Positions 1 to 64,000 of a stretch of DNA of 64,000 nt are shown here, piece by piece. A model generated the notes under the pieces. The model saw only the letters and a list, made by a program, of their open reading frames with translations. It was not told the origin of the DNA and did no database searches. This DNA is from Saccharicrinis fermentans DSM 9555 = JCM 21142 (GTDB taxonomy: Bacteria > Bacteroidota > Bacteroidia > Bacteroidales > Marinilabiliaceae), in contig NZ_KI912107.1 of assembly GCF_000517085.1 (NCBI RefSeq), positions 4,337,980 through 4,401,979 of the forward strand, given 5' to 3'. The position numbers were made by a program, and so were the translations under genes. The first letter of the stretch is position 1, and each line of letters opens with the position of its first letter.

Positions 1-184
1 ACTTACTTAAAGAACTGATGGAGCACCCCTTATAGGAACTGGTCAACCTAAGCCGTTAAAACATAGTCTAACAGGAATATATTCCAGAAGAATCAATGGT
101 AAACACCGTTTGGTATACTCGATTGAAGAAGAGAAAATTACAGTTCATGTATTAAGTACCTGGGGACACTACGGCCATAAATAA
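1..184 (+). pseudogene. YoeB/Txe-family mRNA interferase toxin, C-terminal part, frameshifted
   Basis: The stretch encodes the C-terminal part of a YoeB-like toxin, a ribosome-dependent mRNA endonuclease normally paired with a YefM antitoxin. Seen: residues LLKELMEHPL in frame 3 (bases 3-32), then IGTGQPKPLKHSLTGIYSRR and the hallmark end STWGHYGHK in frame 2, ending with TAA at 182-184. The two pieces join perfectly if one C is added to the C4 run at 26-30, so one base is missing. The 5' part and any antitoxin lie outside the window. Either a real frameshift has killed the gene or the C-run was miscalled. Family identity is firm from the conserved tail; whether the gene is dead is less sure. 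Confidence 0.8.
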
Positions 185-448
185 AGGATTCAATCCACTT
201 CCCCGCAAATAAAACCCAGCCTTCCGAAATGCCTCGGAATCCCTCTGTCCTTCCCCTGCGCCAACCCTTCTATTTTATTTTTTGTCCGACCCACAAGCAG
301 CACATTGTTTTTTCTTTTAACTGAATATATGAAAACATAATCTTCAATTAAAAACCTCAATTAAAAGAAAAAAGATACTATTTTTGGTGGCGTTGGACAT
401 TCTTTGAGATGCAGTTTTGGAGGTGGTAAGAGCTTGAAAAAGTAGTGA

Positions 449-1105
449 AAAGCTGGCCTAAATAGTTACGATTATGGAGCTAGGTTCTATGACCCGAGTT
501 TGGGGAGGTGGCACGTGATAGATCCTAAAGCAGAAAAATATTTTCACGAATCACCATTTATTTATGCAGGGAATAATCCTATTCTTTTTGTAGATCCTAA
601 TGGAGAAGAGAAATATAAATTACAAGGCCATCTAAAGTTTAATTCTGGTTTTGTTGGAATTGGAATAAAAGCATTAGGAATTAAGTATAGCTTCCAAGGT
701 GCTAAAGAGTACGAAGTGTCAATTAATATTTCATTTGATGCAGTTACAAAAGAGTTTACTATAGGAGGAGCTGGTTTGCAAAGAGAAAAAGGAGGTGATG
801 AATTAACAGCAGGTGGAGTTGTTGGAGGTGGAGAAACAACGGAAAAGGAAACAGGAGGCGAAGTGAAAATTGGTTTTAATTTTAAAGAAGGTGAATTTGT
901 TTCAGACGCAGATAAAATAGAAGATGAAGATTTCAAAGATGTCGGAGAAGGTACTGTTGGGATCTATACTGGGACGGAAAAAGAAGGAGAGGGATATAAG
1001 GCAGCTCTTGGGTTAAATCCTGAAGTTAATGCATTTTATGGAGCTGGAATAGGAATAAATTTGTCTGTACAAGAAAGTACTGAAGAAGAAAAGAAAGAAG
1101 AATAA
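449..1105 (+). pseudogene. RHS-repeat core C-terminus with variable tip domain (truncated)
   Basis: The frame is open from 449 (TGA at 446-448) and starts inside an RHS core end: [15 protein letters not shown], then [20 protein letters not shown] and [11 protein letters not shown]. In complete RHS polymorphic proteins this motif marks the end of the conserved shell, and what follows is the exchangeable tip. Here the tip is about 160 residues, Gly/Glu/Lys rich, predicted beta-rich, without cysteines or a recognised nuclease or deaminase motif. The large N-terminal shell is absent; just upstream of 449 other frames carry RHS-like residues (GKEL-like), so the 5' side looks degraded by small indels. 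A TTG at 500 could give a 201-residue product. It is probably a displaced or orphan RHS tail; its function is unknown. Confidence 0.7.
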
Positions 1106-1117
1106 ATTAATTTTAGT

Positions 1118-1417
1118 ATGAAAAGAAGATTGATATTTTTTAATATATGTTATGTATCTACAATTTTGACATTGGTTATGCTTGTATCTTCATCAATATT
1201 AAGTGATGTAGATATAATTAAACCTGTATTCTATAGCCCTCTAGCAATTTCACTTAGAGGTGTTTCCTTGTTGTTATTATTTATCTTATTAATAAAGTGT
1301 ATAATTGTTTGGAAGAACAAAGATAAAAACATAGTCAGATTCTTTTTACTATTGTTCTTGCATGGATTTTATATAATATATTATTATAGAAAAATAATAA
1401 AGAATGGCTGGTTGTAA
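1118..1417 (+). CDS. Small three-helix membrane protein, possible immunity partner of the RHS tip
   Basis: A 99-residue protein starting 12 bases after the RHS tip stop. Three hydrophobic helices are visible at about residues 5-28, 41-66 and 73-91, with basic loops (KNKDKN) and a basic tail (RKIIKNGWL). I do not recognise a family. Position directly behind an RHS variable tip, short size and low GC fit the usual place of an immunity gene, so that role is inferred from context only. A run of eight C bases (1418-1425) follows the stop codon immediately. Confidence 0.5.
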   Translation: MKRRLIFFNICYVSTILTLVMLVSSSILSDVDIIKPVFYSPLAISLRGVSLLLLFILLIKCIIVWKNKDKNIVRFFLLLFLHGFYIIYYYRKIIKNGWL

Positions 1418-1483
1418 CCCCCCCCGTATTCTAAGACTAAAACAAATAAATAATTATTTTTTTTCAAGAGGCATATCCATATG

Positions 1484-1600
1484 TGCATATTCTGGAAGTA
1501 TTCGGACACCCATTCTGAAAACATCCGGACAGGCATTCCGGAATTATTCGGACACTCATTCTGGAAACATTCGGACAGTCGTTCCGGAAACATCCGGACA
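1484..1600 (+). repeat. IS21 left end with five 23-bp phased direct repeats
   Basis: The hexamer CGGACA occurs at 1503, 1526, 1549, 1572 and 1595, exactly 23 bp apart, each followed by a variant of ..CATTCTGGAAACAT. These are probably transposase (IstA) binding sites. Confidence 0.85.
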
Positions 1601-1645
1601 TTGATTTAGGTCTGTTTATCTTGCTTTTCCAAAAAAGGGAAAGCG

Positions 1646-3187
1646 ATGAAAAAAACAGACATGAAAAAAGTACGCGAATTATTGCATCTAGTTATTGGCC
1701 AAGGCCATAGTTCACGTCAGGCAGCCAAGATTGCCGGCATGAGCAAGAGCAGTGCCAGCGAGTATGTCAGCGGCTTCAAAACGAGCGGGATAGAACTGGA
1801 TAAAATGTCGAAGCTGACCGACAGTGTATTACTATAGGCCATAACCGGACCCAACGGAAAGCAGGCAAACGAACGTTATGCCCATTTGATTTCCCTCTTC
1901 GGATATATAGAAAAAGAACTCTTACGTCCGGGTGTTACTCTACAGCTTCTGTGGCAGGAGCTTTTTGCAGCACGTGAAAAATCGTACAGTTACTCCCAAT
2001 TTTGTTTCCATTATCAACAATGGGCCAAGAAGCAGAAAGTGGGGATGCACATGGAACACAAGGCAGGCGACAAACTATATGTCGATTTTACCGGGGTAAA
2101 GCAGAAGATTATAGATGCCGCAACTGGTGAAATTAGGGAGGCAGAGGTCTTTGTTGGTGTTCTGGGCAGCAGCCAAAAAGCTTACATAGAAGCCGTCGAG
2201 AGTCAGAAAAAGGCGGATTGGATAAAGGTCAACGAGAATGCATTGCGGTTCTTTCGGGGCGTTCCGCGCTGCATCGTGCCCGACTGTCTCAAGTCGGCAG
2301 TTGTGAAGGCCGATCGGTACGAGCCTCAGATTAATGCGACCTACAAAGACTTTGGCGACTATTACAGCACGGTTATCTTGCCTGCCAGGGCCTTGCACCC
2401 CAAGGACAAATCCTTGGCCGAGAACTTTGTAAAAACAGCATATACCCGAATTTTTGCACCCTTACGCAACGTACCGTTCTTTTCGCTGGAAGAGTGCAAC
2501 CATGCCATGTGGGAAGAGCTTGATAAGCACAACGGGATGCCTTTTCAGGGCAAGGACTACTCCCGCGAGTATTTGTTCGATACTGTTGAAAAGGAGGAGC
2601 TGCAGCCCTTGCCCGTGTCGTTTTACGACCTGCGTGCTTTTGCCATTGTCAAAGTGCAATACAACCACCATGTATACCTGAGGGAAGATCGTCACTATTA
2701 TAGCGTGCCCTTCCAGTTGACGGGGAAAAAAGTACAACTCAGTTACAACAGCCGTGTGGTGGAGGTAAGCTATAACAACGTACGTGTGGCCATACACCAA
2801 CGTAACCCGCACCGTTACGGGTATACCACAGACGGGGAACATAGGCCATCCCAACACAAATTCGTGTCGGAATGGGATGCCGACCGTTTTATCCGCTGGG
2901 CTGCCAAGGTATCACCCCAAACGGAATCCTTCATCAAGGAACTAATAGAAAGCAAAGCACACCCAGAACAGGCCTTCTCAGCATGTATGGGCATACTATC
3001 GGAAAGTAAGAAACACGCACCCGAAGATTTTGGAAGGGCATGCAAAAAGGCTCTGGAGATGAAAGTTTACACCTGCAAATTTATCCGCAACACACTGAAA
3101 TATAAAACCTTTAACCTTGATGCCGAGGAGGAGATACGAAGAATTATGGATGATAACGAAACCAGAAGACTGGACATATTAAACTAA
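1646..3187 (+). pseudogene. istA: IS21-family transposase IstA, interrupted by one amber codon
   Basis: IstA is the DDE transposase of IS21 elements. Residues 1-63 form a helix-turn-helix (HSSRQAAKIAGMSKSSASEY), then TAG at 1835-1837, after which the same frame stays open to 3187 with typical IstA sequence (RYAHLISLFGYIEKEL, YSYSQFCFHYQQW). The catalytic residues can be placed as D in YVDFTG, D in PDCLKS and E in SLAENFVK. With the stop read through it would be 513 residues, the normal family length. A TTG at 1886 could give a 433-residue product lacking the N-terminal DNA-binding domain. A single nonsense change with everything else intact suggests recent inactivation. Confidence 0.88.
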
Positions 3188-3192
3188 AAAAG

Positions 3193-3924
3193 ATGAACGC
3201 ACAAACTATTGAAAAAGTAAAGCAAATGAAGTTGTACGGTATAGAAAGAGCGTACAACCAAGTGTTCGAATCAGGCAGCAGTCAAGGTCTAACCTTCGAC
3301 GAACTGCTCGCTATATTAATCGATGCGGAGTATGACGAACGGTACAATAGAAAGCTCGAACGCTATATTAAAATGGCCAACCTGAAACAAAGCGCATCAA
3401 TAGATCAGGTTGATTTTAATACCCACAGGAACCTGGACAAAAATCTTTTGGTAAAACTCCAGATGTGCCAATGGGTAGAAAAAGGCCGCGACATCCTATT
3501 AACGGGATCTACGGGCGTGGGCAAGTCCTTTGTTGCGTGCGCCCTGGAATATCATGCCTGCACCAATGGGATGAGTACTCTTTATGTAACGGCCAACAAG
3601 CTTTTTGACAAGTTGATGTATGCCAAGGCAGATGGTAGTTACCCCAGAGAAATAAAGAAAATACTTAAATGTGATTTACTTATTATAGATGATTTTGGCC
3701 TCAAAGCTTTGGACACCGGCTCAAGAAATATGTTGCTTGAAATTATTGACGACAGACATAACCTAAAACCAACAATGGTAACATCTCAAGTTCCTTTAAA
3801 ACAGTGGTTTGAATCCATAGGTGACCCCGTGGTTGCCGATGCAGTAATGGATAGGTTGGTTAACGGGTCATACCGTATCGAAATGCAAGGCGAATCAATG
3901 AGAAAAATGATAGCAAAACGTTAA
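3193..3924 (+). CDS. istB: IS21-family helper ATPase IstB
   Basis: IstB is the AAA+ ATPase that selects target DNA and stimulates IstA during transposition. The 243-residue product has Walker A GSTGVGKS at residues 105-112 and Walker B LLIIDD at 162-167, followed by sensor-type residues in MVTSQVPLKQW and an arginine-containing MDRLVNGSYRIE. Length is normal for IstB. It starts five bases after the istA stop, the usual close coupling. No damage is visible. The downstream bases to 3966 are AT rich and lead into the right-end repeats. Confidence 0.93.
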   Translation: MNAQTIEKVKQMKLYGIERAYNQVFESGSSQGLTFDELLAILIDAEYDERYNRKLERYIKMANLKQSASIDQVDFNTHRNLDKNLLVKLQMCQWVEKGRDILLTGSTGVGKSFVACALEYHACTNGMSTLYVTANKLFDKLMYAKADGSYPREIKKILKCDLLIIDDFGLKALDTGSRNMLLEIIDDRHNLKPTMVTSQVPLKQWFESIGDPVVADAVMDRLVNGSYRIEMQGESMRKMIAKR

Positions 3925-3966
3925 AAAAATAATACCTATTTTTGAAAAAATCGCAGACCTAAAAAG

Positions 3967-4013
3967 TGTCCGGATAAAACCGGAATGGGTGTCCGAATAA
4001 AACAGAATGTCCA
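3967..4013 (-). repeat. IS21 right end with two 23-bp phased repeats
   Basis: TGTCCG (complement of the left CGGACA core) lies at 3967 and 3990, 23 bp apart, followed by CAGAATGTCCA ending at 4013, the inverted match to the left tip. Confidence 0.8.
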
Positions 4014-4355
4014 ATCATTTTAATACCTCTAAATTGTCTTCTGAAATCCTTTACTTTTGCATGGAAAGATTCTGCTGCAGCATTGGTACTTCTGTTATCG
4101 AAGAAATTAATGATGTTCTGATAATGATTCTCAAAGGTTCTTCTGAGGATTTGAAAAGAATCTATATCTGTTAATTCTATTTGATTAAACCATTTTGCCA
4201 GATGAGTCATGACAACGGGTTTAGTAATATTTCGGCTGTAAATAAAATACAGATGATGTGATAAATCATATGTTATATTCTATGTCTGGATACACATTGA
4301 ATAAGATATTGGCTCGTTCTTTCTGTGATTCGGTCCATTTATGACTGGGCTTCCT
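4014..4355 (-). pseudogene. ISL3-type transposase C-terminal fragment
   Basis: On the minus strand 4210-4014 reads MTHLAKWFNQIELTDIDSFQ followed by RRTFENHYQNIINFFDNRST and NAAAESFHAKVKDFRRQFRG, the C-terminal part of the DDE domain of ISL3-like transposases (the NAxAESFNAK motif with the third acidic residue). The frame extends upstream as YDLSHHLYFIYSRN, and a further piece, KWTESQKERANILFNVYP, sits in another frame, so there is an indel near 4270. The 3' end is cut at 4013 by the IS21 right end. It is an old relic. No rest of the gene is found left of the IS21 element, so the locus was rearranged rather than simply split. Confidence 0.75.
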
Positions 4356-4464
4356 TCAGATTATACCTCACGGTAAGCACCCTTGCCGTTGGCTAATGGA
4401 TGGCTACTACAAACCCACCTAATGAACTTGCATCATCTAGTTAGTTACCATGCAGGCACACTAC

Positions 4465-4498
4465 AAAAATGGCCAGTGAGAGATCACTGGCCATTTTT
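4465..4498 (-). terminator. Rho-independent terminator downstream of ahcY
   Basis: A perfect 15-bp stem (4465-4479 with 4484-4498) around GGCCAGTGA / TCACTGGCC with a 4-base loop. A-run and T-run on both sides make it usable in either direction; it lies 21 bases past the ahcY stop. Confidence 0.88.
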
Positions 4499-4519
4499 AA
4501 TAACTTACAGATTCTGATA

Positions 4520-5998
<1,479 letters not shown>

Positions 5999-6001
5999 TT
6001 A

Positions 6002-6940
6002 TTATAACGCCAGCGAACGCAAAATATTTCGAATATTTACTTCATCGCTATGCAACTGTTCAATTAAACCATCCACACCATCAAATTTCTTTTCCTCTCT
6101 TATCTTTTTAATAAAAGTTACTTCCACTTCTTCAGAATAAATATCCTGATTAAAATCGAGGATATGTGCTTCAATGGTAAGCTCATTATTACTATCAACT
6201 GTAGGACGTACACCAATGTTCAACATACCTCCATATTTTTTACCCATTACTTGAATAGTGCAAGCATAAACCCCTGATGAAGGTATTAATTTATAATTCT
6301 CATTGGGTCTAATATTAGCTGTTGGATAGCCCAACCTACGACCTAATCTTTGTCCTCCCGTAACGGTTCCGTAAATAGAATAATCATAGCCTAACATCCT
6401 TCGGGCCTCTTCTATTTTTCCTTCATTCAGTAATTGGCGTATTACGGTAGAACTAATGGCTTTTCCCTCCATATAAACGGCGTCGACCCGCGAAATACCA
6501 AAATTTAACTTTTTGCTCAAACTGGTATAAACATTAAAATCCGCCAAACGATCCTTACCAAACCGATGATTATATCCCACCACCAAATGACTCATTTTTA
6601 TTTTATCAATAAGGAAATCCTCGATAAATCGTTCAGCTGTTAAGCTGGCCAATTCCTTGTTAAAAGGAATGAGAATCAGGTGATCAATTCCAAAACGGCT
6701 TATTATTTTAGTTTTTTCTTCCAGCGTGGTAATAAACTGGAGCGATTCAGGTTCTTGATTGAGCACTAACCTGGGATGCGGCCAAAATGACAAAACAGCG
6801 GATTGTCCCTTATTCTCTTTTGCCTTTTGCACCAAGTGTTGAAGTAACTTGGCATGCCCCAAATGCACCCCATCAAACATACCAATAGTTACCGTTACAT
6901 TATTGCCAGAAAATGATTCCGGATCGGAATAAACTTTCAT
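6002..6940 (-). CDS. ribF: Bifunctional riboflavin kinase / FAD synthetase
   Basis: It converts riboflavin to FMN and then FAD. The N-terminal nucleotidyltransferase half shows GMFDGVHLGH (20-29), GYNHRFG (122-128) and ISSTVIR (162-168). The C-terminal flavokinase half shows YGTVTGGQRLGRRLGYPTAN (190-209) and the later GMLNIGVRPT. At 312 residues the length is normal for RibF. A promoter match lies upstream, so it is probably transcribed alone or with read-through into ahcY 57 bases on. Confidence 0.96.
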   Translation of the reverse strand: MKVYSDPESFSGNNVTVTIGMFDGVHLGHAKLLQHLVQKAKENKGQSAVLSFWPHPRLVLNQEPESLQFITTLEEKTKIISRFGIDHLILIPFNKELASLTAERFIEDFLIDKIKMSHLVVGYNHRFGKDRLADFNVYTSLSKKLNFGISRVDAVYMEGKAISSTVIRQLLNEGKIEEARRMLGYDYSIYGTVTGGQRLGRRLGYPTANIRPNENYKLIPSSGVYACTIQVMGKKYGGMLNIGVRPTVDSNNELTIEAHILDFNQDIYSEEVEVTFIKKIREEKKFDGVDGLIEQLHSDEVNIRNILRSLAL

Positions 6941-6962
6941 TATATACTAAATTGTTTGTGGG

Positions 6963-6995
6963 CAAAATTACTTTAAAAAATGGGAATTATACAAA
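6963..6995 (-). promoter_or_regulatory. Putative ribF promoter
   Basis: On the minus strand TTTG (6995-6992), a 21-bp spacer and TAATTTTG (6970-6963) fit the Bacteroidota -33/-7 pattern, 22 bases before the ribF ATG. Confidence 0.6.
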
Positions 6996-7159
6996 AGTCA
7001 AATTAACAAACGCCAACCAACAGAACTTCATTAACGCTACAAATCTACCTTAAATACCTGCTATTGATACACATACCTTTCTATCCCTGTCTAACACAGA
7101 TCTTGAATGATCATAAAATTCAACAACCCTTCCCATCAACTCCATCACTACGATGGTAG

Positions 7160-10100
7160 CTACACTTTATTTAAATGAACACGAAAACTTCGCCGCAACC
7201 TAAATTTCTCGAAATAACGAATAATACGTTTCAGTATATCCAAATACAAGGTAATATACAAAAAGAATGTACTTAACCATATAACAAGAACATTGAACAG
7301 AGGTGTAGGTATCTTAATACCTGCCATTTTTTTATTGGGCGCAAAAAAATGTGCCCTTCCCCAATTCGAAGCACCATCTCTCAGCACCGGATCTTTCTTT
7401 TGAATATACTCACCATCTTTAAAGATAATCTGCTTTAATTCACCTTTGTTCAGCAACAAAGCCGCCAATTTTCGATTCTGGTATTGTTGCTTCATCTCAA
7501 AAAGTTTATCAGAGCCACCTAATTGCGCTTCCAGTTCCATGAAAAAATCATCCTTATGTTTTCGGGTAGTGTTATACTGCGTTTGAAAAAATGACTCCAG
7601 ACTATCCAATACACTGCCCATTTTTTCGATGGAATACTCACTTAGATTAGAAGGTTGCACAACCATCACCTCTTCTAAATCCACAACCTTACTATCATTA
7701 ATCTTAGATAACTCATGCATGATAAGTGCATGATTGGCTTCTGCTCTTTCTACATCACCGGCCTTTAAAAAGTCTTTACAAATTTTGTTGTGCTGTTTCA
7801 ACTTAGGAATCAACAAGGCCAAATAATATGAAGCCTGACTAATTATTTGTTCATCTTCGAAAAAATATTTTTCGTATTTATTGTTAGCAAACTGATTTAC
7901 GGCCAGAGCTTCATAAGCCCAGCGTGACGTCATCACATCTGCTATACGCGGTACATAATCCTTGGTAGCGATGGAACTATGCAGCTTATCAAAATTAACG
8001 ATCACCCCACTTAACAAAAGCTGTGGCACCAAAATTAATGGTATCAATATATAAATAGCCACCACAGATTTTAAACCACTACTAATATTCAGCCCCAGCA
8101 TATTTGAAAAACAGGCTGTAGAAAATAATATCAACCAATAACTAAAATTAAGACCTTTAATTTCCAAGATATAATTCCCAATCAGAACCAAACTAAGGGT
8201 TTGAATGGCCGAAATTCCAAAGAGAATGGTAATTTTACTATTCAAATAGCTAAACCTACTTAAATTCAAGAATTTCTCGCGCTGTAATAATTTCTTATCC
8301 TTTATAATTTCTTCTGCGCTTACATTCAAACCCAAAAATAAAGCAACCACCACTGCCATAAACAGATAGGCTGGAATATTATCGTTTTGACTAAAAATAT
8401 AAAGGCTAGGATCCGCATCTGAACCAACGATATACTTGGTAAAGAAACCTATGATCAAGGCAAGTATAGGTGCCTCTAAAAAATTAATCATCACATACTG
8501 ACGATCCTTCCATTTAGATAGACTATCCCGGTAGGTATATATAATAAACTGCTTTAATCTACCGGGTATATTATAAAGGTTAGGAGGAAGATCTTCCACT
8601 TTATCAGGCTTTTCTGCCTCCTTCCAATCAAATTTACTTTCAATATCGCTAATATAGTTCTCGTACCATTCCTGGGGCTTAATTTTTCTTTCACGAATCA
8701 GCCTACCATTGGGGTTAACCATACGACCTTCTATAATACGTAAAGGCTGCTCCACCTTCACATTACCACAAAGGTAACACTCACTGTCTTCAGGATTTAC
8801 ATATTGGGCCTTCTGTTTAAAATACACAATAGCATCCATCGGATTACCATTGTAAATGATATATCCTCCTTTGTCAATAATCAACAGCTTATCCAGTAAC
8901 TTATAAAGATCGGATGAAGGCTGGTGTATATTGATGATCACCAGTTTACCTTTTAACGTTTGCCGTTTCAGCAAGATCATTACCTTTTCCGAATCCATAG
9001 AAGAAAGACCGGAAGTAGGCTCATCCACAAACAATATGGAAGGTTCACGAATTAGTTCGAGTGCAATATTCAAACGCTTACGTTGTCCTCCACTTAAAAT
9101 TTTATTGAGCGGATTACCCACAATCAGATCTCGTGCTTCCAGAAGGTCAAAATCCTTAATGGCATTATTTACCAGCTCATCTATTTCTTCCTTGCTAAAA
9201 TTACTGAAGCACAACTGGGCGTTAAAGTACAGGTTTTCAAAAACCGTTAACTCCTCAATCAAAAGGTCTTCCTGCGGTACATACCCAATAACACCCTTAA
9301 GTGCATCCTTATGTTTATGCACATCAAGCCCGTTAATATGTAAGGACCCCTCTGAGAGTTTGTAATTACCATTAAGCACATTCAGCAAGGTAGACTTGCC
9401 TGTTCCGCTACCACCCATAATACCCACCAACTGTCCTGACCTACCTGTAAAACTAAAGGGATGAATGCCGGTTTGTTTATCATTGAATTTATAAACAATA
9501 TCACGAGCTTTAAGCATTATTCTTCCGCGTTCAGCTTTTTGCACAAAAACTTCGGCCACTTTACCATAATACACCGGCGCCATCCTCGAAGTTTTAATAA
9601 CAGATCCCACAGACAATATGTAGGAGTTATTTCTTTCAACTTTATGGCCATTTAAATAAAGGTTTCTATCACCTGAATATCTAAAAATAAAAGTGTGCGT
9701 GCTTTTTATATGTAATACCCATACATACACCTGCTGTTTAGGATTATATATATGTTTAAATTTGGGCATGGGGGGCTCTTCCTGTCCACTAATAATAAGC
9801 ACTTTTTCAGGATTGCTAACCTCCATGGGACCTTGCAGAATGAACGATTTCAACAACTGATAATCCATTGGGTCAATCATCATTCCATTGGATAGCTTAT
9901 CCACTATCTCATTAGCAATGGTACTAATTTTCTCCTCTTTGCGCATGAACTCAAAGAGCTGAACAAAAAGCCATATTTTAGATTCGCTTTCCAGTTCCTT
10001 GTTTAACTCATCGCAAATTGAATTCAGCTGGTTATAATTATCCGAGGATTGCTTTTCAGCCTTCGATTTGATGGGACTGTATGTATATTTATGAAAAGAC

Positions 10101-10270
10101 TGAATGTAAAAATTGAATCGTTGCAGATATTGATCCACATATTCCCTGTTAAAATTGCGGAGCAACTCCTGTTCAATCAGCTTACGTGCACTATCTAATC
10201 TACTCTCTTTGCGTACGTTAGTTAGCAAAGCATATAATTTCATTAATGCATCCAGTAAAGTTTCACTCAT
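7160..10270 (-). CDS. FHA-domain ABC-2 (ABCG-like) transporter, ATPase and permease fused
   Basis: A 1036-residue half-transporter of unknown substrate. In order: a helical N-terminus (1-130, resembling a TerB-like module), an FHA-like beta domain (about 170-245; LYLNGHKVERN), an ABC ATPase with Walker A GGSGTGKST (286-294), signature LSGGQ (392-396) and Walker B ILFVDEP (412-418), a Cys pair CYLC (498-501), then membrane segments near 596-615, 633-650, 680-702, 709-730 and 735-757, a long soluble insert and a last membrane helix near 1000-1020. ATPase-before-permease order is that of ABCG/White-type exporters. The FHA domain suggests control by phosphothreonine binding, which is inference. 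It is monocistronic: the next gene upstream has its own terminator. Confidence 0.85.
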   Translation of the reverse strand: MSETLLDALMKLYALLTNVRKESRLDSARKLIEQELLRNFNREYVDQYLQRFNFYIQSFHKYTYSPIKSKAEKQSSDNYNQLNSICDELNKELESESKIWLFVQLFEFMRKEEKISTIANEIVDKLSNGMMIDPMDYQLLKSFILQGPMEVSNPEKVLIISGQEEPPMPKFKHIYNPKQQVYVWVLHIKSTHTFIFRYSGDRNLYLNGHKVERNNSYILSVGSVIKTSRMAPVYYGKVAEVFVQKAERGRIMLKARDIVYKFNDKQTGIHPFSFTGRSGQLVGIMGGSGTGKSTLLNVLNGNYKLSEGSLHINGLDVHKHKDALKGVIGYVPQEDLLIEELTVFENLYFNAQLCFSNFSKEEIDELVNNAIKDFDLLEARDLIVGNPLNKILSGGQRKRLNIALELIREPSILFVDEPTSGLSSMDSEKVMILLKRQTLKGKLVIINIHQPSSDLYKLLDKLLIIDKGGYIIYNGNPMDAIVYFKQKAQYVNPEDSECYLCGNVKVEQPLRIIEGRMVNPNGRLIRERKIKPQEWYENYISDIESKFDWKEAEKPDKVEDLPPNLYNIPGRLKQFIIYTYRDSLSKWKDRQYVMINFLEAPILALIIGFFTKYIVGSDADPSLYIFSQNDNIPAYLFMAVVVALFLGLNVSAEEIIKDKKLLQREKFLNLSRFSYLNSKITILFGISAIQTLSLVLIGNYILEIKGLNFSYWLILFSTACFSNMLGLNISSGLKSVVAIYILIPLILVPQLLLSGVIVNFDKLHSSIATKDYVPRIADVMTSRWAYEALAVNQFANNKYEKYFFEDEQIISQASYYLALLIPKLKQHNKICKDFLKAGDVERAEANHALIMHELSKINDSKVVDLEEVMVVQPSNLSEYSIEKMGSVLDSLESFFQTQYNTTRKHKDDFFMELEAQLGGSDKLFEMKQQYQNRKLAALLLNKGELKQIIFKDGEYIQKKDPVLRDGASNWGRAHFFAPNKKMAGIKIPTPLFNVLVIWLSTFFLYITLYLDILKRIIRYFEKFRLRRSFRVHLNKV

Positions 10271-10347
10271 AACATTATTATACTTGGTTAACCGAAGTTT
10301 CTGGTATAAAAATACAATATACCTGTAAATATATAGGTATTTATAAA

Positions 10348-10374
10348 AAAAGCGACCAAAGATTGATCGCTTTT
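10348..10374 (-). terminator. Terminator after the 10396 lipoprotein gene
   Basis: A 12-bp stem (10348-10359 with 10363-10374, one G-U pair) with a 3-base loop. On the minus strand it is followed by seven T. Confidence 0.8.
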
Positions 10375-10395
10375 AAGATATTTTATTTGTTATGC

Positions 10396-11229
10396 TTACT
10401 TGGTAGCAATAAATTTCTTTCTAATTTTTAATGATTCTTCGGCAATTTGAATCATTTGCTCTTGAGTGATGGCTGAACTTTCAATACCTGCATAGATATT
10501 GGCTATATTAGACAAGTCAGCAATTGTTTCCGCAACTCCTTGATCATCTTTATATTCAGCTAAAATTTCCATTAATTTAAGCAATGGTTCTTTCTGCTTA
10601 AGGATGATTTCAACCATCTCTTTACTGTTAAATGTCTCTTCCGAAATATGCGTAGCAATATACAACCCTTCGACCCAAGCTCCCGACATGATTAACACAG
10701 ATACGGGTGCTCTATTTGTTCTATGTAAGAAATCGTAGGTATCATAAAACGAGTCGGTAATCAACTTCACCAATGCTTCTTTATTGTCTTCATTGGCTTC
10801 TACCTGCTCAGGCAAATCTTCACGAACAGCCGCCATCAAATCAAGTCCTTCCAACATTTTTCTGGAGGCTTCAATAAAATTGGCAGTTTCTTGTTTTTGA
10901 TTATAAGTACTGGCATAACTTAGGTCACCACCAAATACACCCAGGTTAAGTGCCATGGATTTTTCAGTGGAATATTTATCGGCATTGGCTGGGTTATTGG
11001 CCAAATCAAAAATATAACCGGCTTCAATCTTGTTAAGCATTTCAACAATTTCGTAAGAAGTAGGAAGCGGATAAACAAATTCTCTCACTTTGGTTTCTAC
11101 TTCGGCCTTTTCAACAAGAGCAGGTTTAGACTGTTTGCTTTTCTTGGACGAGCTGTTGCACGATGCAAAACCGATCATTACGGCTAACAACAATGAGGCT
11201 GAACCCCAAAACTTTATAGTATTCTTCAT
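10396..11229 (-). CDS. Lipoprotein of unknown function (paralogue of 63111-64000)
   Basis: A 277-residue protein with a lipoprotein signal (hydrophobic stretch then FASC, Cys about residue 25) and a Ser/Lys-rich linker, so probably anchored in the cell envelope. The mature part is helical. Conserved blocks shared with the protein at the right edge of the window are ALNLGVFGGDLSY (there ALNLGVFSADLGY) and SGAWVEGLYIA (there TGAWVEGLYIS), with the same spacing and overall length. I recognise no enzyme motif. It is monocistronic, with its own terminator downstream and an AT-rich leader upstream. Confidence 0.75.
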   Translation of the reverse strand: MKNTIKFWGSASLLLAVMIGFASCNSSSKKSKQSKPALVEKAEVETKVREFVYPLPTSYEIVEMLNKIEAGYIFDLANNPANADKYSTEKSMALNLGVFGGDLSYASTYNQKQETANFIEASRKMLEGLDLMAAVREDLPEQVEANEDNKEALVKLITDSFYDTYDFLHRTNRAPVSVLIMSGAWVEGLYIATHISEETFNSKEMVEIILKQKEPLLKLMEILAEYKDDQGVAETIADLSNIANIYAGIESSAITQEQMIQIAEESLKIRKKFIATK

Positions 11230-11381
11230 ATGTGTAGGTATTACTCTTTAAGTAAAATCAGCGTTTTTTGACAGCGGTTAATTAGTAATTCATTTATTAG
11301 CTCACTATCACTAGCTACAAATATAATTTATTTCAAAAAGAAATTGATTTTTGTTGTTTTATTTTTCCAACAAATTATCAA

Positions 11382-13115
11382 TTAATCAGAATATTCCTCA
11401 GCATAAGGAAATTTCATATCCTTTAGCATCATTTGTAAAGTAGAACGTCCATTGTATACATTCTCTTCTATGGTATAACATACATCAAAAGGGTTCCCGG
11501 TTTGTAACTTATCGAGATAATCACCCATGGAAAAAGCAATGCCCTGCTTAATAGAACCGGATTTTTCTTCAATGAGTTCCACCTTAAGGTGGTCTTGATC
11601 CTTGCCCACTTTTTTGCTGGTACCATAATCAAATACCCTTTTTGTAACAAAAACAGGTCTCAGGTTTCCTGGTCCAAAAGGACGAAACTGTTTAAGTATC
11701 CTAAAAAATTTATCATTGATATCCTTCAGTCCAATTTCCTCATCTACCTCTATTTGAGGTATCATTTGATCGGGAGTGATTGTTTCTGCCACATACTGTT
11801 CAAACCGCTCCTTAAAAGCAGGAATATTTTCTATTTTTAGAGTGAGACCGGCCGCATACATATGTCCTCCAAAATTTTCGAGCAAATCGCTACAAGCATC
11901 AATCGCCTTATACAAATCAAAACCTTCCACAGATCGAGCAGAACCAGTGGCAAAGCCCTTTGATTCCGTAAGTATAACAGTAGGGCGATAATAGGTTTCG
12001 GTTAACCGGGATGCCACAATCCCAATCACACCTTTGTGCCACTGCGGCTCATATAGTACGGTTGACTTTCTGTTTCTTAAATCTGCATCATTGGCTATTA
12101 AATCCAATGCTTGCTGGGTGATATCTCTATCAAATCCTTTGCGGGTATCGTTGCACTTGTCAATGTCGATGCTCATACTTGAGGCATTTGCTTCGTTGGT
12201 GCTCACAAGCAGATTAACCGCATCATTGCCCGAATCGATTCTACCAGCCGCATTGATCCTTGGACCTATTTTAAACACTATATCGCTGATGGTAATCTCC
12301 CGTCCCTGCATCCCTGCCACCTTGATAATATGCTTTAATCCCATACTGGGATTTGTATTCAACTTCTCCAATCCAAAATGAGCTAACACCCTGTTTTCTC
12401 CAGCAATAGGTACAATATCTGATGCAATGCTAACCGCCACCAAATCAAGATAGTCATATAATTTAGCATGATCCAGATTTCTTCTTTTGCAAAATGCCTG
12501 CAAGAATTTAAAACCTACGCCACAGCCCGAAAGGTTTTCATCGGGATAATTACAGTCAGGTCGTTTGGGATCCAGGCAAGCAGCTGCTTCCGGCAGTATA
12601 TCTCCTGGGGTATGATGATCACAGATAATAAATTCAATACCTTTTTCCTTGGCATAAATCATCTTATCCACGGCCTTAATGCCGCAATCCAATGCAATCA
12701 CCAACGTACACTTTTCTTCCGCAAAATAGTCTATTCCCTTATAGGATATCCCATAGCCTTCTTCGTATCGGTTCGGTATATAAAAACTAATATTCTTAAA
12801 GTAAGGCTTTAAAAACGAGTATACCAACGATACAGAAGTCGTTCCATCCACGTCATAATCGCCGTAAACAACCACCTTCTCATCCTTTTCTATCGCTTGC
12901 TCTAACCGGTCAATAGCCTTGTTCATGTCTTTCATCAAGAAAGGATCGTGAAGATGCTCGTACGACGGACGAAAGAATGCCTTTGCTTCATCAAATGTTT
13001 CAACCCCTCTTTGCACCAGTAAATTTGATAGAAACCTGTCTATGTTTAAAACCTTTGACAAGTGCTCCACCTTTTCTTTGTCACCAGTTTCTTTAATATT
13101 CCATCTCTTCTCCAT
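11382..13115 (-). CDS. recJ: Single-stranded-DNA-specific exonuclease RecJ
   Basis: A 5'-3' ssDNA exonuclease of the DHH phosphoesterase superfamily, used in recombination and mismatch/base excision repair. The metal-binding motifs are visible: YGDYDVDG (84-91), ALDCG (141-145) and CDHH (165-168), then GCGVGFKF. The C-terminal DHHA1 region (GGHMYAAGLTL) and an OB-like end (FGPGNLRPVF) complete the standard architecture at 577 residues. It lies between lipB and the 10396 lipoprotein, all on the minus strand but with gaps over 140 bases, so no tight operon is evident. Confidence 0.96.
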   Translation of the reverse strand: MEKRWNIKETGDKEKVEHLSKVLNIDRFLSNLLVQRGVETFDEAKAFFRPSYEHLHDPFLMKDMNKAIDRLEQAIEKDEKVVVYGDYDVDGTTSVSLVYSFLKPYFKNISFYIPNRYEEGYGISYKGIDYFAEEKCTLVIALDCGIKAVDKMIYAKEKGIEFIICDHHTPGDILPEAAACLDPKRPDCNYPDENLSGCGVGFKFLQAFCKRRNLDHAKLYDYLDLVAVSIASDIVPIAGENRVLAHFGLEKLNTNPSMGLKHIIKVAGMQGREITISDIVFKIGPRINAAGRIDSGNDAVNLLVSTNEANASSMSIDIDKCNDTRKGFDRDITQQALDLIANDADLRNRKSTVLYEPQWHKGVIGIVASRLTETYYRPTVILTESKGFATGSARSVEGFDLYKAIDACSDLLENFGGHMYAAGLTLKIENIPAFKERFEQYVAETITPDQMIPQIEVDEEIGLKDINDKFFRILKQFRPFGPGNLRPVFVTKRVFDYGTSKKVGKDQDHLKVELIEEKSGSIKQGIAFSMGDYLDKLQTGNPFDVCYTIEENVYNGRSTLQMMLKDMKFPYAEEYSD

Positions 13116-13262
13116 ATTATTTATGAGGGCTTTTTTCCGAGGTTAAATTTTCCCAAAAAAAATGGATTTTCAAAACCTGATGCCGTCATTTACTTTTTAT
13201 ATAACCGTATAATCACCAAAAGTCCTTTGATAAACAAAGCACTATCAACTGTTTAGGGTAGA

Positions 13263-13970
13263 TTATTGTTTATTTATATTTAATTGGAATACTTTTTCCA
13301 GTTGCCCCAATAAGTTCGTCTTCACCACTTCAAAATCTTGTTTTTCGCCCAATTCCTTTTGCATAGAAGTAACCCCTTTATCGATAAATCCACATGGATT
13401 GATATGATTAAAGTAGTTAAGATCGGTATTTACATTGAGCGCAAAACCATGCATACTCACAAAACGACTAGCTTTTACACCAATGGCACATATCTTACGT
13501 GTTTTACCTGGCACATCCTTATCAATCCAAACACCCGTTGCGCCCGCCAAGCGCTCTCCTTTTATACCATAATCGGCTATACAATTAATGATGGATTCTT
13601 CCAATTTATTTATATATGACCTCACCGTTAATCCCATTTCTTCTAAATCAAAAATAGGATATCCAACTATTTGCCCGGGTCCATGGTAGGTAATATCTCC
13701 TCCTCGATTACTTTTATAATAAGAGGCATTAATCTGTTTTAAAAAAGCATCATTGATAAGCAAATTATTAGCTGCTCCACTTTTACCTAAAGTGTACACA
13801 TGTGGATGCTCACAAAACAATAATTTATGTGTAATAGCACGAGGTGTATCAATATTTTCACGGTTAAAAAGCTTAGCGTCAATGATAGCATTGAAGTTCT
13901 CTTCTTGATAGTCCCAGGCCTTTTTATATTCAATCAGACCAAGGTCCTCAAATATGGTATTTGCATTCAT
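13263..13970 (-). CDS. lipB: Octanoyltransferase (lipoate biosynthesis)
   Basis: It transfers octanoyl from acyl carrier protein to lipoyl domains. The 235-residue protein shows RGGDITYHGPGQ (89-100), the lysine of KICAIGVK (166) and the catalytic cysteine of NPCGF (193), all conserved in LipB. Its start lies two bases after the lipA stop, so lipA-lipB form one transcription unit in which lipB supplies the octanoyl substrate for LipA. Confidence 0.96.
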   Translation of the reverse strand: MNANTIFEDLGLIEYKKAWDYQEENFNAIIDAKLFNRENIDTPRAITHKLLFCEHPHVYTLGKSGAANNLLINDAFLKQINASYYKSNRGGDITYHGPGQIVGYPIFDLEEMGLTVRSYINKLEESIINCIADYGIKGERLAGATGVWIDKDVPGKTRKICAIGVKASRFVSMHGFALNVNTDLNYFNHINPCGFIDKGVTSMQKELGEKQDFEVVKTNLLGQLEKVFQLNINKQ

Positions 13971-13972
13971 AT

Positions 13973-14833
13973 TTAATCTTTTAAAGCATTAATATGTTTT
14001 TCGGCATGATAAGATGAGCGCACCATGGGGCCACTCTCCACATATTTAAAGCCCATTTCTAAACCTGCTGCTTTGTATTTTGCAAACTGTTCAGGTGTAA
14101 CATACTCCGTAACTGGCAAGTGCTCCTTACTTGGTTGAAGATACTGTCCGATAGTAAACACCTTAACCCCAACAGCATAAGCATCCCGCATCGTTTCCAA
14201 TACCTCCTCCTCTGTTTCACCAATACCCACCATAATACCGGTTTTTGCCACCACGCCGGCATCAGCTATATATTTTAACACATCCAAACTGATATCATAT
14301 TTGGCCCTACTTCTGATAATAGGTGTTATCCTACGCGTGGTTTCCAAGTTATGCGAAACAACTTCAGGCTTAGCATCAATTACTTTTTGTATAAGATGAT
14401 GAAGTCCATTAAAATCCGGAATCAAAACTTCCTGCGTTGTACCTGGACTCATTTCCTTAACTTTTAATATGGTCTCGTGCCAAATACCAGCACCACCGTC
14501 TTCCAAATCATCACGATCAACAGAGGTAATAACTGCATGCTTAAGTTTCATTATTTTTATAGATCGAGCAATGCGTAATGGCTCCTTGGTATCCACTGCC
14601 AATGGTTTCCCGGTTTTTACATTACAAAATTTACAGGCTCTGGTACAAATATCACCCAAAATCATAAACGTAGCCGTTCCTGCAGCCCAGCATTCGGCAG
14701 CATTCGGACATTTTCCGCTGGTACAAATGGTATGTAATTTATTGTCCCGTATCGTCTGATTCATCCATTTATAATCAGCAGTATTAGGGAGTTGTATCTT
14801 TAACCAATCAGGCTTTCTTTTTGTTATATTCAT
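13973..14833 (-). CDS. lipA: Lipoyl synthase (radical SAM)
   Basis: It inserts two sulfurs into protein-bound octanoyl to form lipoyl groups. The 286-residue protein has both cluster motifs: the auxiliary cluster cysteines C37, C42 and C48 in CTSGKCPNAAEC and the radical-SAM triad C63, C67 and C70 in CTRACKFC, plus the C-terminal RSSYHAE whose serine ligates the auxiliary cluster. It is the first gene of the lipA-lipB unit. The 418-base divergent gap upstream separates it from lysS. Confidence 0.97.
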   Translation of the reverse strand: MNITKRKPDWLKIQLPNTADYKWMNQTIRDNKLHTICTSGKCPNAAECWAAGTATFMILGDICTRACKFCNVKTGKPLAVDTKEPLRIARSIKIMKLKHAVITSVDRDDLEDGGAGIWHETILKVKEMSPGTTQEVLIPDFNGLHHLIQKVIDAKPEVVSHNLETTRRITPIIRSRAKYDISLDVLKYIADAGVVAKTGIMVGIGETEEEVLETMRDAYAVGVKVFTIGQYLQPSKEHLPVTEYVTPEQFAKYKAAGLEMGFKYVESGPMVRSSYHAEKHINALKD

Positions 14834-15251
14834 TTCTTCATTTTTTTAAAAACAGCAATATGGCCCGAAGCAATCCAAATCATCATTCAAACACTTCTCT
14901 TTTTAAAAGGCCTTTATTTTTAATACCAAATAACTTGCGCCTATCTGCTAGGTATAATACCGATATTTATAATATACAATAGTACAAAAATTGTTCAGTG
15001 ATACCTATGAAATTTGTTAGCTTTGCCTACATATACAAGGCATAATATCAACCTTAAACATTAAAAAATAAGTTAAAGTTCAATGTCTGGATTGTTTTAT
15101 GTCTTCAATATTAACCCGTAATGATTATCTTTGCATCGATTTTTCAGTAAATTTAAAGAAAAATCCCACATGCTATCTCACTGATTATTTGCTTTCAAAG
15201 CATCATAATTGCAGCGAGAAGACTTAAATATATTAATCGATAATAATTGGT
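14834..15251. other. Divergent intergenic region lipA / lysS
   Basis: AT-rich, 418 bases, no credible ORF. It holds the promoters of the two divergent units; one -7-like element for lysS is seen at 15126. I see no riboswitch or other structured element. Confidence 0.6.
15126..15133 (+). promoter_or_regulatory. Putative -7 element of the lysS promoter
   Basis: TATCTTTG fits TAnnTTTG, followed by GCATCG as a plausible start region, about 119 bases before the lysS ATG. No clear TTTG at -33. Confidence 0.45.
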
Positions 15252-16973
15252 ATGAGTGCCATTGAACTAAGCGAACAAGAACTTATCAGACGAAATAGTC
15301 TGGAAGAATTAAACAAATTGGGAATAAATGCTTTCCCCGCAGAAGAATTTAAAATTACCCATTACTCAGAAGATGTCAAGAAGCAGTTTGAGGAAGATGA
15401 AGAAGGGCTGAAAGACATTACTATGGCGGGAAGAATCATGAGCCGCAGGATTATGGGTAATGCTTCGTTTGCTGAAATCAAAGATAAACAAGGCCGCATA
15501 CAATTATATTTCCGACGCGATGATATTTGTGAGGGAGAAGATAAAACCATGTACAATACTGTTTTTAAGAAACTATTGGATATTGGCGACATTATTGGTG
15601 TGCGTGGATACGTCTTTAAAACACAAATGGGTGAGACATCTGTTTATGTTAAAGAATTCAAGGTACTTACCAAATCCCTAAAACCGCTTCCCATCGTCAA
15701 AGAAAAAGATGGAAAAACCTATGATGCATTTACAGATCCTGAAACACGTTACCGTCAACGTTATGTTGACTTGATTGTGAACGACCAAGTAAAAGATACC
15801 TTTTTAAAAAGAACAAAGATCATACATACCATGCGTAACTTCTTCAATGAAAAAGGATACGTAGAGGTAGAAACACCTATATTACAAGCAATACCGGGAG
15901 GTGCCGCAGCGCGTCCTTTTGTAACCCATCACAACGCTTTAAACATACCCCTGTACTTACGTATAGCCAATGAGCTTTACTTAAAAAGACTCATAGTGGG
16001 TGGTTTTGATGGTGTTTATGAGTTTGCGAAAGACTTTCGAAACGAAGGAATGGACCGGACCCATAACCCGGAGTTTACGGTAATGGAAATTTATGTGGCT
16101 TATAAAGATTATAAGTGGATGATGAATTTCACCGAAGAGATGATAGAAAAAGTAGCACTCGCCCTACATGGAACAACAAAAGTGCAGGTGGGTGAAAATA
16201 TAATTGATTTCAAACGTCCGTTTAAACGTATCTCGATGATAGATTCTATCAAAGAACATACAGGAATTGACATCAATGGCATGAATGAAGAACAGCTCTT
16301 TAAAGTATGCGACGAACTAGGTGTAGAAACCGATCCTTCCATGGGAAAAGGAAAATTAATTGATGAGATATTTGGCGAAAAATGTGAAGGTAGCTATATT
16401 CAACCCACCTTTATCACCGACTACCCAGTGGAGATGTCGCCATTGTGTAAGAAACACCGTGAAAACCCTGAACTAACAGAACGTTTTGAATTAATGGTGA
16501 ACGGTAAAGAGTTGGCCAATGCTTACTCAGAATTAAATGATCCTATTGATCAACTAGATCGTTTTCAGGATCAGTTGAAATTATCGGAGAAAGGAGATGA
16601 CGAAGCCATGTTTATCGATATGGATTTTGTACGCTCACTTGAATACGGTATGCCCCCAACCTCAGGTATGGGTATCGGCGTTGATCGCCTGGCTATGTTG
16701 ATGACAAACCAGCATTCCATTCAGGAAGTATTGCTTTTCCCTCAGATGCGTCCAGAGAAAAAAGTGGAGGCAGATGGAGTAGAAAAATATACAGCCATCG
16801 GCGTCCCCGAAGAATGGGCTGAAGTAATCATTAAACTAGGATACAAAAAAATAGATGATGTTAAAGAAGTAAAACATACCAAATTACATCAGGATATTTG
16901 TGGGTACAACAAAAAAAATAAATTAGGATATAAAAACCCTTCGCAAGATGAAGTGAAGGCTTGGTTTGCTTGA
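15252..16973 (+). CDS. lysS: Lysyl-tRNA synthetase, class II
   Basis: It charges tRNA-Lys with lysine. The 573-residue protein has an N-terminal OB fold for the anticodon (about 60-150), motif 2 in FRNEGMDRTHNPEFTVME and motif 3 in GMGIGVDRLAML. It carries a C-terminal extension of about 70 residues after motif 3 (with EEWAEVIIKLGYKKIDDV), longer than the E. coli enzyme and as commonly seen in Bacteroidota LysRS. It is followed 96 bases later by gpsA and pgi on the same strand, a possible loose unit. Confidence 0.97.
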   Translation: MSAIELSEQELIRRNSLEELNKLGINAFPAEEFKITHYSEDVKKQFEEDEEGLKDITMAGRIMSRRIMGNASFAEIKDKQGRIQLYFRRDDICEGEDKTMYNTVFKKLLDIGDIIGVRGYVFKTQMGETSVYVKEFKVLTKSLKPLPIVKEKDGKTYDAFTDPETRYRQRYVDLIVNDQVKDTFLKRTKIIHTMRNFFNEKGYVEVETPILQAIPGGAAARPFVTHHNALNIPLYLRIANELYLKRLIVGGFDGVYEFAKDFRNEGMDRTHNPEFTVMEIYVAYKDYKWMMNFTEEMIEKVALALHGTTKVQVGENIIDFKRPFKRISMIDSIKEHTGIDINGMNEEQLFKVCDELGVETDPSMGKGKLIDEIFGEKCEGSYIQPTFITDYPVEMSPLCKKHRENPELTERFELMVNGKELANAYSELNDPIDQLDRFQDQLKLSEKGDDEAMFIDMDFVRSLEYGMPPTSGMGIGVDRLAMLMTNQHSIQEVLLFPQMRPEKKVEADGVEKYTAIGVPEEWAEVIIKLGYKKIDDVKEVKHTKLHQDICGYNKKNKLGYKNPSQDEVKAWFA

Positions 16974-17069
16974 TATGAACCCAAATGATTGGTGAAAGCT
17001 GACAAAAAACAACACAGCAACAAGTAATGGGGGTAAGTATTAATTTCAAGGAGCGGATAATCACAATAT

Positions 17070-18065
17070 ATGGACGAATCATCTAGAATTGGTATAATTG
17101 GTAGTGGGAGTTGGGCTACAGCAATAGCTAAAATGCTCACCAACAATGTGCTGGAGTTTAATTGGTATTTCCGAAATCCTAAACATGTTAAGAAGTTCAG
17201 AAAGCATGGACACAATCCTAATTATCTCACTAGTGTTGATTTTGAGACCGATAAGATACATTTTTACTCAGATATCAATCACATTGTTGAAGAGAGTGAT
17301 GTACTTATCATTGCTATTCCGTCAGCCTTTTTAAAGAATACCTTAAGCGATTTGTCGGTATCTTTGAAGGATAAATACATGGTTTCAGCAGTGAAGGGAC
17401 TGGTTTCTGAGGAGAATATGATTGTGGGTACATTTTTAAATGAATTTTATGATGTACCTCTGGATAATTTTGGCGTTATCTCGGGCCCCTGCCACGCGGA
17501 GGAAGTGGCGCTTGAACGACTCTCATACTTGACTATTGCCAGTCAGGACTTGAAGAAAGGCCGTGCTTTTGCTTCTTTTTTAAGTTGCGGTTATATCAAA
17601 ACATCAATTTCTGACGACATTTACGGAACGGAATTTTCATCTGTTTTAAAAAATATTATGGCTGTGGCCTCTGGAATCTGCCACGGAATGGGATATGGAG
17701 ATAACTTTCAAGCCGTATTAATGTCTAATGCCATTCAAGAAATTAAGCGCTTTGTGGATACGGTTCATCCCATAACACGCGATATAAAAAGCTCTGCTTA
17801 CCTGGGCGATTTGTTGGTGACAGGATATTCGCAATTTAGTAGGAACCGTACCTTTGGAACAATGATCGGGAAAGGATACTCTGTGAAATATGCACAAATG
17901 GAAATGTTGATGGTGGCCGAGGGATACTATGCAGTTAAAAGCATTAAGGAAATCAATGAAAAATACAAGGTAAACATGCCCATTACCGATGCTGTTTATA
18001 ATATTATTTACGAACGCATTTCGCCATCTATCGAAATACGCTTGCTCATAGAAAATTTACGATAA
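17070..18065 (+). CDS. gpsA: Glycerol-3-phosphate dehydrogenase [NAD(P)+]
   Basis: It reduces dihydroxyacetone phosphate to sn-glycerol 3-phosphate, the phospholipid backbone precursor. The 331-residue protein begins with a Rossmann nucleotide site IGIIGSGSWATA (GSGSWA 11-16) and has the conserved ISGPCHAEEVA and LKNIMAVASGICHGMGYGDN blocks, the latter containing the catalytic lysine region. Length is normal. pgi follows 34 bases later, so the two are probably co-transcribed. Confidence 0.95.
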   Translation: MDESSRIGIIGSGSWATAIAKMLTNNVLEFNWYFRNPKHVKKFRKHGHNPNYLTSVDFETDKIHFYSDINHIVEESDVLIIAIPSAFLKNTLSDLSVSLKDKYMVSAVKGLVSEENMIVGTFLNEFYDVPLDNFGVISGPCHAEEVALERLSYLTIASQDLKKGRAFASFLSCGYIKTSISDDIYGTEFSSVLKNIMAVASGICHGMGYGDNFQAVLMSNAIQEIKRFVDTVHPITRDIKSSAYLGDLLVTGYSQFSRNRTFGTMIGKGYSVKYAQMEMLMVAEGYYAVKSIKEINEKYKVNMPITDAVYNIIYERISPSIEIRLLIENLR

Positions 18066-18099
18066 AAAATAGTCCTTATTCATAAAAATCAATTTCACA

Positions 18100-19437
18100 A
18101 TGGAAAACTTAAAAATTGATATTTCAAAAACTTTCACTTTTGTATCTGAAGAAAAAGTAAACGGATACAAAAGTCAGGTCGCCTCTCACCTCAAGTCGTT
18201 ATACGAAAAAACAGGAAGAGGAAGCGATTTCCTTGGTTGGGTAAACCTGCCATCTAGCATTGATGAAGCACAACTATCTGATATTGAAACTACCGCTGCA
18301 AACTTAAAATCCAAGGCTGACGTGGTAGTGGTCATCGGAATTGGTGGCAGTTACCTGGGAGCCAGAGCTGTGATCGACGCCATGTCAAATAGCTTTGATC
18401 ATTTAATAACCGAGAGAAAGAACCCTGTTGTTATTTATGCTGGTCAAAATATTGGAGAAGATTATACCGCTGAATTATTAGAACTTTTAAAGGATAAATC
18501 ATTTGCCTTGGTAGTCATCTCTAAATCAGGAACCACAACGGAGCCTGCATTGGCATTTCGCTTACTAAAAGACTTGCTCGAAAGCAAATATTCGGCCGAA
18601 GAAGCCAAAGACCGCATTGTGGCTATTACCGATGCAAAAAAAGGTGCACTAAGAACTCTGGCAGATCAAAAAGGATACAAAACCTATGTAATCCCTGACG
18701 ATGTGGGTGGACGCTATTCTGTATTAACTCCTGTGGGTTTGTTGCCTATTGCCGTGGCAGGAATTGATATCCGCGCTTTGGTAAAAGGCGCCAAAGACAT
18801 GGAAGAAATTACCGCCAAAGAAGGTGAAAACAGCGCTGCTGCAACTTATGCCGCCGTTCGTAACGAGCTCTACAAAAATGGAAAAGCAACAGAGATATTG
18901 GTGAACTACCAACCTAAACTGCACTTTGTGGCAGAGTGGTGGAAACAATTATATGGCGAAAGCGAAGGAAAAGAAAATAAAGGTATATTCCCTGCTGCTG
19001 TTGATTTCTCAACCGACCTTCACTCTATGGGACAGTGGATTCAAGAGGGCGTTCGTAACATATTTGAAACCATCATTACCGTTTCTAAAGCCAACAAAAC
19101 GGTGATAGTACCTACAGATGAAGCAGACCTTGATGGACTTAACTTCTTGGCCGGAAAAAGGGTGGATGATGTGAATAAGATGGCTGAGCTAGGTACCCTA
19201 TTGGCACATGTTGACGGTGGTGTTCCTAACATCAAAGTTGAAATCCCAGTTCTCAATGAGTATTACTTGGGACAGTTATTGTATTTCTTCGAAATAGCTT
19301 GTGGTATTAGTGGTTATATATTAGATATCAACCCATTTGATCAACCAGGCGTTGAAGCTTACAAAAAGAATATGTTTGCTTTATTGGAAAAACCAGGGTT
19401 CGAAGCAGAAACTGCAGCTATTAAAGCAAAATTGTAA
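18100..19437 (+). CDS. pgi: Glucose-6-phosphate isomerase
   Basis: It interconverts glucose 6-phosphate and fructose 6-phosphate in glycolysis and gluconeogenesis. The 445-residue product is the short bacterial form. Two SIS domains are visible with [29 protein letters not shown] and the PGI signature [16 protein letters not shown]; later [10 protein letters not shown] and [13 protein letters not shown] carry catalytic residues. A strong terminator starts 34 bases after the stop. Confidence 0.97.
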
Positions 19438-19471
19438 TAGTTGGTATTTAGACAATAGAATATTTATATTA

Positions 19472-19507
19472 GAAGCCCGAAGACATATCTTCGGGCTTCG
19501 TTTTTTT
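19472..19507 (+). terminator. Rho-independent terminator of gpsA-pgi
   Basis: A perfect 12-bp stem GAAGCCCGAAGA / TCTTCGGGCTTC with loop CATA, then a run of seven T. Confidence 0.92.
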
Positions 19508-19689
19508 ACCATCTATTTAGATAAAAAACAATGTACAAAACCAATCCTCACCCTCACCAACTACCAGGTTGGTCAAAACAATAAGAAGCATAGCGACATT
19601 GGCAAAATGCTTTCCTGAACATACTTGAGATAGTAGTACACCGGCTGGAAACATTACCCCCAAGCTGGATTAAAACTTCGTCATAAGAA

Positions 19690-20733
19690 TTAATAGTAAT
19701 GTTGGCTTCCCGACGAAGAAACACCAAGTACTAAAATTTCTCCTTTTTTAATGTTTAATTGTTTTTTACCTCTCATCCCTTTGGCACTTAAACTACCAGA
19801 AGAGGCCATTAAATCAAAAGATAATTCATCTGCTTGATTACTCAAACTCATCTTCACACTGCCCGAAGAGGCTTTGAAAGAAGAATTACCACTTAGCATA
19901 ATTTCCTCACCATACTGACTTCCACTGGAAGTAATAAGATTCAATGCACCATTTATATTATATAGTTTTATACTGCCTGAACTGGCACGGGCCTGTACGT
20001 CTCCCCGAACATCACTCATTTTAATACTACCCGATGAAGCACTGGCCTGTACATTGCCCATGACCATCGTTATACTTTGCGAACCGGAAGAACTCTCTGA
20101 ATCCACATCACCATTGATCTCCTCCATACTAATTCTTCCGGAAGATAGCTTAGAAACAACATTACCTTTAATCTTTGTGAAGGACTGACTACCAGAAGAA
20201 GATATACAAGATAAATCACCATTAATATTGGTCAATTTTAGACCTCCTGAGCTGGTTTTGGCACTTATGTCGCAGTCCATATTCTCCGCGTTAATACTGC
20301 CTGAACTAGCCATCAAATGAACCTTACTAGACACCATATTCGCCACATGAACACTTCCTGATGTATTGTCAACCCGAATGTGTGTACCAGATGGCACCTT
20401 GAAACCAAGCAAACCGCCAAATGACCCCCGCAACGATCTTGGTCTTTCAATCCAAACTTCCAACGAAGAACCATCTTGCTTATACCTAATCTTGATGTCA
20501 TCACGCTCTTTATTGGCTTTCACTTCACCCTTAAAGAGTATTTTTTCAGAACTATGGCTATCTATATTCACATTACAAAATGAACCTTTTACCACCAACT
20601 CTGACACACTTTCGAAATTGGCCTCGGCCTGATCAATAACAATCTTGGCCTGACCACTCACATTATTAATAATACAGCTGTTTAAAGAACATAGAACAAC
20701 AACTACGATTAAGTAAGTTTTAAGTTTTTGCAT
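19690..20733 (-). CDS. SSG-repeat beta-helix lipoprotein (DUF4097/DUF2807-like)
   Basis: A 347-residue surface or periplasmic lipoprotein (signal ending LNSC, Cys 20). From about residue 115 to the end it is built of short units of 17-20 residues, each with an SSGS/SSGR/SSGG turn followed by a beta strand (examples SSGSIKMSDVRGDVQA, SSGSIKLYNINGALN); I count eleven SSG turns. This is the pattern of the putative auto-transporter/adhesin head (GIN) and DUF4097 families, which fold as right-handed beta helices. No enzyme motif is seen. It may act in cell-envelope adhesion, which is inference. It is flanked by an old mobile-element relic on its 5' side. Confidence 0.75.
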   Translation of the reverse strand: MQKLKTYLIVVVVLCSLNSCIINNVSGQAKIVIDQAEANFESVSELVVKGSFCNVNIDSHSSEKILFKGEVKANKERDDIKIRYKQDGSSLEVWIERPRSLRGSFGGLLGFKVPSGTHIRVDNTSGSVHVANMVSSKVHLMASSGSINAENMDCDISAKTSSGGLKLTNINGDLSCISSSGSQSFTKIKGNVVSKLSSGRISMEEINGDVDSESSSGSQSITMVMGNVQASASSGSIKMSDVRGDVQARASSGSIKLYNINGALNLITSSGSQYGEEIMLSGNSSFKASSGSVKMSLSNQADELSFDLMASSGSLSAKGMRGKKQLNIKKGEILVLGVSSSGSQHYY

Positions 20734-21108
20734 GATTAAAAAATTAGATTTAAAAAAATATACATATGGACATAAGACGCTGCACCCAAAAAGAAAGTTA
20801 CAATTCGGGAGAACGATTTAAGCATTGGAATCCTCTAAGTCCTACTGGAATCTTTTGGAATATGTAGCAAACCACATATTTACGTTAAAGGCTCTGCTTA
20901 CAAGATACTCTTTACAGCATTTGGTAGTTCCGGTATTTAAACCGTTTTTAAAGTAGGTAAATATCTTGGTCCATATCCGGCAGTGACCAGACAAGTTTTC
21001 TGTATGATTAGTTTGTTCTATAGGGTTTTCTTTACTTTTCTGGCTGCAGGAATAGAGTCTTCGGCTATGTAATCATTCTATTTTCTACCAAGTTACGATT
21101 TATCGGTC
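20734..21108. other. Intergenic region with decayed sequence
   Basis: 375 bases between the SSG-repeat gene start and the end of the integrase relic. All frames are broken. It probably includes decayed mobile-element sequence plus the promoter of the 20733 gene. I recognise nothing specific in it. Confidence 0.5.
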
Positions 21109-21855
21109 TCATTTGTTCATGATTAACAGATAATATTTGTTTACTTCTCCCTGTAGCTTAAATACATTGTTTATCTGGTATTTCTCTGTACTGCTCACAT
21201 ACTTGTGTCCTGCCATATATTACACCTCTCGGAGATTATAGTTTTTAGGCCAATAGACTATCACGCATGACCTGATTTGTTTGGGATGAAGTATTTCAGG
21301 GTTATTCTTCTTAATGGCTCTAAACATATGATGCAAAGAGTTCTTAAGGTTGTTGTTTCCTTCCATACTCACAAAGAGTTGTTTGCTGTTTAAGCGCTTG
21401 ATTTTACGCCTTATTTTACTTACTTATTCGTGTAGTTCCAGTATCTAGCAAGGTTGTAAATCAAGTGTTCTGCCGTTTCTTTTCCTGTTGCCTGGCACAT
21501 GGATTTTACCTTGTTTGAGTTTTAGATGTTCCGGCTCTAATTGGTGCAGTTCTTCTGTGGTCAGACCTTGATAAACCAATAAACCTAAGGTTACTTTGTT
21601 TCTTTTGCTTCGGTTACCATTGGTTTTAACTTGTCCGGCTTTTGACGGATAGGATTGGTAAATATTTTCAAGTTCTGTAAAGTCGATAATATTGGATGGT
21701 AGTTTTTGTCTTACACCTTTTAAAACCAAGTTTGCTGCAGGGTTAATAATGTTTGCATTCTCTTTTTGAAGATATTCATAAAAGTTCCTGATACTCCTTA
21801 GTTTGCTATTGATAAGTTTTTTGCTGTTTCCGGTCACCATTTGCAGCGCAACCAA
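21109..21855 (-). pseudogene. Tyrosine recombinase/integrase relic with three in-frame stops
   Basis: On the minus strand one frame runs from 21855 to TGA at 21109 and is broken by stops at 21445-21447, 21424-21426 and 21220-21222. The first part (LRSIRNFYEYLQKEN, NKVTLGLLVYQGLTTEELHQ) is the SAM-like core-binding and start of the catalytic domain of XerC/D-type recombinases. The far end keeps the catalytic signature: IRSCVIVYWPKNYNLREV, stop, YMAGHKYVSSTEKYQINN, with the arginine, histidine and tyrosine positions in place. CAG-to-TAA/TAG type changes explain the stops. The N-terminus is lost at a junction with a primase-like stub near 21855. Dead gene, clear family. Confidence 0.85.
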
Positions 21856-22012
21856 AACAATTAAAAGTGTTCGTGTTGGGATAAACTTTCAAGCTTGGTT
21901 TGTCATCGGCATGGAAAGGGCATTTTAACATGTTGTTTTTATAGGGGTACAAACCGTAGTGTTTCAGTACTGTGAAGATGCTTAAGCACTGCTTTATCTC
22001 TCTGATTTCCAA
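21806..22012 (-). pseudogene. DNA primase CHC2 zinc-finger stub fused to integrase relic
   Basis: The 68-residue frame reads LKHYGLYPYKNNMLKCPFHA, then DDKPSLKVYP and NTFNCFGCAANGD, the CPFH...CFGC zinc-binding motif of CHC2-type primase N-termini, here of the short mobile-element kind. After AANGD the sequence changes abruptly into the integrase sequence in a different frame (RKQQKTYQ, stop). So a deletion removed the rest of the primase and the integrase start. Part of the same decayed element as 21109-21855. Confidence 0.75.
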
Positions 22013-22191
22013 AGCTGCAAAATATTTATATCTTATCTGGATACCGAAAAGTAAAAAATAAATATTCTATAAAGCAACCTTAAATTTACATTTAATATAT
22101 AATAACGTCCAGTGGGGTTATGAAGAATAAAAGCAGTTCCAACTATCCAAGAATTTTTCAAATCATATAAGAAGCTCGTCGAACATAGCAA

Positions 22192-23589
22192 CTAACCCAA
22201 TATCATTCCAACGATAGTAGCCGAGAGCAATGAAGCTAAGGTACCAGCCAGTAAAGCCTTTACTCCCAGTTGAGTTAAAGTTACACGTTGACTTGGAGCA
22301 ATGGCTCCGATTCCACCAATTTGAATACCTATGGATGCAAAGTTAGCGAAGCCACACAATACGTAGGTAGCAATATAGACAGATTTTTGCTGCACAAAAG
22401 CGCCCGCATCTTTCAGATCACCCAAACTGACATAGCCAATAAATTCAGTCATTATAAGTTTTTCTCCCAACACTCGCCCCACCAGATCCATATCCTCTTT
22501 ACAAACACCGATGAGCCACATTAAAGGAGAAAACAAATACCCAAGTATAAACTGTAAATTCAAAGCAGCGTACTCGCCATTTGTGGCCTCGGCGATGGTT
22601 TCATTGAGGCCGGAATAATATCCTATTTTAAGAAAAATATAATTGGCCATAGCAATAAATGAGATAAAGACCAATAGCATGGCACCAACATTTACAGCTA
22701 GCTTCAATCCTTCCGTTGTTCCATTTGAGATAGCATCCAACACGTTTTTACCTATCTTTTCTTTACTAACAACCACCTCATTGTTTATTTTTTCTGTTTG
22801 AGGCAATAATATCTTTGATATTACCACCACACCTGGTGCTGCCATAATAGAAGCTGCCAACAAATGTTTGGCGTACATCACCTCCTGAACAGGATCCCCT
22901 CCCCCTAAAATTTTAATATAAACAGCAAGAACGCCTCCCGCTAGAGTAGCCATACCACCAGACATGACTAATAACATCTCCGAACGATTCATTTTATCCA
23001 GATATGCTTTAATCATAAGGGGCGATTCTGTTTGTCCAAGAAAAATATTACCAGCTACAGAGAGACTTTCTGCACCTGACAATCGCATGAGCTTAGTCAT
23101 ACCCAAGGCCAAAAAATAAACTACCTTTTGGATAATGCCATAATAAAACAATAAACTGGTTAAAGCCGAAAAGAATATAATGGTAGGCAATATGGTAACA
23201 GCAAAGTTTAACAAGGGAGACTCAATCTCACCCGACCCAAAACTCTTAAATAAAAAAGAAGTTCCGGCCTCCGTAAAATTTAAAACCTGTACAAATCCTC
23301 TGCTTACTATTTCAAAAAAAGATTGCACAAAAGATATATTCAGAATAGAAACAGCCAACAGGAGCTGAATAGAAAGTCCGATTCCAACAACCTTCCAGTT
23401 AATCGCCTTTTTGTTACTACTAAAAACCCAGGCTATGCCAATCAAAACTATCATACCCAAGATCCCTCTAAAAATACTGATCATGGATATTCCGTCACTT
23501 TGTGCTACATCCACCACTGAGTTGGCCATAGCCGGTTGCGCTAGTAGCAATGAAAACACAACAATAGCCGGAAACATTTTTTTGCTCAT
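22192..23589 (-). CDS. Concentrative nucleoside transporter (NupC/CNT family)
   Basis: An inner-membrane, cation-coupled nucleoside importer. The 465-residue protein begins with a hydrophobic, signal-like N-terminus ending near AMANS, then the CNT core: FRGILGMIVLIGIAW, NFAVTILPTIIFFSALTSLL, GQTESPLMIKAYL, SGGMATLAGGVLAVYI and the C-terminal NFASIGIQIGGIGAIAPSQR, all conserved in NupC relatives and lining the nucleoside site. It lies 37 bases downstream of the DUF151 gene on the same strand, so the two may be co-transcribed. Confidence 0.92.
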   Translation of the reverse strand: MSKKMFPAIVVFSLLLAQPAMANSVVDVAQSDGISMISIFRGILGMIVLIGIAWVFSSNKKAINWKVVGIGLSIQLLLAVSILNISFVQSFFEIVSRGFVQVLNFTEAGTSFLFKSFGSGEIESPLLNFAVTILPTIIFFSALTSLLFYYGIIQKVVYFLALGMTKLMRLSGAESLSVAGNIFLGQTESPLMIKAYLDKMNRSEMLLVMSGGMATLAGGVLAVYIKILGGGDPVQEVMYAKHLLAASIMAAPGVVVISKILLPQTEKINNEVVVSKEKIGKNVLDAISNGTTEGLKLAVNVGAMLLVFISFIAMANYIFLKIGYYSGLNETIAEATNGEYAALNLQFILGYLFSPLMWLIGVCKEDMDLVGRVLGEKLIMTEFIGYVSLGDLKDAGAFVQQKSVYIATYVLCGFANFASIGIQIGGIGAIAPSQRVTLTQLGVKALLAGTLASLLSATIVGMILG

Positions 23590-23626
23590 GAATACCTTTA
23601 TATGAGATTTATGATGATATTAAGTT

Positions 23627-24223
23627 TTAAGAAGCACTTCTCTTCTGAATTTCGTCCCTTATCTCTGAAGCTTTTTCATAATCTTCACTTTCAATGGCCG
23701 CATTTAACAAGGAATTAAGTTCGTCCAAGGACTTATTTGCATATTTCGATTCTCCTGCTTTGGCAGCATGTTCATCCACATCTAATTCAATCTCCTGATC
23801 CTTACTCACATCCAACACAATACCCGCAGATTGAATAATCGATTCATAGGTATAAATAGGACAATTAAAGCGCAACGATAGAGCCACGGCATCCGAAGTT
23901 CTAGAGTCAATCCTTAACTCTTCATCACCCTTTTTACAAACCAACTCAGCATAAAAAATACCCTCTTCCAGTTTATATATCACCACCTCTGTAACGACAA
24001 TGTCAAACGCTCGAGAAAAATTTAAGAACAAATCATGCGTAAGTGGACGAGGCGGTTCAAGCCCCTCCAGCTTAATAGCAATAGATTGCGCTTCTACGCC
24101 TCCAATAATAATTGGAATCCTTCTTTCCCCCTCTTCTTCGGCCAAAACCAAAGCATAAGCACCCGACTGGGTTTGACTATAGGACAAGCCAAGTATATTC
24201 AGTTTAATTTTCTTTTTGCTCAT
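23627..24223 (-). CDS. Bifunctional-nuclease-family (DUF151) protein with UvrB/UvrC motif
   Basis: A 198-residue cytosolic protein. The N-terminal two thirds are the DUF151/BFN domain (ALVLAEEEGERRIPIIIGGV, EAQSIAIKLEG, RPLTHDLFLN, DSRTSDAVALSLRFNCPIY), seen in plant and bacterial proteins with reported nuclease activity. The C-terminus is a UVR motif (LNSLLNAAIESEDYEKASEI), a helical hairpin used for protein contacts in UvrB/UvrC. This domain pair is common in Bacteroidota. Biological role unknown. A TATATTTG promoter element is present upstream. Confidence 0.9.
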   Translation of the reverse strand: MSKKKIKLNILGLSYSQTQSGAYALVLAEEEGERRIPIIIGGVEAQSIAIKLEGLEPPRPLTHDLFLNFSRAFDIVVTEVVIYKLEEGIFYAELVCKKGDEELRIDSRTSDAVALSLRFNCPIYTYESIIQSAGIVLDVSKDQEIELDVDEHAAKAGESKYANKSLDELNSLLNAAIESEDYEKASEIRDEIQKRSAS

Positions 24224-24544
24224 AGACTAACTTCGATAGCGAAGACACATATTATTTATAATATAAGAACAAATATAACAAAATGTTTTTAACAAAGTTC
24301 TAACATATATCAGCAGTTTTAAAAGGACATCCTCCATGGATTAAAAGTATACAACACACAAAAGACACATTCATGCACGCTTATACAAACCTTCATATAA
24401 GCTAAAAACAGACAGTTCCCATCAACAAAACCCTTCGTTTCAGCAAGCTAAAACCATCCACTCTTGCGAAACTTTATACGCACCGCAGAACTACTTTAAC
24501 AATGGGCCAACGGTATTGAGATTCATGCTTTTAAATAAATTATT
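24224..24544. other. Divergent intergenic region upstream of rplU
   Basis: AT-rich, no ORF or tRNA seen. The minus strand reads TATATTTG at 24277-24270, a -7 match for the DUF151 gene. The right side leads into the rplU promoter. Confidence 0.55.
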
Positions 24545-24575
24545 TTTGCAGAAATAAAATTAATGTGTACTTTTG
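24545..24575 (+). promoter_or_regulatory. rplU-rpmA promoter
   Basis: TTTG (24545-24548), a 19-bp spacer and TACTTTTG (24568-24575): a full match to the Bacteroidota -33/-7 consensus. The predicted start near 24582 gives a leader of about 80 bases before rplU. Confidence 0.85.
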
Positions 24576-24663
24576 CACTCCAATGTTTCCCGAGGGGCAT
24601 GGTAAAGTGGCTGATTGTGAGATAGAAGCCCGCCTCCTGGATCAAAATTTTAAACAATTAGTG

Positions 24664-24978
24664 ATGTACGCGATTGTAGATATTGCAGGACAGCAATTTA
24701 AAGTAGAAAAAGACAGTAAGATTTATGTACACCGTCTAGCTCAAGAAGAAGGAGCTGCTGTTGAGTTTGAAAAAGTGATGCTCATCGACAACGATGGAAC
24801 TGTTCAAGTAGGAGCACCCGTTGTTGAAGGAGCGAAAGTTACCGCTAAGGTACTATCACACGTTAAAGGTGATAAAGTAATCGTTTTCAAAAAGAAAAGA
24901 AGAAAAGGTTACAAAAAGAAAAACGGTCACCGTCAACAATTTTCTCAAATTCAAATTGAAGACATTTTAGTTGGATAA
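24664..24978 (+). CDS. rplU: 50S ribosomal protein L21
   Basis: A large-subunit protein that binds 23S rRNA domain I and protein L20. The 104-residue product starts [20 protein letters not shown], the standard L21 opening, and ends with the basic [17 protein letters not shown] and QIQIEDI. The frame stays open upstream to 24565, but that extension overlaps the promoter and has no L21 likeness, so the ATG at 24664 is chosen. rpmA follows 19 bases later, the near-universal L21-L27 pair. Confidence 0.96.
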
Positions 24979-24997
24979 TTAAAAAAATTAGAATAAG

Positions 24998-25261
24998 ATG
25001 GCACATAAAAAAGGAGTCGGTAGTTCGAAAAACGGTAGGGAGTCCGAAAGTAAACGTTTAGGTGTTAAAATTTTTGGCGGCCAGTCTGCCAAAGCCGGTA
25101 ACATTATCGTTCGTCAAAGAGGGACTCAACATCATCCAGGTGATAATGTAGGTATGGGAAAAGACCATACTTTATTTGCTTTAATTGATGGAAAAGTAAC
25201 ATTCCGTAAAAAAAGAAACGACAGATCTTACGTTTCAGTTGAGCCTTTTGCTGCTGAATAA
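24998..25261 (+). CDS. rpmA: 50S ribosomal protein L27
   Basis: A large-subunit protein whose N-terminus reaches the peptidyl transferase centre. The 87-residue product starts [20 protein letters not shown] and has [20 protein letters not shown], both diagnostic. It lacks the cleaved N-terminal extension found in Firmicutes. Second gene of the rplU-rpmA unit, ended by the hairpin at 25287. Confidence 0.97.
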
Positions 25262-25286
25262 AAAAGATTTGTAAAGATTTTAAGAG

Positions 25287-25332
25287 TCTCCTGTTTTTGT
25301 TACTTTCGTAACGGATTCAGGAGATTTTTTTT
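25287..25332 (+). terminator. Terminator of rplU-rpmA
   Basis: Outer stem TCTCCTG (25287-25293) with CAGGAGA (25318-25324), an inner hairpin GTTAC/GTAAC (25299-25312), then a run of T. Confidence 0.85.
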
Positions 25333-25364
25333 TATCTGTATTACAAAAAAAACAACACCATATA

Positions 25365-26642
25365 ATGCTTACGCTAAAAATTATCCTCGAGAACAAAGAC
25401 GAGGTGATTAAACGTCTTAAAATAAAACGCTTCGAAGCCACAGAGGTGGTTGAAGCCATTATAAACCTTGATGATACCCGCAAGGCAACACAAAGCTCGC
25501 TTGATCAGCGACAAGCCGAAATGAACACCCTATCCAAGGAAATTGGTATGCTTTTTAAGCAAGGGAAGACACAGGAAGCTAATGAGGCAAAATCAAAAAC
25601 AGCCGATCTAAAAGAAACCATCAAGGAATTAAACGGCCAGTTGAATGAAACAACGCTTTCTTTGGAGGCTGAGTTAGTAAAACTGCCCAATATACCTCAT
25701 CCCTCTGTACCTGAAGGAAATAGCGATGCAGATAATTTGGTAGAAAAGGCTTGGGAAAAAGATTTACCCGCCATTGAAGGAGATAAGCTACCCCACTGGG
25801 AATTGATTGAGAAGTATGATATTATCGATTTTAAGTTGGGAACAAAAATCACAGGAGCAGGATTTCCTGTATACAAAGGCAAAGGTGCACGATTACAGCG
25901 TGCTTTAATTAGTTTCTTCTTAGATGAAGGAGAGAAAGCCGGTTACCAAGAAGTACTTCCTCCAATTGTTGTGAACGAAGATTCTGGTTTTGGTACAGGC
26001 CAATTGCCCGATAAGGAGGGAATGATGTATCATGCAACCGCTGATAATTTATACCTGATACCCACAGCTGAAGTTCCAGTAACCAATATGTACCGCGATG
26101 AAGTAGTGAAGGAAGATGACCTACCCATCAAGAACATGGCCTACACACCATGCTTTAGAAGAGAAGCTGGTTCATGGGGCGCTGATGTGAGAGGCCTGAA
26201 CAGACTACACCAATTCGACAAAGTGGAGATCGTACAAATCTCGCATCCCGAAAAATCTTATGAAGCACTCAAAAGTATGGTAGCACACGTCGAAGGATTG
26301 GTAAACAAACTAGGATTGCCATATCGTATCTTAAGATTATGTGGAGGTGATATCAGCTTTACATCGGCTTTAACATTTGATTTCGAAGTATTTTCTGCAG
26401 CACAAGAACGATGGCTGGAGGTCAGCTCCGTATCCAACTTTGAAAGTTATCAGGCTAACCGTCTAAAATGCAGATACAAAGGTAAGGACATGAAAAAACC
26501 GGAATTGGTACATACATTAAACGGAAGTGCGCTGGCCTTGCCTCGTATTCTGGCCGCTTTATTAGAAAACAACCAAACAGCCGAAGGAATTAAAATACCA
26601 GATGTTTTGGTCCCTTATTGTGGCTTTGACATGATAAAATAA
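25365..26642 (+). CDS. serS: Seryl-tRNA synthetase
   Basis: It charges tRNA-Ser and tRNA-Sec. The 425-residue protein has the N-terminal helical arm (about 25-110, a long antiparallel coiled coil that grips the tRNA variable arm), then the class II core with TAEVPVTNMYRDEVV, motif 2 FRREAGSWGADVRGLNRLHQ and motif 3 NGSALALPRILAALLENNQ. Length is normal. It begins 33 bases after the L27 terminator. Confidence 0.97.
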   Translation: MLTLKIILENKDEVIKRLKIKRFEATEVVEAIINLDDTRKATQSSLDQRQAEMNTLSKEIGMLFKQGKTQEANEAKSKTADLKETIKELNGQLNETTLSLEAELVKLPNIPHPSVPEGNSDADNLVEKAWEKDLPAIEGDKLPHWELIEKYDIIDFKLGTKITGAGFPVYKGKGARLQRALISFFLDEGEKAGYQEVLPPIVVNEDSGFGTGQLPDKEGMMYHATADNLYLIPTAEVPVTNMYRDEVVKEDDLPIKNMAYTPCFRREAGSWGADVRGLNRLHQFDKVEIVQISHPEKSYEALKSMVAHVEGLVNKLGLPYRILRLCGGDISFTSALTFDFEVFSAAQERWLEVSSVSNFESYQANRLKCRYKGKDMKKPELVHTLNGSALALPRILAALLENNQTAEGIKIPDVLVPYCGFDMIK

Positions 26643-26742
26643 CAGGGTTCACCCCCAAAATTATTGAAATGCTTTTTCAAGAGTAACAAACGATTTTACT
26701 GTTGAAAAAGCTTTCCTTTTTTTTAATTAACAGCTAAAATAA

Positions 26743-27042
26743 ATGTTTGTATTTAATACTACTTTTGTTATCCAGGCAAGTAAATTTCAACAATGGGAAC
26801 AATGGCTGAACAACACATATAAGCCACTCACCAAGAATATGATACCCATGTGCGACATCGGAACATACGAGGTAATGACAAGCGAAAACAAAGACGAAAG
26901 AACCGTATCTGTGCAATGCAAAGTAAGCACTCCCTCCGATCTAGAAACCATCCACAAGCAATCTCCCATGGTATTGGGACAAATGAGCTCTGAATTTGGA
27001 CAAGATGTCCTATATTTCAGCACTATATTAAAGTCATTATAA
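26743..27042 (+). CDS. DUF4286 family protein
   Basis: A 99-residue cytosolic protein of the DUF4286 family, small ferredoxin-fold-like proteins found mainly in Bacteroidota with no known function. Seen: [20 protein letters not shown] and a C-terminal [12 protein letters not shown], typical of the family. ruvC starts 8 bases after its stop, an arrangement that suggests co-transcription with DNA repair but no proven role. Confidence 0.85.
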
Positions 27043-27050
27043 TTTACCTT

Positions 27051-27605
27051 GTGATTAAAGAACGTATTATTTTAGGCATTGACCCAGGTACCACCGTAAT
27101 GGGGTATGGTATTCTAAAGATAGTTGGCAACAAACCATCTTTGGTCTCCATGGGCGTTGTCGAACTAAAAAAATACGACAATCATTATATCAAGCTAAAA
27201 AAGATATACGAAACCATCGTTCGACTTTGTGATCATTACCATCCGGACGAATTGGCGATTGAGGCTCCTTTCTTCGGTAAAAATGTACAGTCGATGCTAA
27301 AACTAGGACGTGCCCAAGGCGTTGCAATGGCAGCTGCACTATCACGAGACATTCCTGTATTTGAATATGCCCCTCTAAAAATCAAACAGGCTATCACAGG
27401 AAATGGCGCATCCAGTAAAGAACAGGTAGCTCGCATCCTTTCTCAATATCTTAAAATAGAAACAACACCTAAATACCTGGATGCCACCGATGGAGTTGCT
27501 GCGGCCTTATGCCATTTCTTTCAAAACCAATCTTTAAACACCGGTAAATCGGTGAAGAGTTGGAAAGAATTTATCGGAAAAAATCCCAATCGCCTTAAAA
27601 AATAA
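27051..27605 (+). CDS. ruvC: Holliday-junction resolvase RuvC
   Basis: The endonuclease that cuts Holliday junctions made by RecA and moved by RuvAB. The 184-residue product has the four acidic catalytic residues in the expected spacing: D11 (GIDPGT), E71 (AIEAPF), D144 and D147 (DATDGVAAA). The start is GTG at 27051; no better in-frame ATG precedes the first strand. It sits 8 bases after the DUF4286 gene and ends convergently 22 bases from the thioesterase gene. Confidence 0.96.
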
Positions 27606-27627
27606 AGTCGTTTCGTAAGGGTGTTTT

Positions 27628-28053
27628 TTACTCCCATCCCTCCAGATCTCCAATACGCTTCCTCCAATCTTCCGGAATCACACGGGATGTGTGCGTATTA
27701 GGGTCATAACCTACCATTGCCGAACTACAAGTAGCTTTTATTACCCCCTCACTGTCGGTAATATGTTGTATTAGTTGCATACTCTTATCTCCTATCATTT
27801 TCACTTTGGTTTTCACAACCAGCGATTCTTTAAGAAAAACAGGAGCTAAAAAGTCTGTTTTAATGGAAGCAACTACAGCTCCAAATCGGGACCAGTTAAC
27901 ATTATTATCAAACACCTTATTGAAATATCCCAAACGTCCCAAATCAAAATATTCTTGTATGGTGGTGTTATTCACATGCCCCAAACCATCAATATCATTA
28001 AAACGTATTTGAATAGAATCTTGATGACGGAAGTCTATATTTTCTTCACTCAT
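27628..28053 (-). CDS. Acyl-CoA thioesterase, 4HBT hot-dog family
   Basis: A 141-residue hot-dog-fold thioesterase likely to hydrolyse an acyl-CoA; substrate unknown. Seen: IQIRFNDIDGLGHVNNTTIQ, the 4HBT active-site block with the aspartate of FNDID and HVNN, then KTDFLAPVFLKESLVVKTKV and the C-terminal strand with CSSAMVGYD. Its start overlaps the end of the tsaC-like gene by four bases (ATGA), so the two are translationally coupled. Confidence 0.85.
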   Translation of the reverse strand: MSEENIDFRHQDSIQIRFNDIDGLGHVNNTTIQEYFDLGRLGYFNKVFDNNVNWSRFGAVVASIKTDFLAPVFLKESLVVKTKVKMIGDKSMQLIQHITDSEGVIKATCSSAMVGYDPNTHTSRVIPEDWRKRIGDLEGWE

Positions 28054-28613
28054 TCTCTAATTACTTTTACCTGTCCATTAACCTCCAGTTTTATGATGCT
28101 CGAAGGAACAGCTTTACAATTATCATCTTGTCTAAAGCCTACCACATAGTCCACTCCATTTATAATATCCGCCGTGATATCGGCAAAATGGGCAGGTGCG
28201 GGTTCTCCACTTATATTGGCCGAGGTTGAAACAATAGGCTTTTTGAACCGCTCACAAAGTTTCTGAGAGAATTCTTCTTTACTTATGCGAATACCAATAC
28301 TCTTGTCTGTTGCCAAAAGGTTTTCAGCCAAATTTTTAGCGTTGGGATAGATAATAGTGGTTGGCTTCGTACTAAGATCAATCAGATCCCATGCCAGTTC
28401 TGGCACTTCAGTCACATAAGAGTTTAGCTTGGCATCCTTATCCAGCAGCACCAACATACTTTGACTATCTTCTCTCCTTTTCAGTCGGTAAACTTTTTTA
28501 ACAGCCTCCACATTAGTCGCATCACAACCTATACCCCATATGGTATCAGTGGGATAAAGTATCAAGCCTCCTTGTTGCAATACTTCAACGGCTCTCTTTA
28601 TATCGTCAATCAT
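28050..28613 (-). CDS. L-threonylcarbamoyladenylate synthase (Sua5/YciO/YrdC family)
   Basis: It makes threonylcarbamoyl-AMP for t6A37 modification of ANN-decoding tRNAs. The 187-residue protein is a single YrdC domain with GGLILYPTDTIWGIGCDATN, KRREDSQSMLVLL and STSANISGEPAP, the nucleotide and threonine site motifs. It has no Sua5 C-terminal domain. As YciO paralogues share the fold, assignment to TsaC rather than YciO is likely but not certain. It is coupled to the thioesterase by a 4-base overlap. Confidence 0.88.
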   Translation of the reverse strand: MIDDIKRAVEVLQQGGLILYPTDTIWGIGCDATNVEAVKKVYRLKRREDSQSMLVLLDKDAKLNSYVTEVPELAWDLIDLSTKPTTIIYPNAKNLAENLLATDKSIGIRISKEEFSQKLCERFKKPIVSTSANISGEPAPAHFADITADIINGVDYVVGFRQDDNCKAVPSSIIKLEVNGQVKVIRE

Positions 28614-28699
28614 GCGTTGGATTTTAAATAGAAGAGACAGAAGATGACAGACCAGCTATCGCCTTTTTATCTCCCATCTTCCATATCCTTATTTTTAAC

Positions 28700-29518
28700 T
28701 TACACAGCCACGTTATTTTCACGAAGGGCATCATTCAATGAGGTTTTCTTATCAGTAGATTCCTTACGTTTTCCGATAATTAATGCTGCAGGAACTTGAA
28801 AATCGCCTGCCGGGAATTTTTTAGTGTAGCTTCCTGGTATCACCACTGACCGTGGAGGAACGTATCCCTTATACTCAATCGGCTCCTCTCCTGTTACGTC
28901 AATAATTTTGGTAGAGCCTGTTAGTACCACATTGGCACCTAGCACAGCTTCTTTGCCCACTCTACATCCTTCAACCACAATACAGCGAGAACCAATAAAA
29001 GCATCATCTTCAATGATAACCGGAGCCGCTTGAATAGGTTCCAACACACCACCAATACCAACACCACCACTTAGGTGAACATTCTTACCAATCTGTGCAC
29101 AACTACCCACTGTAGCCCAAGTATCCACCATCGTACCACCTTCTACAAAAGCACCAATATTCACATAAGAAGGCATCAGAACAACACCTCGCGCAATATA
29201 AGCACCGTAGCGAGCAACAGCATGCGGAACAACACGAATACCTAGTTCAGCATAATTTTTTTTAAGGGCCATTTTATCATGAAACTCCATTGGACCGGCC
29301 TCAATGGTTTCCATCTTTTGTATTGGGAAATATAATATCACGGCCTTCTTAACCCACTCATTCACTTTCCAGTCGTTACCATTGGGTTCTGCCACCCGAA
29401 TCTTTCCCTTGTCCAACATCTCCATTAACTCACGGATAACATCCTGTGTTTCAGGCTTGCTTAACAAATCCCTATTCTCCCAGGCTTGCTCAACAACTTC
29501 TTTGTATTCATCTAACAT
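28700..29518 (-). CDS. dapD: 2,3,4,5-tetrahydropyridine-2,6-dicarboxylate N-succinyltransferase
   Basis: The succinylase step of the diaminopimelate/lysine pathway, using succinyl-CoA. The 272-residue protein has the N-terminal helical part then a left-handed beta helix of hexapeptide repeats (GVVLMPSYVNIGAFVEGGTM, IGKNVHLSGGVGIGGVLEP, DDAFIGSRCIVVEGCRVGKE). Length and motifs match E. coli DapD. Monocistronic, facing a divergent 176-base gap. Confidence 0.95.
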   Translation of the reverse strand: MLDEYKEVVEQAWENRDLLSKPETQDVIRELMEMLDKGKIRVAEPNGNDWKVNEWVKKAVILYFPIQKMETIEAGPMEFHDKMALKKNYAELGIRVVPHAVARYGAYIARGVVLMPSYVNIGAFVEGGTMVDTWATVGSCAQIGKNVHLSGGVGIGGVLEPIQAAPVIIEDDAFIGSRCIVVEGCRVGKEAVLGANVVLTGSTKIIDVTGEEPIEYKGYVPPRSVVIPGSYTKKFPAGDFQVPAALIIGKRKESTDKKTSLNDALRENNVAV

Positions 29519-29694
29519 GATTGTTCGTATTTAATAATTTGATGCTAAAATATAATGAAAGCCTTCCATATGCAAATAATTGGTAAGGTATGGCTTTGTA
29601 ACAAAACATTTTTGTTAAAGTTTGGTTAATTTTACCCCAAAAACATTTAAACTCCACATTTGTTTTTAATTTCGACTGTAGAAACCATTGATTT

Positions 29695-30459
29695 ATGCGC
29701 TTGTGCTTCTTTTTTCTTCTTCTTTTCTATTCGTATATATTGTACGGACAAACGAGTATGGACTCTACCGTCTGGGTTAAACTCATCGTAAAAGATAAAA
29801 CAGATGATCGTTTTATTGAAAATGCACAAGTCATTAGTTACGAAACCATGCATATCTACGCAACAGATTCGCTTGGTTCTTTCCGAAACGTTTTTAACGC
29901 CACAGACTCCCTAAAAGTATTTGGTTTGGGCTATGAGGCAGTGGTGATTAAAGTAAAACAATTTGAAAATATCGAAGATGGATTGACCTTGGAGTTGGCT
30001 CGACGCACCTATATGATACGTTCTGTAGATGTTCCCGCCAAACAAGAATTACACTTGCACCTTCCCAGCGATATCAAGTTGGCCGAGAAAAAGGATGATG
30101 ATAAACCTATAGCATTAAGAAGCGGAAATTTTTCAAGCAAACCTCCAGTCTTAGCAGCCGTTTTTAATCCCCTGAGTTTTATTCATTACTATACCAGCAA
30201 ACAGGAAAAAAGAAAACGTAATGCCATAAAAGAATTAGCTAAAGACGCCGAACAGCAGAAAATAAATGTATTCTATAATAGAGACATTATAAAAGAAGTA
30301 TCGGGCTACGAAGAAGGGAAAAAACTAAATGATTTTATTGTATACTGTAATGTAAACCTTCACCTTAACTCCCGTGATAATGCCTTGCTGGTGAAAGAAC
30401 GCATTCTAAAATTAAAAGAAAAATTTGAAGCCCAAGAACAACAACCAATAATAGAATGA
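29695..30459 (+). CDS. Secreted protein with carboxypeptidase-regulatory-like domain (first of pair)
   Basis: A 254-residue exported protein: signal peptide of about 20 residues (LCFFFLLLFYSYILYGQ), then a beta-sandwich resembling the CarboxypepD-regulatory-like fold (WVKLIVKDKTDDRFIENAQV, DSLGSFRNVF, FGLGYEAVVI). The C-terminal half has a basic SKQEKRKRNAIKELAKDAEQ segment and the block FYNRDIIKEVSGYEEGKKLN, common in uncharacterised Bacteroidota proteins. Function unknown. Its stop overlaps the start of the next gene by four bases, and that gene has the same layout. Confidence 0.75.
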   Translation: MRLCFFFLLLFYSYILYGQTSMDSTVWVKLIVKDKTDDRFIENAQVISYETMHIYATDSLGSFRNVFNATDSLKVFGLGYEAVVIKVKQFENIEDGLTLELARRTYMIRSVDVPAKQELHLHLPSDIKLAEKKDDDKPIALRSGNFSSKPPVLAAVFNPLSFIHYYTSKQEKRKRNAIKELAKDAEQQKINVFYNRDIIKEVSGYEEGKKLNDFIVYCNVNLHLNSRDNALLVKERILKLKEKFEAQEQQPIIE

Positions 30460-31274
30460 AAATGAGAATAAGAACTATCCTGGTAATAAGTATCTTTTTT
30501 ACAACAATCAGCGTATCCATCGCTCAAAAAAGTGAGTTAAGACTATTTGGCGCCCATCTTAACGAAGACCCCTCCAAAGAAGCGGTTCAGTTTGGCGCTG
30601 TAAAAAATATAAAAACAGGAGAGGTAACCCTCAGCAATGAAGAAGGATATTTTGAAATATACGGATCTGTGGGAGATACTTTGCGTTTTCACAGTCTGGG
30701 CTATAGAGATACCACATGGATCATTCCAGGTATTTGGTTTGCCATGGAAGAAGATATACAATTAAAAGTACAGCCCAATATTTACTCCTTAAGTGAAGTA
30801 AACGTGGTTCGATATTATTCATATGCACATTTTAAACAAGCCTTTAAAGATTTAAAACTGGAAAAAACAGAAAAAGAAAAGGCAAAAGAAAAAGTTGATA
30901 CTTGGCAGAAAAGTTTTGCAGATGCTATTGCCTGGGGTAAATCTGATGCCAAGGTGGCCAGTGGAACTTTTGGAGTAAGTTTATCGATGGGCACCAAAGA
31001 TAAAGTAGTAGCACAAAGAAAAGAAGTAGATCGTTTGCTGGATATTCAAGATAAAAGCAAAAGATTTAATTATTTTGTATCTCGTGACAACATAGCGCGC
31101 TTAACAGATTACAAAGGTACATGCCTGGATTCATTCATGGTATTTCTTAATACCAGTTATCACCTTCATTACCAAATGCAAGAATACGAATTATTAAGTT
31201 CCATCCTAAGAGCCTCTGCTAACTTTAAAGATTTAAAAGGTGAAGAAGACTGGTTTGTACTGCCTACAGATTAA
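30456..31274 (+). CDS. Secreted protein with carboxypeptidase-regulatory-like domain (second of pair)
   Basis: A 272-residue exported protein with signal peptide (about 1-23, ending ISVSIAQ), a beta-sandwich (GEVTLSNEEGYFEIYGSVGD, FHSLGYRDT), a Lys/Glu-rich helical middle (KTEKEKAKEKVDTWQKSFAD) and a C-terminal block YFVSRDNIARLTDYKGTCLD that parallels the end of the preceding protein. The ATGA overlap shows translational coupling. Probably an ancient duplication whose products act together in the envelope; no function can be named. Confidence 0.75.
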   Translation: MKMRIRTILVISIFFTTISVSIAQKSELRLFGAHLNEDPSKEAVQFGAVKNIKTGEVTLSNEEGYFEIYGSVGDTLRFHSLGYRDTTWIIPGIWFAMEEDIQLKVQPNIYSLSEVNVVRYYSYAHFKQAFKDLKLEKTEKEKAKEKVDTWQKSFADAIAWGKSDAKVASGTFGVSLSMGTKDKVVAQRKEVDRLLDIQDKSKRFNYFVSRDNIARLTDYKGTCLDSFMVFLNTSYHLHYQMQEYELLSSILRASANFKDLKGEEDWFVLPTD

Positions 31275-31412
31275 TGCGCACAGGCAGACTAAAAAGCTGT
31301 AACAATCACATGCTTATCTCATTATAGAATCTAAAAATCTCAGCAAAAAAAAGATTGACCTATGCAAAATCTTTTCTTAATTTGCAGTTTGCATAAACAG
31401 TAATCCAATAGC

Positions 31413-33638
31413 ATGAGCCAGCAGTTAGATTCATTGCCACAATTAGTGGCCAAATTTATTAATAACACCCAGCAAAACATATTCCTGACAGGTAAGGCAG
31501 GTACCGGTAAAACAACCTTTTTAAAGAGTATTACCCAGCACACTCATAAAAGTGTAATTGTGGCTGCCCCCACAGGTATCGCGGCCATTAATGCCGGAGG
31601 GGTCACCCTGCATTCTTTGTTTCAACTGCCATTTGGTGCTTTTGTTCCCGATAATAATGGCTTGCCTCAGCAAACAATCAGCACTCCTATCAACACTCCA
31701 CGCACCCTATTAAGTTCTTTTCAAATGCATAAGAACAAGCGTAATATGCTCAAAAAAATGGAACTGCTTGTCATTGATGAGGTAAGTATGCTAAGGGCCG
31801 ATCTACTGGATGCCATCGACTTGATTTTACGTAGTGTTCGACACCAAAGAGATCTTCCATTCGGAGGCGTACAAGTATTGTTCATCGGTGATTTATTGCA
31901 GTTACCTCCCGTTGTTAAAGATGATGAATGGAAGACCATTGGCGCCTATTACCCCAGCGTTTTCTTTTTTCATTCACAGGTATTAAGACAAAATCCCCCT
32001 CTATATGTTGAGCTCGAAAAAATATACCGTCAGTCGGATGATACTTTTATCAATTTATTGAATAATCTACGCAACAATATAGTGACCGATGCTGATGTGA
32101 AGCTTCTTAATAAATATTACCGACCTAATTATCAACAAAAAAGCAATGAAGAAATCATTCTATTAACCACGCACAATAGAATTGCCAACGATAAAAACCT
32201 CAAAGCCCTACGAAACATAAAAGAAAAATCGGTCTTTTTTAAGGCTGAAGTCATTGGTGATTTCTCTGAACACAACTACCCTACCGAAGCACAACTGGAG
32301 TTTAAAAAAGGTGCACAGGTCATGTTTACCAAAAATGACTACTCGGGAGAACAAAAATACTTCAACGGCAAAATAGGCACCATTACCCGTTTACACAAGG
32401 ATGAGATTGAGGTAAGTTTTAATAACGGGGATGAACCAGCCATTGCTGAACCATACATTTGGGAAAACAAAAAGTATACGGTAAATAAAGACTCCAACGA
32501 AATTGAAGAAAACATCGTTGGCACTTTTAAACAATATCCACTTAAATTGGCATGGGCAATAACAGTGCATAAAAGTCAAGGTCTGACATTCGACAAGGCC
32601 ATCATCGACGTACAGAATGCTTTTGCGCCAGGCCAGATTTATGTGGCACTTTCCAGACTCCGGAGTCTGGACGGACTGATACTAACCTCTCCCATACCTA
32701 AAGAAGGGTTTAACTTAGATCCATCATTGGAAACCTTCGCTAGTTTAAAAAAAGATGAAAAAGATTTACAGCCCCTTCTAAAAAAGGAATCCAGAAGTTA
32801 CTTTAATCACTTTGTAGCGCAGGCCTTTGATTTTTCAGGCTTGATGCAAGATTTAAGTTTTCATATCTCGTCCTACACCAAAGATGCCAAACGTTCCATT
32901 AAACAACAACACCAGTCCAAGGCATTGGAATGGATGAAAGAAACAGAACCATTACGTAAGGTAGCAGATTCATTTAGAGTAGAGGTGAATCGGATTATTA
33001 ATACCGATCATGTCAATTACCTTCCTCATCTACTGGAAAGAGTCAATAAAGCAGCCGGGTACTTTGAACCTCTTATTAAAAGTATTCACGATCATATTAG
33101 AACATTGTGTAATGAAATTAAAGGTGTAAAAGGAGCCAAAACATACCACAGCGAACTAATCGATTTATCCAACTTGTATTATGGTCAACTTCAAATGATT
33201 TACAAAGCACAAACCCTCATCAAAACAGCCATTGACGGAACAGAATTTGACCGTAATACGATTAAAAAACCTGACTTTACCGAAAGCCGTGAAAATATTA
33301 CACCAAAGAAAAAGCTACCCAAAGAGAAAAAAGAAAAAAAAGAAGACACCAAACAAATTAGCTATCAACTATATAAAGATGGACAAAGCATAAAAGAAAT
33401 AGCAAAAAAACGTTCTCTAACCGAAAGTACGATAGAAGGTCATCTGGCTCACTTTGTTCAGCTTGGAGAACTCAATGTACTCGATTTTATTGGGCAGGGT
33501 AAACTCGCCATGATTGAAAAAACTATTCACAAACTGGATACCTTTGCTTTAACACCCCTTAAAAAAGAATTGGGTAAGGAATTTAGCTATGGAGAACTAA
33601 GACTCGCCGTGGCTTATATGATTTCACAAAAAGTATAA
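31413..33638 (+). CDS. PIF1/RecD-like superfamily 1 helicase with C-terminal HTH domain
   Basis: A 741-residue ATP-dependent DNA helicase. Walker A GKAGTGKTT (27-35), Walker B IDEVSM (121-126), a RecD/UvrD_C_2-type end LAWAITVHKSQGLTFDKAII and GQIYVALSRLRSLDG define an SF1B helicase close to PIF1. After the core comes a helical region (500-640), a Lys/Glu-rich linker (KKKLPKEKKEKKEDTKQ) and a C-terminal HTH (SIKEIAKKRSLTESTIEGHL), the same kind of module that ends many RecQ helicases. Likely roles are replication-fork or G4/R-loop handling, inferred from family. Stands alone. Confidence 0.88.
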   Translation: MSQQLDSLPQLVAKFINNTQQNIFLTGKAGTGKTTFLKSITQHTHKSVIVAAPTGIAAINAGGVTLHSLFQLPFGAFVPDNNGLPQQTISTPINTPRTLLSSFQMHKNKRNMLKKMELLVIDEVSMLRADLLDAIDLILRSVRHQRDLPFGGVQVLFIGDLLQLPPVVKDDEWKTIGAYYPSVFFFHSQVLRQNPPLYVELEKIYRQSDDTFINLLNNLRNNIVTDADVKLLNKYYRPNYQQKSNEEIILLTTHNRIANDKNLKALRNIKEKSVFFKAEVIGDFSEHNYPTEAQLEFKKGAQVMFTKNDYSGEQKYFNGKIGTITRLHKDEIEVSFNNGDEPAIAEPYIWENKKYTVNKDSNEIEENIVGTFKQYPLKLAWAITVHKSQGLTFDKAIIDVQNAFAPGQIYVALSRLRSLDGLILTSPIPKEGFNLDPSLETFASLKKDEKDLQPLLKKESRSYFNHFVAQAFDFSGLMQDLSFHISSYTKDAKRSIKQQHQSKALEWMKETEPLRKVADSFRVEVNRIINTDHVNYLPHLLERVNKAAGYFEPLIKSIHDHIRTLCNEIKGVKGAKTYHSELIDLSNLYYGQLQMIYKAQTLIKTAIDGTEFDRNTIKKPDFTESRENITPKKKLPKEKKEKKEDTKQISYQLYKDGQSIKEIAKKRSLTESTIEGHLAHFVQLGELNVLDFIGQGKLAMIEKTIHKLDTFALTPLKKELGKEFSYGELRLAVAYMISQKV

Positions 33639-33710
33639 TATTAAAAAAGTATTAAATACGGACGATTACCTGTATACTCATTTAAACACATCCATACTAA
33701 AACAAGCCAT

Positions 33711-34298
33711 ATGACGGGTGAAATAACAAATCACGAAAGAAAAACCTTTACAAAAATAGACTATACAGGAAAAACACTAAGAGATAGAGAATTTTATAAA
33801 TGTACATTTATAGGCTGTATTTTCACAAACAGTGACCTTATCGGTAATGATTTCGAAGACTGTACTTTTGAAAATTGCAACTTTTCGATGACCAAAATTC
33901 AAGGGGCTGGATTTAGAAATGCCAGCTTTAAAGATTGCAAGATTATAGGTGTCGACTTCTCTGAATGCAATAAATTTATGTTCTCTTTTTCATTCCATAA
34001 TTGTCATTTAGATTACTCAAACTTTTTTGGGACAAAATTACAGAAAACAAAATTTAACAAGTGCACATTGAGGGAAACGGATTTTTCAGAAGTAAACCTA
34101 ACAGCTTCTGTTTTTTCTGAATGTGACTTATCCGGAACCATATTTTCAAGAACCATACTAGAAAAGGCAGATTTTAGAACTGCAAACAACTTTTCAATAG
34201 ATACAGAGACCAACAAACTGAAAAAAGCAAAATTTTCTGCCTTCAACCTCGAAGGCTTACTACACAAACATCAGTTAGAAATAGAATATGATAGTTGA
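33711..34298 (+). CDS. Pentapeptide-repeat protein
   Basis: A 195-residue cytosolic protein, nearly all pentapeptide repeats A(D/N)LXX-type with central F/L (FYKCTFIGCIFTNSDLIGND, FEDCTFENCNF, FRETDF-like units), forming a right-handed square beta helix. It has the C-terminal NKLKKAKFSAFNLEGLLHKH seen in many free-standing members. Qnr/MfpA proteins of this class bind DNA gyrase, but length and sequence here do not prove that. Function therefore open. Monocistronic. Confidence 0.88.
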   Translation: MTGEITNHERKTFTKIDYTGKTLRDREFYKCTFIGCIFTNSDLIGNDFEDCTFENCNFSMTKIQGAGFRNASFKDCKIIGVDFSECNKFMFSFSFHNCHLDYSNFFGTKLQKTKFNKCTLRETDFSEVNLTASVFSECDLSGTIFSRTILEKADFRTANNFSIDTETNKLKKAKFSAFNLEGLLHKHQLEIEYDS

Positions 34299-34541
34299 TT
34301 AGGCCCCCATCCCACTCATTAAAAAACAAATAGACGTCCACAGCCTCTTTGAACAACACACACGTAAGCTACTTATCGACTATTTGCTTCACATAAGGCA
34401 TAAACCATAGGCTTTGTATATAATTTACTAACTTTGCTACATCAGCAATAACGATGAACTGACAAAGATTCTCTAGCAAAAAAATAATATCTTTTACATA
34501 TAAAACGCAGCTTATTATAAACCTCAATTCAGGTATACTCC

Positions 34542-35429
34542 GTGGCAAAGAAAGAGCAAAACATACCAACATACGGACTACGATCATTTAGTCATCCGCA
34601 ACATGCGAGTCGACATTTTCACGTGGAACCTTTTGAAGCCAATCGACATTTTACAGTAAGCTATCCGCACCGCCACGACTTTTTCGAAGTCTTATATTTA
34701 ACCAAAGGTACCGGCTATCATATAATTGATAGCAGCGAATACAAAATAAATCCCCCTTGTGTTTTTTATATGTCGCCAGGACAGGCACATAAAATTGAAT
34801 TCTCTAATGACATAGAAGGATATCTATTTATTTTTGCAGCCGAATTTTATCTTTTTGATAAGAATAACCAAAACCGCCTGCTGGAGTTTCCTTTCTTCTT
34901 TAACATACATCAAGATAACCCACCATTGCAATTAGTGGACAAGTCTGACCAAGAATTTTTAAAACAATTATTTGTGAAAGGTATAGAAGAAGTAGGTAGA
35001 AAAGACGGAGGAGACATCGACTTGCTTCGTTCCCTATTGGATACCATTTTAAACTATACCGCACGCTTATATCCCACCGAGGAAGAAGGACTGGCATCCG
35101 GGAAAGGACATTTGATTGTAAAACGATTTTTTCAGTTGGTAGAGGAAAATTACCAAAATAATTTAAGTGTAAACAGCTATGCTCAATTGCTCGCTATCAC
35201 CCCCAACCACCTTACCCAAACCTTAAAACAACTCACAGGGCGCACTTCCAACGAAATCATTCAATCGAAACAGATCCTTGAAATAAAAAGGCTACTTGTC
35301 CATACAAACCTTACAGTCACGCAAATTTCTGACCAACTAAATTTTGCAGATCAGTCTTATTTTACCAAGTTTTTTAAGAAACAAATTGGCATTACACCCA
35401 TTCAATTCAGGAGCAAATTTGAACGATGA
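34542..35429 (+). CDS. AraC-family transcriptional regulator
   Basis: A 295-residue regulator: N-terminal cupin-like sensing domain (about 25-125; PHRHDFFEVLYLTKGTGYHI, YMSPGQAHKIEF) and C-terminal double HTH (about 195-293; YAQLLAITPNHLTQTLKQLT, QISDQLNFADQSYFTKFFKK, typical FxDxSYFSRxFKK helix). The start is GTG at 34542. It ends about 205 bases before ilvC on the same strand; whether it controls ilvC is unknown. Ligand unknown. Confidence 0.9.
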   Translation: MAKKEQNIPTYGLRSFSHPQHASRHFHVEPFEANRHFTVSYPHRHDFFEVLYLTKGTGYHIIDSSEYKINPPCVFYMSPGQAHKIEFSNDIEGYLFIFAAEFYLFDKNNQNRLLEFPFFFNIHQDNPPLQLVDKSDQEFLKQLFVKGIEEVGRKDGGDIDLLRSLLDTILNYTARLYPTEEEGLASGKGHLIVKRFFQLVEENYQNNLSVNSYAQLLAITPNHLTQTLKQLTGRTSNEIIQSKQILEIKRLLVHTNLTVTQISDQLNFADQSYFTKFFKKQIGITPIQFRSKFER

Positions 35430-35634
35430 AAATATATACACAAGCACTGTATATTTATAATATCCATGAAAAGTACCTAAAAAAAGAGCTTTTTTACGAT
35501 ATTTCTTAATGTATTTATCTGTTGATTTGTATCATGAACTTACGTATCTTGGTTAGCGCATTAAAAATGAGCGCCAAATACGAGGTATTTAGTGTTAGAT
35601 ATCAAGAAATAAATTACATAAAAAAATCATCAAA

Positions 35635-37110
35635 ATGGCTAATTATTTTAATACATTACCGTTACGTGAACAATTAAACCAACTAGGTGTATGTGAATTC
35701 ATGGATAGCTCAGAATTTGCCGATGGAGTAGAGAAGCTAAAGGGCAAAAAAGTAGTGATTGTTGGTTGTGGAGCACAAGGTCTTAACCAGGGTCTTAACA
35801 TGAGAGATTCAGGATTAGATGTTTCCTACACATTACGCGAATCGGCCATCAAAGAGCAACGTCAATCATGGAAAAATGCCACAGAAAACAATTTTTCAGT
35901 TGGCACCTATGAAGAAATGATTCCAACGGCCGACATGGTAGTAAACCTTACACCAGATAAACAACACACGAATGTGGTAAAAGAAGTCATGCCATTGATG
36001 AAACAAGGAGCCACCCTATCATACTCACACGGCTTCAATATTGTTGAAGAGGGAATGCAAATAAGAAAAGACATCACGGTGATTATGGTAGCTCCTAAGT
36101 CACCTGGTTCTGAAGTACGCGAAGAATACAAAAGAGGCTTTGGTGTTCCAACGCTCATAGCCGTTCACCCCGAAAATGATCCCAATGGAGATGGGCTTGA
36201 AATAGCAAAAGCATACGCAGTGGCTACAGGTGGGCACAAAGCCGGGGTCTTACGCTCTTCATTCGTTGCTGAGGTAAAATCTGATTTAATGGGTGAACAA
36301 ACCATACTCTGTGGATTATTGCAGACAGGTTCCATTCTTTCGTTCAACAAAATGGTTGAAAAAGGAATCGATAAAGGATATGCCTCCAAATTAATTCAAT
36401 ACGGCTGGGAAGTAATCACCGAAGCATTAAAAATAGGTGGTATTACCAATATGATGGATCGTCTATCCAATCCTGCTAAAATAGAAGCTTTTAAAATAGC
36501 TGAAGAACTAAAAGTCATTATGCGGCCACTGTTTCAAAAGCACATGGATGATATTATGAGTGGAGCATTTTCTTCTACCATGATGGAAGACTGGGCCAAT
36601 GGAGATAAAAACCTATTGGGTTGGAGAGCCGAAACAGGCGAAACTGAATTTGAGAAAACACCGGCTGGAGATGTTGAGATCAGTGAACAAGAGTATTTCG
36701 ACAACGGTACCCTAATGGTTGCCTTTGTTAAATCAGGTGTGGAGTTGGCCTTTGAAACAATGACAGAAGCAGGTATCAAAGAAGAAAGCGCATATTACGA
36801 ATCATTACACGAAACACCTTTGATTGCCAATACTATTGCACGCAAAAAACTGTTCGAAATGAATCGCGTTATTTCAGATACAGCTGAATATGGCTGTTAC
36901 CTGTTTGACCATGCTTGCAAACCACTACTGGCTGATTTTATGAAAAAAGTAGAAACCAATGTCATTGGTAAAAACTTTAACGAAGGACTACAAGCCAGTG
37001 TTAGCAATAAGGAGTTGGTAGAAGTAAACGAAGCAATCCGATTCCACGATGTGGAAATGGTGGGTGCAGAGCTACGCGACGCAATGACCGCCATGAAAGC
37101 AATTATCTAA
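35635..37110 (+). CDS. ilvC: Ketol-acid reductoisomerase, class II (long form)
   Basis: It converts acetolactate and acetohydroxybutyrate to the dihydroxy acids of the Val/Leu/Ile pathway with NADPH and Mg2+. The 491-residue product is the long E. coli-type enzyme: NADPH site [20 protein letters not shown] (GCGAQG 44-49), [20 protein letters not shown], and the duplicated C-terminal knotted domain. It ends at a hairpin, so it is transcribed apart from the ilvD-leuB operon downstream although it serves the same pathway. Confidence 0.97.
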
Positions 37111-37128
37111 AGGTTACAATGAATACAC

Positions 37129-37164
37129 AAACCCTGTTTTGATGATGAGATCGAAACAGGGTTT
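37129..37164 (+). terminator. Hairpin after ilvC
   Basis: A perfect 11-bp stem AAACCCTGTTT / AAACAGGGTTT (37129-37139, 37154-37164) with a 14-base loop. The T tract after it is short, so termination may be partial. Confidence 0.7.
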
Positions 37165-37468
37165 CATTTATCCAAACTATTGAAAAAAAATAGGAGTTTT
37201 TCATGAAAAGGATGGGTGAAAAAAATAATACTTTTTTGAATTATTGGTTTATTTATTCCATTATTAAAGAGCTTTCTTTTTTGCATAAAAATGACTTTTG
37301 TCATGTGTTAAAAACCGCATCATCAGGGCGCTAAACAGCATTTAAAGACATTGCATAAACATGCATGGAACGCACTTGAAAATGGAAAAATATACAATTC
37401 AATGTCGAAATTGCTTGAAACGTGGCGATAAGAGAGTAAGATCAGATGCATAAAATTGCGTTATTTTT
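37165..37468. other. Intergenic region between ilvC and the ilvD leader
   Basis: About 300 AT-rich bases with no recognised gene. A 43-codon frame at 37203-37334 exists but has no family likeness and no support. Confidence 0.5.
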
Positions 37469-37498
37469 TTTGAGGATTGAAAAAAAACGCTACATTTG
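37469..37498 (+). promoter_or_regulatory. Promoter of the ilvD-leuB operon
   Basis: TTTG (37469-37472), 18-bp spacer and TACATTTG (37491-37498) fit the Bacteroidota consensus. The predicted start near 37505 lies about 25 bases before the leader peptide ATG. Confidence 0.8.
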
Positions 37499-37529
37499 TA
37501 ATCGTTGGTGTCAACAAAAGCAAAACGAA

Positions 37530-37595
37530 ATGAATTATATTTTATCACTCATTCTCATTAACGTCATTCTCTTGGTCATTACCAAGCGAACGTGA
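37530..37595 (+). CDS. Ile/Leu/Val-rich leader peptide (attenuation control)
   Basis: A 21-codon frame whose product contains 5 Ile, 5 Leu and 2 Val (run INVILLVI at residues 10-17), 12 of 21 residues being the end products of the operon. It begins about 25 bases after the predicted transcription start and ends 40 bases before a terminator hairpin. This is the design of ilv/leu attenuator leaders in enterobacteria: when charged branched-chain tRNAs are scarce, the ribosome stalls in the leader and the terminator does not form. Too short for normal gene calling. The role is inferred from composition and position; no homologue is cited. Confidence 0.82.
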   Translation: MNYILSLILINVILLVITKRT

Positions 37596-37606
37596 GGATG
37601 CTGTGC

Positions 37607-37633
37607 ATAAAATAATCATATAGGATATTTTAT
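37607..37633 (+). promoter_or_regulatory. Hairpin between leader peptide and attenuator terminator
   Basis: ATAAAATA (37607-37614) can pair with TATTTTAT (37626-37633), an 8-bp A/U-only stem with an 11-base loop, two bases before the terminator. It could be a pause or competing structure. A clear antiterminator pairing was not found by eye. Confidence 0.5.
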
Positions 37634-37635
37634 AT

Positions 37636-37672
37636 AGGCCTTTCTCACAATGTTGAGGAAGGCCTTTTTTTT
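37636..37672 (+). terminator. Attenuator terminator of the ilvD-leuB operon
   Basis: Stem AGGCCTTTCTCA (37636-37647) with TGAGGAAGGCCT (37654-37665), 12 pairs including one G-U, loop of 6, then a continuous T run. It lies between leader peptide and ilvD, so it must be bypassed for the operon to be expressed. Confidence 0.88.
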
Positions 37673-37704
37673 ATTTGGGATGTTCAACAAAATTTAAGCA
37701 TGCC

Positions 37705-37740
37705 CCATGACCATTGAAAGAAAATTATAAACATATGAAA
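37705..37740 (+). repeat. Conserved 5' block, copy C (before ilvD)
   Basis: CCATGACCATTGAAAG followed by AAAATTATAAACATATGAAA closely matches the block in front of leuB (47506-47544) and the orphan copy at 55216-55253. Confidence 0.65.
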
Positions 37741-39561
37741 CACAAATTAAGAAGTGCGACAACAACAGAAGGCCGAAGGATGGCTGGAGCACGAAGCTTG
37801 TGGAGGGCAAACGGAGTTAAAGAAGAACAATTCGGAAAACCTATGATTGCGATTGTTAATTCCTTTACCCAATTTGTTCCAGGTCATGTACATTTGCACG
37901 AGATAGGACAAGAGGTTAAAAAACTAATTGAAGCCCAAGGTTGTTTCGCGGCCGAATTTAATACGATCGCAGTGGATGATGGCATAGCCATGGGGCACGA
38001 TGGTATGTTGTACTCTTTACCTTCACGCGATGTCATCGCCGATAGTGTTGAATACATGTGTAATGCGCACCGTGCCGATGCCATGGTATGCATCAGTAAT
38101 TGCGATAAAATTACCCCCGGCATGTTAATGGCTGCCATGCGTTTAAATATTCCGGCCATATTTGTTTCCGGAGGTCCAATGGAAGCAGGAAAAGTAGGTG
38201 ATAAGGCACTTGATTTGGTCGACGCCATGGTAATGGCAGCAGACGATAACGTTTCTGACGAAGAGGTAAGTGCCGTAGAAGAAAACGCATGCCCAACTTG
38301 CGGATCTTGCTCAGGCATGTTTACAGCCAACTCCATGAACTGCTTAAATGAGGCCATCGGACTAGCTTTACCTGGCAATGGAACAATCGTTGCCACTCAT
38401 GCCAATCGAAAACATCTGTTTGAGAGAGCTGCCAAAATAATTGTAGAAAATACTTACAAGTACTACCGAGACGGAGATGCTTCCATATTACCGCGTAATA
38501 TAGCTACGTTTCAAGCCTTTACAAATGCCATGACGTTGGATGTGGCCATGGGAGGTTCAACAAACACTGTTCTTCATATTCTGGCCATTGCCCACGAAGC
38601 CGGTGTCAACTTTACCATGGATGATATTGATCAGATATCCAGAAAAACGCCTGTACTATCAAAGGTAGCACCTAACTCAGATTACCACATTGAAGATGTA
38701 AACCGCGCAGGAGGTATATTAGGTATATTGGCAGAATTAGATAGAGCAGGACTATTAGACCATAATGTATCCAGAGTAGATGGTTTAACATTAAAACAAG
38801 CGGTTGACAAATACGATGTAACCAAGCCTTCTATTCCAGAAGATGTAAAAGATATATACACCAGTGCCCCCGCAGGTATTCGCAACCTAAAAATGGGGTC
38901 ACAAAAAACACATTATGCACAACTCGACCTAGATAGAGAAAGAGGTTGCATACGGTCTGTTGAAAATGCTTACAACAAAGATGGAGGATTAGCTGTTCTT
39001 AAAGGAAATATTGCAGTAGATGGCTGTGTTGTAAAAACAGCAGGTGTAGACGAATCTATTTTTATATTTAAAGGGAAAGCCAGGGTCTATCAATCTCAGG
39101 ATGCCGCTTGTGATGGTATATTATCGGGAGAAGTAAAGGCAGGAGAAGTGGTTGTGATCATATATGAAGGCCCCAAAGGAGGCCCAGGTATGCAAGAGAT
39201 GCTCTACCCTACTTCATACATCAAATCGCGTCACCTAGGTGAAAAATGTGCTTTGATTACGGATGGAAGGTTTTCGGGCGGAACATCTGGTTTATCAATC
39301 GGACATGTATCTCCAGAAGCTGCAGCAGGCGGTAACATTGGATTGGTACAAACAGGCGATGAAATAGAGATCAATATTCCCCAACGATCAATCAACGTAT
39401 TGGTCAGCGATGAGGAATTGACAGTCCGTAGAAAAAAAGAAGAAGCAAAAGGAAATAATGCATTTATGCCCGAGCCTCGTGAGAGACAGGTTTCTAAAGC
39501 TTTAAAGGCATATGCACATTTAGTAAGTTCTGCCGATAAAGGGGCAGTAAGAATAATATAG
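37735..39561 (+). CDS. ilvD: Dihydroxy-acid dehydratase
   Basis: An iron-sulfur enzyme that dehydrates dihydroxy acids to the keto-acid precursors of Val, Leu and Ile. The 608-residue product has the cluster cysteines in [10 protein letters not shown] (C123) and [18 protein letters not shown] (C186/C189/C192 region). The frame is open to a TTG at 37714, but ATG at 37735 begins at the usual place ([20 protein letters not shown]). First structural gene after the attenuator; ilvB follows after 107 bases. Confidence 0.96.
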
Positions 39562-39668
39562 ATATTAAAGGAGATTAACAGACCATCATATTTTAAGAAT
39601 CAAACATACAAGTAAAATATAAATAGCTTATGATATCTTAATCTGATGACTAACAATCTAATAAAATT

Positions 39669-41402
39669 ATGGAACCACAAAGCCAATTACTCATGGAAAA
39701 GAACAAGAACGCGAAAGAGAGAATTTCCGGTTCAGAAGCAGTGCTTCGGTCATTATTATGTGAGGGTGTGGATTTAATTTTTGGATATCCTGGAGGCGCC
39801 ATCATGCCAGTATATGATGCCCTTTACGATTATCAAGATAAACTGAACCATGTACTCACTCGCCATGAACAAGGAGCCGTTCATGCAGCCCAAGGATTCG
39901 CACGAGTTACAGGCAAAGTGGGCGTCTGCTTTGCCACCTCAGGTCCCGGAGCCACCAATACGGTAACCGGAATAGCGGATGCAATGATCGATTCTACCCC
40001 ACTGGTAGTGATCACTGGTCAGGTAGCATCACCCCTGCTGGGCACTGATGCTTTCCAAGAGATCGATGTACTGGGTATCACCCAACCTATTACCAAGTGG
40101 AATTATTTGGTAAAAACAGCAGAGGAGATACCTGAGGCTATCGCGAAAGCATTTTATATTGCAGCCACCGGCCGACCAGGACCTGTGGTGATCGACATCA
40201 CAAAAGATGCTCAGTTTGGTGAAGTGGAATTCAACTACCAAAAGGTAAAACATATTAGAAGCTATACTCCTGTTCCACTCACAAAACCGGATTCTATTAT
40301 GGATGCGGCTGAGATCATCAATTCTGCCAAGAAACCTCTTGCGCTCATTGGCCAGGGCGTAATCCTAGGTCACGCTGAAGAAGAGCTGAAAGCATTTTTA
40401 GATAAAACAGGTATTCCGGCAGCCTGGACCTTGTTGGGACTATCGGCCATGCCCTCAGACTACGAATTAAATGTGGGTATGTTAGGCATGCATGGAAACT
40501 ATGGTCCCAATGTAAAAACCAACGAATGTGATGTATTGATTGCCATCGGTATGCGATTTGACGATAGGGTTACTGGTGATGTTAACTCCTATGCCAAACA
40601 AGCCAAAGTCATACATCTTGAAATAGACCCCGCGGAGGTGAATAAAATCATAAAGGCAGATGTGGCTGTTTTAGGAAGTGTAAAAGATACATTACCTGCA
40701 CTCACAAAAGAAGTCAATGGAAATGCATATCCTGAATGGTTATCGGAGTTTAAAGCCTGTCATAAAATTGAAAACGAAAAGGTGATTGCCAATGAAGTTT
40801 TTCCAACACAGAAAGGATTAACCATGGGCGAAGTGGTTCATAAGGTATCCAAAGCCTTTGATGACGATGCAATTCTAGTAACGGATGTGGGGCAACATCA
40901 AATGATGGGCTCACGCTACTTTAACTTTAAACGGACCAGAAGTAATGTCACATCCGGCGGATTAGGAACCATGGGTTTTGGTCTTCCTGCTGCATTAGGT
41001 GCCAAACTGGGTGCCCCGGATCGCGATGTATGTGTGTTTATTGGTGACGGTGGTTTTCAAATGACCATTCAAGAGTTGGGAACCATCTTTCAAACGAAGG
41101 CTGCAGTAAAAATCATTGTACTGAACAACAACTTCTTAGGTATGGTACGTCAATGGCAAGAACTGTTCTTTGATGGACGATATGCATCAACAGAATTGGT
41201 GAACCCTAATTTTCAGATGATTGCCAATGGCTTTGGAATTAAAAGTGCCTTAGTGGACTCGAGAGAAAATTTGGATGCAGCCATTGATAAAATGGCCAAA
41301 CATGAAGGGCCATTCTTCCTGGAGGTGAAAGTTGAAAAAGAAGGTAATGTATTCCCAATGGTTCCGGCTGGCAGTTCCGTATCCGATATACGTTTAGAGT
41401 AG
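39669..41402 (+). CDS. ilvB: Acetolactate synthase, large (catalytic) subunit
   Basis: A ThDP- and FAD-dependent enzyme that condenses pyruvate with pyruvate or 2-oxobutyrate, first common step to Val/Leu/Ile. The 577-residue protein shows the catalytic glutamate region LTRHEQGAVHAAQGFARVTG, TSGPGATNTVTGIADAM, and the ThDP motif GDGGFQMTIQELGT followed by VLNNNFLGMVRQWQ. It partners with IlvN, whose gene starts 32 bases later. Confidence 0.97.
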   Translation: MEPQSQLLMEKNKNAKERISGSEAVLRSLLCEGVDLIFGYPGGAIMPVYDALYDYQDKLNHVLTRHEQGAVHAAQGFARVTGKVGVCFATSGPGATNTVTGIADAMIDSTPLVVITGQVASPLLGTDAFQEIDVLGITQPITKWNYLVKTAEEIPEAIAKAFYIAATGRPGPVVIDITKDAQFGEVEFNYQKVKHIRSYTPVPLTKPDSIMDAAEIINSAKKPLALIGQGVILGHAEEELKAFLDKTGIPAAWTLLGLSAMPSDYELNVGMLGMHGNYGPNVKTNECDVLIAIGMRFDDRVTGDVNSYAKQAKVIHLEIDPAEVNKIIKADVAVLGSVKDTLPALTKEVNGNAYPEWLSEFKACHKIENEKVIANEVFPTQKGLTMGEVVHKVSKAFDDDAILVTDVGQHQMMGSRYFNFKRTRSNVTSGGLGTMGFGLPAALGAKLGAPDRDVCVFIGDGGFQMTIQELGTIFQTKAAVKIIVLNNNFLGMVRQWQELFFDGRYASTELVNPNFQMIANGFGIKSALVDSRENLDAAIDKMAKHEGPFFLEVKVEKEGNVFPMVPAGSSVSDIRLE

Positions 41403-41434
41403 TATTTTATTTCAGCCAAAAAAAGATTGAAACT

Positions 41435-41989
41435 ATGCAACAAGAATTCACAATTACCATATTTTCCGAAAACCACGTAGGTCTGCTCAACCAGATAACT
41501 ACAGCCTTTACCCGTCGTAGCATCAATATTGAGAGTTTAAACACCTCAGAATCATCACTTGAAGGAATTCATAAATTTACCATTGTGGTATTCACCACAC
41601 GCGAACAAATGGATAAATTGGTCGGACAACTGGAAAAAAAGATTGACGTACTCAAGGTATTTGTATTTACCAACGACGAAATCATTCACCAAGAGCTTGC
41701 TTTATACAAAGTACCAACAGAAGCCTTACTAAATGGAAATGAGATTGAGCAAATCGTCCGTAACTATGGAGCCCAAATCATGGAAGTAACACCAGAATAT
41801 ACGGTGATACAAAAAACAGGACACAAGGCAGAAACACAAGAACTATTTGTTAAGCTAGATAAATACGGAGTACTTCAATTTATTCGGTCTGGTAGAGTGG
41901 CCATTACCAAGCTAAGAACCGAACTTCTCGAAAAATACCTAAAGAAACTTAGGACAGAAAATAAAATTAGAGGTATAGAAACATTTTAA
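41435..41989 (+). CDS. ilvN: Acetolactate synthase, small (regulatory) subunit
   Basis: The regulatory subunit that binds valine and stimulates IlvB. The 184-residue protein has the N-terminal ACT domain (about 4-78; FTITIFSENHVGLLNQITTA, SINIESLNTSESSLEGIHKF) and a C-terminal domain (LALYKVPTEALL, GRVAITKLRTELLEKYL). Length resembles the long IlvH/IlvN type. Placed directly after ilvB as usual. Confidence 0.95.
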   Translation: MQQEFTITIFSENHVGLLNQITTAFTRRSINIESLNTSESSLEGIHKFTIVVFTTREQMDKLVGQLEKKIDVLKVFVFTNDEIIHQELALYKVPTEALLNGNEIEQIVRNYGAQIMEVTPEYTVIQKTGHKAETQELFVKLDKYGVLQFIRSGRVAITKLRTELLEKYLKKLRTENKIRGIETF

Positions 41990-42044
41990 TGAATATCGGT
42001 AAGGGGTCTTCCCGGCCTCTGCCATTAAATATTAGAATAAAGTT

Positions 42045-43541
42045 ATGAGCAATAAAATTTATATTTTCGACACCACCTTGAGAGATGGGGAGCAGGTCCC
42101 CGGTTGCCAGTTAAATACTATTGAAAAGATAGAAGTAGCTAAGCAACTGGAAAAACTGGGTGTTGACGTCATAGAGGCCGGGTTTCCAATTTCAAGTCCC
42201 GGCGACTTTAATTCGGTTGTAGAGATTTCAAAGGCGGTCAGTAATCCCACTATATGCGCTTTAACACGAGCTGTTAAAAAAGATATTGAAGTGGCTGCCG
42301 AGGCCCTTAAATTCGCAAAAAGGGGTCGTATCCATACAGGTATCGGAACATCGCCTTATCATATTTACCAAAAATTAAACTCTAATCCAGAGGAAATTAT
42401 AGAACGTGCCGTTGCGGCAGTCAAATATGCCCGTCAGTTTGTGGATGATGTGGAGTTTTATGCAGAGGATGCCGGACGTAGTGAAAACGAATATTTAGCA
42501 CGTGTAATTGAAGCTGTGATTGCAGCAGGAGCCACAGTGGTAAATATACCCGACACAACAGGATATTGCTTACCTAAAGAATACGGCGAAAAAATTGCAT
42601 ACTTGGTAAATCATGTACCCAATATCGATCGTGCCATCATCTCAACGCACTGTCACAACGACTTGGGTATGGCCACCGCAAATACCTTAGCTGGTATAGT
42701 GAATGGTGCCCGACAAGTGGAAGTAACGCTCAATGGACTGGGAGAACGAGCTGGTAATACAGCCCTGGAAGAGGTAGTAATGGCCCTACGTAGCCACAAA
42801 GACCTCGACTATGAGACAGGTGTTGACACCAAGCAAATCATCAAGACCAGTAAGTTGGTTTCTACCTTAATGCGTATGCCTGTTCAGGCCAACAAAGCCA
42901 TCGTTGGACGTAACGCATTTGCTCATTCTTCAGGTATACACCAGGATGGTGTACTAAAAAACCGTGAGACATATGAGATCATAGATCCCGCTGATGTAGG
43001 GGTAAAAGAATCCAGCATTGTACTAACCGCACGAAGCGGAAGAGCGGCCCTCAAACACCGCCTCGAAGTACTTGGATATAAGTTAGACAAAGACAAGCTA
43101 GACCATGTCTATAAGAACTTTTTGGTATTGGCCGATTCAAAAAAGGATATCAGTGATGAAGATATAGAAGTACTGGTTGGCCATGAGAAGAAAGAAGAAC
43201 GCGTCCTGAAATTAGATAATTTTCAAGTGATATGTGGAAAGTCATGCATTCCATCGGCCACAGTTACCATTAACCATAACGGAACAATCATGACGCACAA
43301 TGCCATCGGTAATGGACCTGTGGATGCTGCTTTTTCGGCCATTAAAACCATGCTTCAAGTAGAAGATGCTGTACTAGAAGAATACCTGGTACAGGCTGTT
43401 ACCAGAGGATCTTCCGAAATAGGAAAAGTACATATTCAACTATCCAAAGATGGAAGAACGGTTCATGGCTTCGGTGCTAATGTGGACATACTTACAGCTT
43501 CTGTCTGGGCCTATTTGGATGCGCTTTCAAAAATAATATAA
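42045..43541 (+). CDS. leuA: 2-isopropylmalate synthase
   Basis: First committed step to leucine: 2-oxoisovalerate plus acetyl-CoA. The 498-residue protein has the metal-binding and catalytic [33 protein letters not shown], the zinc-binding [14 protein letters not shown] and [18 protein letters not shown]. The C-terminal allosteric LeuA dimer domain (about 385-498; [24 protein letters not shown]) is complete, so leucine feedback is expected. leuC follows after 105 bases. Confidence 0.96.
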
Positions 43542-43646
43542 GACGATAACAAGGTCATCCTGGAGGTACAAGATAGCTTATCCATCTCCTTATTTGATTT
43601 CAGTCAGTAAAAAGAAAATAAATAATAACTTTTAAATATTAGAAAA

Positions 43647-45044
43647 TTGGCAGGGAAAACACTTTTCGACAAGATTTGGGATATGCACGAAGTGAAGACT
43701 ATCGAGGATGGTCCTTCCGTATTGTATATCGACCGCCATTTGGTTCATGAAGTAACCAGCCCGCAGGCATTTGCAGGGTTAAAGGCAAGAGGAATTAAAG
43801 TATTCAGACCGCAAAACACCTTTGCTACACCTGATCACAACATTCCAACAATCAACCAGCATCTTCCCATTGCAGATGAGATTTCACGTTTTCAAGTGGA
43901 TACTTTAACAAAGAACTGCGAAGATAATGCGGTAACGCTGTTTGGTCTGGGACATCCTAAAAATGGCGTTGTACATGTAATTGGACCAGAGAATGGTATC
44001 ACACAACCTGGTATGACCATTGTTTGTGGAGATAGCCATACCTCTACCCACGGCGCTTTTGGTAGTATTGCTTTTGGAATAGGAACATCTGAAGTTGAAA
44101 TGGTACTTTCTACACAATGTATCATGCAGCCTCGTCCTAAAACCATGAAGATTAATATTGATGGGAAACTAACTGACGGAGTCACAGCTAAAGATCTTGT
44201 TTTATATGTAATTTCTAAACTAACAACCGGTGGTGGGACTGGTTACTTTGTTGAATTTGCTGGTTCAGCCATTCACAGCTTATCAATGGAAGGCCGTATG
44301 ACCGTTTGTAACATGAGCATTGAGATGGGCGCCCGTGGTGGATTAATTGCACCCGACGAAAAAACCATTGAATATGTAAAAGGTCGCGAGTACGCCCCCA
44401 AAGGTGAAGAGTGGGATAAGGCTGTTGCTAAGTGGCGCAAATTAGTAAGTGATGAGGATGCTCAATTTGACAAAGTGTACAACTTTGATGCTGCTGATAT
44501 CGAACCCATGATTACTTATGGCACAAACCCAGGAATGGGAGTAGGTATCACGCAAAATATTCCAACATTGGATGAGGTTGAAAAATCATCCCAAAAAACA
44601 TATTTAAAATCACTTGAGTACATGGGCTATGCCCCCGGAGAAGTGATGCTTGGAAAAAAAGTAGATTGGATCTTCGTAGGTAGTTGTACCAATGGACGCA
44701 TAGAGGATTTAAGGGCATTTGCACACGCCGTAAAAGGTAAAAAGAAAGCAGAAGGCCTTACTGCATGGATCGTTCCTGGTTCACATCAAGTAGAAGATCA
44801 AGCCATTGCTGAAGGACTGAAAGACATCCTTGAAGAGGCCGGTTTTGAATTACGTCAACCGGGCTGCTCGGCTTGTTTGGCTATGAACGATGATAAGGTG
44901 CCAGCAGGAAAATATTCGGTGGCAACAAGCAACCGTAACTTCGAAGGCCGTCAGGGACCTGGTTCCAGAACATTATTGGCAAGTCCATTGACTGCTGCAG
45001 CCTGTGCTGTTACCGGAGTAATAACTGATCCTCGAACTTTATAA
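43647..45044 (+). CDS. leuC: 3-isopropylmalate dehydratase, large subunit
   Basis: An aconitase-family enzyme that isomerises 2- to 3-isopropylmalate with LeuD. The 465-residue product has the cluster cysteines in [15 protein letters not shown] and [11 protein letters not shown], and [16 protein letters not shown] near the start. The start is TTG at 43647, giving [12 protein letters not shown], which lines up with the normal LeuC beginning; the first ATG would remove a conserved segment. leuD starts 18 bases after. Confidence 0.96.
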
Positions 45045-45062
45045 TTTTTAAATCTGTAGAAA

Positions 45063-45647
45063 ATGGCAATAGATAAATTTGTAACATTGGAGTCAACATA
45101 CGTGCCTCTTCCCATTGAGAATGTGGATACCGACCAAATTATTCCGGCCCGTTTCCTAAAAGCAACCACCAAAGAAGGCTTTGGCGATAATTTATTTGCT
45201 GACTGGAGGTACAATAAAGATGGATCTCCTAAGCCTGATTTTGTATTGAATAACCCCAAATATTCAGGTGAAGTGTTAGTGGCAGGAAAAAACTTTGGGT
45301 CAGGATCAAGCCGCGAACATGCCGCATGGGCCGTTCATGGATACGGCTTTAAAGTGGTAGTATCCAGCTTTTTTGCCGATATCTTTAAAAACAATTCTCT
45401 CAATAACGGTATATTACCGGTAGTAGTTTCTGAAAGTTTCTTGGCTGAGTTATTTGCTGCTGACGAAAACAATAAGGTGATTGTAAATTTAAAAGATCAA
45501 ACAATTACCAACACAGCATTGGGTAAATCCGAGTCTTTTGAAATTAATGGCTATAAGAAAAATTGCCTATTAAATGGTTATGACGACATTGATTATCTGA
45601 TTAATTCAAAAGAAGAGATAGAAGCTTACGAGCAAAATAGGGGTTGA
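45063..45647 (+). CDS. leuD: 3-isopropylmalate dehydratase, small subunit
   Basis: The swivelling-domain partner of LeuC. The 194-residue product shows [40 protein letters not shown] (substrate loop) and [19 protein letters not shown], all diagnostic. Length is normal for bacterial LeuD. The stop is followed by a hairpin at 45659. Confidence 0.96.
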
Positions 45648-45658
45648 TAAATAATGTA

Positions 45659-45686
45659 CGACATAAACAATAACATGTTTATGTCG
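45659..45686 (+). terminator. Hairpin after leuD
   Basis: A perfect 11-bp stem CGACATAAACA / TGTTTATGTCG with loop ATAACA, followed by TTATTTTATAA. It may attenuate transcription into the next genes or protect the mRNA end. Confidence 0.6.
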
Positions 45687-45791
45687 TTATTTTATAAATC
45701 TTGACCGCAATTAATTATATAAAAGCAGAATTTGCTACAGATAACATATTTAAAAAACACTGTACTGCAGTAATTCTGTGTTCATCATTCA

Positions 45792-47360
45792 ATGAAGGTA
45801 AACATGAAAATTGAAGTAATGGATACAACACTCCGAGATGGGGAACAAACCACCGGAGTTTCATTTAACGAAGAAGAAAAACTGGCAATGGCCGGTCTGT
45901 TGATTGAAGAAGTAAAAGTAGATCGGATTGAAGTAGCTTCTGCCAGGGTATCAGATGGTGAATTTGCGGCTGTTAAACGAATTACTGAGTGGGCAAAAAA
46001 AAGAAACTGCCTGGAGAAAATTGAGGTACTGGGGTTTGTTGATGGAGATATTTCTTTGAAATGGATTCATGATGCCGGAGCAAAAGTAATCAACCTGCTT
46101 ACCAAAGGCTCTTTAAAGCACGTACAAGGTCAACTCCATAAAACACCGGAAGAACACATGGCAGATGTACAAAAACTGGTGAAAACAGCTGGTAAAATGG
46201 ACATGCTGGTAAATGTTTATCTGGAAGATTGGAGCAATGGAATGATTTCTTCTCCGGAATATGTTTATTTCGTGATTGGTGAATTACAAAAAATGAATGT
46301 AAAACGCATAATGCTGCCGGATACTTTGGGGGTGCTCAATCCTGATCAAACCTTTCAGTTTTGCACCGACATGGTAACCCGCTTTCCCGATGTCCATTTT
46401 GATTTTCACGCCCATAACGATTATGACATGGCCGTAGCCAATGTTTTTTCCTCATTAAAAACAGGAATCAAAGGTATCCATACCACCGTAAACGGCCTGG
46501 GAGAAAGAGCAGGTAATGCACCTTTGGCCAGTGTAATCGGTATTTTGAATGACCACCTTAAACTGGAAAATAAGCTCAATGAATCAAACATCACTAAGGT
46601 AAGTAAGGTCGTTGAACAACTATCTGGATTACGAATCCCGGAGAATCAGCCCATTACAGGATATAATGTATTTACACAGTGTAGTGGTATTCATGCTGAT
46701 GGCGATAGCAAAGATAACCTATATTTCAATAACCTGATGCCTGAACGCTTTGGCAGAAATCGTAAATATGCCTTAGGGAAAACCTCCGGCAAAGCTAATA
46801 TTAAAAAGAACCTGGAGGAACTCGGTATAGAACTGGATGCTGAGGCCATGAAAAAAGTAACACAGAGAGTCATTGCATTGGGTGATAGAAAAGAGATGGT
46901 TACCATTGAGGATTTACCCTTTATTATTTCTGATGTATTAAAAAGTTCATCTGTTAAAGATGCCATCAAAATAAGAAACTATAACCTTTCTCTTGCCCAT
47001 GATTTACGTCCTTTAGCTTCCATTAGTCTGGAGATTAATGGTAAACGATATGACGAAACGGCCGTAGGTGATGGTCAGTATGATGCATTTATGAAGGCCT
47101 TATGGCGTATTTACAATAAACTGAAAAAAGTACATCCTGTGTTGGTAGATTACTGGGTGAGTATTCCCCCTGGAGGAAAAACTGATGCACTGGTAGAAAC
47201 AATGATAACATGGGATTACAAAGGTGTCGAAATTAAGTCGAGAGGCCTTTCTGCCGACCAGACAGAGGCTGCCATAGAAGCCACCATAAAAGTACTAAAT
47301 GTTATTGAAGAAGGTACCCTGACACGGCAAGCCGACTGGAAAGAAAAAATGGCAAAATAG
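45792..47360 (+). CDS. LeuA/CimA-family synthase, putative (R)-citramalate synthase
   Basis: A second acyl-transferring DRE-TIM enzyme of 522 residues. Seen: [20 protein letters not shown], zinc-site [39 protein letters not shown], and a C-terminal LeuA-dimer allosteric domain (about 405-515). It differs clearly from leuA 2 kb upstream (GEQTTGVSF versus GEQVPGCQL) and is the CimA-like branch common in Bacteroidota, where it would join pyruvate and acetyl-CoA to give citramalate, the threonine-independent route to isoleucine. Because no ilvA is in the window this fits, but a specialised isopropylmalate synthase cannot be excluded. The start may be ATG 45792 or 45804. Confidence 0.8.
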   Translation: MKVNMKIEVMDTTLRDGEQTTGVSFNEEEKLAMAGLLIEEVKVDRIEVASARVSDGEFAAVKRITEWAKKRNCLEKIEVLGFVDGDISLKWIHDAGAKVINLLTKGSLKHVQGQLHKTPEEHMADVQKLVKTAGKMDMLVNVYLEDWSNGMISSPEYVYFVIGELQKMNVKRIMLPDTLGVLNPDQTFQFCTDMVTRFPDVHFDFHAHNDYDMAVANVFSSLKTGIKGIHTTVNGLGERAGNAPLASVIGILNDHLKLENKLNESNITKVSKVVEQLSGLRIPENQPITGYNVFTQCSGIHADGDSKDNLYFNNLMPERFGRNRKYALGKTSGKANIKKNLEELGIELDAEAMKKVTQRVIALGDRKEMVTIEDLPFIISDVLKSSSVKDAIKIRNYNLSLAHDLRPLASISLEINGKRYDETAVGDGQYDAFMKALWRIYNKLKKVHPVLVDYWVSIPPGGKTDALVETMITWDYKGVEIKSRGLSADQTEAAIEATIKVLNVIEEGTLTRQADWKEKMAK

Positions 47361-47448
47361 TGTCAAAATGAGAATAGGAGTCAATATTCAAGGAATAAAT
47401 AGCTTCTTCTCACCCTAAAAAAATAGAGTATAAAATAAAATTAAACAT

Positions 47449-47544
47449 ATGAAACCAGCCATGAGAGTGATCTCTCACACAGGTGAATGATTATCACGGC
47501 GAGTTCCATATGACCATTAAGAAACAAATTATAAACATATGAAA
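47449..47544 (+). repeat. Degenerate ~95-bp repeat, copy A (before leuB)
   Basis: It starts ATGAAACCAGCCATGAG and ends at the leuB start codon. It aligns along its length with copy B at 55157-55253; substitutions fall like codon changes (both read V/I-I/V-S-H-T/A-G at the same place), but copy A has indels and an early stop. Its 3' block matches the sequence before ilvD. Confidence 0.65.
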
Positions 47545-48597
47545 TTAAATATTGCGGTATTAGCCGGTGATGGGATAGGTCCCGAAATAGTAACACAAGC
47601 ACAAAAAGTATTGGATGCCATTGCAGCCAAGTACCACCATGAAATAATATACTCGCCAGCATTGGTAGGAGCTACTGCCATCGACCAGCTTGGTGACCCC
47701 TACCCGGAAACCACCCATGAAGTATGTATGAATTCGGATGCGGTTTTATTTGGAGCTATCGGTGACCCTAAGTTTGACAATGACCCCAAGGCGAAAGTAC
47801 GTCCTGAACAAGGACTTTTGGCAATGCGTAAAAAACTGGGTTTATATGCCAACATTCGTCCTGTTGCTACCTTTCCATCCTTATTGGACAAGAGCCCCCT
47901 GCGTCTAGATATTGTAGAGGGAGCAGATATGGTTGTTGTTCGTGAGTTAACCGGTGGTATCTATTTTGGCGAGAAAGGTCGCTCCGAAGACCTCAAAAAA
48001 GCATTTGATACCTGCACATATACCACAGAAGAAATTGAACGCATTTTAAAATTGGCCTTTTCTTATGCTGGTAAAAGAGACAAACGCTTAACGGTAGTTG
48101 ACAAAGCAAATGTGTTAGCTACCTCACGCCTATGGAGAGAGACTGCACAAGCCATGGAACCGGCCTATAAAGACATTGAAGTTGACTATATGTTTGTAGA
48201 CAATGCAGCCATGCAATTGATTCAATGGCCTAAGAAATTTGATGTGATAGTGACTGAAAATATGTTTGGAGATATCATCAGTGATGAAGCTTCTGTAATT
48301 ACTGGTTCTCTTGGTTTATTGCCATCAGCTTCGGTAGGCGTACACACTTCTGTATTTGAGCCCATACATGGTTCTTACCCACAAGCAGCTGGTAAAGACA
48401 TCGCCAATCCGGTAGCCACCGTTCTTTCTGCAGCTATGTTATTGGAATCTCTTGATTTATTGGAAGAAGCTCAATTGGTACGTGAAGCCGTGAATAAATC
48501 TTTGGAAGAAGGTATCGTAACCGAAGATATCAACAAAGAAAAACCTTATAAAACCTCAGAGGTAGGTGATTGGTTGGCAAAATATATTGCTGGATAA
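47539..48597 (+). CDS. leuB: 3-isopropylmalate dehydrogenase
   Basis: It oxidatively decarboxylates 3-isopropylmalate to 2-oxoisocaproate with NAD+. The 352-residue protein has [40 protein letters not shown] (substrate arginines), [15 protein letters not shown] and [19 protein letters not shown] (metal-binding aspartates), and [14 protein letters not shown] for NAD. Last gene of the operon; a terminator follows 20 bases on. Confidence 0.97.
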
Positions 48598-48617
48598 TAG
48601 ATTGACAATTAGATATG

Positions 48618-48657
48618 AAAAGGCCTTGGTTATTTAGTCAACCAAGGTCTTTTTTTG
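48618..48657 (+). terminator. Terminator of the ilvD-leuB operon
   Basis: Stem AAAGGCCTTGGTT / AACCAAGGTCTTT (one G-U pair) with a short loop and a run of seven or more T. Confidence 0.9.
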
Positions 48658-48752
48658 TCATATACAAAGCTATAATCAGAACATAACAAAGGCTCTTCAA
48701 AAAATGAACAGCCCATCATTCATTCTTTAGTCAATATTCACAAAGACCAACC

Positions 48753-50204
48753 TTACACATCATAAGTAGAAGATGCCGTATCACCACCTCTACCAGTCCA
48801 GTTGGTATGAAAGTACTCACCCCTAGGTTTATCGACCCGCTCATAGGTATGAGCACCAAAATAATCACGTTGCGCCTGCAAAAGGTTAGCTGGCAGGCTA
48901 GCTGTACGATAGCCATCAAAATAACTCAAGGCACTGGAAAAAGTTGGCACCGGAATACCATTCATAACGGCCTGGCCAACCACCTGACGCCATCCTGCCA
49001 AGGCCTTTGCAACCTTATCTTTAAAATAAGGATCCAGCAATAAGTTAGGTAACTCAGGGTTGTTGTCAAATGCATCCTTAATATTCTTCAAGAACACAGA
49101 ACGTATGATACAACCACCACGCCACATCAAAGCGATTCCTCCATAATTAAGATCCCAGTTATTTTCTTTGGCCGCTTCACGCATCAACACATAACCTTGT
49201 GCATAAGATACAATTTTAGATGCAAACAAAGCATCTTTAATATAACTGATAAATTGGGCTTTATCACCTTGAAACTTTTTAATGGGAGACCCCAACACTT
49301 TGGCTGCTTCCACTCGTTCTTCTTTTTGAGCAGACAAACAGCGGGCAAAAACAGCTTCTCCAATCAAAGTCAATGGCACTCCCAAATCCAATGCTGATAT
49401 TCCGGTCCATTTACCTGTTCCTTTTTGTCCAGCAGCATCCAATATTTTCTCAACCAATGGCTCTCCATTTTCACGGTAAGCCATTATATCACGCGTAATA
49501 TCAATGAGGTAACTATCTAAATCTCCTTTGTTCCACTCTTCAAAAATATCATGCATCTCGTCGTGCGACAAGCCAACATAATCTTTCATGATATGATATG
49601 CTTCGCTAATAAGCTGCATATCGCCATATTCAATACCGTTGTGCACCATCTTCACAAAATGACCAGCACCATCTTGACCAACCCAATCGCAGCAGGGAAC
49701 ATCATTTTCTACCTTTGCTGATATATTCTGAAAGATATCTTTAATAAAAGGCCAAGCCTCCGGAGAACCTCCCGGCATCAATGATGGTCCCGTTAAGGCG
49801 CCCTCTTCTCCACCAGAGACACCTGATCCCACATATAGCAAACCCTTTTCCTCAACATATTTAGTTCTACGTATGGAATCAGGGAAATGGGAATTACCAC
49901 CATCAATAATAATGTCACCTTTTTCTAGATGAGGAATAATTTGATCTATAAGCGCATCAACAGGCTTACCTGCTTTAACCAACATCATCACCTTACGGGG
50001 ACGTTCCAGCGAATCCACCAGTTCCTTAATGGAATGTGTTCCAACAAAATTCTTTCCTTTACCACGTCCATTTACAAATTTATCCACTTTCTCGGTGGTT
50101 CTATTATAAACAGCCACGGTGTAACCTTTGCTCTCCATATTTAAAACCAGGTTCTCGCCCATCACGGCCAACCCAATCAATCCTATATCTGCTTTTTTGC
50201 TCAT
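48753..50204 (-). CDS. gnd: 6-phosphogluconate dehydrogenase, decarboxylating
   Basis: It makes ribulose 5-phosphate, CO2 and NADPH in the oxidative pentose phosphate pathway. The 483-residue long form has the Rossmann site IGLIGLAVMGENLVLNMES, DIIIDGGNSHFPDSIRR, GVSGGEEGALTGPSLMPGGS and FVKMVHNGIEYGDMQLISEA (catalytic lysine in HFVKMVHNGIEY). No zwf or pgl adjoins it here. A TAAATTTG element lies upstream in the 60-base gap to pdxB. Confidence 0.97.
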   Translation of the reverse strand: MSKKADIGLIGLAVMGENLVLNMESKGYTVAVYNRTTEKVDKFVNGRGKGKNFVGTHSIKELVDSLERPRKVMMLVKAGKPVDALIDQIIPHLEKGDIIIDGGNSHFPDSIRRTKYVEEKGLLYVGSGVSGGEEGALTGPSLMPGGSPEAWPFIKDIFQNISAKVENDVPCCDWVGQDGAGHFVKMVHNGIEYGDMQLISEAYHIMKDYVGLSHDEMHDIFEEWNKGDLDSYLIDITRDIMAYRENGEPLVEKILDAAGQKGTGKWTGISALDLGVPLTLIGEAVFARCLSAQKEERVEAAKVLGSPIKKFQGDKAQFISYIKDALFASKIVSYAQGYVLMREAAKENNWDLNYGGIALMWRGGCIIRSVFLKNIKDAFDNNPELPNLLLDPYFKDKVAKALAGWRQVVGQAVMNGIPVPTFSSALSYFDGYRTASLPANLLQAQRDYFGAHTYERVDKPRGEYFHTNWTGRGGDTASSTYDV

Positions 50205-50228
50205 TTTAGTAAATTATTTATATCAGCT

Positions 50229-50236
50229 CAAATTTA
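50229..50236 (-). promoter_or_regulatory. Putative -7 element before gnd
   Basis: The minus strand reads TAAATTTG, matching TAnnTTTG, 24 bases before the gnd ATG. No clear -33 box, so gnd may also be read from pdxB. Confidence 0.4.
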
Positions 50237-50264
50237 AGGTTTTAAGCCATATTATCTAGTTTTT

Positions 50265-51401
50265 TTAAATTAATTCAACATGCCCGAATCCTATTTTGTT
50301 CAACATCTCCACCAATCTCTCCGACCCATTTTTTAACTGAATGCAATAGGCCCGAAATTCTCTACGAATGGGATATGATCCTCTCAGATATTCAAAGGTC
50401 GCTGGTTCCCTTCTAAAACGTTGATCATCTTCTAATATTTCATAGGTATGAAGGATGGCTTTGGACCACACTTGCTGATCTGTCATACCCTGTGCATCTA
50501 TTTGTAAGGTCGGATGAGCAGGTGCAGGAATATTACTGGGGTACCAGTCTTCCAACGGTAATCCAAAACGTCGACTAATAGCCTGAACGCTCATGGAAGT
50601 ACCATTTGCTTTTCCGTCGGCTGAATAACCAGCTATATGAGGAGTAGCTATCATTGTTTTGTCTAACAAACCTCTATTAATATCAGGCTCATTTTCCCAT
50701 ACATCCAGCACGGCATGACCAATGGTTTGCTTGTTTAAAGCAGCTAGTAAATCATCATTATTGATTACCTCTCCTCTGGAACTGTTAATAATAATCGCAT
50801 TCTTTTTACATTGCTCAAAAAAAGCGGCATCACCCAAGTGGTGAGTCTTGTATATTCCAGTACGCTGAAGCGGTACATGAAAAGTGATCAGATCTGCCTG
50901 AGCAAGTAACTCAGGCAAGTCAACAAATTGCTCACGCCCCTCTTTTTCGGCTCTAGGGGGATCATACTGGAGCACTTTCATTCCAATACTATTGGCAAAA
51001 CCAGCCACTTTACTACCCACATTACCTACCCCAATAATACCGATGGTTTGTTGTGTAGCATCTATACACAGCTTGCTGGTCAGTGTAGCAATAGTAGCCG
51101 CTATGTATTGCAATACTGAACCAGAATTACAACCGGGCGCATTGACCCATTTTATATTATTCTTATCACAATAAGCAGTATCTATATGATCGAAACCAAT
51201 CGTGGCTGTTGCAATCATTTTCACACCACTATCAGATAAAGCTTTTTCATCACACTTAGTACGTGTGCGCGTAATTAATGCGTCGGCACCCTTTATAACA
51301 GAGGCATCTGTTTTTGCTCCTGGTAAATAGCTTATATGGGCATAGGGTTCCAGTACACCCTCCAGAAAAGGAATTTTGTTATCGGCAATAATTTTTAACA
51401 T
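50265..51401 (-). CDS. pdxB: Erythronate-4-phosphate dehydrogenase
   Basis: Second step of the DXP-independent-from-glutamine branch of pyridoxal phosphate synthesis, in the D-2-hydroxyacid dehydrogenase superfamily. The product is 378 residues from ATG 51401 (a GTG one codon earlier is less likely). Seen: ADNKIPFLEGVLEP at the start, as in E. coli PdxB; NAD site GIIGVGNVGSKVAGFANSIG; catalytic Arg/Glu/His in INSSRGEVINN, VLDVWENEPD and TPHIAGYSADGK; and the PdxB-specific C-terminal dimer domain. Followed by gnd after 60 bases. Confidence 0.93.
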   Translation of the reverse strand: MLKIIADNKIPFLEGVLEPYAHISYLPGAKTDASVIKGADALITRTRTKCDEKALSDSGVKMIATATIGFDHIDTAYCDKNNIKWVNAPGCNSGSVLQYIAATIATLTSKLCIDATQQTIGIIGVGNVGSKVAGFANSIGMKVLQYDPPRAEKEGREQFVDLPELLAQADLITFHVPLQRTGIYKTHHLGDAAFFEQCKKNAIIINSSRGEVINNDDLLAALNKQTIGHAVLDVWENEPDINRGLLDKTMIATPHIAGYSADGKANGTSMSVQAISRRFGLPLEDWYPSNIPAPAHPTLQIDAQGMTDQQVWSKAILHTYEILEDDQRFRREPATFEYLRGSYPIRREFRAYCIQLKNGSERLVEMLNKIGFGHVELI

Positions 51402-51417
51402 CACAAATTCGTTTGAA

Positions 51418-51425
51418 CAAATGTA
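51418..51425 (-). promoter_or_regulatory. Putative -7 element of the pdxB promoter
   Basis: The minus strand reads TACATTTG, a match to TAnnTTTG, 16 bases before the pdxB ATG. Confidence 0.45.
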
Positions 51426-51473
51426 TCATTTTAAGCACGAATTACATGAATATATACCCAACAATAACCAATA

Positions 51474-51500
51474 AGAGGGAGAACCCTCCCTTCTCCCTCT
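51474..51500 (-). terminator. Inverted repeat downstream of the chemoreceptor operon
   Basis: A perfect 10-bp stem AGAGGGAGAA / TTCTCCCTCT with a 7-base loop. No good T run follows on either strand, so its role as terminator is uncertain. Confidence 0.5.
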
Positions 51501-51682
51501 CTTTCGCTACTGTATTATGCTATTGATTCCCAAGTGCTTGTCCCTGATGCATCATTATTTCCCCACTTTCAAAGCCAATGGTACCTATCGACTTTATTTT
51601 CAAAATATGATCCATCACAACTTAGGCAAAACACTAACCAGTAGGCAAATAAAATTTAACACCGATTAAAGCACTCAATATA

Positions 51683-53182
51683 CTACGAGACCTTAAAATA
51701 GCCGATCAATTTTGAAAACTTCTCTGCTTTATGTTTCAATTCTTCAGAGGTAGATGTCATCTCCTCCGAACTTAAAGCATTCTCTTGTGCCACCACACTC
51801 AAAAGCTGAACGCTTTCATTCACCTGACGAACACCATTCTTTTGTTCTAAGCTGGCCGATGTGATTTCCTGAATCCAATCCGCAGTAGTCTTTATCTGAG
51901 GTATAGAACCCTCTGTTAGGTCTTTGGAGTCTGTGGTTTGTTCAACACTTAATCTTGCGAGAGCCACTATTTCATCAGCTGCTACCTTACTTCTTTCGGC
52001 CAATTTTCGTACTTCTGTAGCCACCACAGAAAAACCTCTACCATGCTCTCCTGCCCTCGCCGCTTCCACGGCAGCATTTAAAGCCAAAATATTCGTCTGA
52101 AAAGTTATATCAGTAATCATATTGATCTTTTCTGCAATAGAAGTAACAGAATTCAAACTTTTAAGGGCTGCTTCACTGACGCGCCGCATATCATCAGCAG
52201 ACGAAACAGCAAGTTTTTCAGTCTTTACGGAATACTCTGATGTTTGATCAATATTGGCTGCAATTTCTTCCATCGTAGATGAAATTTCCTCTACCGATGC
52301 TGCCTGATCATTAGACCCTGTTGAAATTTTTTCAGAAGTAACACTCAAATGCCCACTAACCTTATTAATTTCATTGGCTTCCTCTTGAACGCCAACAATA
52401 ATTTCAGAAAGCTTTGACACAAGCATGTTAATGGCCCTGGAAATATCTCCTATTTCGTCTTTGCTACTCGTTATCTCATCATCTATTCTAAAATTTAGAT
52501 CACCTTTTGCCAACCTGAGCAGATAATTAATAGACAACTTCAAACCCTTCACGATAGATCTGGATATAACTACAGATACAGTAATAAAAATAGTTAAACT
52601 AAACAGCAATACCCCATTTATAATCATTGCTAAGTTAGAGGATTGCGCATTAGCCTCTTCAAAAGCCTGTTGTAATAATATTTCTGACGAAACCGCCATT
52701 TCATTCAACAAACGCTTAAATATATTCAGCTCTGTGATCATTAACTCCATATCACGACTCACCTCCTCACCCATGTTACCAGCTATCATATTCTTAGAGG
52801 TGGAGACTGCCAAAGGATAATATTTATCAAGTACAAGAAGAGCGCTATCCATTTTTACACTCTCTACATTTTCAAGTAATTGTACTGCACTATCACAGAG
52901 TGAATAGAATTCATCGTGCCATTGGATAGTTGCATCAATATAAGATTCATCCATAGCAGCCACCCCATCCTGAAATGACCGTTGCATGTTTTCCTGAACG
53001 ATTAACAAACTGTTACAAATTTCATTATAAGGTATATATGCACTATGGATCTCGTTCAAGTGATGCCGACTATTGTTATTACTCCATTGAATAATACAAA
53101 AAAGAATAGCGATAACAAGAACAAAAAGTCCTGGAAAGACAGCTACTTTAGCACGTACTTTTAATGCCTTTAACAGTCTCAT
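51683..53182 (-). CDS. Methyl-accepting chemotaxis protein
   Basis: A 499-residue membrane chemoreceptor: TM1 about 14-33, a periplasmic helical sensor of the four-helix-bundle type (35-183), TM2 about 184-207, HAMP (208-262) and a cytoplasmic signalling coiled coil with the conserved hairpin [20 protein letters not shown] (361-380) and [13 protein letters not shown]. It would signal to CheA/CheW, which are not encoded in the window. It is the third gene of an operon after a porin and a small binding protein (5-base gap), so it may sense the ligand bound by that protein. No pentapeptide tether for CheR/CheB is seen. Confidence 0.93.
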
Positions 53183-53187
53183 AATAT

Positions 53188-53613
53188 TTATTTTTTAATG
53201 ACCAATGTTTTCACGCCGGCAGTACTGGTAGCGGATGAAACATAGCCAATAGCTCCCTTATTATTTTTAACAAACGCTATTATTTCCTTGTCCGTCGGTT
53301 TTTCAACAGGAGCAGTCGCCATACCCGAAAATATAGCGCGTTGCCAATAACTTCGGATAGCCGCCACACTTTTATTAAACACATCCTGCGAAAAAGAAGC
53401 TCTTACTTTAGCGCGTACTGACTGATCAACAGGTATAATCATAACCCCATTTTCCCACTTCTTCTTTTTCTTCAAAAAAACCATCGCTAGCTCCTTTTTA
53501 CTAATAGAGCCAATTTCATTTATGTTATTAACAATGACCTTATAAGATTGAGCGTGAACATTACCTAGCATCAAACTCACAGCCAATATAAATAATACCG
53601 TTAATTTCTTCAT
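53188..53613 (-). CDS. Small periplasmic phosphate/anion-type binding protein
   Basis: A 141-residue exported protein with a cleavable signal (1-21, ending VHAQS). The mature part is one lobe of a PstS-like type II binding fold: [40 protein letters not shown] and the end [13 protein letters not shown] (typical PBP-like GAIGYV). It is about half the size of a normal PstS and has no transporter genes beside it. Placed between porin and chemoreceptor genes (22- and 5-base gaps), it probably delivers a bound anion or other ligand to the receptor rather than to an importer. Ligand unknown. Confidence 0.8.
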
Positions 53614-53635
53614 TTTTAAATTAGTCTATAAGATA

Positions 53636-54727
53636 TTAGAAGGAATAAATAAGCGATACAACAAAGCCATCTAGATTTTGAACTTCTTGCTCGTAATGTA
53701 AATACTCACATTTAAGCGTGGTTTCGAAACTAGGCTTATACATCACTCCACCCGTATAACGCTGAAATTCGATATAAAATGAAGTTTGATCTTCGTATCG
53801 CACATAAGGTGTGATTTTAACAAAAGAATGATTTAACTCTACAAAAGCGCCTTTATGGTCTATAAATTTATTATTAATGGTAAGATCAGAATTCCAGAAT
53901 CCTCCGATCAACTGAGTGTTATTATAGGATAATTTGGCATCAATGCCATAACTAAATCGTTCTGAGTCAAAAATTAGTACAGAGTTGTTACCCATAACCA
54001 TAGCAGGCACTTTTTCTTTTTGCGAGTTAAACATGCTCAAACCAATATTTACATAATCTTGATACGCAAAACGAATATTACCACCAACAGCCAGGTTACG
54101 GGTTGCTTTATAGGAATCATCTATGGTGAAGGGGCTGTTCAATAAGGCTCCATAATAGGACACTTCGTTACCAAAAAATCCAACAGCACCTGTATTCAAC
54201 CACATTGCATTGTTATATCCCCCTGCAAACACATCGTAGCTTATACTCACATCATCTCCGAACTTACCATTTAAAGAAATGGCATCCATATTTAAAGGGA
54301 AAAATTCATGATTTGATATTAATACAGGTAAAGTAGCACTAATATTAACAGGCGCATAATAGTAGGTGTTCATAGGACTTAGTGGCGTAAGAAAACGACC
54401 CACCTTGAAATTCACATTTTGAGAAAGACGATACTGAATATTCGCTTCGTTAATCATTTGATCTATAGAATAATCAGGGCGATACACAAATACCATTTTT
54501 AAGGAAACGTCCTTCAGAGGTTGGTAACTGGCTAAGATTCCTGCTTCAGAAAGCGCTACTCCGTATTCTTTATCATAACCATCAAGGTCATTAAAGTAAT
54601 TAAACTCAGTAGAGAGATACCCGCTGATTTTGGTTTGAGGCTCCCATTGATCCTGTGCATTTATTTGCACACCAAAAAAAGCCAAAACAGCCGTAAGTAC
54701 TAATAATTGTTTTTTGATCGTTCTCAT
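53636..54727 (-). CDS. Outer-membrane porin-like beta-barrel protein
   Basis: A 363-residue protein with signal peptide (1-24, ending INAQD) and a body of alternating beta strands rich in Tyr/Asn/Phe, ending in an aromatic residue (VVSLIYSF), the usual signal for barrel insertion. The segment INEANIQYRLSQNVNFKVGR followed by FLTPLSPMNTYYYAP resembles phosphate-selective porins O/P and related small barrels. It is the first gene of the porin / binding-protein / chemoreceptor operon, so it may admit the sensed solute. Confidence 0.8.
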   Translation of the reverse strand: MRTIKKQLLVLTAVLAFFGVQINAQDQWEPQTKISGYLSTEFNYFNDLDGYDKEYGVALSEAGILASYQPLKDVSLKMVFVYRPDYSIDQMINEANIQYRLSQNVNFKVGRFLTPLSPMNTYYYAPVNISATLPVLISNHEFFPLNMDAISLNGKFGDDVSISYDVFAGGYNNAMWLNTGAVGFFGNEVSYYGALLNSPFTIDDSYKATRNLAVGGNIRFAYQDYVNIGLSMFNSQKEKVPAMVMGNNSVLIFDSERFSYGIDAKLSYNNTQLIGGFWNSDLTINNKFIDHKGAFVELNHSFVKITPYVRYEDQTSFYIEFQRYTGGVMYKPSFETTLKCEYLHYEQEVQNLDGFVVSLIYSF

Positions 54728-55156
54728 ATTTACGTTTTTAATAATAGTAATCTTTCAAAATAATTTATAATATACTCAACCACTTACCACTTGAGTAGCA
54801 GTAAAGCACTATTTCTATTACCTAGTAAAATTGCTGTGTTGTATTTTATTAATTGAATAACTACCTCATCGTGTCTTGGCATACCTATCCAGACAACTTA
54901 TTGATAAATTGATAGTTGCAAAATAGAGTTCATAAGAAGTTCTGCTAACTCATTGTGGATGCATATAAATTTTCATCCCCTAGCTTAACTGTTATTTCTT
55001 GTTTCATCACCTTATCTTTTGTCGCTGCAAAGGTGCAACAGAATATAAAAGTGTGAAATAGGATAAATCTGCATTTTAGGCAATTAACTACCTAATAGCA
55101 TTAAGGGTTTACCCTTAGTACATAAATGAAGTTTCTATAATAAATGCTATTTTAAC
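54728..55156. other. Long leader / intergenic region upstream of the porin operon
   Basis: About 430 bases with no gene. On the minus strand, near 55040-55020, TTGCACCTTTGCAGC resembles a Bacteroidota -7 region without the TA; if used, the porin mRNA leader would be near 290 bases. No riboswitch is recognised. Confidence 0.4.
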
Positions 55157-55253
55157 ATGAAGCGAGTCATGGAAATTGTTTCACACGCAGGGGGAATGAT
55201 TAGGCTAGCCAAGTTCCATATGAGCATTGAAAGATAAATTTAGACATATGAAA
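55157..55253 (+). repeat. Degenerate ~95-bp repeat, copy B (orphan)
   Basis: It matches copy A before leuB: ATGAAGCGAGTCATGGAA ... TTCCATATGAGCATT ... ACATATGAAA. In this copy a 26-codon frame is intact (55157-55237; start MKRVMEIVSHAGGMIRLAKF), yet no gene follows on this strand: the next sequence is the 3' end of the opposite-strand response regulator. It is therefore likely a misplaced duplicate of an ilv-leu upstream segment. Confidence 0.6.
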
Positions 55254-55259
55254 ATGAAG

Positions 55260-55886
55260 CTAAATGCTTGCATAATTATTTTTGAGTGCCCACATAACAA
55301 GCTGGGCAACATTCTTTTGTCCTGACTTACGAAGAATATTAGATCGATGTACTTCGATGGTTTTGTGGCTTAAAAAAAGCATTTCTGAAATTTCTTTGGT
55401 TGAATGACCTTTACAAATCAACTGCAACACTTCAATTTCTCTCACACTTAATTCATTTTCTTCAGGTTTAGCAATGGCTTTAAGGGCCATTTTTTGCAGG
55501 ATCTCCTGTGAAAAATAATTGCCACCTTTATGAATTTCATGAATCGCTTGTGCGAGCTCATATTTACCGGCTTTTTTGAGTACAAAACCATGGGCTCCGG
55601 CATTGATCATCTGCATATAATAGGAATCCTCGGTATACATCGTTACCGCAATCACTTTTACGTCAGGCTTTATTGCCTTCAGCTTTTGGGTGGTTTCAAT
55701 TCCATTCATGGCTTCCATATTAATATCCATTAACACCAGATCAATATTCAAACCATCAATAGCATTTAAAAAATCCAGACCTGAACCAAAATTAGCACAT
55801 ACATCTACATCATCCATTTGATTTAAAACCAACACCAATCCTTCTCTAAACAGTTCATGATCATCTACTACTGCAACACGTATCAT
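55260..55886 (-). CDS. NarL/FixJ-family response regulator
   Basis: A 208-residue regulator: receiver domain (1-120) with acidic pair D8/D9, phosphoacceptor D54 (LVLMDINMEAMNG) and the lysine of FVLKKAG, then a LuxR-type HTH (about 145-205; LSVREIEVLQLICKGHSTKE, LFLSHKTIEVHRSNI). Its start overlaps the end of the histidine kinase gene by four bases, so the pair forms one two-component system. Target genes unknown; the porin-chemoreceptor operon adjacent is a candidate only by position. Confidence 0.93.
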   Translation of the reverse strand: MIRVAVVDDHELFREGLVLVLNQMDDVDVCANFGSGLDFLNAIDGLNIDLVLMDINMEAMNGIETTQKLKAIKPDVKVIAVTMYTEDSYYMQMINAGAHGFVLKKAGKYELAQAIHEIHKGGNYFSQEILQKMALKAIAKPEENELSVREIEVLQLICKGHSTKEISEMLFLSHKTIEVHRSNILRKSGQKNVAQLVMWALKNNYASI

Positions 55887-57346
55887 AGTCTATTTGCTTT
55901 GGGTAACCACATTTTTACTTCAACACCTCGACCTAATTCACTATTTAACACAAACTTACCATTAAAAGACTGTACCCGATTCCTTAAATTTTGCAATCCC
56001 ATACCAGCCTTTTTCTTTCCAATCTCTTCCTTATTAAAACCAATACCATTATCTCTATAATGTAGGTTAATCCCATATTGATTTTCTTCTATATGAAAAG
56101 TCACTTTGGTAGTTTTGGCATATTTAATCGCGTTATTAATTAATTCGGTAAAAATTCTGTAAACAGTAATTTCTTTGTTTTTATCCAAACGTTGAACATC
56201 ATTATGCGAAAATATAATCTTAAATTTCTCTGACAAATTTAGTTTAGCTATAAACGATTCTATGGCAGCAATTATTCCATAATTAACCAATATATGTGGA
56301 CTAATATTGAAAGCGATTTCAGAAATAGAGTTAACAGCTTCATCCACCAAGCTTGTTAATTTAGTTTTAATGAACTCCTTTTTATCCGATGAACTTTCAT
56401 CCATCAGGGCCTGGGTATATAACTTAATTGTTGTGAGGATGGGCCCAATTCCATCATGTAAATCCGAGGAAATTCTTTTTCGTTCATTTTCTTCGGTTTG
56501 AATAATAGAATTCAACACTAGATTCTGACTTTTTTTACTTTCTGTGATATCCCGCTCAACCACCATATAAAAATAATCGCCAAGTTCCTTTAATGGGGTA
56601 ATATTCACCAGGGTATATACCGGTTTTTGAGGGTCAACATGGGTATGCACCCATTCAAATATCTGCGTCTTACCTCGAAAAGCCAATGAAAGTTTATGGC
56701 CAAGATGAACGCTCTCATTTAACACGCCAAAATCCTTATTTACATCTACATAAGGGATGTCTTTATTACTAACCTGTATATTAGGATAGAGTTTTTGAGC
56801 CATTATATTATAATCAACAAGCACATCGTTGTTCATAATTAAAATGGAATCATTGGTATTTCTATACAAGGTTCTATATAGCACTTCACTGCGCGCCAAT
56901 TTTTCTGTCGCTATGGTTTGCTCTGTAACGTCTTTTAGTATCACCAAAGAAACGTAGCTGTCATTGTTTTGATTGATAACAACCCGCTGAGTCTGTAAAA
57001 CCAATCTATCCCCCTTTTTATCTTTGATATCTAAAGTGAGATTTGGCATTTTCTTTTGTGCCAACGACAATTTTCCTCTTTTTTCAATAATAGACACATA
57101 ATTATCCCCTATTACATCTAAAATACAATTCCCCACCAAATCCTTTTCGGTATAGCCGGTAATTTCAGTAAAAGCCTGATTAAATTCAATAACGCGATAA
57201 TCTTCTGACAAGATAAGATACCCATCGTAACTGTTATTATAAAGTGTTCTATAATTGTTGGCATGTTCTGCTGCGTATAATTCGGCCCGTTTCCTTTCAG
57301 CAACCTCCCTGATTAAATAATTATTTAATAGTTTTAATTCGTCCAT
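55883..57346 (-). CDS. Cytosolic PAS sensor histidine kinase (HisKA_3 type)
   Basis: A 487-residue kinase without membrane segments. Two PAS domains (about 28-140, NNSYDGYLILSEDYRVIEFN; and 152-270, NTNDSILIMNND) precede a HisKA_3 dimerisation helix with the phospho-histidine H297 in RKRISSDLHDGIGPIL, and an HATPase_c domain (about 385-485; ELINNAIKYAKTTKV, DNGIGF, GMGLQNLRNRV). NarX/DesK-type architecture pairs with NarL-type regulators, as here. The sensed signal is intracellular and unknown. Confidence 0.93.
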   Translation of the reverse strand: MDELKLLNNYLIREVAERKRAELYAAEHANNYRTLYNNSYDGYLILSEDYRVIEFNQAFTEITGYTEKDLVGNCILDVIGDNYVSIIEKRGKLSLAQKKMPNLTLDIKDKKGDRLVLQTQRVVINQNNDSYVSLVILKDVTEQTIATEKLARSEVLYRTLYRNTNDSILIMNNDVLVDYNIMAQKLYPNIQVSNKDIPYVDVNKDFGVLNESVHLGHKLSLAFRGKTQIFEWVHTHVDPQKPVYTLVNITPLKELGDYFYMVVERDITESKKSQNLVLNSIIQTEENERKRISSDLHDGIGPILTTIKLYTQALMDESSSDKKEFIKTKLTSLVDEAVNSISEIAFNISPHILVNYGIIAAIESFIAKLNLSEKFKIIFSHNDVQRLDKNKEITVYRIFTELINNAIKYAKTTKVTFHIEENQYGINLHYRDNGIGFNKEEIGKKKAGMGLQNLRNRVQSFNGKFVLNSELGRGVEVKMWLPKANRL

Positions 57347-57442
57347 TTATATATAAGATGATCAATGCAAAAATACTTAGAAAGATAAAAAATAATTCAT
57401 ATTAACCCATAAAGCACCAGCTGAACGCCAATTTCTATAAGC

Positions 57443-58135
57443 TCATTGGGTTGTGGCATATGCGAGGGTTGCCACACTCACACTAACTCCTTTGATATTG
57501 GTCAGCTGAGCAGCACATGCTTCTATGGTAGCACCGGTGGTTAACACGTCATCCACCAATAGTACTCTTTTATTCTCTAACAAGGAAGGTTTTCTGATAT
57601 CGAAGCTATTGGAAATATTCTCCCAACGCCTATATCTTCCCTTATTGGTCTGACTACTGGTAAAAGTACATTTGTACAAATTATCTATCATCAGCTGAGC
57701 CGACATATGTTCAGCCAAACCCCGGGCTATCCATTCACTTTGATTGTATCCTCGTTGCGCCAGCTTTTTAGGATGTAAAGGAATAGGCAATAAATAATCC
57801 ATGGGTCCAAAATAATTCACTTTGGCCAATTCATGCCCATATAGCTTACCTAGTTCATAACCTAATTCTTTTTGATTTTTATATTTAAGGCTATGCAAAA
57901 TATACTTAACCATACTACCCTTAGTATATAACAGAAAAGAAGCAACTTTTTCTATATCTACCCTGCCCCAAAATATTGAATCCAAGGGATTATGCTTCGC
58001 TAAATGGAAATAGGTACGCGGTAATTTGCGCAAGCACTTGGTACAGATGCTTTTCTCATGCTTAAACAGCGCCAAATGACAGATGGGACAAGTTCTGGGA
58101 AAAAACAATTGAAAAAAATCACTGATATAGTTCAT
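57443..58135 (-). CDS. ComF-family phosphoribosyltransferase-like protein
   Basis: A 230-residue protein related to ComF/GntX: N-terminal zinc-type cysteines (CPICHLALF, CTKCLRKLP) and a C-terminal PRTase fold with the PRPP loop RVLLVDDVLTTGATIEACA and GYNQSEWIARGLA. ComF works in DNA uptake in naturally competent bacteria, but many homologues are in non-competent species. The frame extends to 58186, but the ATG at 58135 (MNYISDFFQLFFPRTCPIC) starts just before the domain and is preferred. Confidence 0.85.
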   Translation of the reverse strand: MNYISDFFQLFFPRTCPICHLALFKHEKSICTKCLRKLPRTYFHLAKHNPLDSIFWGRVDIEKVASFLLYTKGSMVKYILHSLKYKNQKELGYELGKLYGHELAKVNYFGPMDYLLPIPLHPKKLAQRGYNQSEWIARGLAEHMSAQLMIDNLYKCTFTSSQTNKGRYRRWENISNSFDIRKPSLLENKRVLLVDDVLTTGATIEACAAQLTNIKGVSVSVATLAYATTQ

Positions 58136-58337
58136 AACATGTAGTTTACATATCTGGTAGCAGTTATACCTTAAAAAATTAAGCATTTTTCAAAAAGAAC
58201 ACAAATGTTTACAATTTATTAATGAACAGGTAAGAAGAGCATAATCTATAGCTAACAATTAAGGCATATGTTTGTCATATGAAAATGATTAATGTAGGCA
58301 AAAACATAAAAAACCACATACTAATAAAAAAAGCAAA

Positions 58338-58694
58338 ATGAAAAAAGCACTATTATTATTCGCAATGGTAACGTTTATGTCAATGAGTAGCTTCACTGGA
58401 GAAAAAAACAATAAGGCCAAAGCTACCGTAGTGGCAAAAACGAGTATTAATGGTTCTGTAATGGATGAGACCACCGGAGAGACACTGGTAGGCGTAGAAG
58501 TAATATTGGAAGGTACCGATTTAAAAACATATACCGATTTTGATGGCCATTTTACTTTCGATGGAGTAAGCGTTGGAAAATATACTGTCAATGCTAAATT
58601 AATATCATACAATGAAATTAAAGGACGCGAACTAAAAGTAGAAGCAAGTACCCATAACCACATAGCCTTTAAAATGAAACAAGCCAACAAATAA
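58338..58694 (+). CDS. Small secreted carboxypeptidase-regulatory-like domain protein
   Basis: A 118-residue exported protein: signal peptide (about 1-20, SMSSFTG region) and one complete CarboxypepD_reg-like beta sandwich (INGSVMDETTGETLVGVEVI, YTDFDGHFTFDGVSVGKYTV) that fills the protein. This domain usually sits at the front of TonB receptors, but here it is free-standing. Function unknown. A terminator lies 100 bases downstream. Confidence 0.8.
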   Translation: MKKALLLFAMVTFMSMSSFTGEKNNKAKATVVAKTSINGSVMDETTGETLVGVEVILEGTDLKTYTDFDGHFTFDGVSVGKYTVNAKLISYNEIKGRELKVEASTHNHIAFKMKQANK

Positions 58695-58794
58695 AAATGA
58701 CCATTAAACCAAAAATATGGAAGAGCCAAGCTCCCAAAAAAGAAAAGTGACTCTCTACAACACTGAGTTAACAATAAATTAACATGCAATTAAT

Positions 58795-58825
58795 AAAAAG
58801 CCATCTGCATAAAGATGGCTTTTTT
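58795..58825 (+). terminator. Terminator after the 58338 gene
   Basis: A perfect 12-bp stem AAAAAGCCATCT / AGATGGCTTTTT with a 6-base loop; A and T tracts make it work in both directions. Confidence 0.85.
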
Positions 58826-59018
58826 ACTGATAACCAAGTACATAAAAAAAACACCATAGAAAAACATTAAAACTTAACATGGATAACTTGCTATTAATGT
58901 AACTTTCATGTTAATTTGAAGTTAATATTATGGTACACATGAGGATTTAATCTACAAGTAGTACACAGCTACTTTAAATCCGGGAGGCTTTTATTATTAA
59001 CAATTTAAATTAAAAGCC
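58826..59018. other. Leader of the 59019 gene
   Basis: AT-rich intergenic sequence without ORF, presumably with the promoter for 59019; no clear -7/-33 pair was found. Confidence 0.4.
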
Positions 59019-59480
59019 ATGAGAATATTAATGACATTATTGCTTTTTGTGGGTCTAGTGACCTTCAGCCAAGCTCAGTTAACACTGAATGAAGAAGACG
59101 GACTTTACTACAATGCCGACGGGGTGCTATATAGTGGCACCTATGTAGAGTACTACCCAAGTGGTAATAAACGGGTTGAGATGAAAGTAGTGGAAGGTAA
59201 AAAACAAGGCGTATCTACCTATTACTTTGACAATCAATCAAAACAAGAAATTCGTTCGTATGACCAAAACCAAATGGATGGTCTATGGGAAACATGGAAT
59301 GAAAAAGGAACCAAGATAGCTGTTGCCAGTTATAAACAAGGTATAAAAGACGGTGCTTGGAAAATATACGACGAAAATGGCGTTTTAAGATATGACATGT
59401 TCTATGCTAATGGTAAAAAGTCAGGTGTATGGAAGATTTATGATGAAAAAGGTAAACTGACCGAAAAAAAAGAATTCTAA
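59019..59480 (+). CDS. Secreted MORN-variant (YwqK-like) repeat protein
   Basis: A 153-residue exported protein with signal peptide (about 1-20, VTFSQAQ) and five or six MORN_2-like repeats of about 22 residues (YVEYYPSGNKRVEMKVVEGK, DGLWETWNEKGTKIAVASYK, DGAWKIYDENGVLRYDMFYA, SGVWKIYDEKGKLTEKKEF). Such proteins are often labelled YwqK antitoxin-like, but the secreted form here argues for an envelope role instead. Function unknown. A strong terminator follows. Confidence 0.82.
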   Translation: MRILMTLLLFVGLVTFSQAQLTLNEEDGLYYNADGVLYSGTYVEYYPSGNKRVEMKVVEGKKQGVSTYYFDNQSKQEIRSYDQNQMDGLWETWNEKGTKIAVASYKQGIKDGAWKIYDENGVLRYDMFYANGKKSGVWKIYDEKGKLTEKKEF

Positions 59481-59498
59481 ACATATAATTAAATACCA

Positions 59499-59532
59499 AA
59501 AGAGGGAGATAAGTTTTATCTCCCTCTTTTTT
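59499..59532 (+). terminator. Terminator after the MORN protein gene
   Basis: A perfect 14-bp stem AAAGAGGGAGATAA / TTATCTCCCTCTTT with a 3-base loop, then T run. Confidence 0.9.
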
Positions 59533-59631
59533 ATTTAAACCATTTATAAATTGCTGCTTATCTGTAAGAAGAATCCATAAAAATTATAACTTTCCAATAT
59601 ATTAATAATAAAGGAGTTTTAATATTCACAT

Positions 59632-60546
59632 ATGGAACGCAGAGACTTTTTAAGAACAGGGGTAGGATTAAGTTTATTAACAGGAGTCGCCCCCTTCTGG
59701 GGAGGATTGGATACATTAGTAGCAAATAATAACACGCAAAAAACAGACTTGGCAGCTGTCAGAGGAGGTGAACCCGAAGAAATGTTTGACAAGGCCATGG
59801 AAGCGCTAGGTGGCTTGGACAAATTTATTTCTAAAGGGCAGTCGGTACTTGTTAAACCAAACATAGGTTGGGATGCTCCACCAGAAAGAGCAGCCAATAC
59901 AAATCCCAAATTGGTGGGACATATTGTAAAACGCTGCTATGAAGTAGGCGCTTCCGAAGTAAACGTATTCGACAAAACATGCAACAAATGGGATAGATGC
60001 TACAGCAATAGTCAAATAGAAAAATATGTAAAACAAGCAGGCGGAACAATGGTGCCCGGCAACACCGAAAGCTATTACAAGGAAGTAAAAGTGCCCGCAG
60101 GAAAAAGCCTTAAAAGCGTGAAAGTACATAATTTGGTACAAAGCAGCGATGTATTTATTAACGTACCAGTACTAAAGCACCACGCCTCCACCAAATTGTC
60201 CTTGGGCATGAAAAATCTAATGGGCGTTATTTGGGATCGAAAATTTTACCACAGTAACGATCTTCACCAATGCATTGCGGATTTTATTTCATTCCGTAAA
60301 CCAGATCTAACCATTATTGACGGCTATAATATGATGACCAAAAATGGTCCACGAGGCGTTTCTACCGCTGACGTGGTCAATTTGAAAGCCTTGATTGCCT
60401 CCACTGATATAGTAGCCACAGATGCGGCTGCCACTAAAATGTTTGGTCTTGAACCCGATGATGTAGGACACATAAAAATAGCACACCAAATGGGCTTAGG
60501 AAATAAAAACCTTCAGGAACTAAACATTCATCGCATTAAAATATAA
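59632..60546 (+). CDS. Tat-exported DUF362 domain protein
   Basis: A 304-residue protein with a twin-arginine signal (RRDFLRTGVGLSLL, about 1-30). The body is DUF362: GQSVLVKPNIGWDAPPERAA, DVFINVPVLKHHASTKLSLG, MKNLMGVIWDRKFYHSNDLH, and LTIIDGYNMMTKNGPRG. DUF362 often goes with [4Fe-4S] domains in other proteins, but here it has none and cysteines are few. The next gene, 6 bases on, encodes a membrane polyferredoxin, so the two probably form an electron-transfer unit facing the periplasm. Substrate unknown. Confidence 0.85.
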   Translation: MERRDFLRTGVGLSLLTGVAPFWGGLDTLVANNNTQKTDLAAVRGGEPEEMFDKAMEALGGLDKFISKGQSVLVKPNIGWDAPPERAANTNPKLVGHIVKRCYEVGASEVNVFDKTCNKWDRCYSNSQIEKYVKQAGGTMVPGNTESYYKEVKVPAGKSLKSVKVHNLVQSSDVFINVPVLKHHASTKLSLGMKNLMGVIWDRKFYHSNDLHQCIADFISFRKPDLTIIDGYNMMTKNGPRGVSTADVVNLKALIASTDIVATDAAATKMFGLEPDDVGHIKIAHQMGLGNKNLQELNIHRIKI

Positions 60547-60552
60547 TTAGGA

Positions 60553-62175
60553 ATGCATTACTCGATTTTAAAAAAAACAAGAATCATTGTCGCACTCTTG
60601 TTCTTTTCACTTACTCTATTTTCATTTATAGATATGTATGAGTTTATGCCGGAAGCATGGACTTCAAATATAATATTCATACAATTTGCGCCTTCTGTCC
60701 TTCGATTCATTCAAGTGTTATCATTATCAGCAGGTGGATTTATAGTGGTTATCTTACTATCCTTCCTGTTGGGGCGTGTATACTGTTCTACTATCTGTCC
60801 ACTGGGAATATTGCAGGACATGTTTACTTTTGTGGCCAGAAAAAGAAATAAAAAAAAGGTTTTCCTCAAATTCAAGAAAGCGTACCCTTATGTACGTTAT
60901 GTATTATTAAGTATCGCAATAGCAAGCTTTATAGCTGGTAGCTCACTACTCATAAACCTACTGGATCCCTACAGTAACGCCGGGCGTATATTTACCTACC
61001 TCGTTAAACCCGTATTTGTGTGGATAAATAATGTAGTTGCGGGGATACTACAAGAACAAAAAATATACAGCTTTCATATTATTGAACTTTTTCAAACATC
61101 ATGGGCCATCACAAGCTATGTGCTACTATTTTTATTGAGCATAGCCTATCTATCATACAAACGAGGCCGACTATTTTGTAATTTAATTTGTCCGGTGGGT
61201 ACTTTGTTAGGATTGATTTCTAAGAACGCCCTTATTAAAGTGCGTCTTTCAACAGATAGCTGTACCAAATGCGGAAAATGTGCAAGCGCTTGTAAAAGCG
61301 AATGTATCGATTTGAAAAATCAGGTAATTGACTACTCCAGGTGCGTAGCATGTTACAACTGCCTCCCTGTTTGTAAAGATAATGCGATCCGTTACTCACT
61401 TCCTTCCAAAAACAATACATCAAAAATAAACCTTATAAAAGGCGAAAAAAAAATGGATCGAAGGGGGGCGCTTACAACACTTCTTGCTATTACTGCCAGC
61501 ACAACAATTTTGGCACAACATGGAAGAGGACATGAACACGGAAAAGGCCATCAACACGGTAAAGGAAAAGGCGGATTTGGCCATCGCCCTCCGTATAAGC
61601 TATCCAAAAGAGAACATCCCGTTACTCCTCCAGGAACAAAAAGTACAGAAAGATTTAACAGCCTTTGTACAGCCTGTGGTCTTTGTATATCAGCTTGCCC
61701 CACCAATGTGTTACAACCCGCTATTATGGAATATGGATTAATAGGTTTTATGCAACCACATATGAATTATGCGCACGCCGGCTTTTGTAATTTTGATTGT
61801 ACCCGATGCAGTGATATATGCCCTACAGGTGCTATCTTACCATTGCCGATAGAGGAAAAGCAACTAACACAACTGGGCAAAGCAGTATTTGTAAAACGTA
61901 ATTGTGTGGTTCATAGAGACGGAACCGATTGTGGCGCCTGCTCAGAACATTGTCCAACAAAAGCTGTAACAATGGTTCCCTACCGCGATGGTTTGGTTAT
62001 TCCAGAAGTTAACCAGGATTTATGTATTGGCTGTGGAGCCTGTGAACATCCCTGTCCGGTGGATTATCCACATAAGGCCATATATGTAGAAGGAAATACC
62101 ATTCACCAAATGGCTCAAAAACCCAAGGAGGAAAAAGGCCAATATAAGCCTCTAGAAGAAGATTTTCCCTTTTAA
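60553..62175 (+). CDS. Membrane polyferredoxin, NapH-NapG-like fusion
   Basis: A 540-residue iron-sulfur membrane protein. Residues 1-290 resemble NapH/RnfB-like quinol-side proteins: TM helices (about 9-30, 45-70, 110-135, 175-200), the CxxxCP pairs YCSTICPLG and FCNLICPVG, then two 4Fe-4S motifs (CTKCGKCASAC; CVACYNCLPVC). At residue 301 comes a Tat-like segment MDRRGALTTLLAITASTTIL, a His/Gly-rich linker (GRGHEHGKGHQHGKGKGG), and a NapG-like part with four cluster motifs (CTACGLCISAC, CTRCSDIC, CGACSEHC, CIGCGACEHPC). It likely moves electrons between quinones and a periplasmic partner such as the DUF362 protein. Confidence 0.88.
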   Translation: MHYSILKKTRIIVALLFFSLTLFSFIDMYEFMPEAWTSNIIFIQFAPSVLRFIQVLSLSAGGFIVVILLSFLLGRVYCSTICPLGILQDMFTFVARKRNKKKVFLKFKKAYPYVRYVLLSIAIASFIAGSSLLINLLDPYSNAGRIFTYLVKPVFVWINNVVAGILQEQKIYSFHIIELFQTSWAITSYVLLFLLSIAYLSYKRGRLFCNLICPVGTLLGLISKNALIKVRLSTDSCTKCGKCASACKSECIDLKNQVIDYSRCVACYNCLPVCKDNAIRYSLPSKNNTSKINLIKGEKKMDRRGALTTLLAITASTTILAQHGRGHEHGKGHQHGKGKGGFGHRPPYKLSKREHPVTPPGTKSTERFNSLCTACGLCISACPTNVLQPAIMEYGLIGFMQPHMNYAHAGFCNFDCTRCSDICPTGAILPLPIEEKQLTQLGKAVFVKRNCVVHRDGTDCGACSEHCPTKAVTMVPYRDGLVIPEVNQDLCIGCGACEHPCPVDYPHKAIYVEGNTIHQMAQKPKEEKGQYKPLEEDFPF

Positions 62176-62378
62176 TGCCCCAAGTATACAATAACTGGAT
62201 ATATGTAATTATTCGTTACCCTAAGGCTTCTCCTTTAATGATAATCCGTATGCAAAGAATGATATACTGTAAGATTAAAACCCAGAAAGAAGGACTGTAG
62301 AAACGTTACTCGCCGTATTTTTACACAAGAATATAACATATCCACTATCTCATACCGAATCATGAAACAAAACAAATG
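62176..62378. other. Intergenic region after the polyferredoxin gene
   Basis: No ORF or RNA gene recognised; short palindromes only. Two structured elements follow at 62379 and 62453. Confidence 0.5.
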
Positions 62379-62434
62379 AACCCGGATGATGCAGTAGAAA
62401 ATCTATTACGAAGCTCTACAGCATCATCCGGGTT
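62379..62434. repeat. Long imperfect hairpin (14+5 bp stem)
   Basis: AACCCGGATGATGC (62379-62392) pairs perfectly with GCATCATCCGGGTT (62421-62434); after one A-A mismatch GTAGA pairs with TCTAC, leaving a 16-base loop. It has no strong T run. Transcribed, it would be a very stable structure; role unknown. Confidence 0.7.
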
Positions 62435-62452
62435 TAACAAAAATATAAGCAT

Positions 62453-62486
62453 AAAAAAAGTCGGGAAGTTGTTCCCGACTTTTTTT
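62453..62486 (-). terminator. Bidirectional terminator between polyferredoxin and 62530 genes
   Basis: A 15-bp stem around AGTCGGGAA / TTCCCGACT with loop GTTG and A/T tracts on both sides. It serves the convergent genes on either side. Confidence 0.9.
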
Positions 62487-62529
62487 ATATAGATCCTAAT
62501 ATCTTTCTATATATTCGATCTCTAAGCTC

Positions 62530-62985
62530 TTAAAAATTCATTTCTTCAGCAGAATATTGTTTCACTAAAGACATCACAGCCTTTGCGCACCCCTCTTCTC
62601 CACCTTTAAACGAGAAAACAATATTATAAACTTTTGATTTTCGACAAACAAACTCAAAAGAACCATACATCTTTCCAGCTTCAAAATTACTAACCATCAT
62701 TTTATCGCCATCGTAAAGCTGCATAATTACCTTTTCAGGGTTACCTGCACCATTAACCGTATTAAAACGATAATGGCTTCTACTGTTTAATATCACACTG
62801 AACTTCACAAACCCGGTTTTGGTATCTTTTTTGGCCTTTTTTAAATCAATAGAAAAGTCCTTCATATATTGGGCATCGCCCATTTCTTTCAAAGCTGTCT
62901 TAAGCAAATCGTCACCGCATTGCGCATAAGTTGATGCCGAAAACACGGTTACTAAAAGGATTGCTATAACTAATAATTTTTTCAT
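62530..62985 (-). CDS. Secreted protein of unknown function
   Basis: A 151-residue exported protein with a clear signal peptide (1-21, FSASTYAQ). The mature part begins CGDDLLKTALKEMGDAQYMK and has beta-rich VKFSVILNSRSHYRFNTVNG and MYGSFEFVCRKSKVYNIVFS. Three cysteines (about 23, 113 and 132) could form a disulfide. I do not recognise the family. Monocistronic with a terminator 44 bases downstream. Confidence 0.7.
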   Translation of the reverse strand: MKKLLVIAILLVTVFSASTYAQCGDDLLKTALKEMGDAQYMKDFSIDLKKAKKDTKTGFVKFSVILNSRSHYRFNTVNGAGNPEKVIMQLYDGDKMMVSNFEAGKMYGSFEFVCRKSKVYNIVFSFKGGEEGCAKAVMSLVKQYSAEEMNF

Positions 62986-63110
62986 CTGCTCAAATTTATT
63001 TTTCTACCTAATAAACATATAAACCAACAACATCAATTACAAATGTGAATATCAACAGGATATCGTTTGCTTATTAATCTTGGCAAAGATAGTTGTTTAT
63101 AATAAAATAT

Positions 63111-64000
63111 CTATGAAACAATGAAGTCTCTTAAGCTAGTAATTTCAACAACAATCTTATTAATCTGCTCAGGGGTAATTTCTACATGACTAATTTCATC
63201 CTGCACAATAATTAATGTACCGTTTTTTTCAATCCTTTTGGGTTCTCCAAACTCAGTAGTAATTTTAACTTCGGCATACGCTTGCTTAATCTGTTCCATT
63301 CTACTTACAAGTTCAGCAAAGTTAGGATCCGCACTATAGTTTTCCAGAATGATTAACAAGATATCAATAATATCTTTTTGCTCACCCATACGATTGATAA
63401 GATCTTCATTTTGTGTTTCTTGAATAACCTTACCTGAAATGTATAATCCTTCGACCCAAGCACCTGTAACAATAAGAGTACTCACGTTACTTCTGTTTTG
63501 ATCTCTAAGGTAAGAATCCATTTTATTAAAGCTATTAATAGAAACTTCCATTAATGAATCCAGGTTACTGCTACTGCTAGCCATTTCTTTTAAAGCGGCA
63601 AAATCAAAAAACTGACCAACCTTAATCCCTTCAGCCAACTCCTTTACAGATAACAAATAGGAAACTACAATATTATTTTTATCAAAAGTATTAATGTAAC
63701 CCAAATCGGCACTAAAAACACCCAAGTTAAGTGCTCTTTTAAAACTGGTATTATAGTCGTCTACCTTTTCAGGCTTATTCAATGTCTTTTGAGAGAATCC
63801 AGCACCGGATTTTTTAATAAGCGAAGCCATCTCAACAGGAGAAGAGATATTTTGAATTACATCGCCCATAATTTCTTCAGACAATTCCAATGGCGCATCA
63901 CTACTATTCACGTCAGAGTCAGATAAAGAAAAATCATCTTGATTCGACTCCTGACTTTTACTTGAATTTCCTGAACAAGCAGAAAATAACAAAATTCCAC
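63111..64000 (-). CDS. Lipoprotein of unknown function, 5' end outside the window (paralogue of 10396-11229)
   Basis: The frame is open to the window edge and reads GILLFSAC just at the edge, so a lipoprotein signal peptide starts beyond 64000; a TTG start at 63992 would destroy it and is rejected. After a Ser/Asp-rich linker the mature part has ALNLGVFSADLGY and TGAWVEGLYISG, the same blocks at the same spacing as the 10396 lipoprotein, and a similar end. An insertion near the C-terminus (KRIEKNGTLIIVQDEISHVE) is unique to this copy. Function unknown; probably an envelope protein. Confidence 0.75.
   Translation of the reverse strand, partial: GILLFSACSGNSSKSQESNQDDFSLSDSDVNSSDAPLELSEEIMGDVIQNISSPVEMASLIKKSGAGFSQKTLNKPEKVDDYNTSFKRALNLGVFSADLGYINTFDKNNIVVSYLLSVKELAEGIKVGQFFDFAALKEMASSSSNLDSLMEVSINSFNKMDSYLRDQNRSNVSTLIVTGAWVEGLYISGKVIQETQNEDLINRMGEQKDIIDILLIILENYSADPNFAELVSRMEQIKQAYAEVKITTEFGEPKRIEKNGTLIIVQDEISHVEITPEQINKIVVEITSLRDFIVS

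Follow-up and report, generated by a model that had tools for sequence, protein, structure and literature searches.

The region upstream of ilvD in the window (the whole 64,000-nucleotide stretch of Saccharicrinis fermentans DNA that was analyzed) is very probably, at roughly nine chances in ten, a classical ribosome-mediated transcription attenuator of the ilv-leu operon. An earlier sequence-only reading had proposed this mechanism, and it is now supported by an order-wide combination of leader, antiterminator and terminator, by changes on both sides of the pairings, by leader codons that match the operon, and by a depletion of Shine-Dalgarno-like sequences.

We propose that RNA polymerase initiates approximately 25 nt upstream of the leader ATG, probably near 37503-37506, and that a ribosome, recruited without Shine-Dalgarno pairing, then translates a leader rich in Ile, Leu and Val codons. 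If any one of the three charged tRNAs were short, the ribosome would stall over segment 1, leaving segment 2 available for pairing with segment 3; the terminator would then not form and the operon would be transcribed. If all three charged tRNAs were ample, the ribosome would reach the stop codon, which is inside segment 2, and would cover that segment. Segments 3 and 4 could then form the terminator, and transcription would stop before ilvD.

Organization of the leader region and operon

The elements of the attenuator and the genes of the operon are listed in Table 1. The promoter picked out by the sequence-only reading is borne out as one of Bacteroidota type, and its pair of motifs matches what we take to be the consensus of that phylum, TTTG/TAnnTTTG. 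Among the 108 ilvD loci with a leader, 105 have enough upstream DNA to be searched for this promoter, and 89 of these contain TAnnTTTG 10-80 nt upstream of the leader ATG, compared to 6.1 expected from shuffled sequences. The median distance from the end of the motif to the ATG is 28 nt. A sigma-70 scan, whose scope does not extend to Bacteroidota-type promoters, gave 4 sites versus 2.8 expected, which is no excess. A second promoter between the terminator and ilvD was considered and rejected because TAnnTTTG is absent from 37666-37735; this motif represents the Bacteroidota promoter type only, and a promoter of another type could still be present there.

The gene order first read, ilvD-B-N-leuA-C-D-cimA-leuB, agrees with the NCBIfam assignments, with cimA named by similarity from a score below the cut-off. 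ilvD starts at the ATG at 37735, and the start given in the list of open reading frames (37714) is a TTG further upstream. The gap between ilvN and leuA is 55 nt in this genome, with leuA under the one shared leader. ilvC is located just upstream of the leader region on the same strand (35635-37110; NCBIfam).

Table 1. Elements of the proposed attenuator and genes of the ilv-leu operon
Feature	Position	Strand	Description
Promoter	37469-37498	+	TTTG 37469-37472, 18 nt, TACATTTG 37491-37498; basis: sequence
Leader peptide frame	37530-37595	+	MNYILSLILINVILLVITKRT and stop; ATG to TGA, 21 codons, 12 Ile/Leu/Val; kept in relatives
Segment 1	37546-37571	+	1a CACTCATTCTC 37546-37556; 1b CATTCTC 37565-37571; both complementary to segment 2
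Segment 2	37591-37603	+	CGTGAGGATGCTG; contains leader stop TGA 37593-37595; antiterminator pairing with segment 3
Segment 3	37636-37648	+	terminator 5' arm 37636-37647; antiterminator partner TTTCTCAC 37641-37648
Segment 4	37654-37672	+	terminator 3' arm 37654-37665; T run 37665-37672
ilvD	37735-39561	+	first controlled gene; NF009103 1070.2 bits (cut-off 710), TIGR00110 802.2 (618.15)
ilvB	39669-41402	+	NCBIfam
ilvN	41435-41989	+	NCBIfam
leuA	42045-43541	+	NCBIfam
leuC	43647-45044	+	NCBIfam
leuD	45063-45647	+	NCBIfam
cimA-like gene	45792-47360	+	best NCBIfam model 641.3 bits, below cut-off 950; name by similarity
leuB	47539-48597	+	NCBIfam

Conservation of the leader frame

The leader frame is present as first described, in both length and codon content (Table 1). 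When the 450 nt preceding ilvD were shuffled 2000 times, only one shuffle produced a short frame in which 10 or more of 12 consecutive codons were Ile, Leu or Val. We collected ilvD upstream regions from 100 genomes, the window's own included, of which 77 had a match (78 places), and from named contigs, where the best 80 of 593 loci were used. After leaving out 6 of these 158 upstream regions, each shorter than 200 nt, a leader with at least 9 of 12 consecutive Ile, Leu or Val codons was found in 67 of 77 regions from relatives' genomes (own included) and in 33 of 75 from the named loci, compared to 5 of 152 opposite strands and 0.77% of 6080 shuffles. The named loci with leaders include those of Saccharicrinis, Bacteroides, Phocaeicola, Alistipes, Labilibaculum and Marinifilum. 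The leader sequences vary among relatives and the codon class stays; conserved codon content in the upstream regions of related genomes had been proposed as a check. For a broader leader set we kept 108 of the 158 regions (score of at least 8, TTG starts excluded); Ile, Leu and Val are all found in 105 of these leaders.

Loss of the frame, or of its Ile/Leu/Val codons, from homologous loci that keep the terminator had been named as evidence that would count against attenuation. The leader is kept in the window's family, and leaderless loci lie farther off: no leader was found at ilvD loci of rumen Prevotellaceae/Bacteroidaceae such as L076, L078, L082 and L083, nor at those of Desulfobulbaceae and other Deltaproteobacteria (e.g., L015, L025, L027, L029). 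Among 40 distant ilvD upstream regions (L234-L273) examined with a strict terminator rule, some have an Ile/Val/Leu-rich frame followed by a terminator (e.g., L246, L247, L249, L260, L264-L266, L272, L273), and many have no such combination. Separately, in other classes of the phylum (L205-L233), where ilvD is 51-55% identical over the aligned part, several Ile/Val/Leu-rich frames end 100-300 nt upstream of ilvD, mostly without a terminator in the strict scan. Some loci (L058, L061, L062 (about 9.6-10.0 kb) and L164) have tandem attenuators, with two leader-terminator units in series upstream of ilvD; the proximal leader is almost all Ile and Val in L058, L061 and L062.

The terminator and its alternative pairing

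The 12-bp terminator with its T run is also where it was first placed. It is the sole terminator-like site in 37100-37800 (shuffles, 0.4), and its 12 pairs extend from 37636 to 37665. In a 42-sequence alignment of the window's family, the terminator pairs are formed in 91.9% of cells, and 63 cells have both sides changed compared to 20.8 in shuffles. A terminator follows 103 of the 108 leaders; this count comes from a looser version of the terminator finder, as the strict version missed several. The fold of 37500-37740 is better than that of 200 of 200 shuffles (z -4.28), and the A/U hairpin seen at the outset is present, forming the outer portion of a long hairpin with the leader inside it.

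The sequence-only reading had found no clear antiterminator, and this part of it is overturned: there is an antiterminator, made by segment 2 and the 5' terminator arm. In the 42-sequence alignment, the antiterminator pairs are formed in 85.3% of cells, compared to 35.0-53.2% when the segments are slid out of register. Five pairs are changed on both sides, compared to 2.4 in shuffles, with 6 of 500 shuffles reaching five. The covariation score of 0.073 is above that of every shuffle and below that of one slid version (0.078 at -3), and in further pair types the antiterminator does not exceed shuffles (192/500). Both segments have changed jointly in L166 (AATTGAGG with CTCAAT), L054 (CGGGAGAGAGG with CCTTTCTCCCG) and L018 (GGTAGAGGAAGG with CCTTTCTCTACC).

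The antiterminator duplex, formed by the spacer and the terminator arm, is also stronger than expected from dinucleotide shuffles at most of the 103 ilvD loci that have both leader and terminator (p≤0.05 in 83, p≤0.01 in 62). The window's own duplex, taken alone, is borderline (p=0.055), and those of its congeners give p=0.12 (L090) and p=0.105 (L093). L053 and L152 give p=0.70 and p=0.83.

T-boxes and other Rfam cis-regulatory families could likewise regulate such operons. We rejected a T-box, a riboswitch or another known leader family here, as Rfam gave no match at the gathering score across the whole window and none in 20 further loci, the genome's own trpE (L276) and hisG (L277) loci among them. 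A covariance model built for the family (R1) gave 56 matches at E≤0.01 in 395 genomes of the phylum. Several weak matches were upstream of unrelated genes (e.g., L190, L194, L196); thus R1 does not discriminate cleanly beyond the family, and we worked with the upstream regions of orthologues instead.

Predicted switching and the untranslated state

We modeled the switch by masking everything upstream of a point 13 nt past the A-site codon's start and folding the RNA between there and the terminator loop; this thermodynamic model does not include kinetics. For the window, the predicted probability of the antiterminator is 0.97-1.00 for ribosomes stalled at codons 3-18 and 0.88-0.89 at codons 19 and 20, and it falls to 0.16 at codon 21 and to 0 at the stop codon. 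Across the 103 loci, a stall at some Ile, Leu or Val codon is predicted to give antitermination in all 103, and a ribosome at the stop codon to block it in 80 and to fail to do so in 23. Segment 2 overlaps the footprint of a ribosome at the stop codon in 101 of the 103, an overlap that random placement already produces in 78%.

The prediction for RNA without a ribosome differs between the window, where the probability of the antiterminator is 0.10, and most other loci, 75 of 103 of which are predicted to antiterminate. A complete three-state switch is predicted in only 22 of 103, which suggests that a protector hairpin between segments 1 and 2 is not general. It is therefore possible, although we would not favor it, that attenuation operates without a protector, so that read-through is the untranslated default and the sole role of the leader ribosome is to bring about termination when amino acids are sufficient; the default would be off in the window's species and on in most of its relatives. 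Against this, the prediction comes from a thermodynamic model, and within the window's family the protector pairing is formed in 74.1% of cells compared to 34.8-49.5% in slid controls. The RNAalifold consensus retains the terminator and, from the full 1:2 structure, only a helix of 4 pairs joining 1b to 2.

Leader codons match the operon

leuABCD makes leucine and CimA feeds isoleucine synthesis, and a leu-cimA unit thus supplies Leu and Ile, not Val. At some loci leuA is in a separate operon: leuA is followed by leuC, leuD, a cimA-like gene and leuB in L009, L026, L058, L061 and L062, and by leuC, leuD and cimA in L050, where the locus then ends. No cimA match was found at the leuA locus of L066. 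We located 44 starts among 46 leuA matches, and 25 of the 44 have their own leader by a rule combining score and position (L400, L401 and L431 are doubtful and were retained). These 25 leaders have means of 4.40 Ile, 4.64 Leu and 0.64 Val, and Val is absent from 15. In contrast, ilvD leaders have a mean of 3.84 Val, and Val is absent from only 2 of 108 (Mann-Whitney p 2.7e-12, relatedness ignored). As a separate observation, ilvD and leuA share a contig in one locus (L388, genome G009), with leuA 5.8 kb downstream and preceded by its own Leu/Ile-rich frame, MTKVNSLYILSILLCILLWVRD, possibly an internal attenuator.

Other amino acid operons have leaders of their own kind. Upstream of hisG, 28 of 30 loci have a frame in which some stretch of 8 residues includes 3 or more His (0 of 30 on the opposite strand; 30 of 49 matches had loci), and upstream of trpE, 21 of 28 have one with 3 or more Trp in such a stretch (0 of 28). 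For trpE, 46 matches gave 29 loci besides the genome's own, one of which was dropped for its short upstream region. The genome's own copies, counted apart in both cases, have MIKFTHHHGHHFNLP and a stop upstream of hisG (L277) and MTKIMNNTWWWHWLFSKEKR and a stop upstream of trpE (L276), each with a terminator behind it. Compared with mononucleotide shuffles, neither of their antiterminators reaches significance (p 0.16 for his, 0.11 for trp). The his and trp leader loci of relatives are L298-L356. In addition, a candidate Thr/Ile-rich frame, MVYKLTHITSNITSAITPWGV, lies upstream of thrA (L278), the gene for aspartate kinase-homoserine dehydrogenase, in the same genome, with no terminator evident by eye. 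In L182, L185 and L204, all from one other family, Thr/Ile-rich frames also lie upstream of a gene judged by eye to be aspartate-kinase-like.

The conserved arrangement leaves little room for a passive terminator, one that ends ilvC transcription or acts as a constitutive brake, next to an incidental frame, with the operon driven from elsewhere or by read-through. The position of ilvC, upstream on the same strand, and the borderline antiterminator of the window taken alone would suit such an arrangement. However, a promoter motif is conserved between ilvC and the leader, no TAnnTTTG lies between the terminator and ilvD, and leader and antiterminator are both conserved, and we consider a passive terminator very unlikely. 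It is also highly improbable that the frame encodes a hydrophobic small protein with its own function, such as a membrane-active peptide, whose transcript the terminator simply ends: the peptide is short and hydrophobic like some small membrane peptides, but within the same architecture the leader of hisG has runs of His, that of trpE has runs of Trp, and that of leuA has Leu and Ile with little Val. Moreover, a pairing links segment 2 to the terminator arm, and leader sequences diverge while retaining their codon class.

Relation to known attenuators

Attenuation by leader peptides is textbook knowledge for ilvGMEDA, ilvBN and leuABCD of enterobacteria. Compared by architecture, those systems resemble that in the window in having a leader with regulatory codons, an alternative antiterminator and an intrinsic terminator before a biosynthetic operon. 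They differ in that Shine-Dalgarno-like sequences are depleted before the leaders described here, that a protector hairpin is not general among these loci, and that one leader in the window serves a fused ilv-leu-cimA operon.

The start of the leader had been taken to lack a Shine-Dalgarno sequence. In line with this, only 2 of 107 loci have a Shine-Dalgarno-like 4-mer within the 17 nt preceding the leader, compared to 9.4 expected when the same bases are shuffled. Bacteroidia ribosomes do not recognize Shine-Dalgarno sequences, according to the accessible part of one account (PMC9976891).

The mechanism is already known, and it has already been proposed in the phylum. The available sections of one report give strong clues for leader-peptide attenuation before amino acid operons of Flavobacterium psychrophilum (PMC9723704), which shares with the window its phylum, the proposed mechanism and amino acid biosynthesis as the function of the operons; those sections name no ilv operon or antiterminator, unlike the case described here. 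Leader-like short frames are mentioned for Bacteroides thetaiotaomicron, the example in the accessible excerpt being a hypothetical gene (PMC7366714). In Corynebacterium, the ilvBNC attenuator (the ilvB-II motif) is described in the available portion of PMC10272879, which also cites leader formation without a ribosome binding site. By that description it is like the window in its branched-chain-rich upstream frame, terminator and antiterminator, and it differs in phylum and first gene. The available portions of PMC4833913, PMC2965389, PMC8305728 and PMC9413887 contain no Bacteroidota ilv attenuator. The accessible parts of the open-licence literature searched contained neither the window's element and its antiterminator nor an account of its spread or its operon-matched codons.

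On balance, we favor the view that Bacteroidota have a repertoire of ribosome-mediated attenuators (ilv, leu-cimA, his, trp and perhaps thr) with leaders that lack a Shine-Dalgarno sequence and 5' untranslated regions of approximately 25 nt. The first ribosome would have to load and pace RNA polymerase within approximately 100-150 nt, and the untranslated state would be "on" in most genera because no protector hairpin has been kept. Ribosome-mediated attenuation requires that the leader ribosome act while RNA polymerase is near. The retention of attenuation for several Bacteroidales pathways with Shine-Dalgarno-depleted leaders makes transcription-translation coupling in the phylum directly testable. 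There is also a prediction at the level of codons: ilv operons should respond to Ile, Leu and Val, and separate leuA-cimA operons to Leu and Ile and hardly to Val, which fits the roles of leuABCD in leucine synthesis and of CimA in isoleucine synthesis.

A dispersed repeat at the ilvD start codon

The 33 nt ending at the ilvD start codon (37706-37738) are part of a repeat of approximately 90 nt. An upstream query has 46 matches in its own genome, itself counted, and similar copies are found in 26 of 61 genomes, 25 from the window's family (own included) and one other. Rfam gave no match in 18 loci with copies. We examined 33 other distinct copies from the genome itself and its relatives, in some of which the frame is cut by the end of the locus. 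In 23 of the 33, the ATG that ends the repeat begins a frame that runs for 60 codons or more, and in 7 it begins a mini-frame of 10-20 codons like MKRAMRINSHTGG, which is the next tandem unit. The element is a dispersed repeat that supplies start codons.
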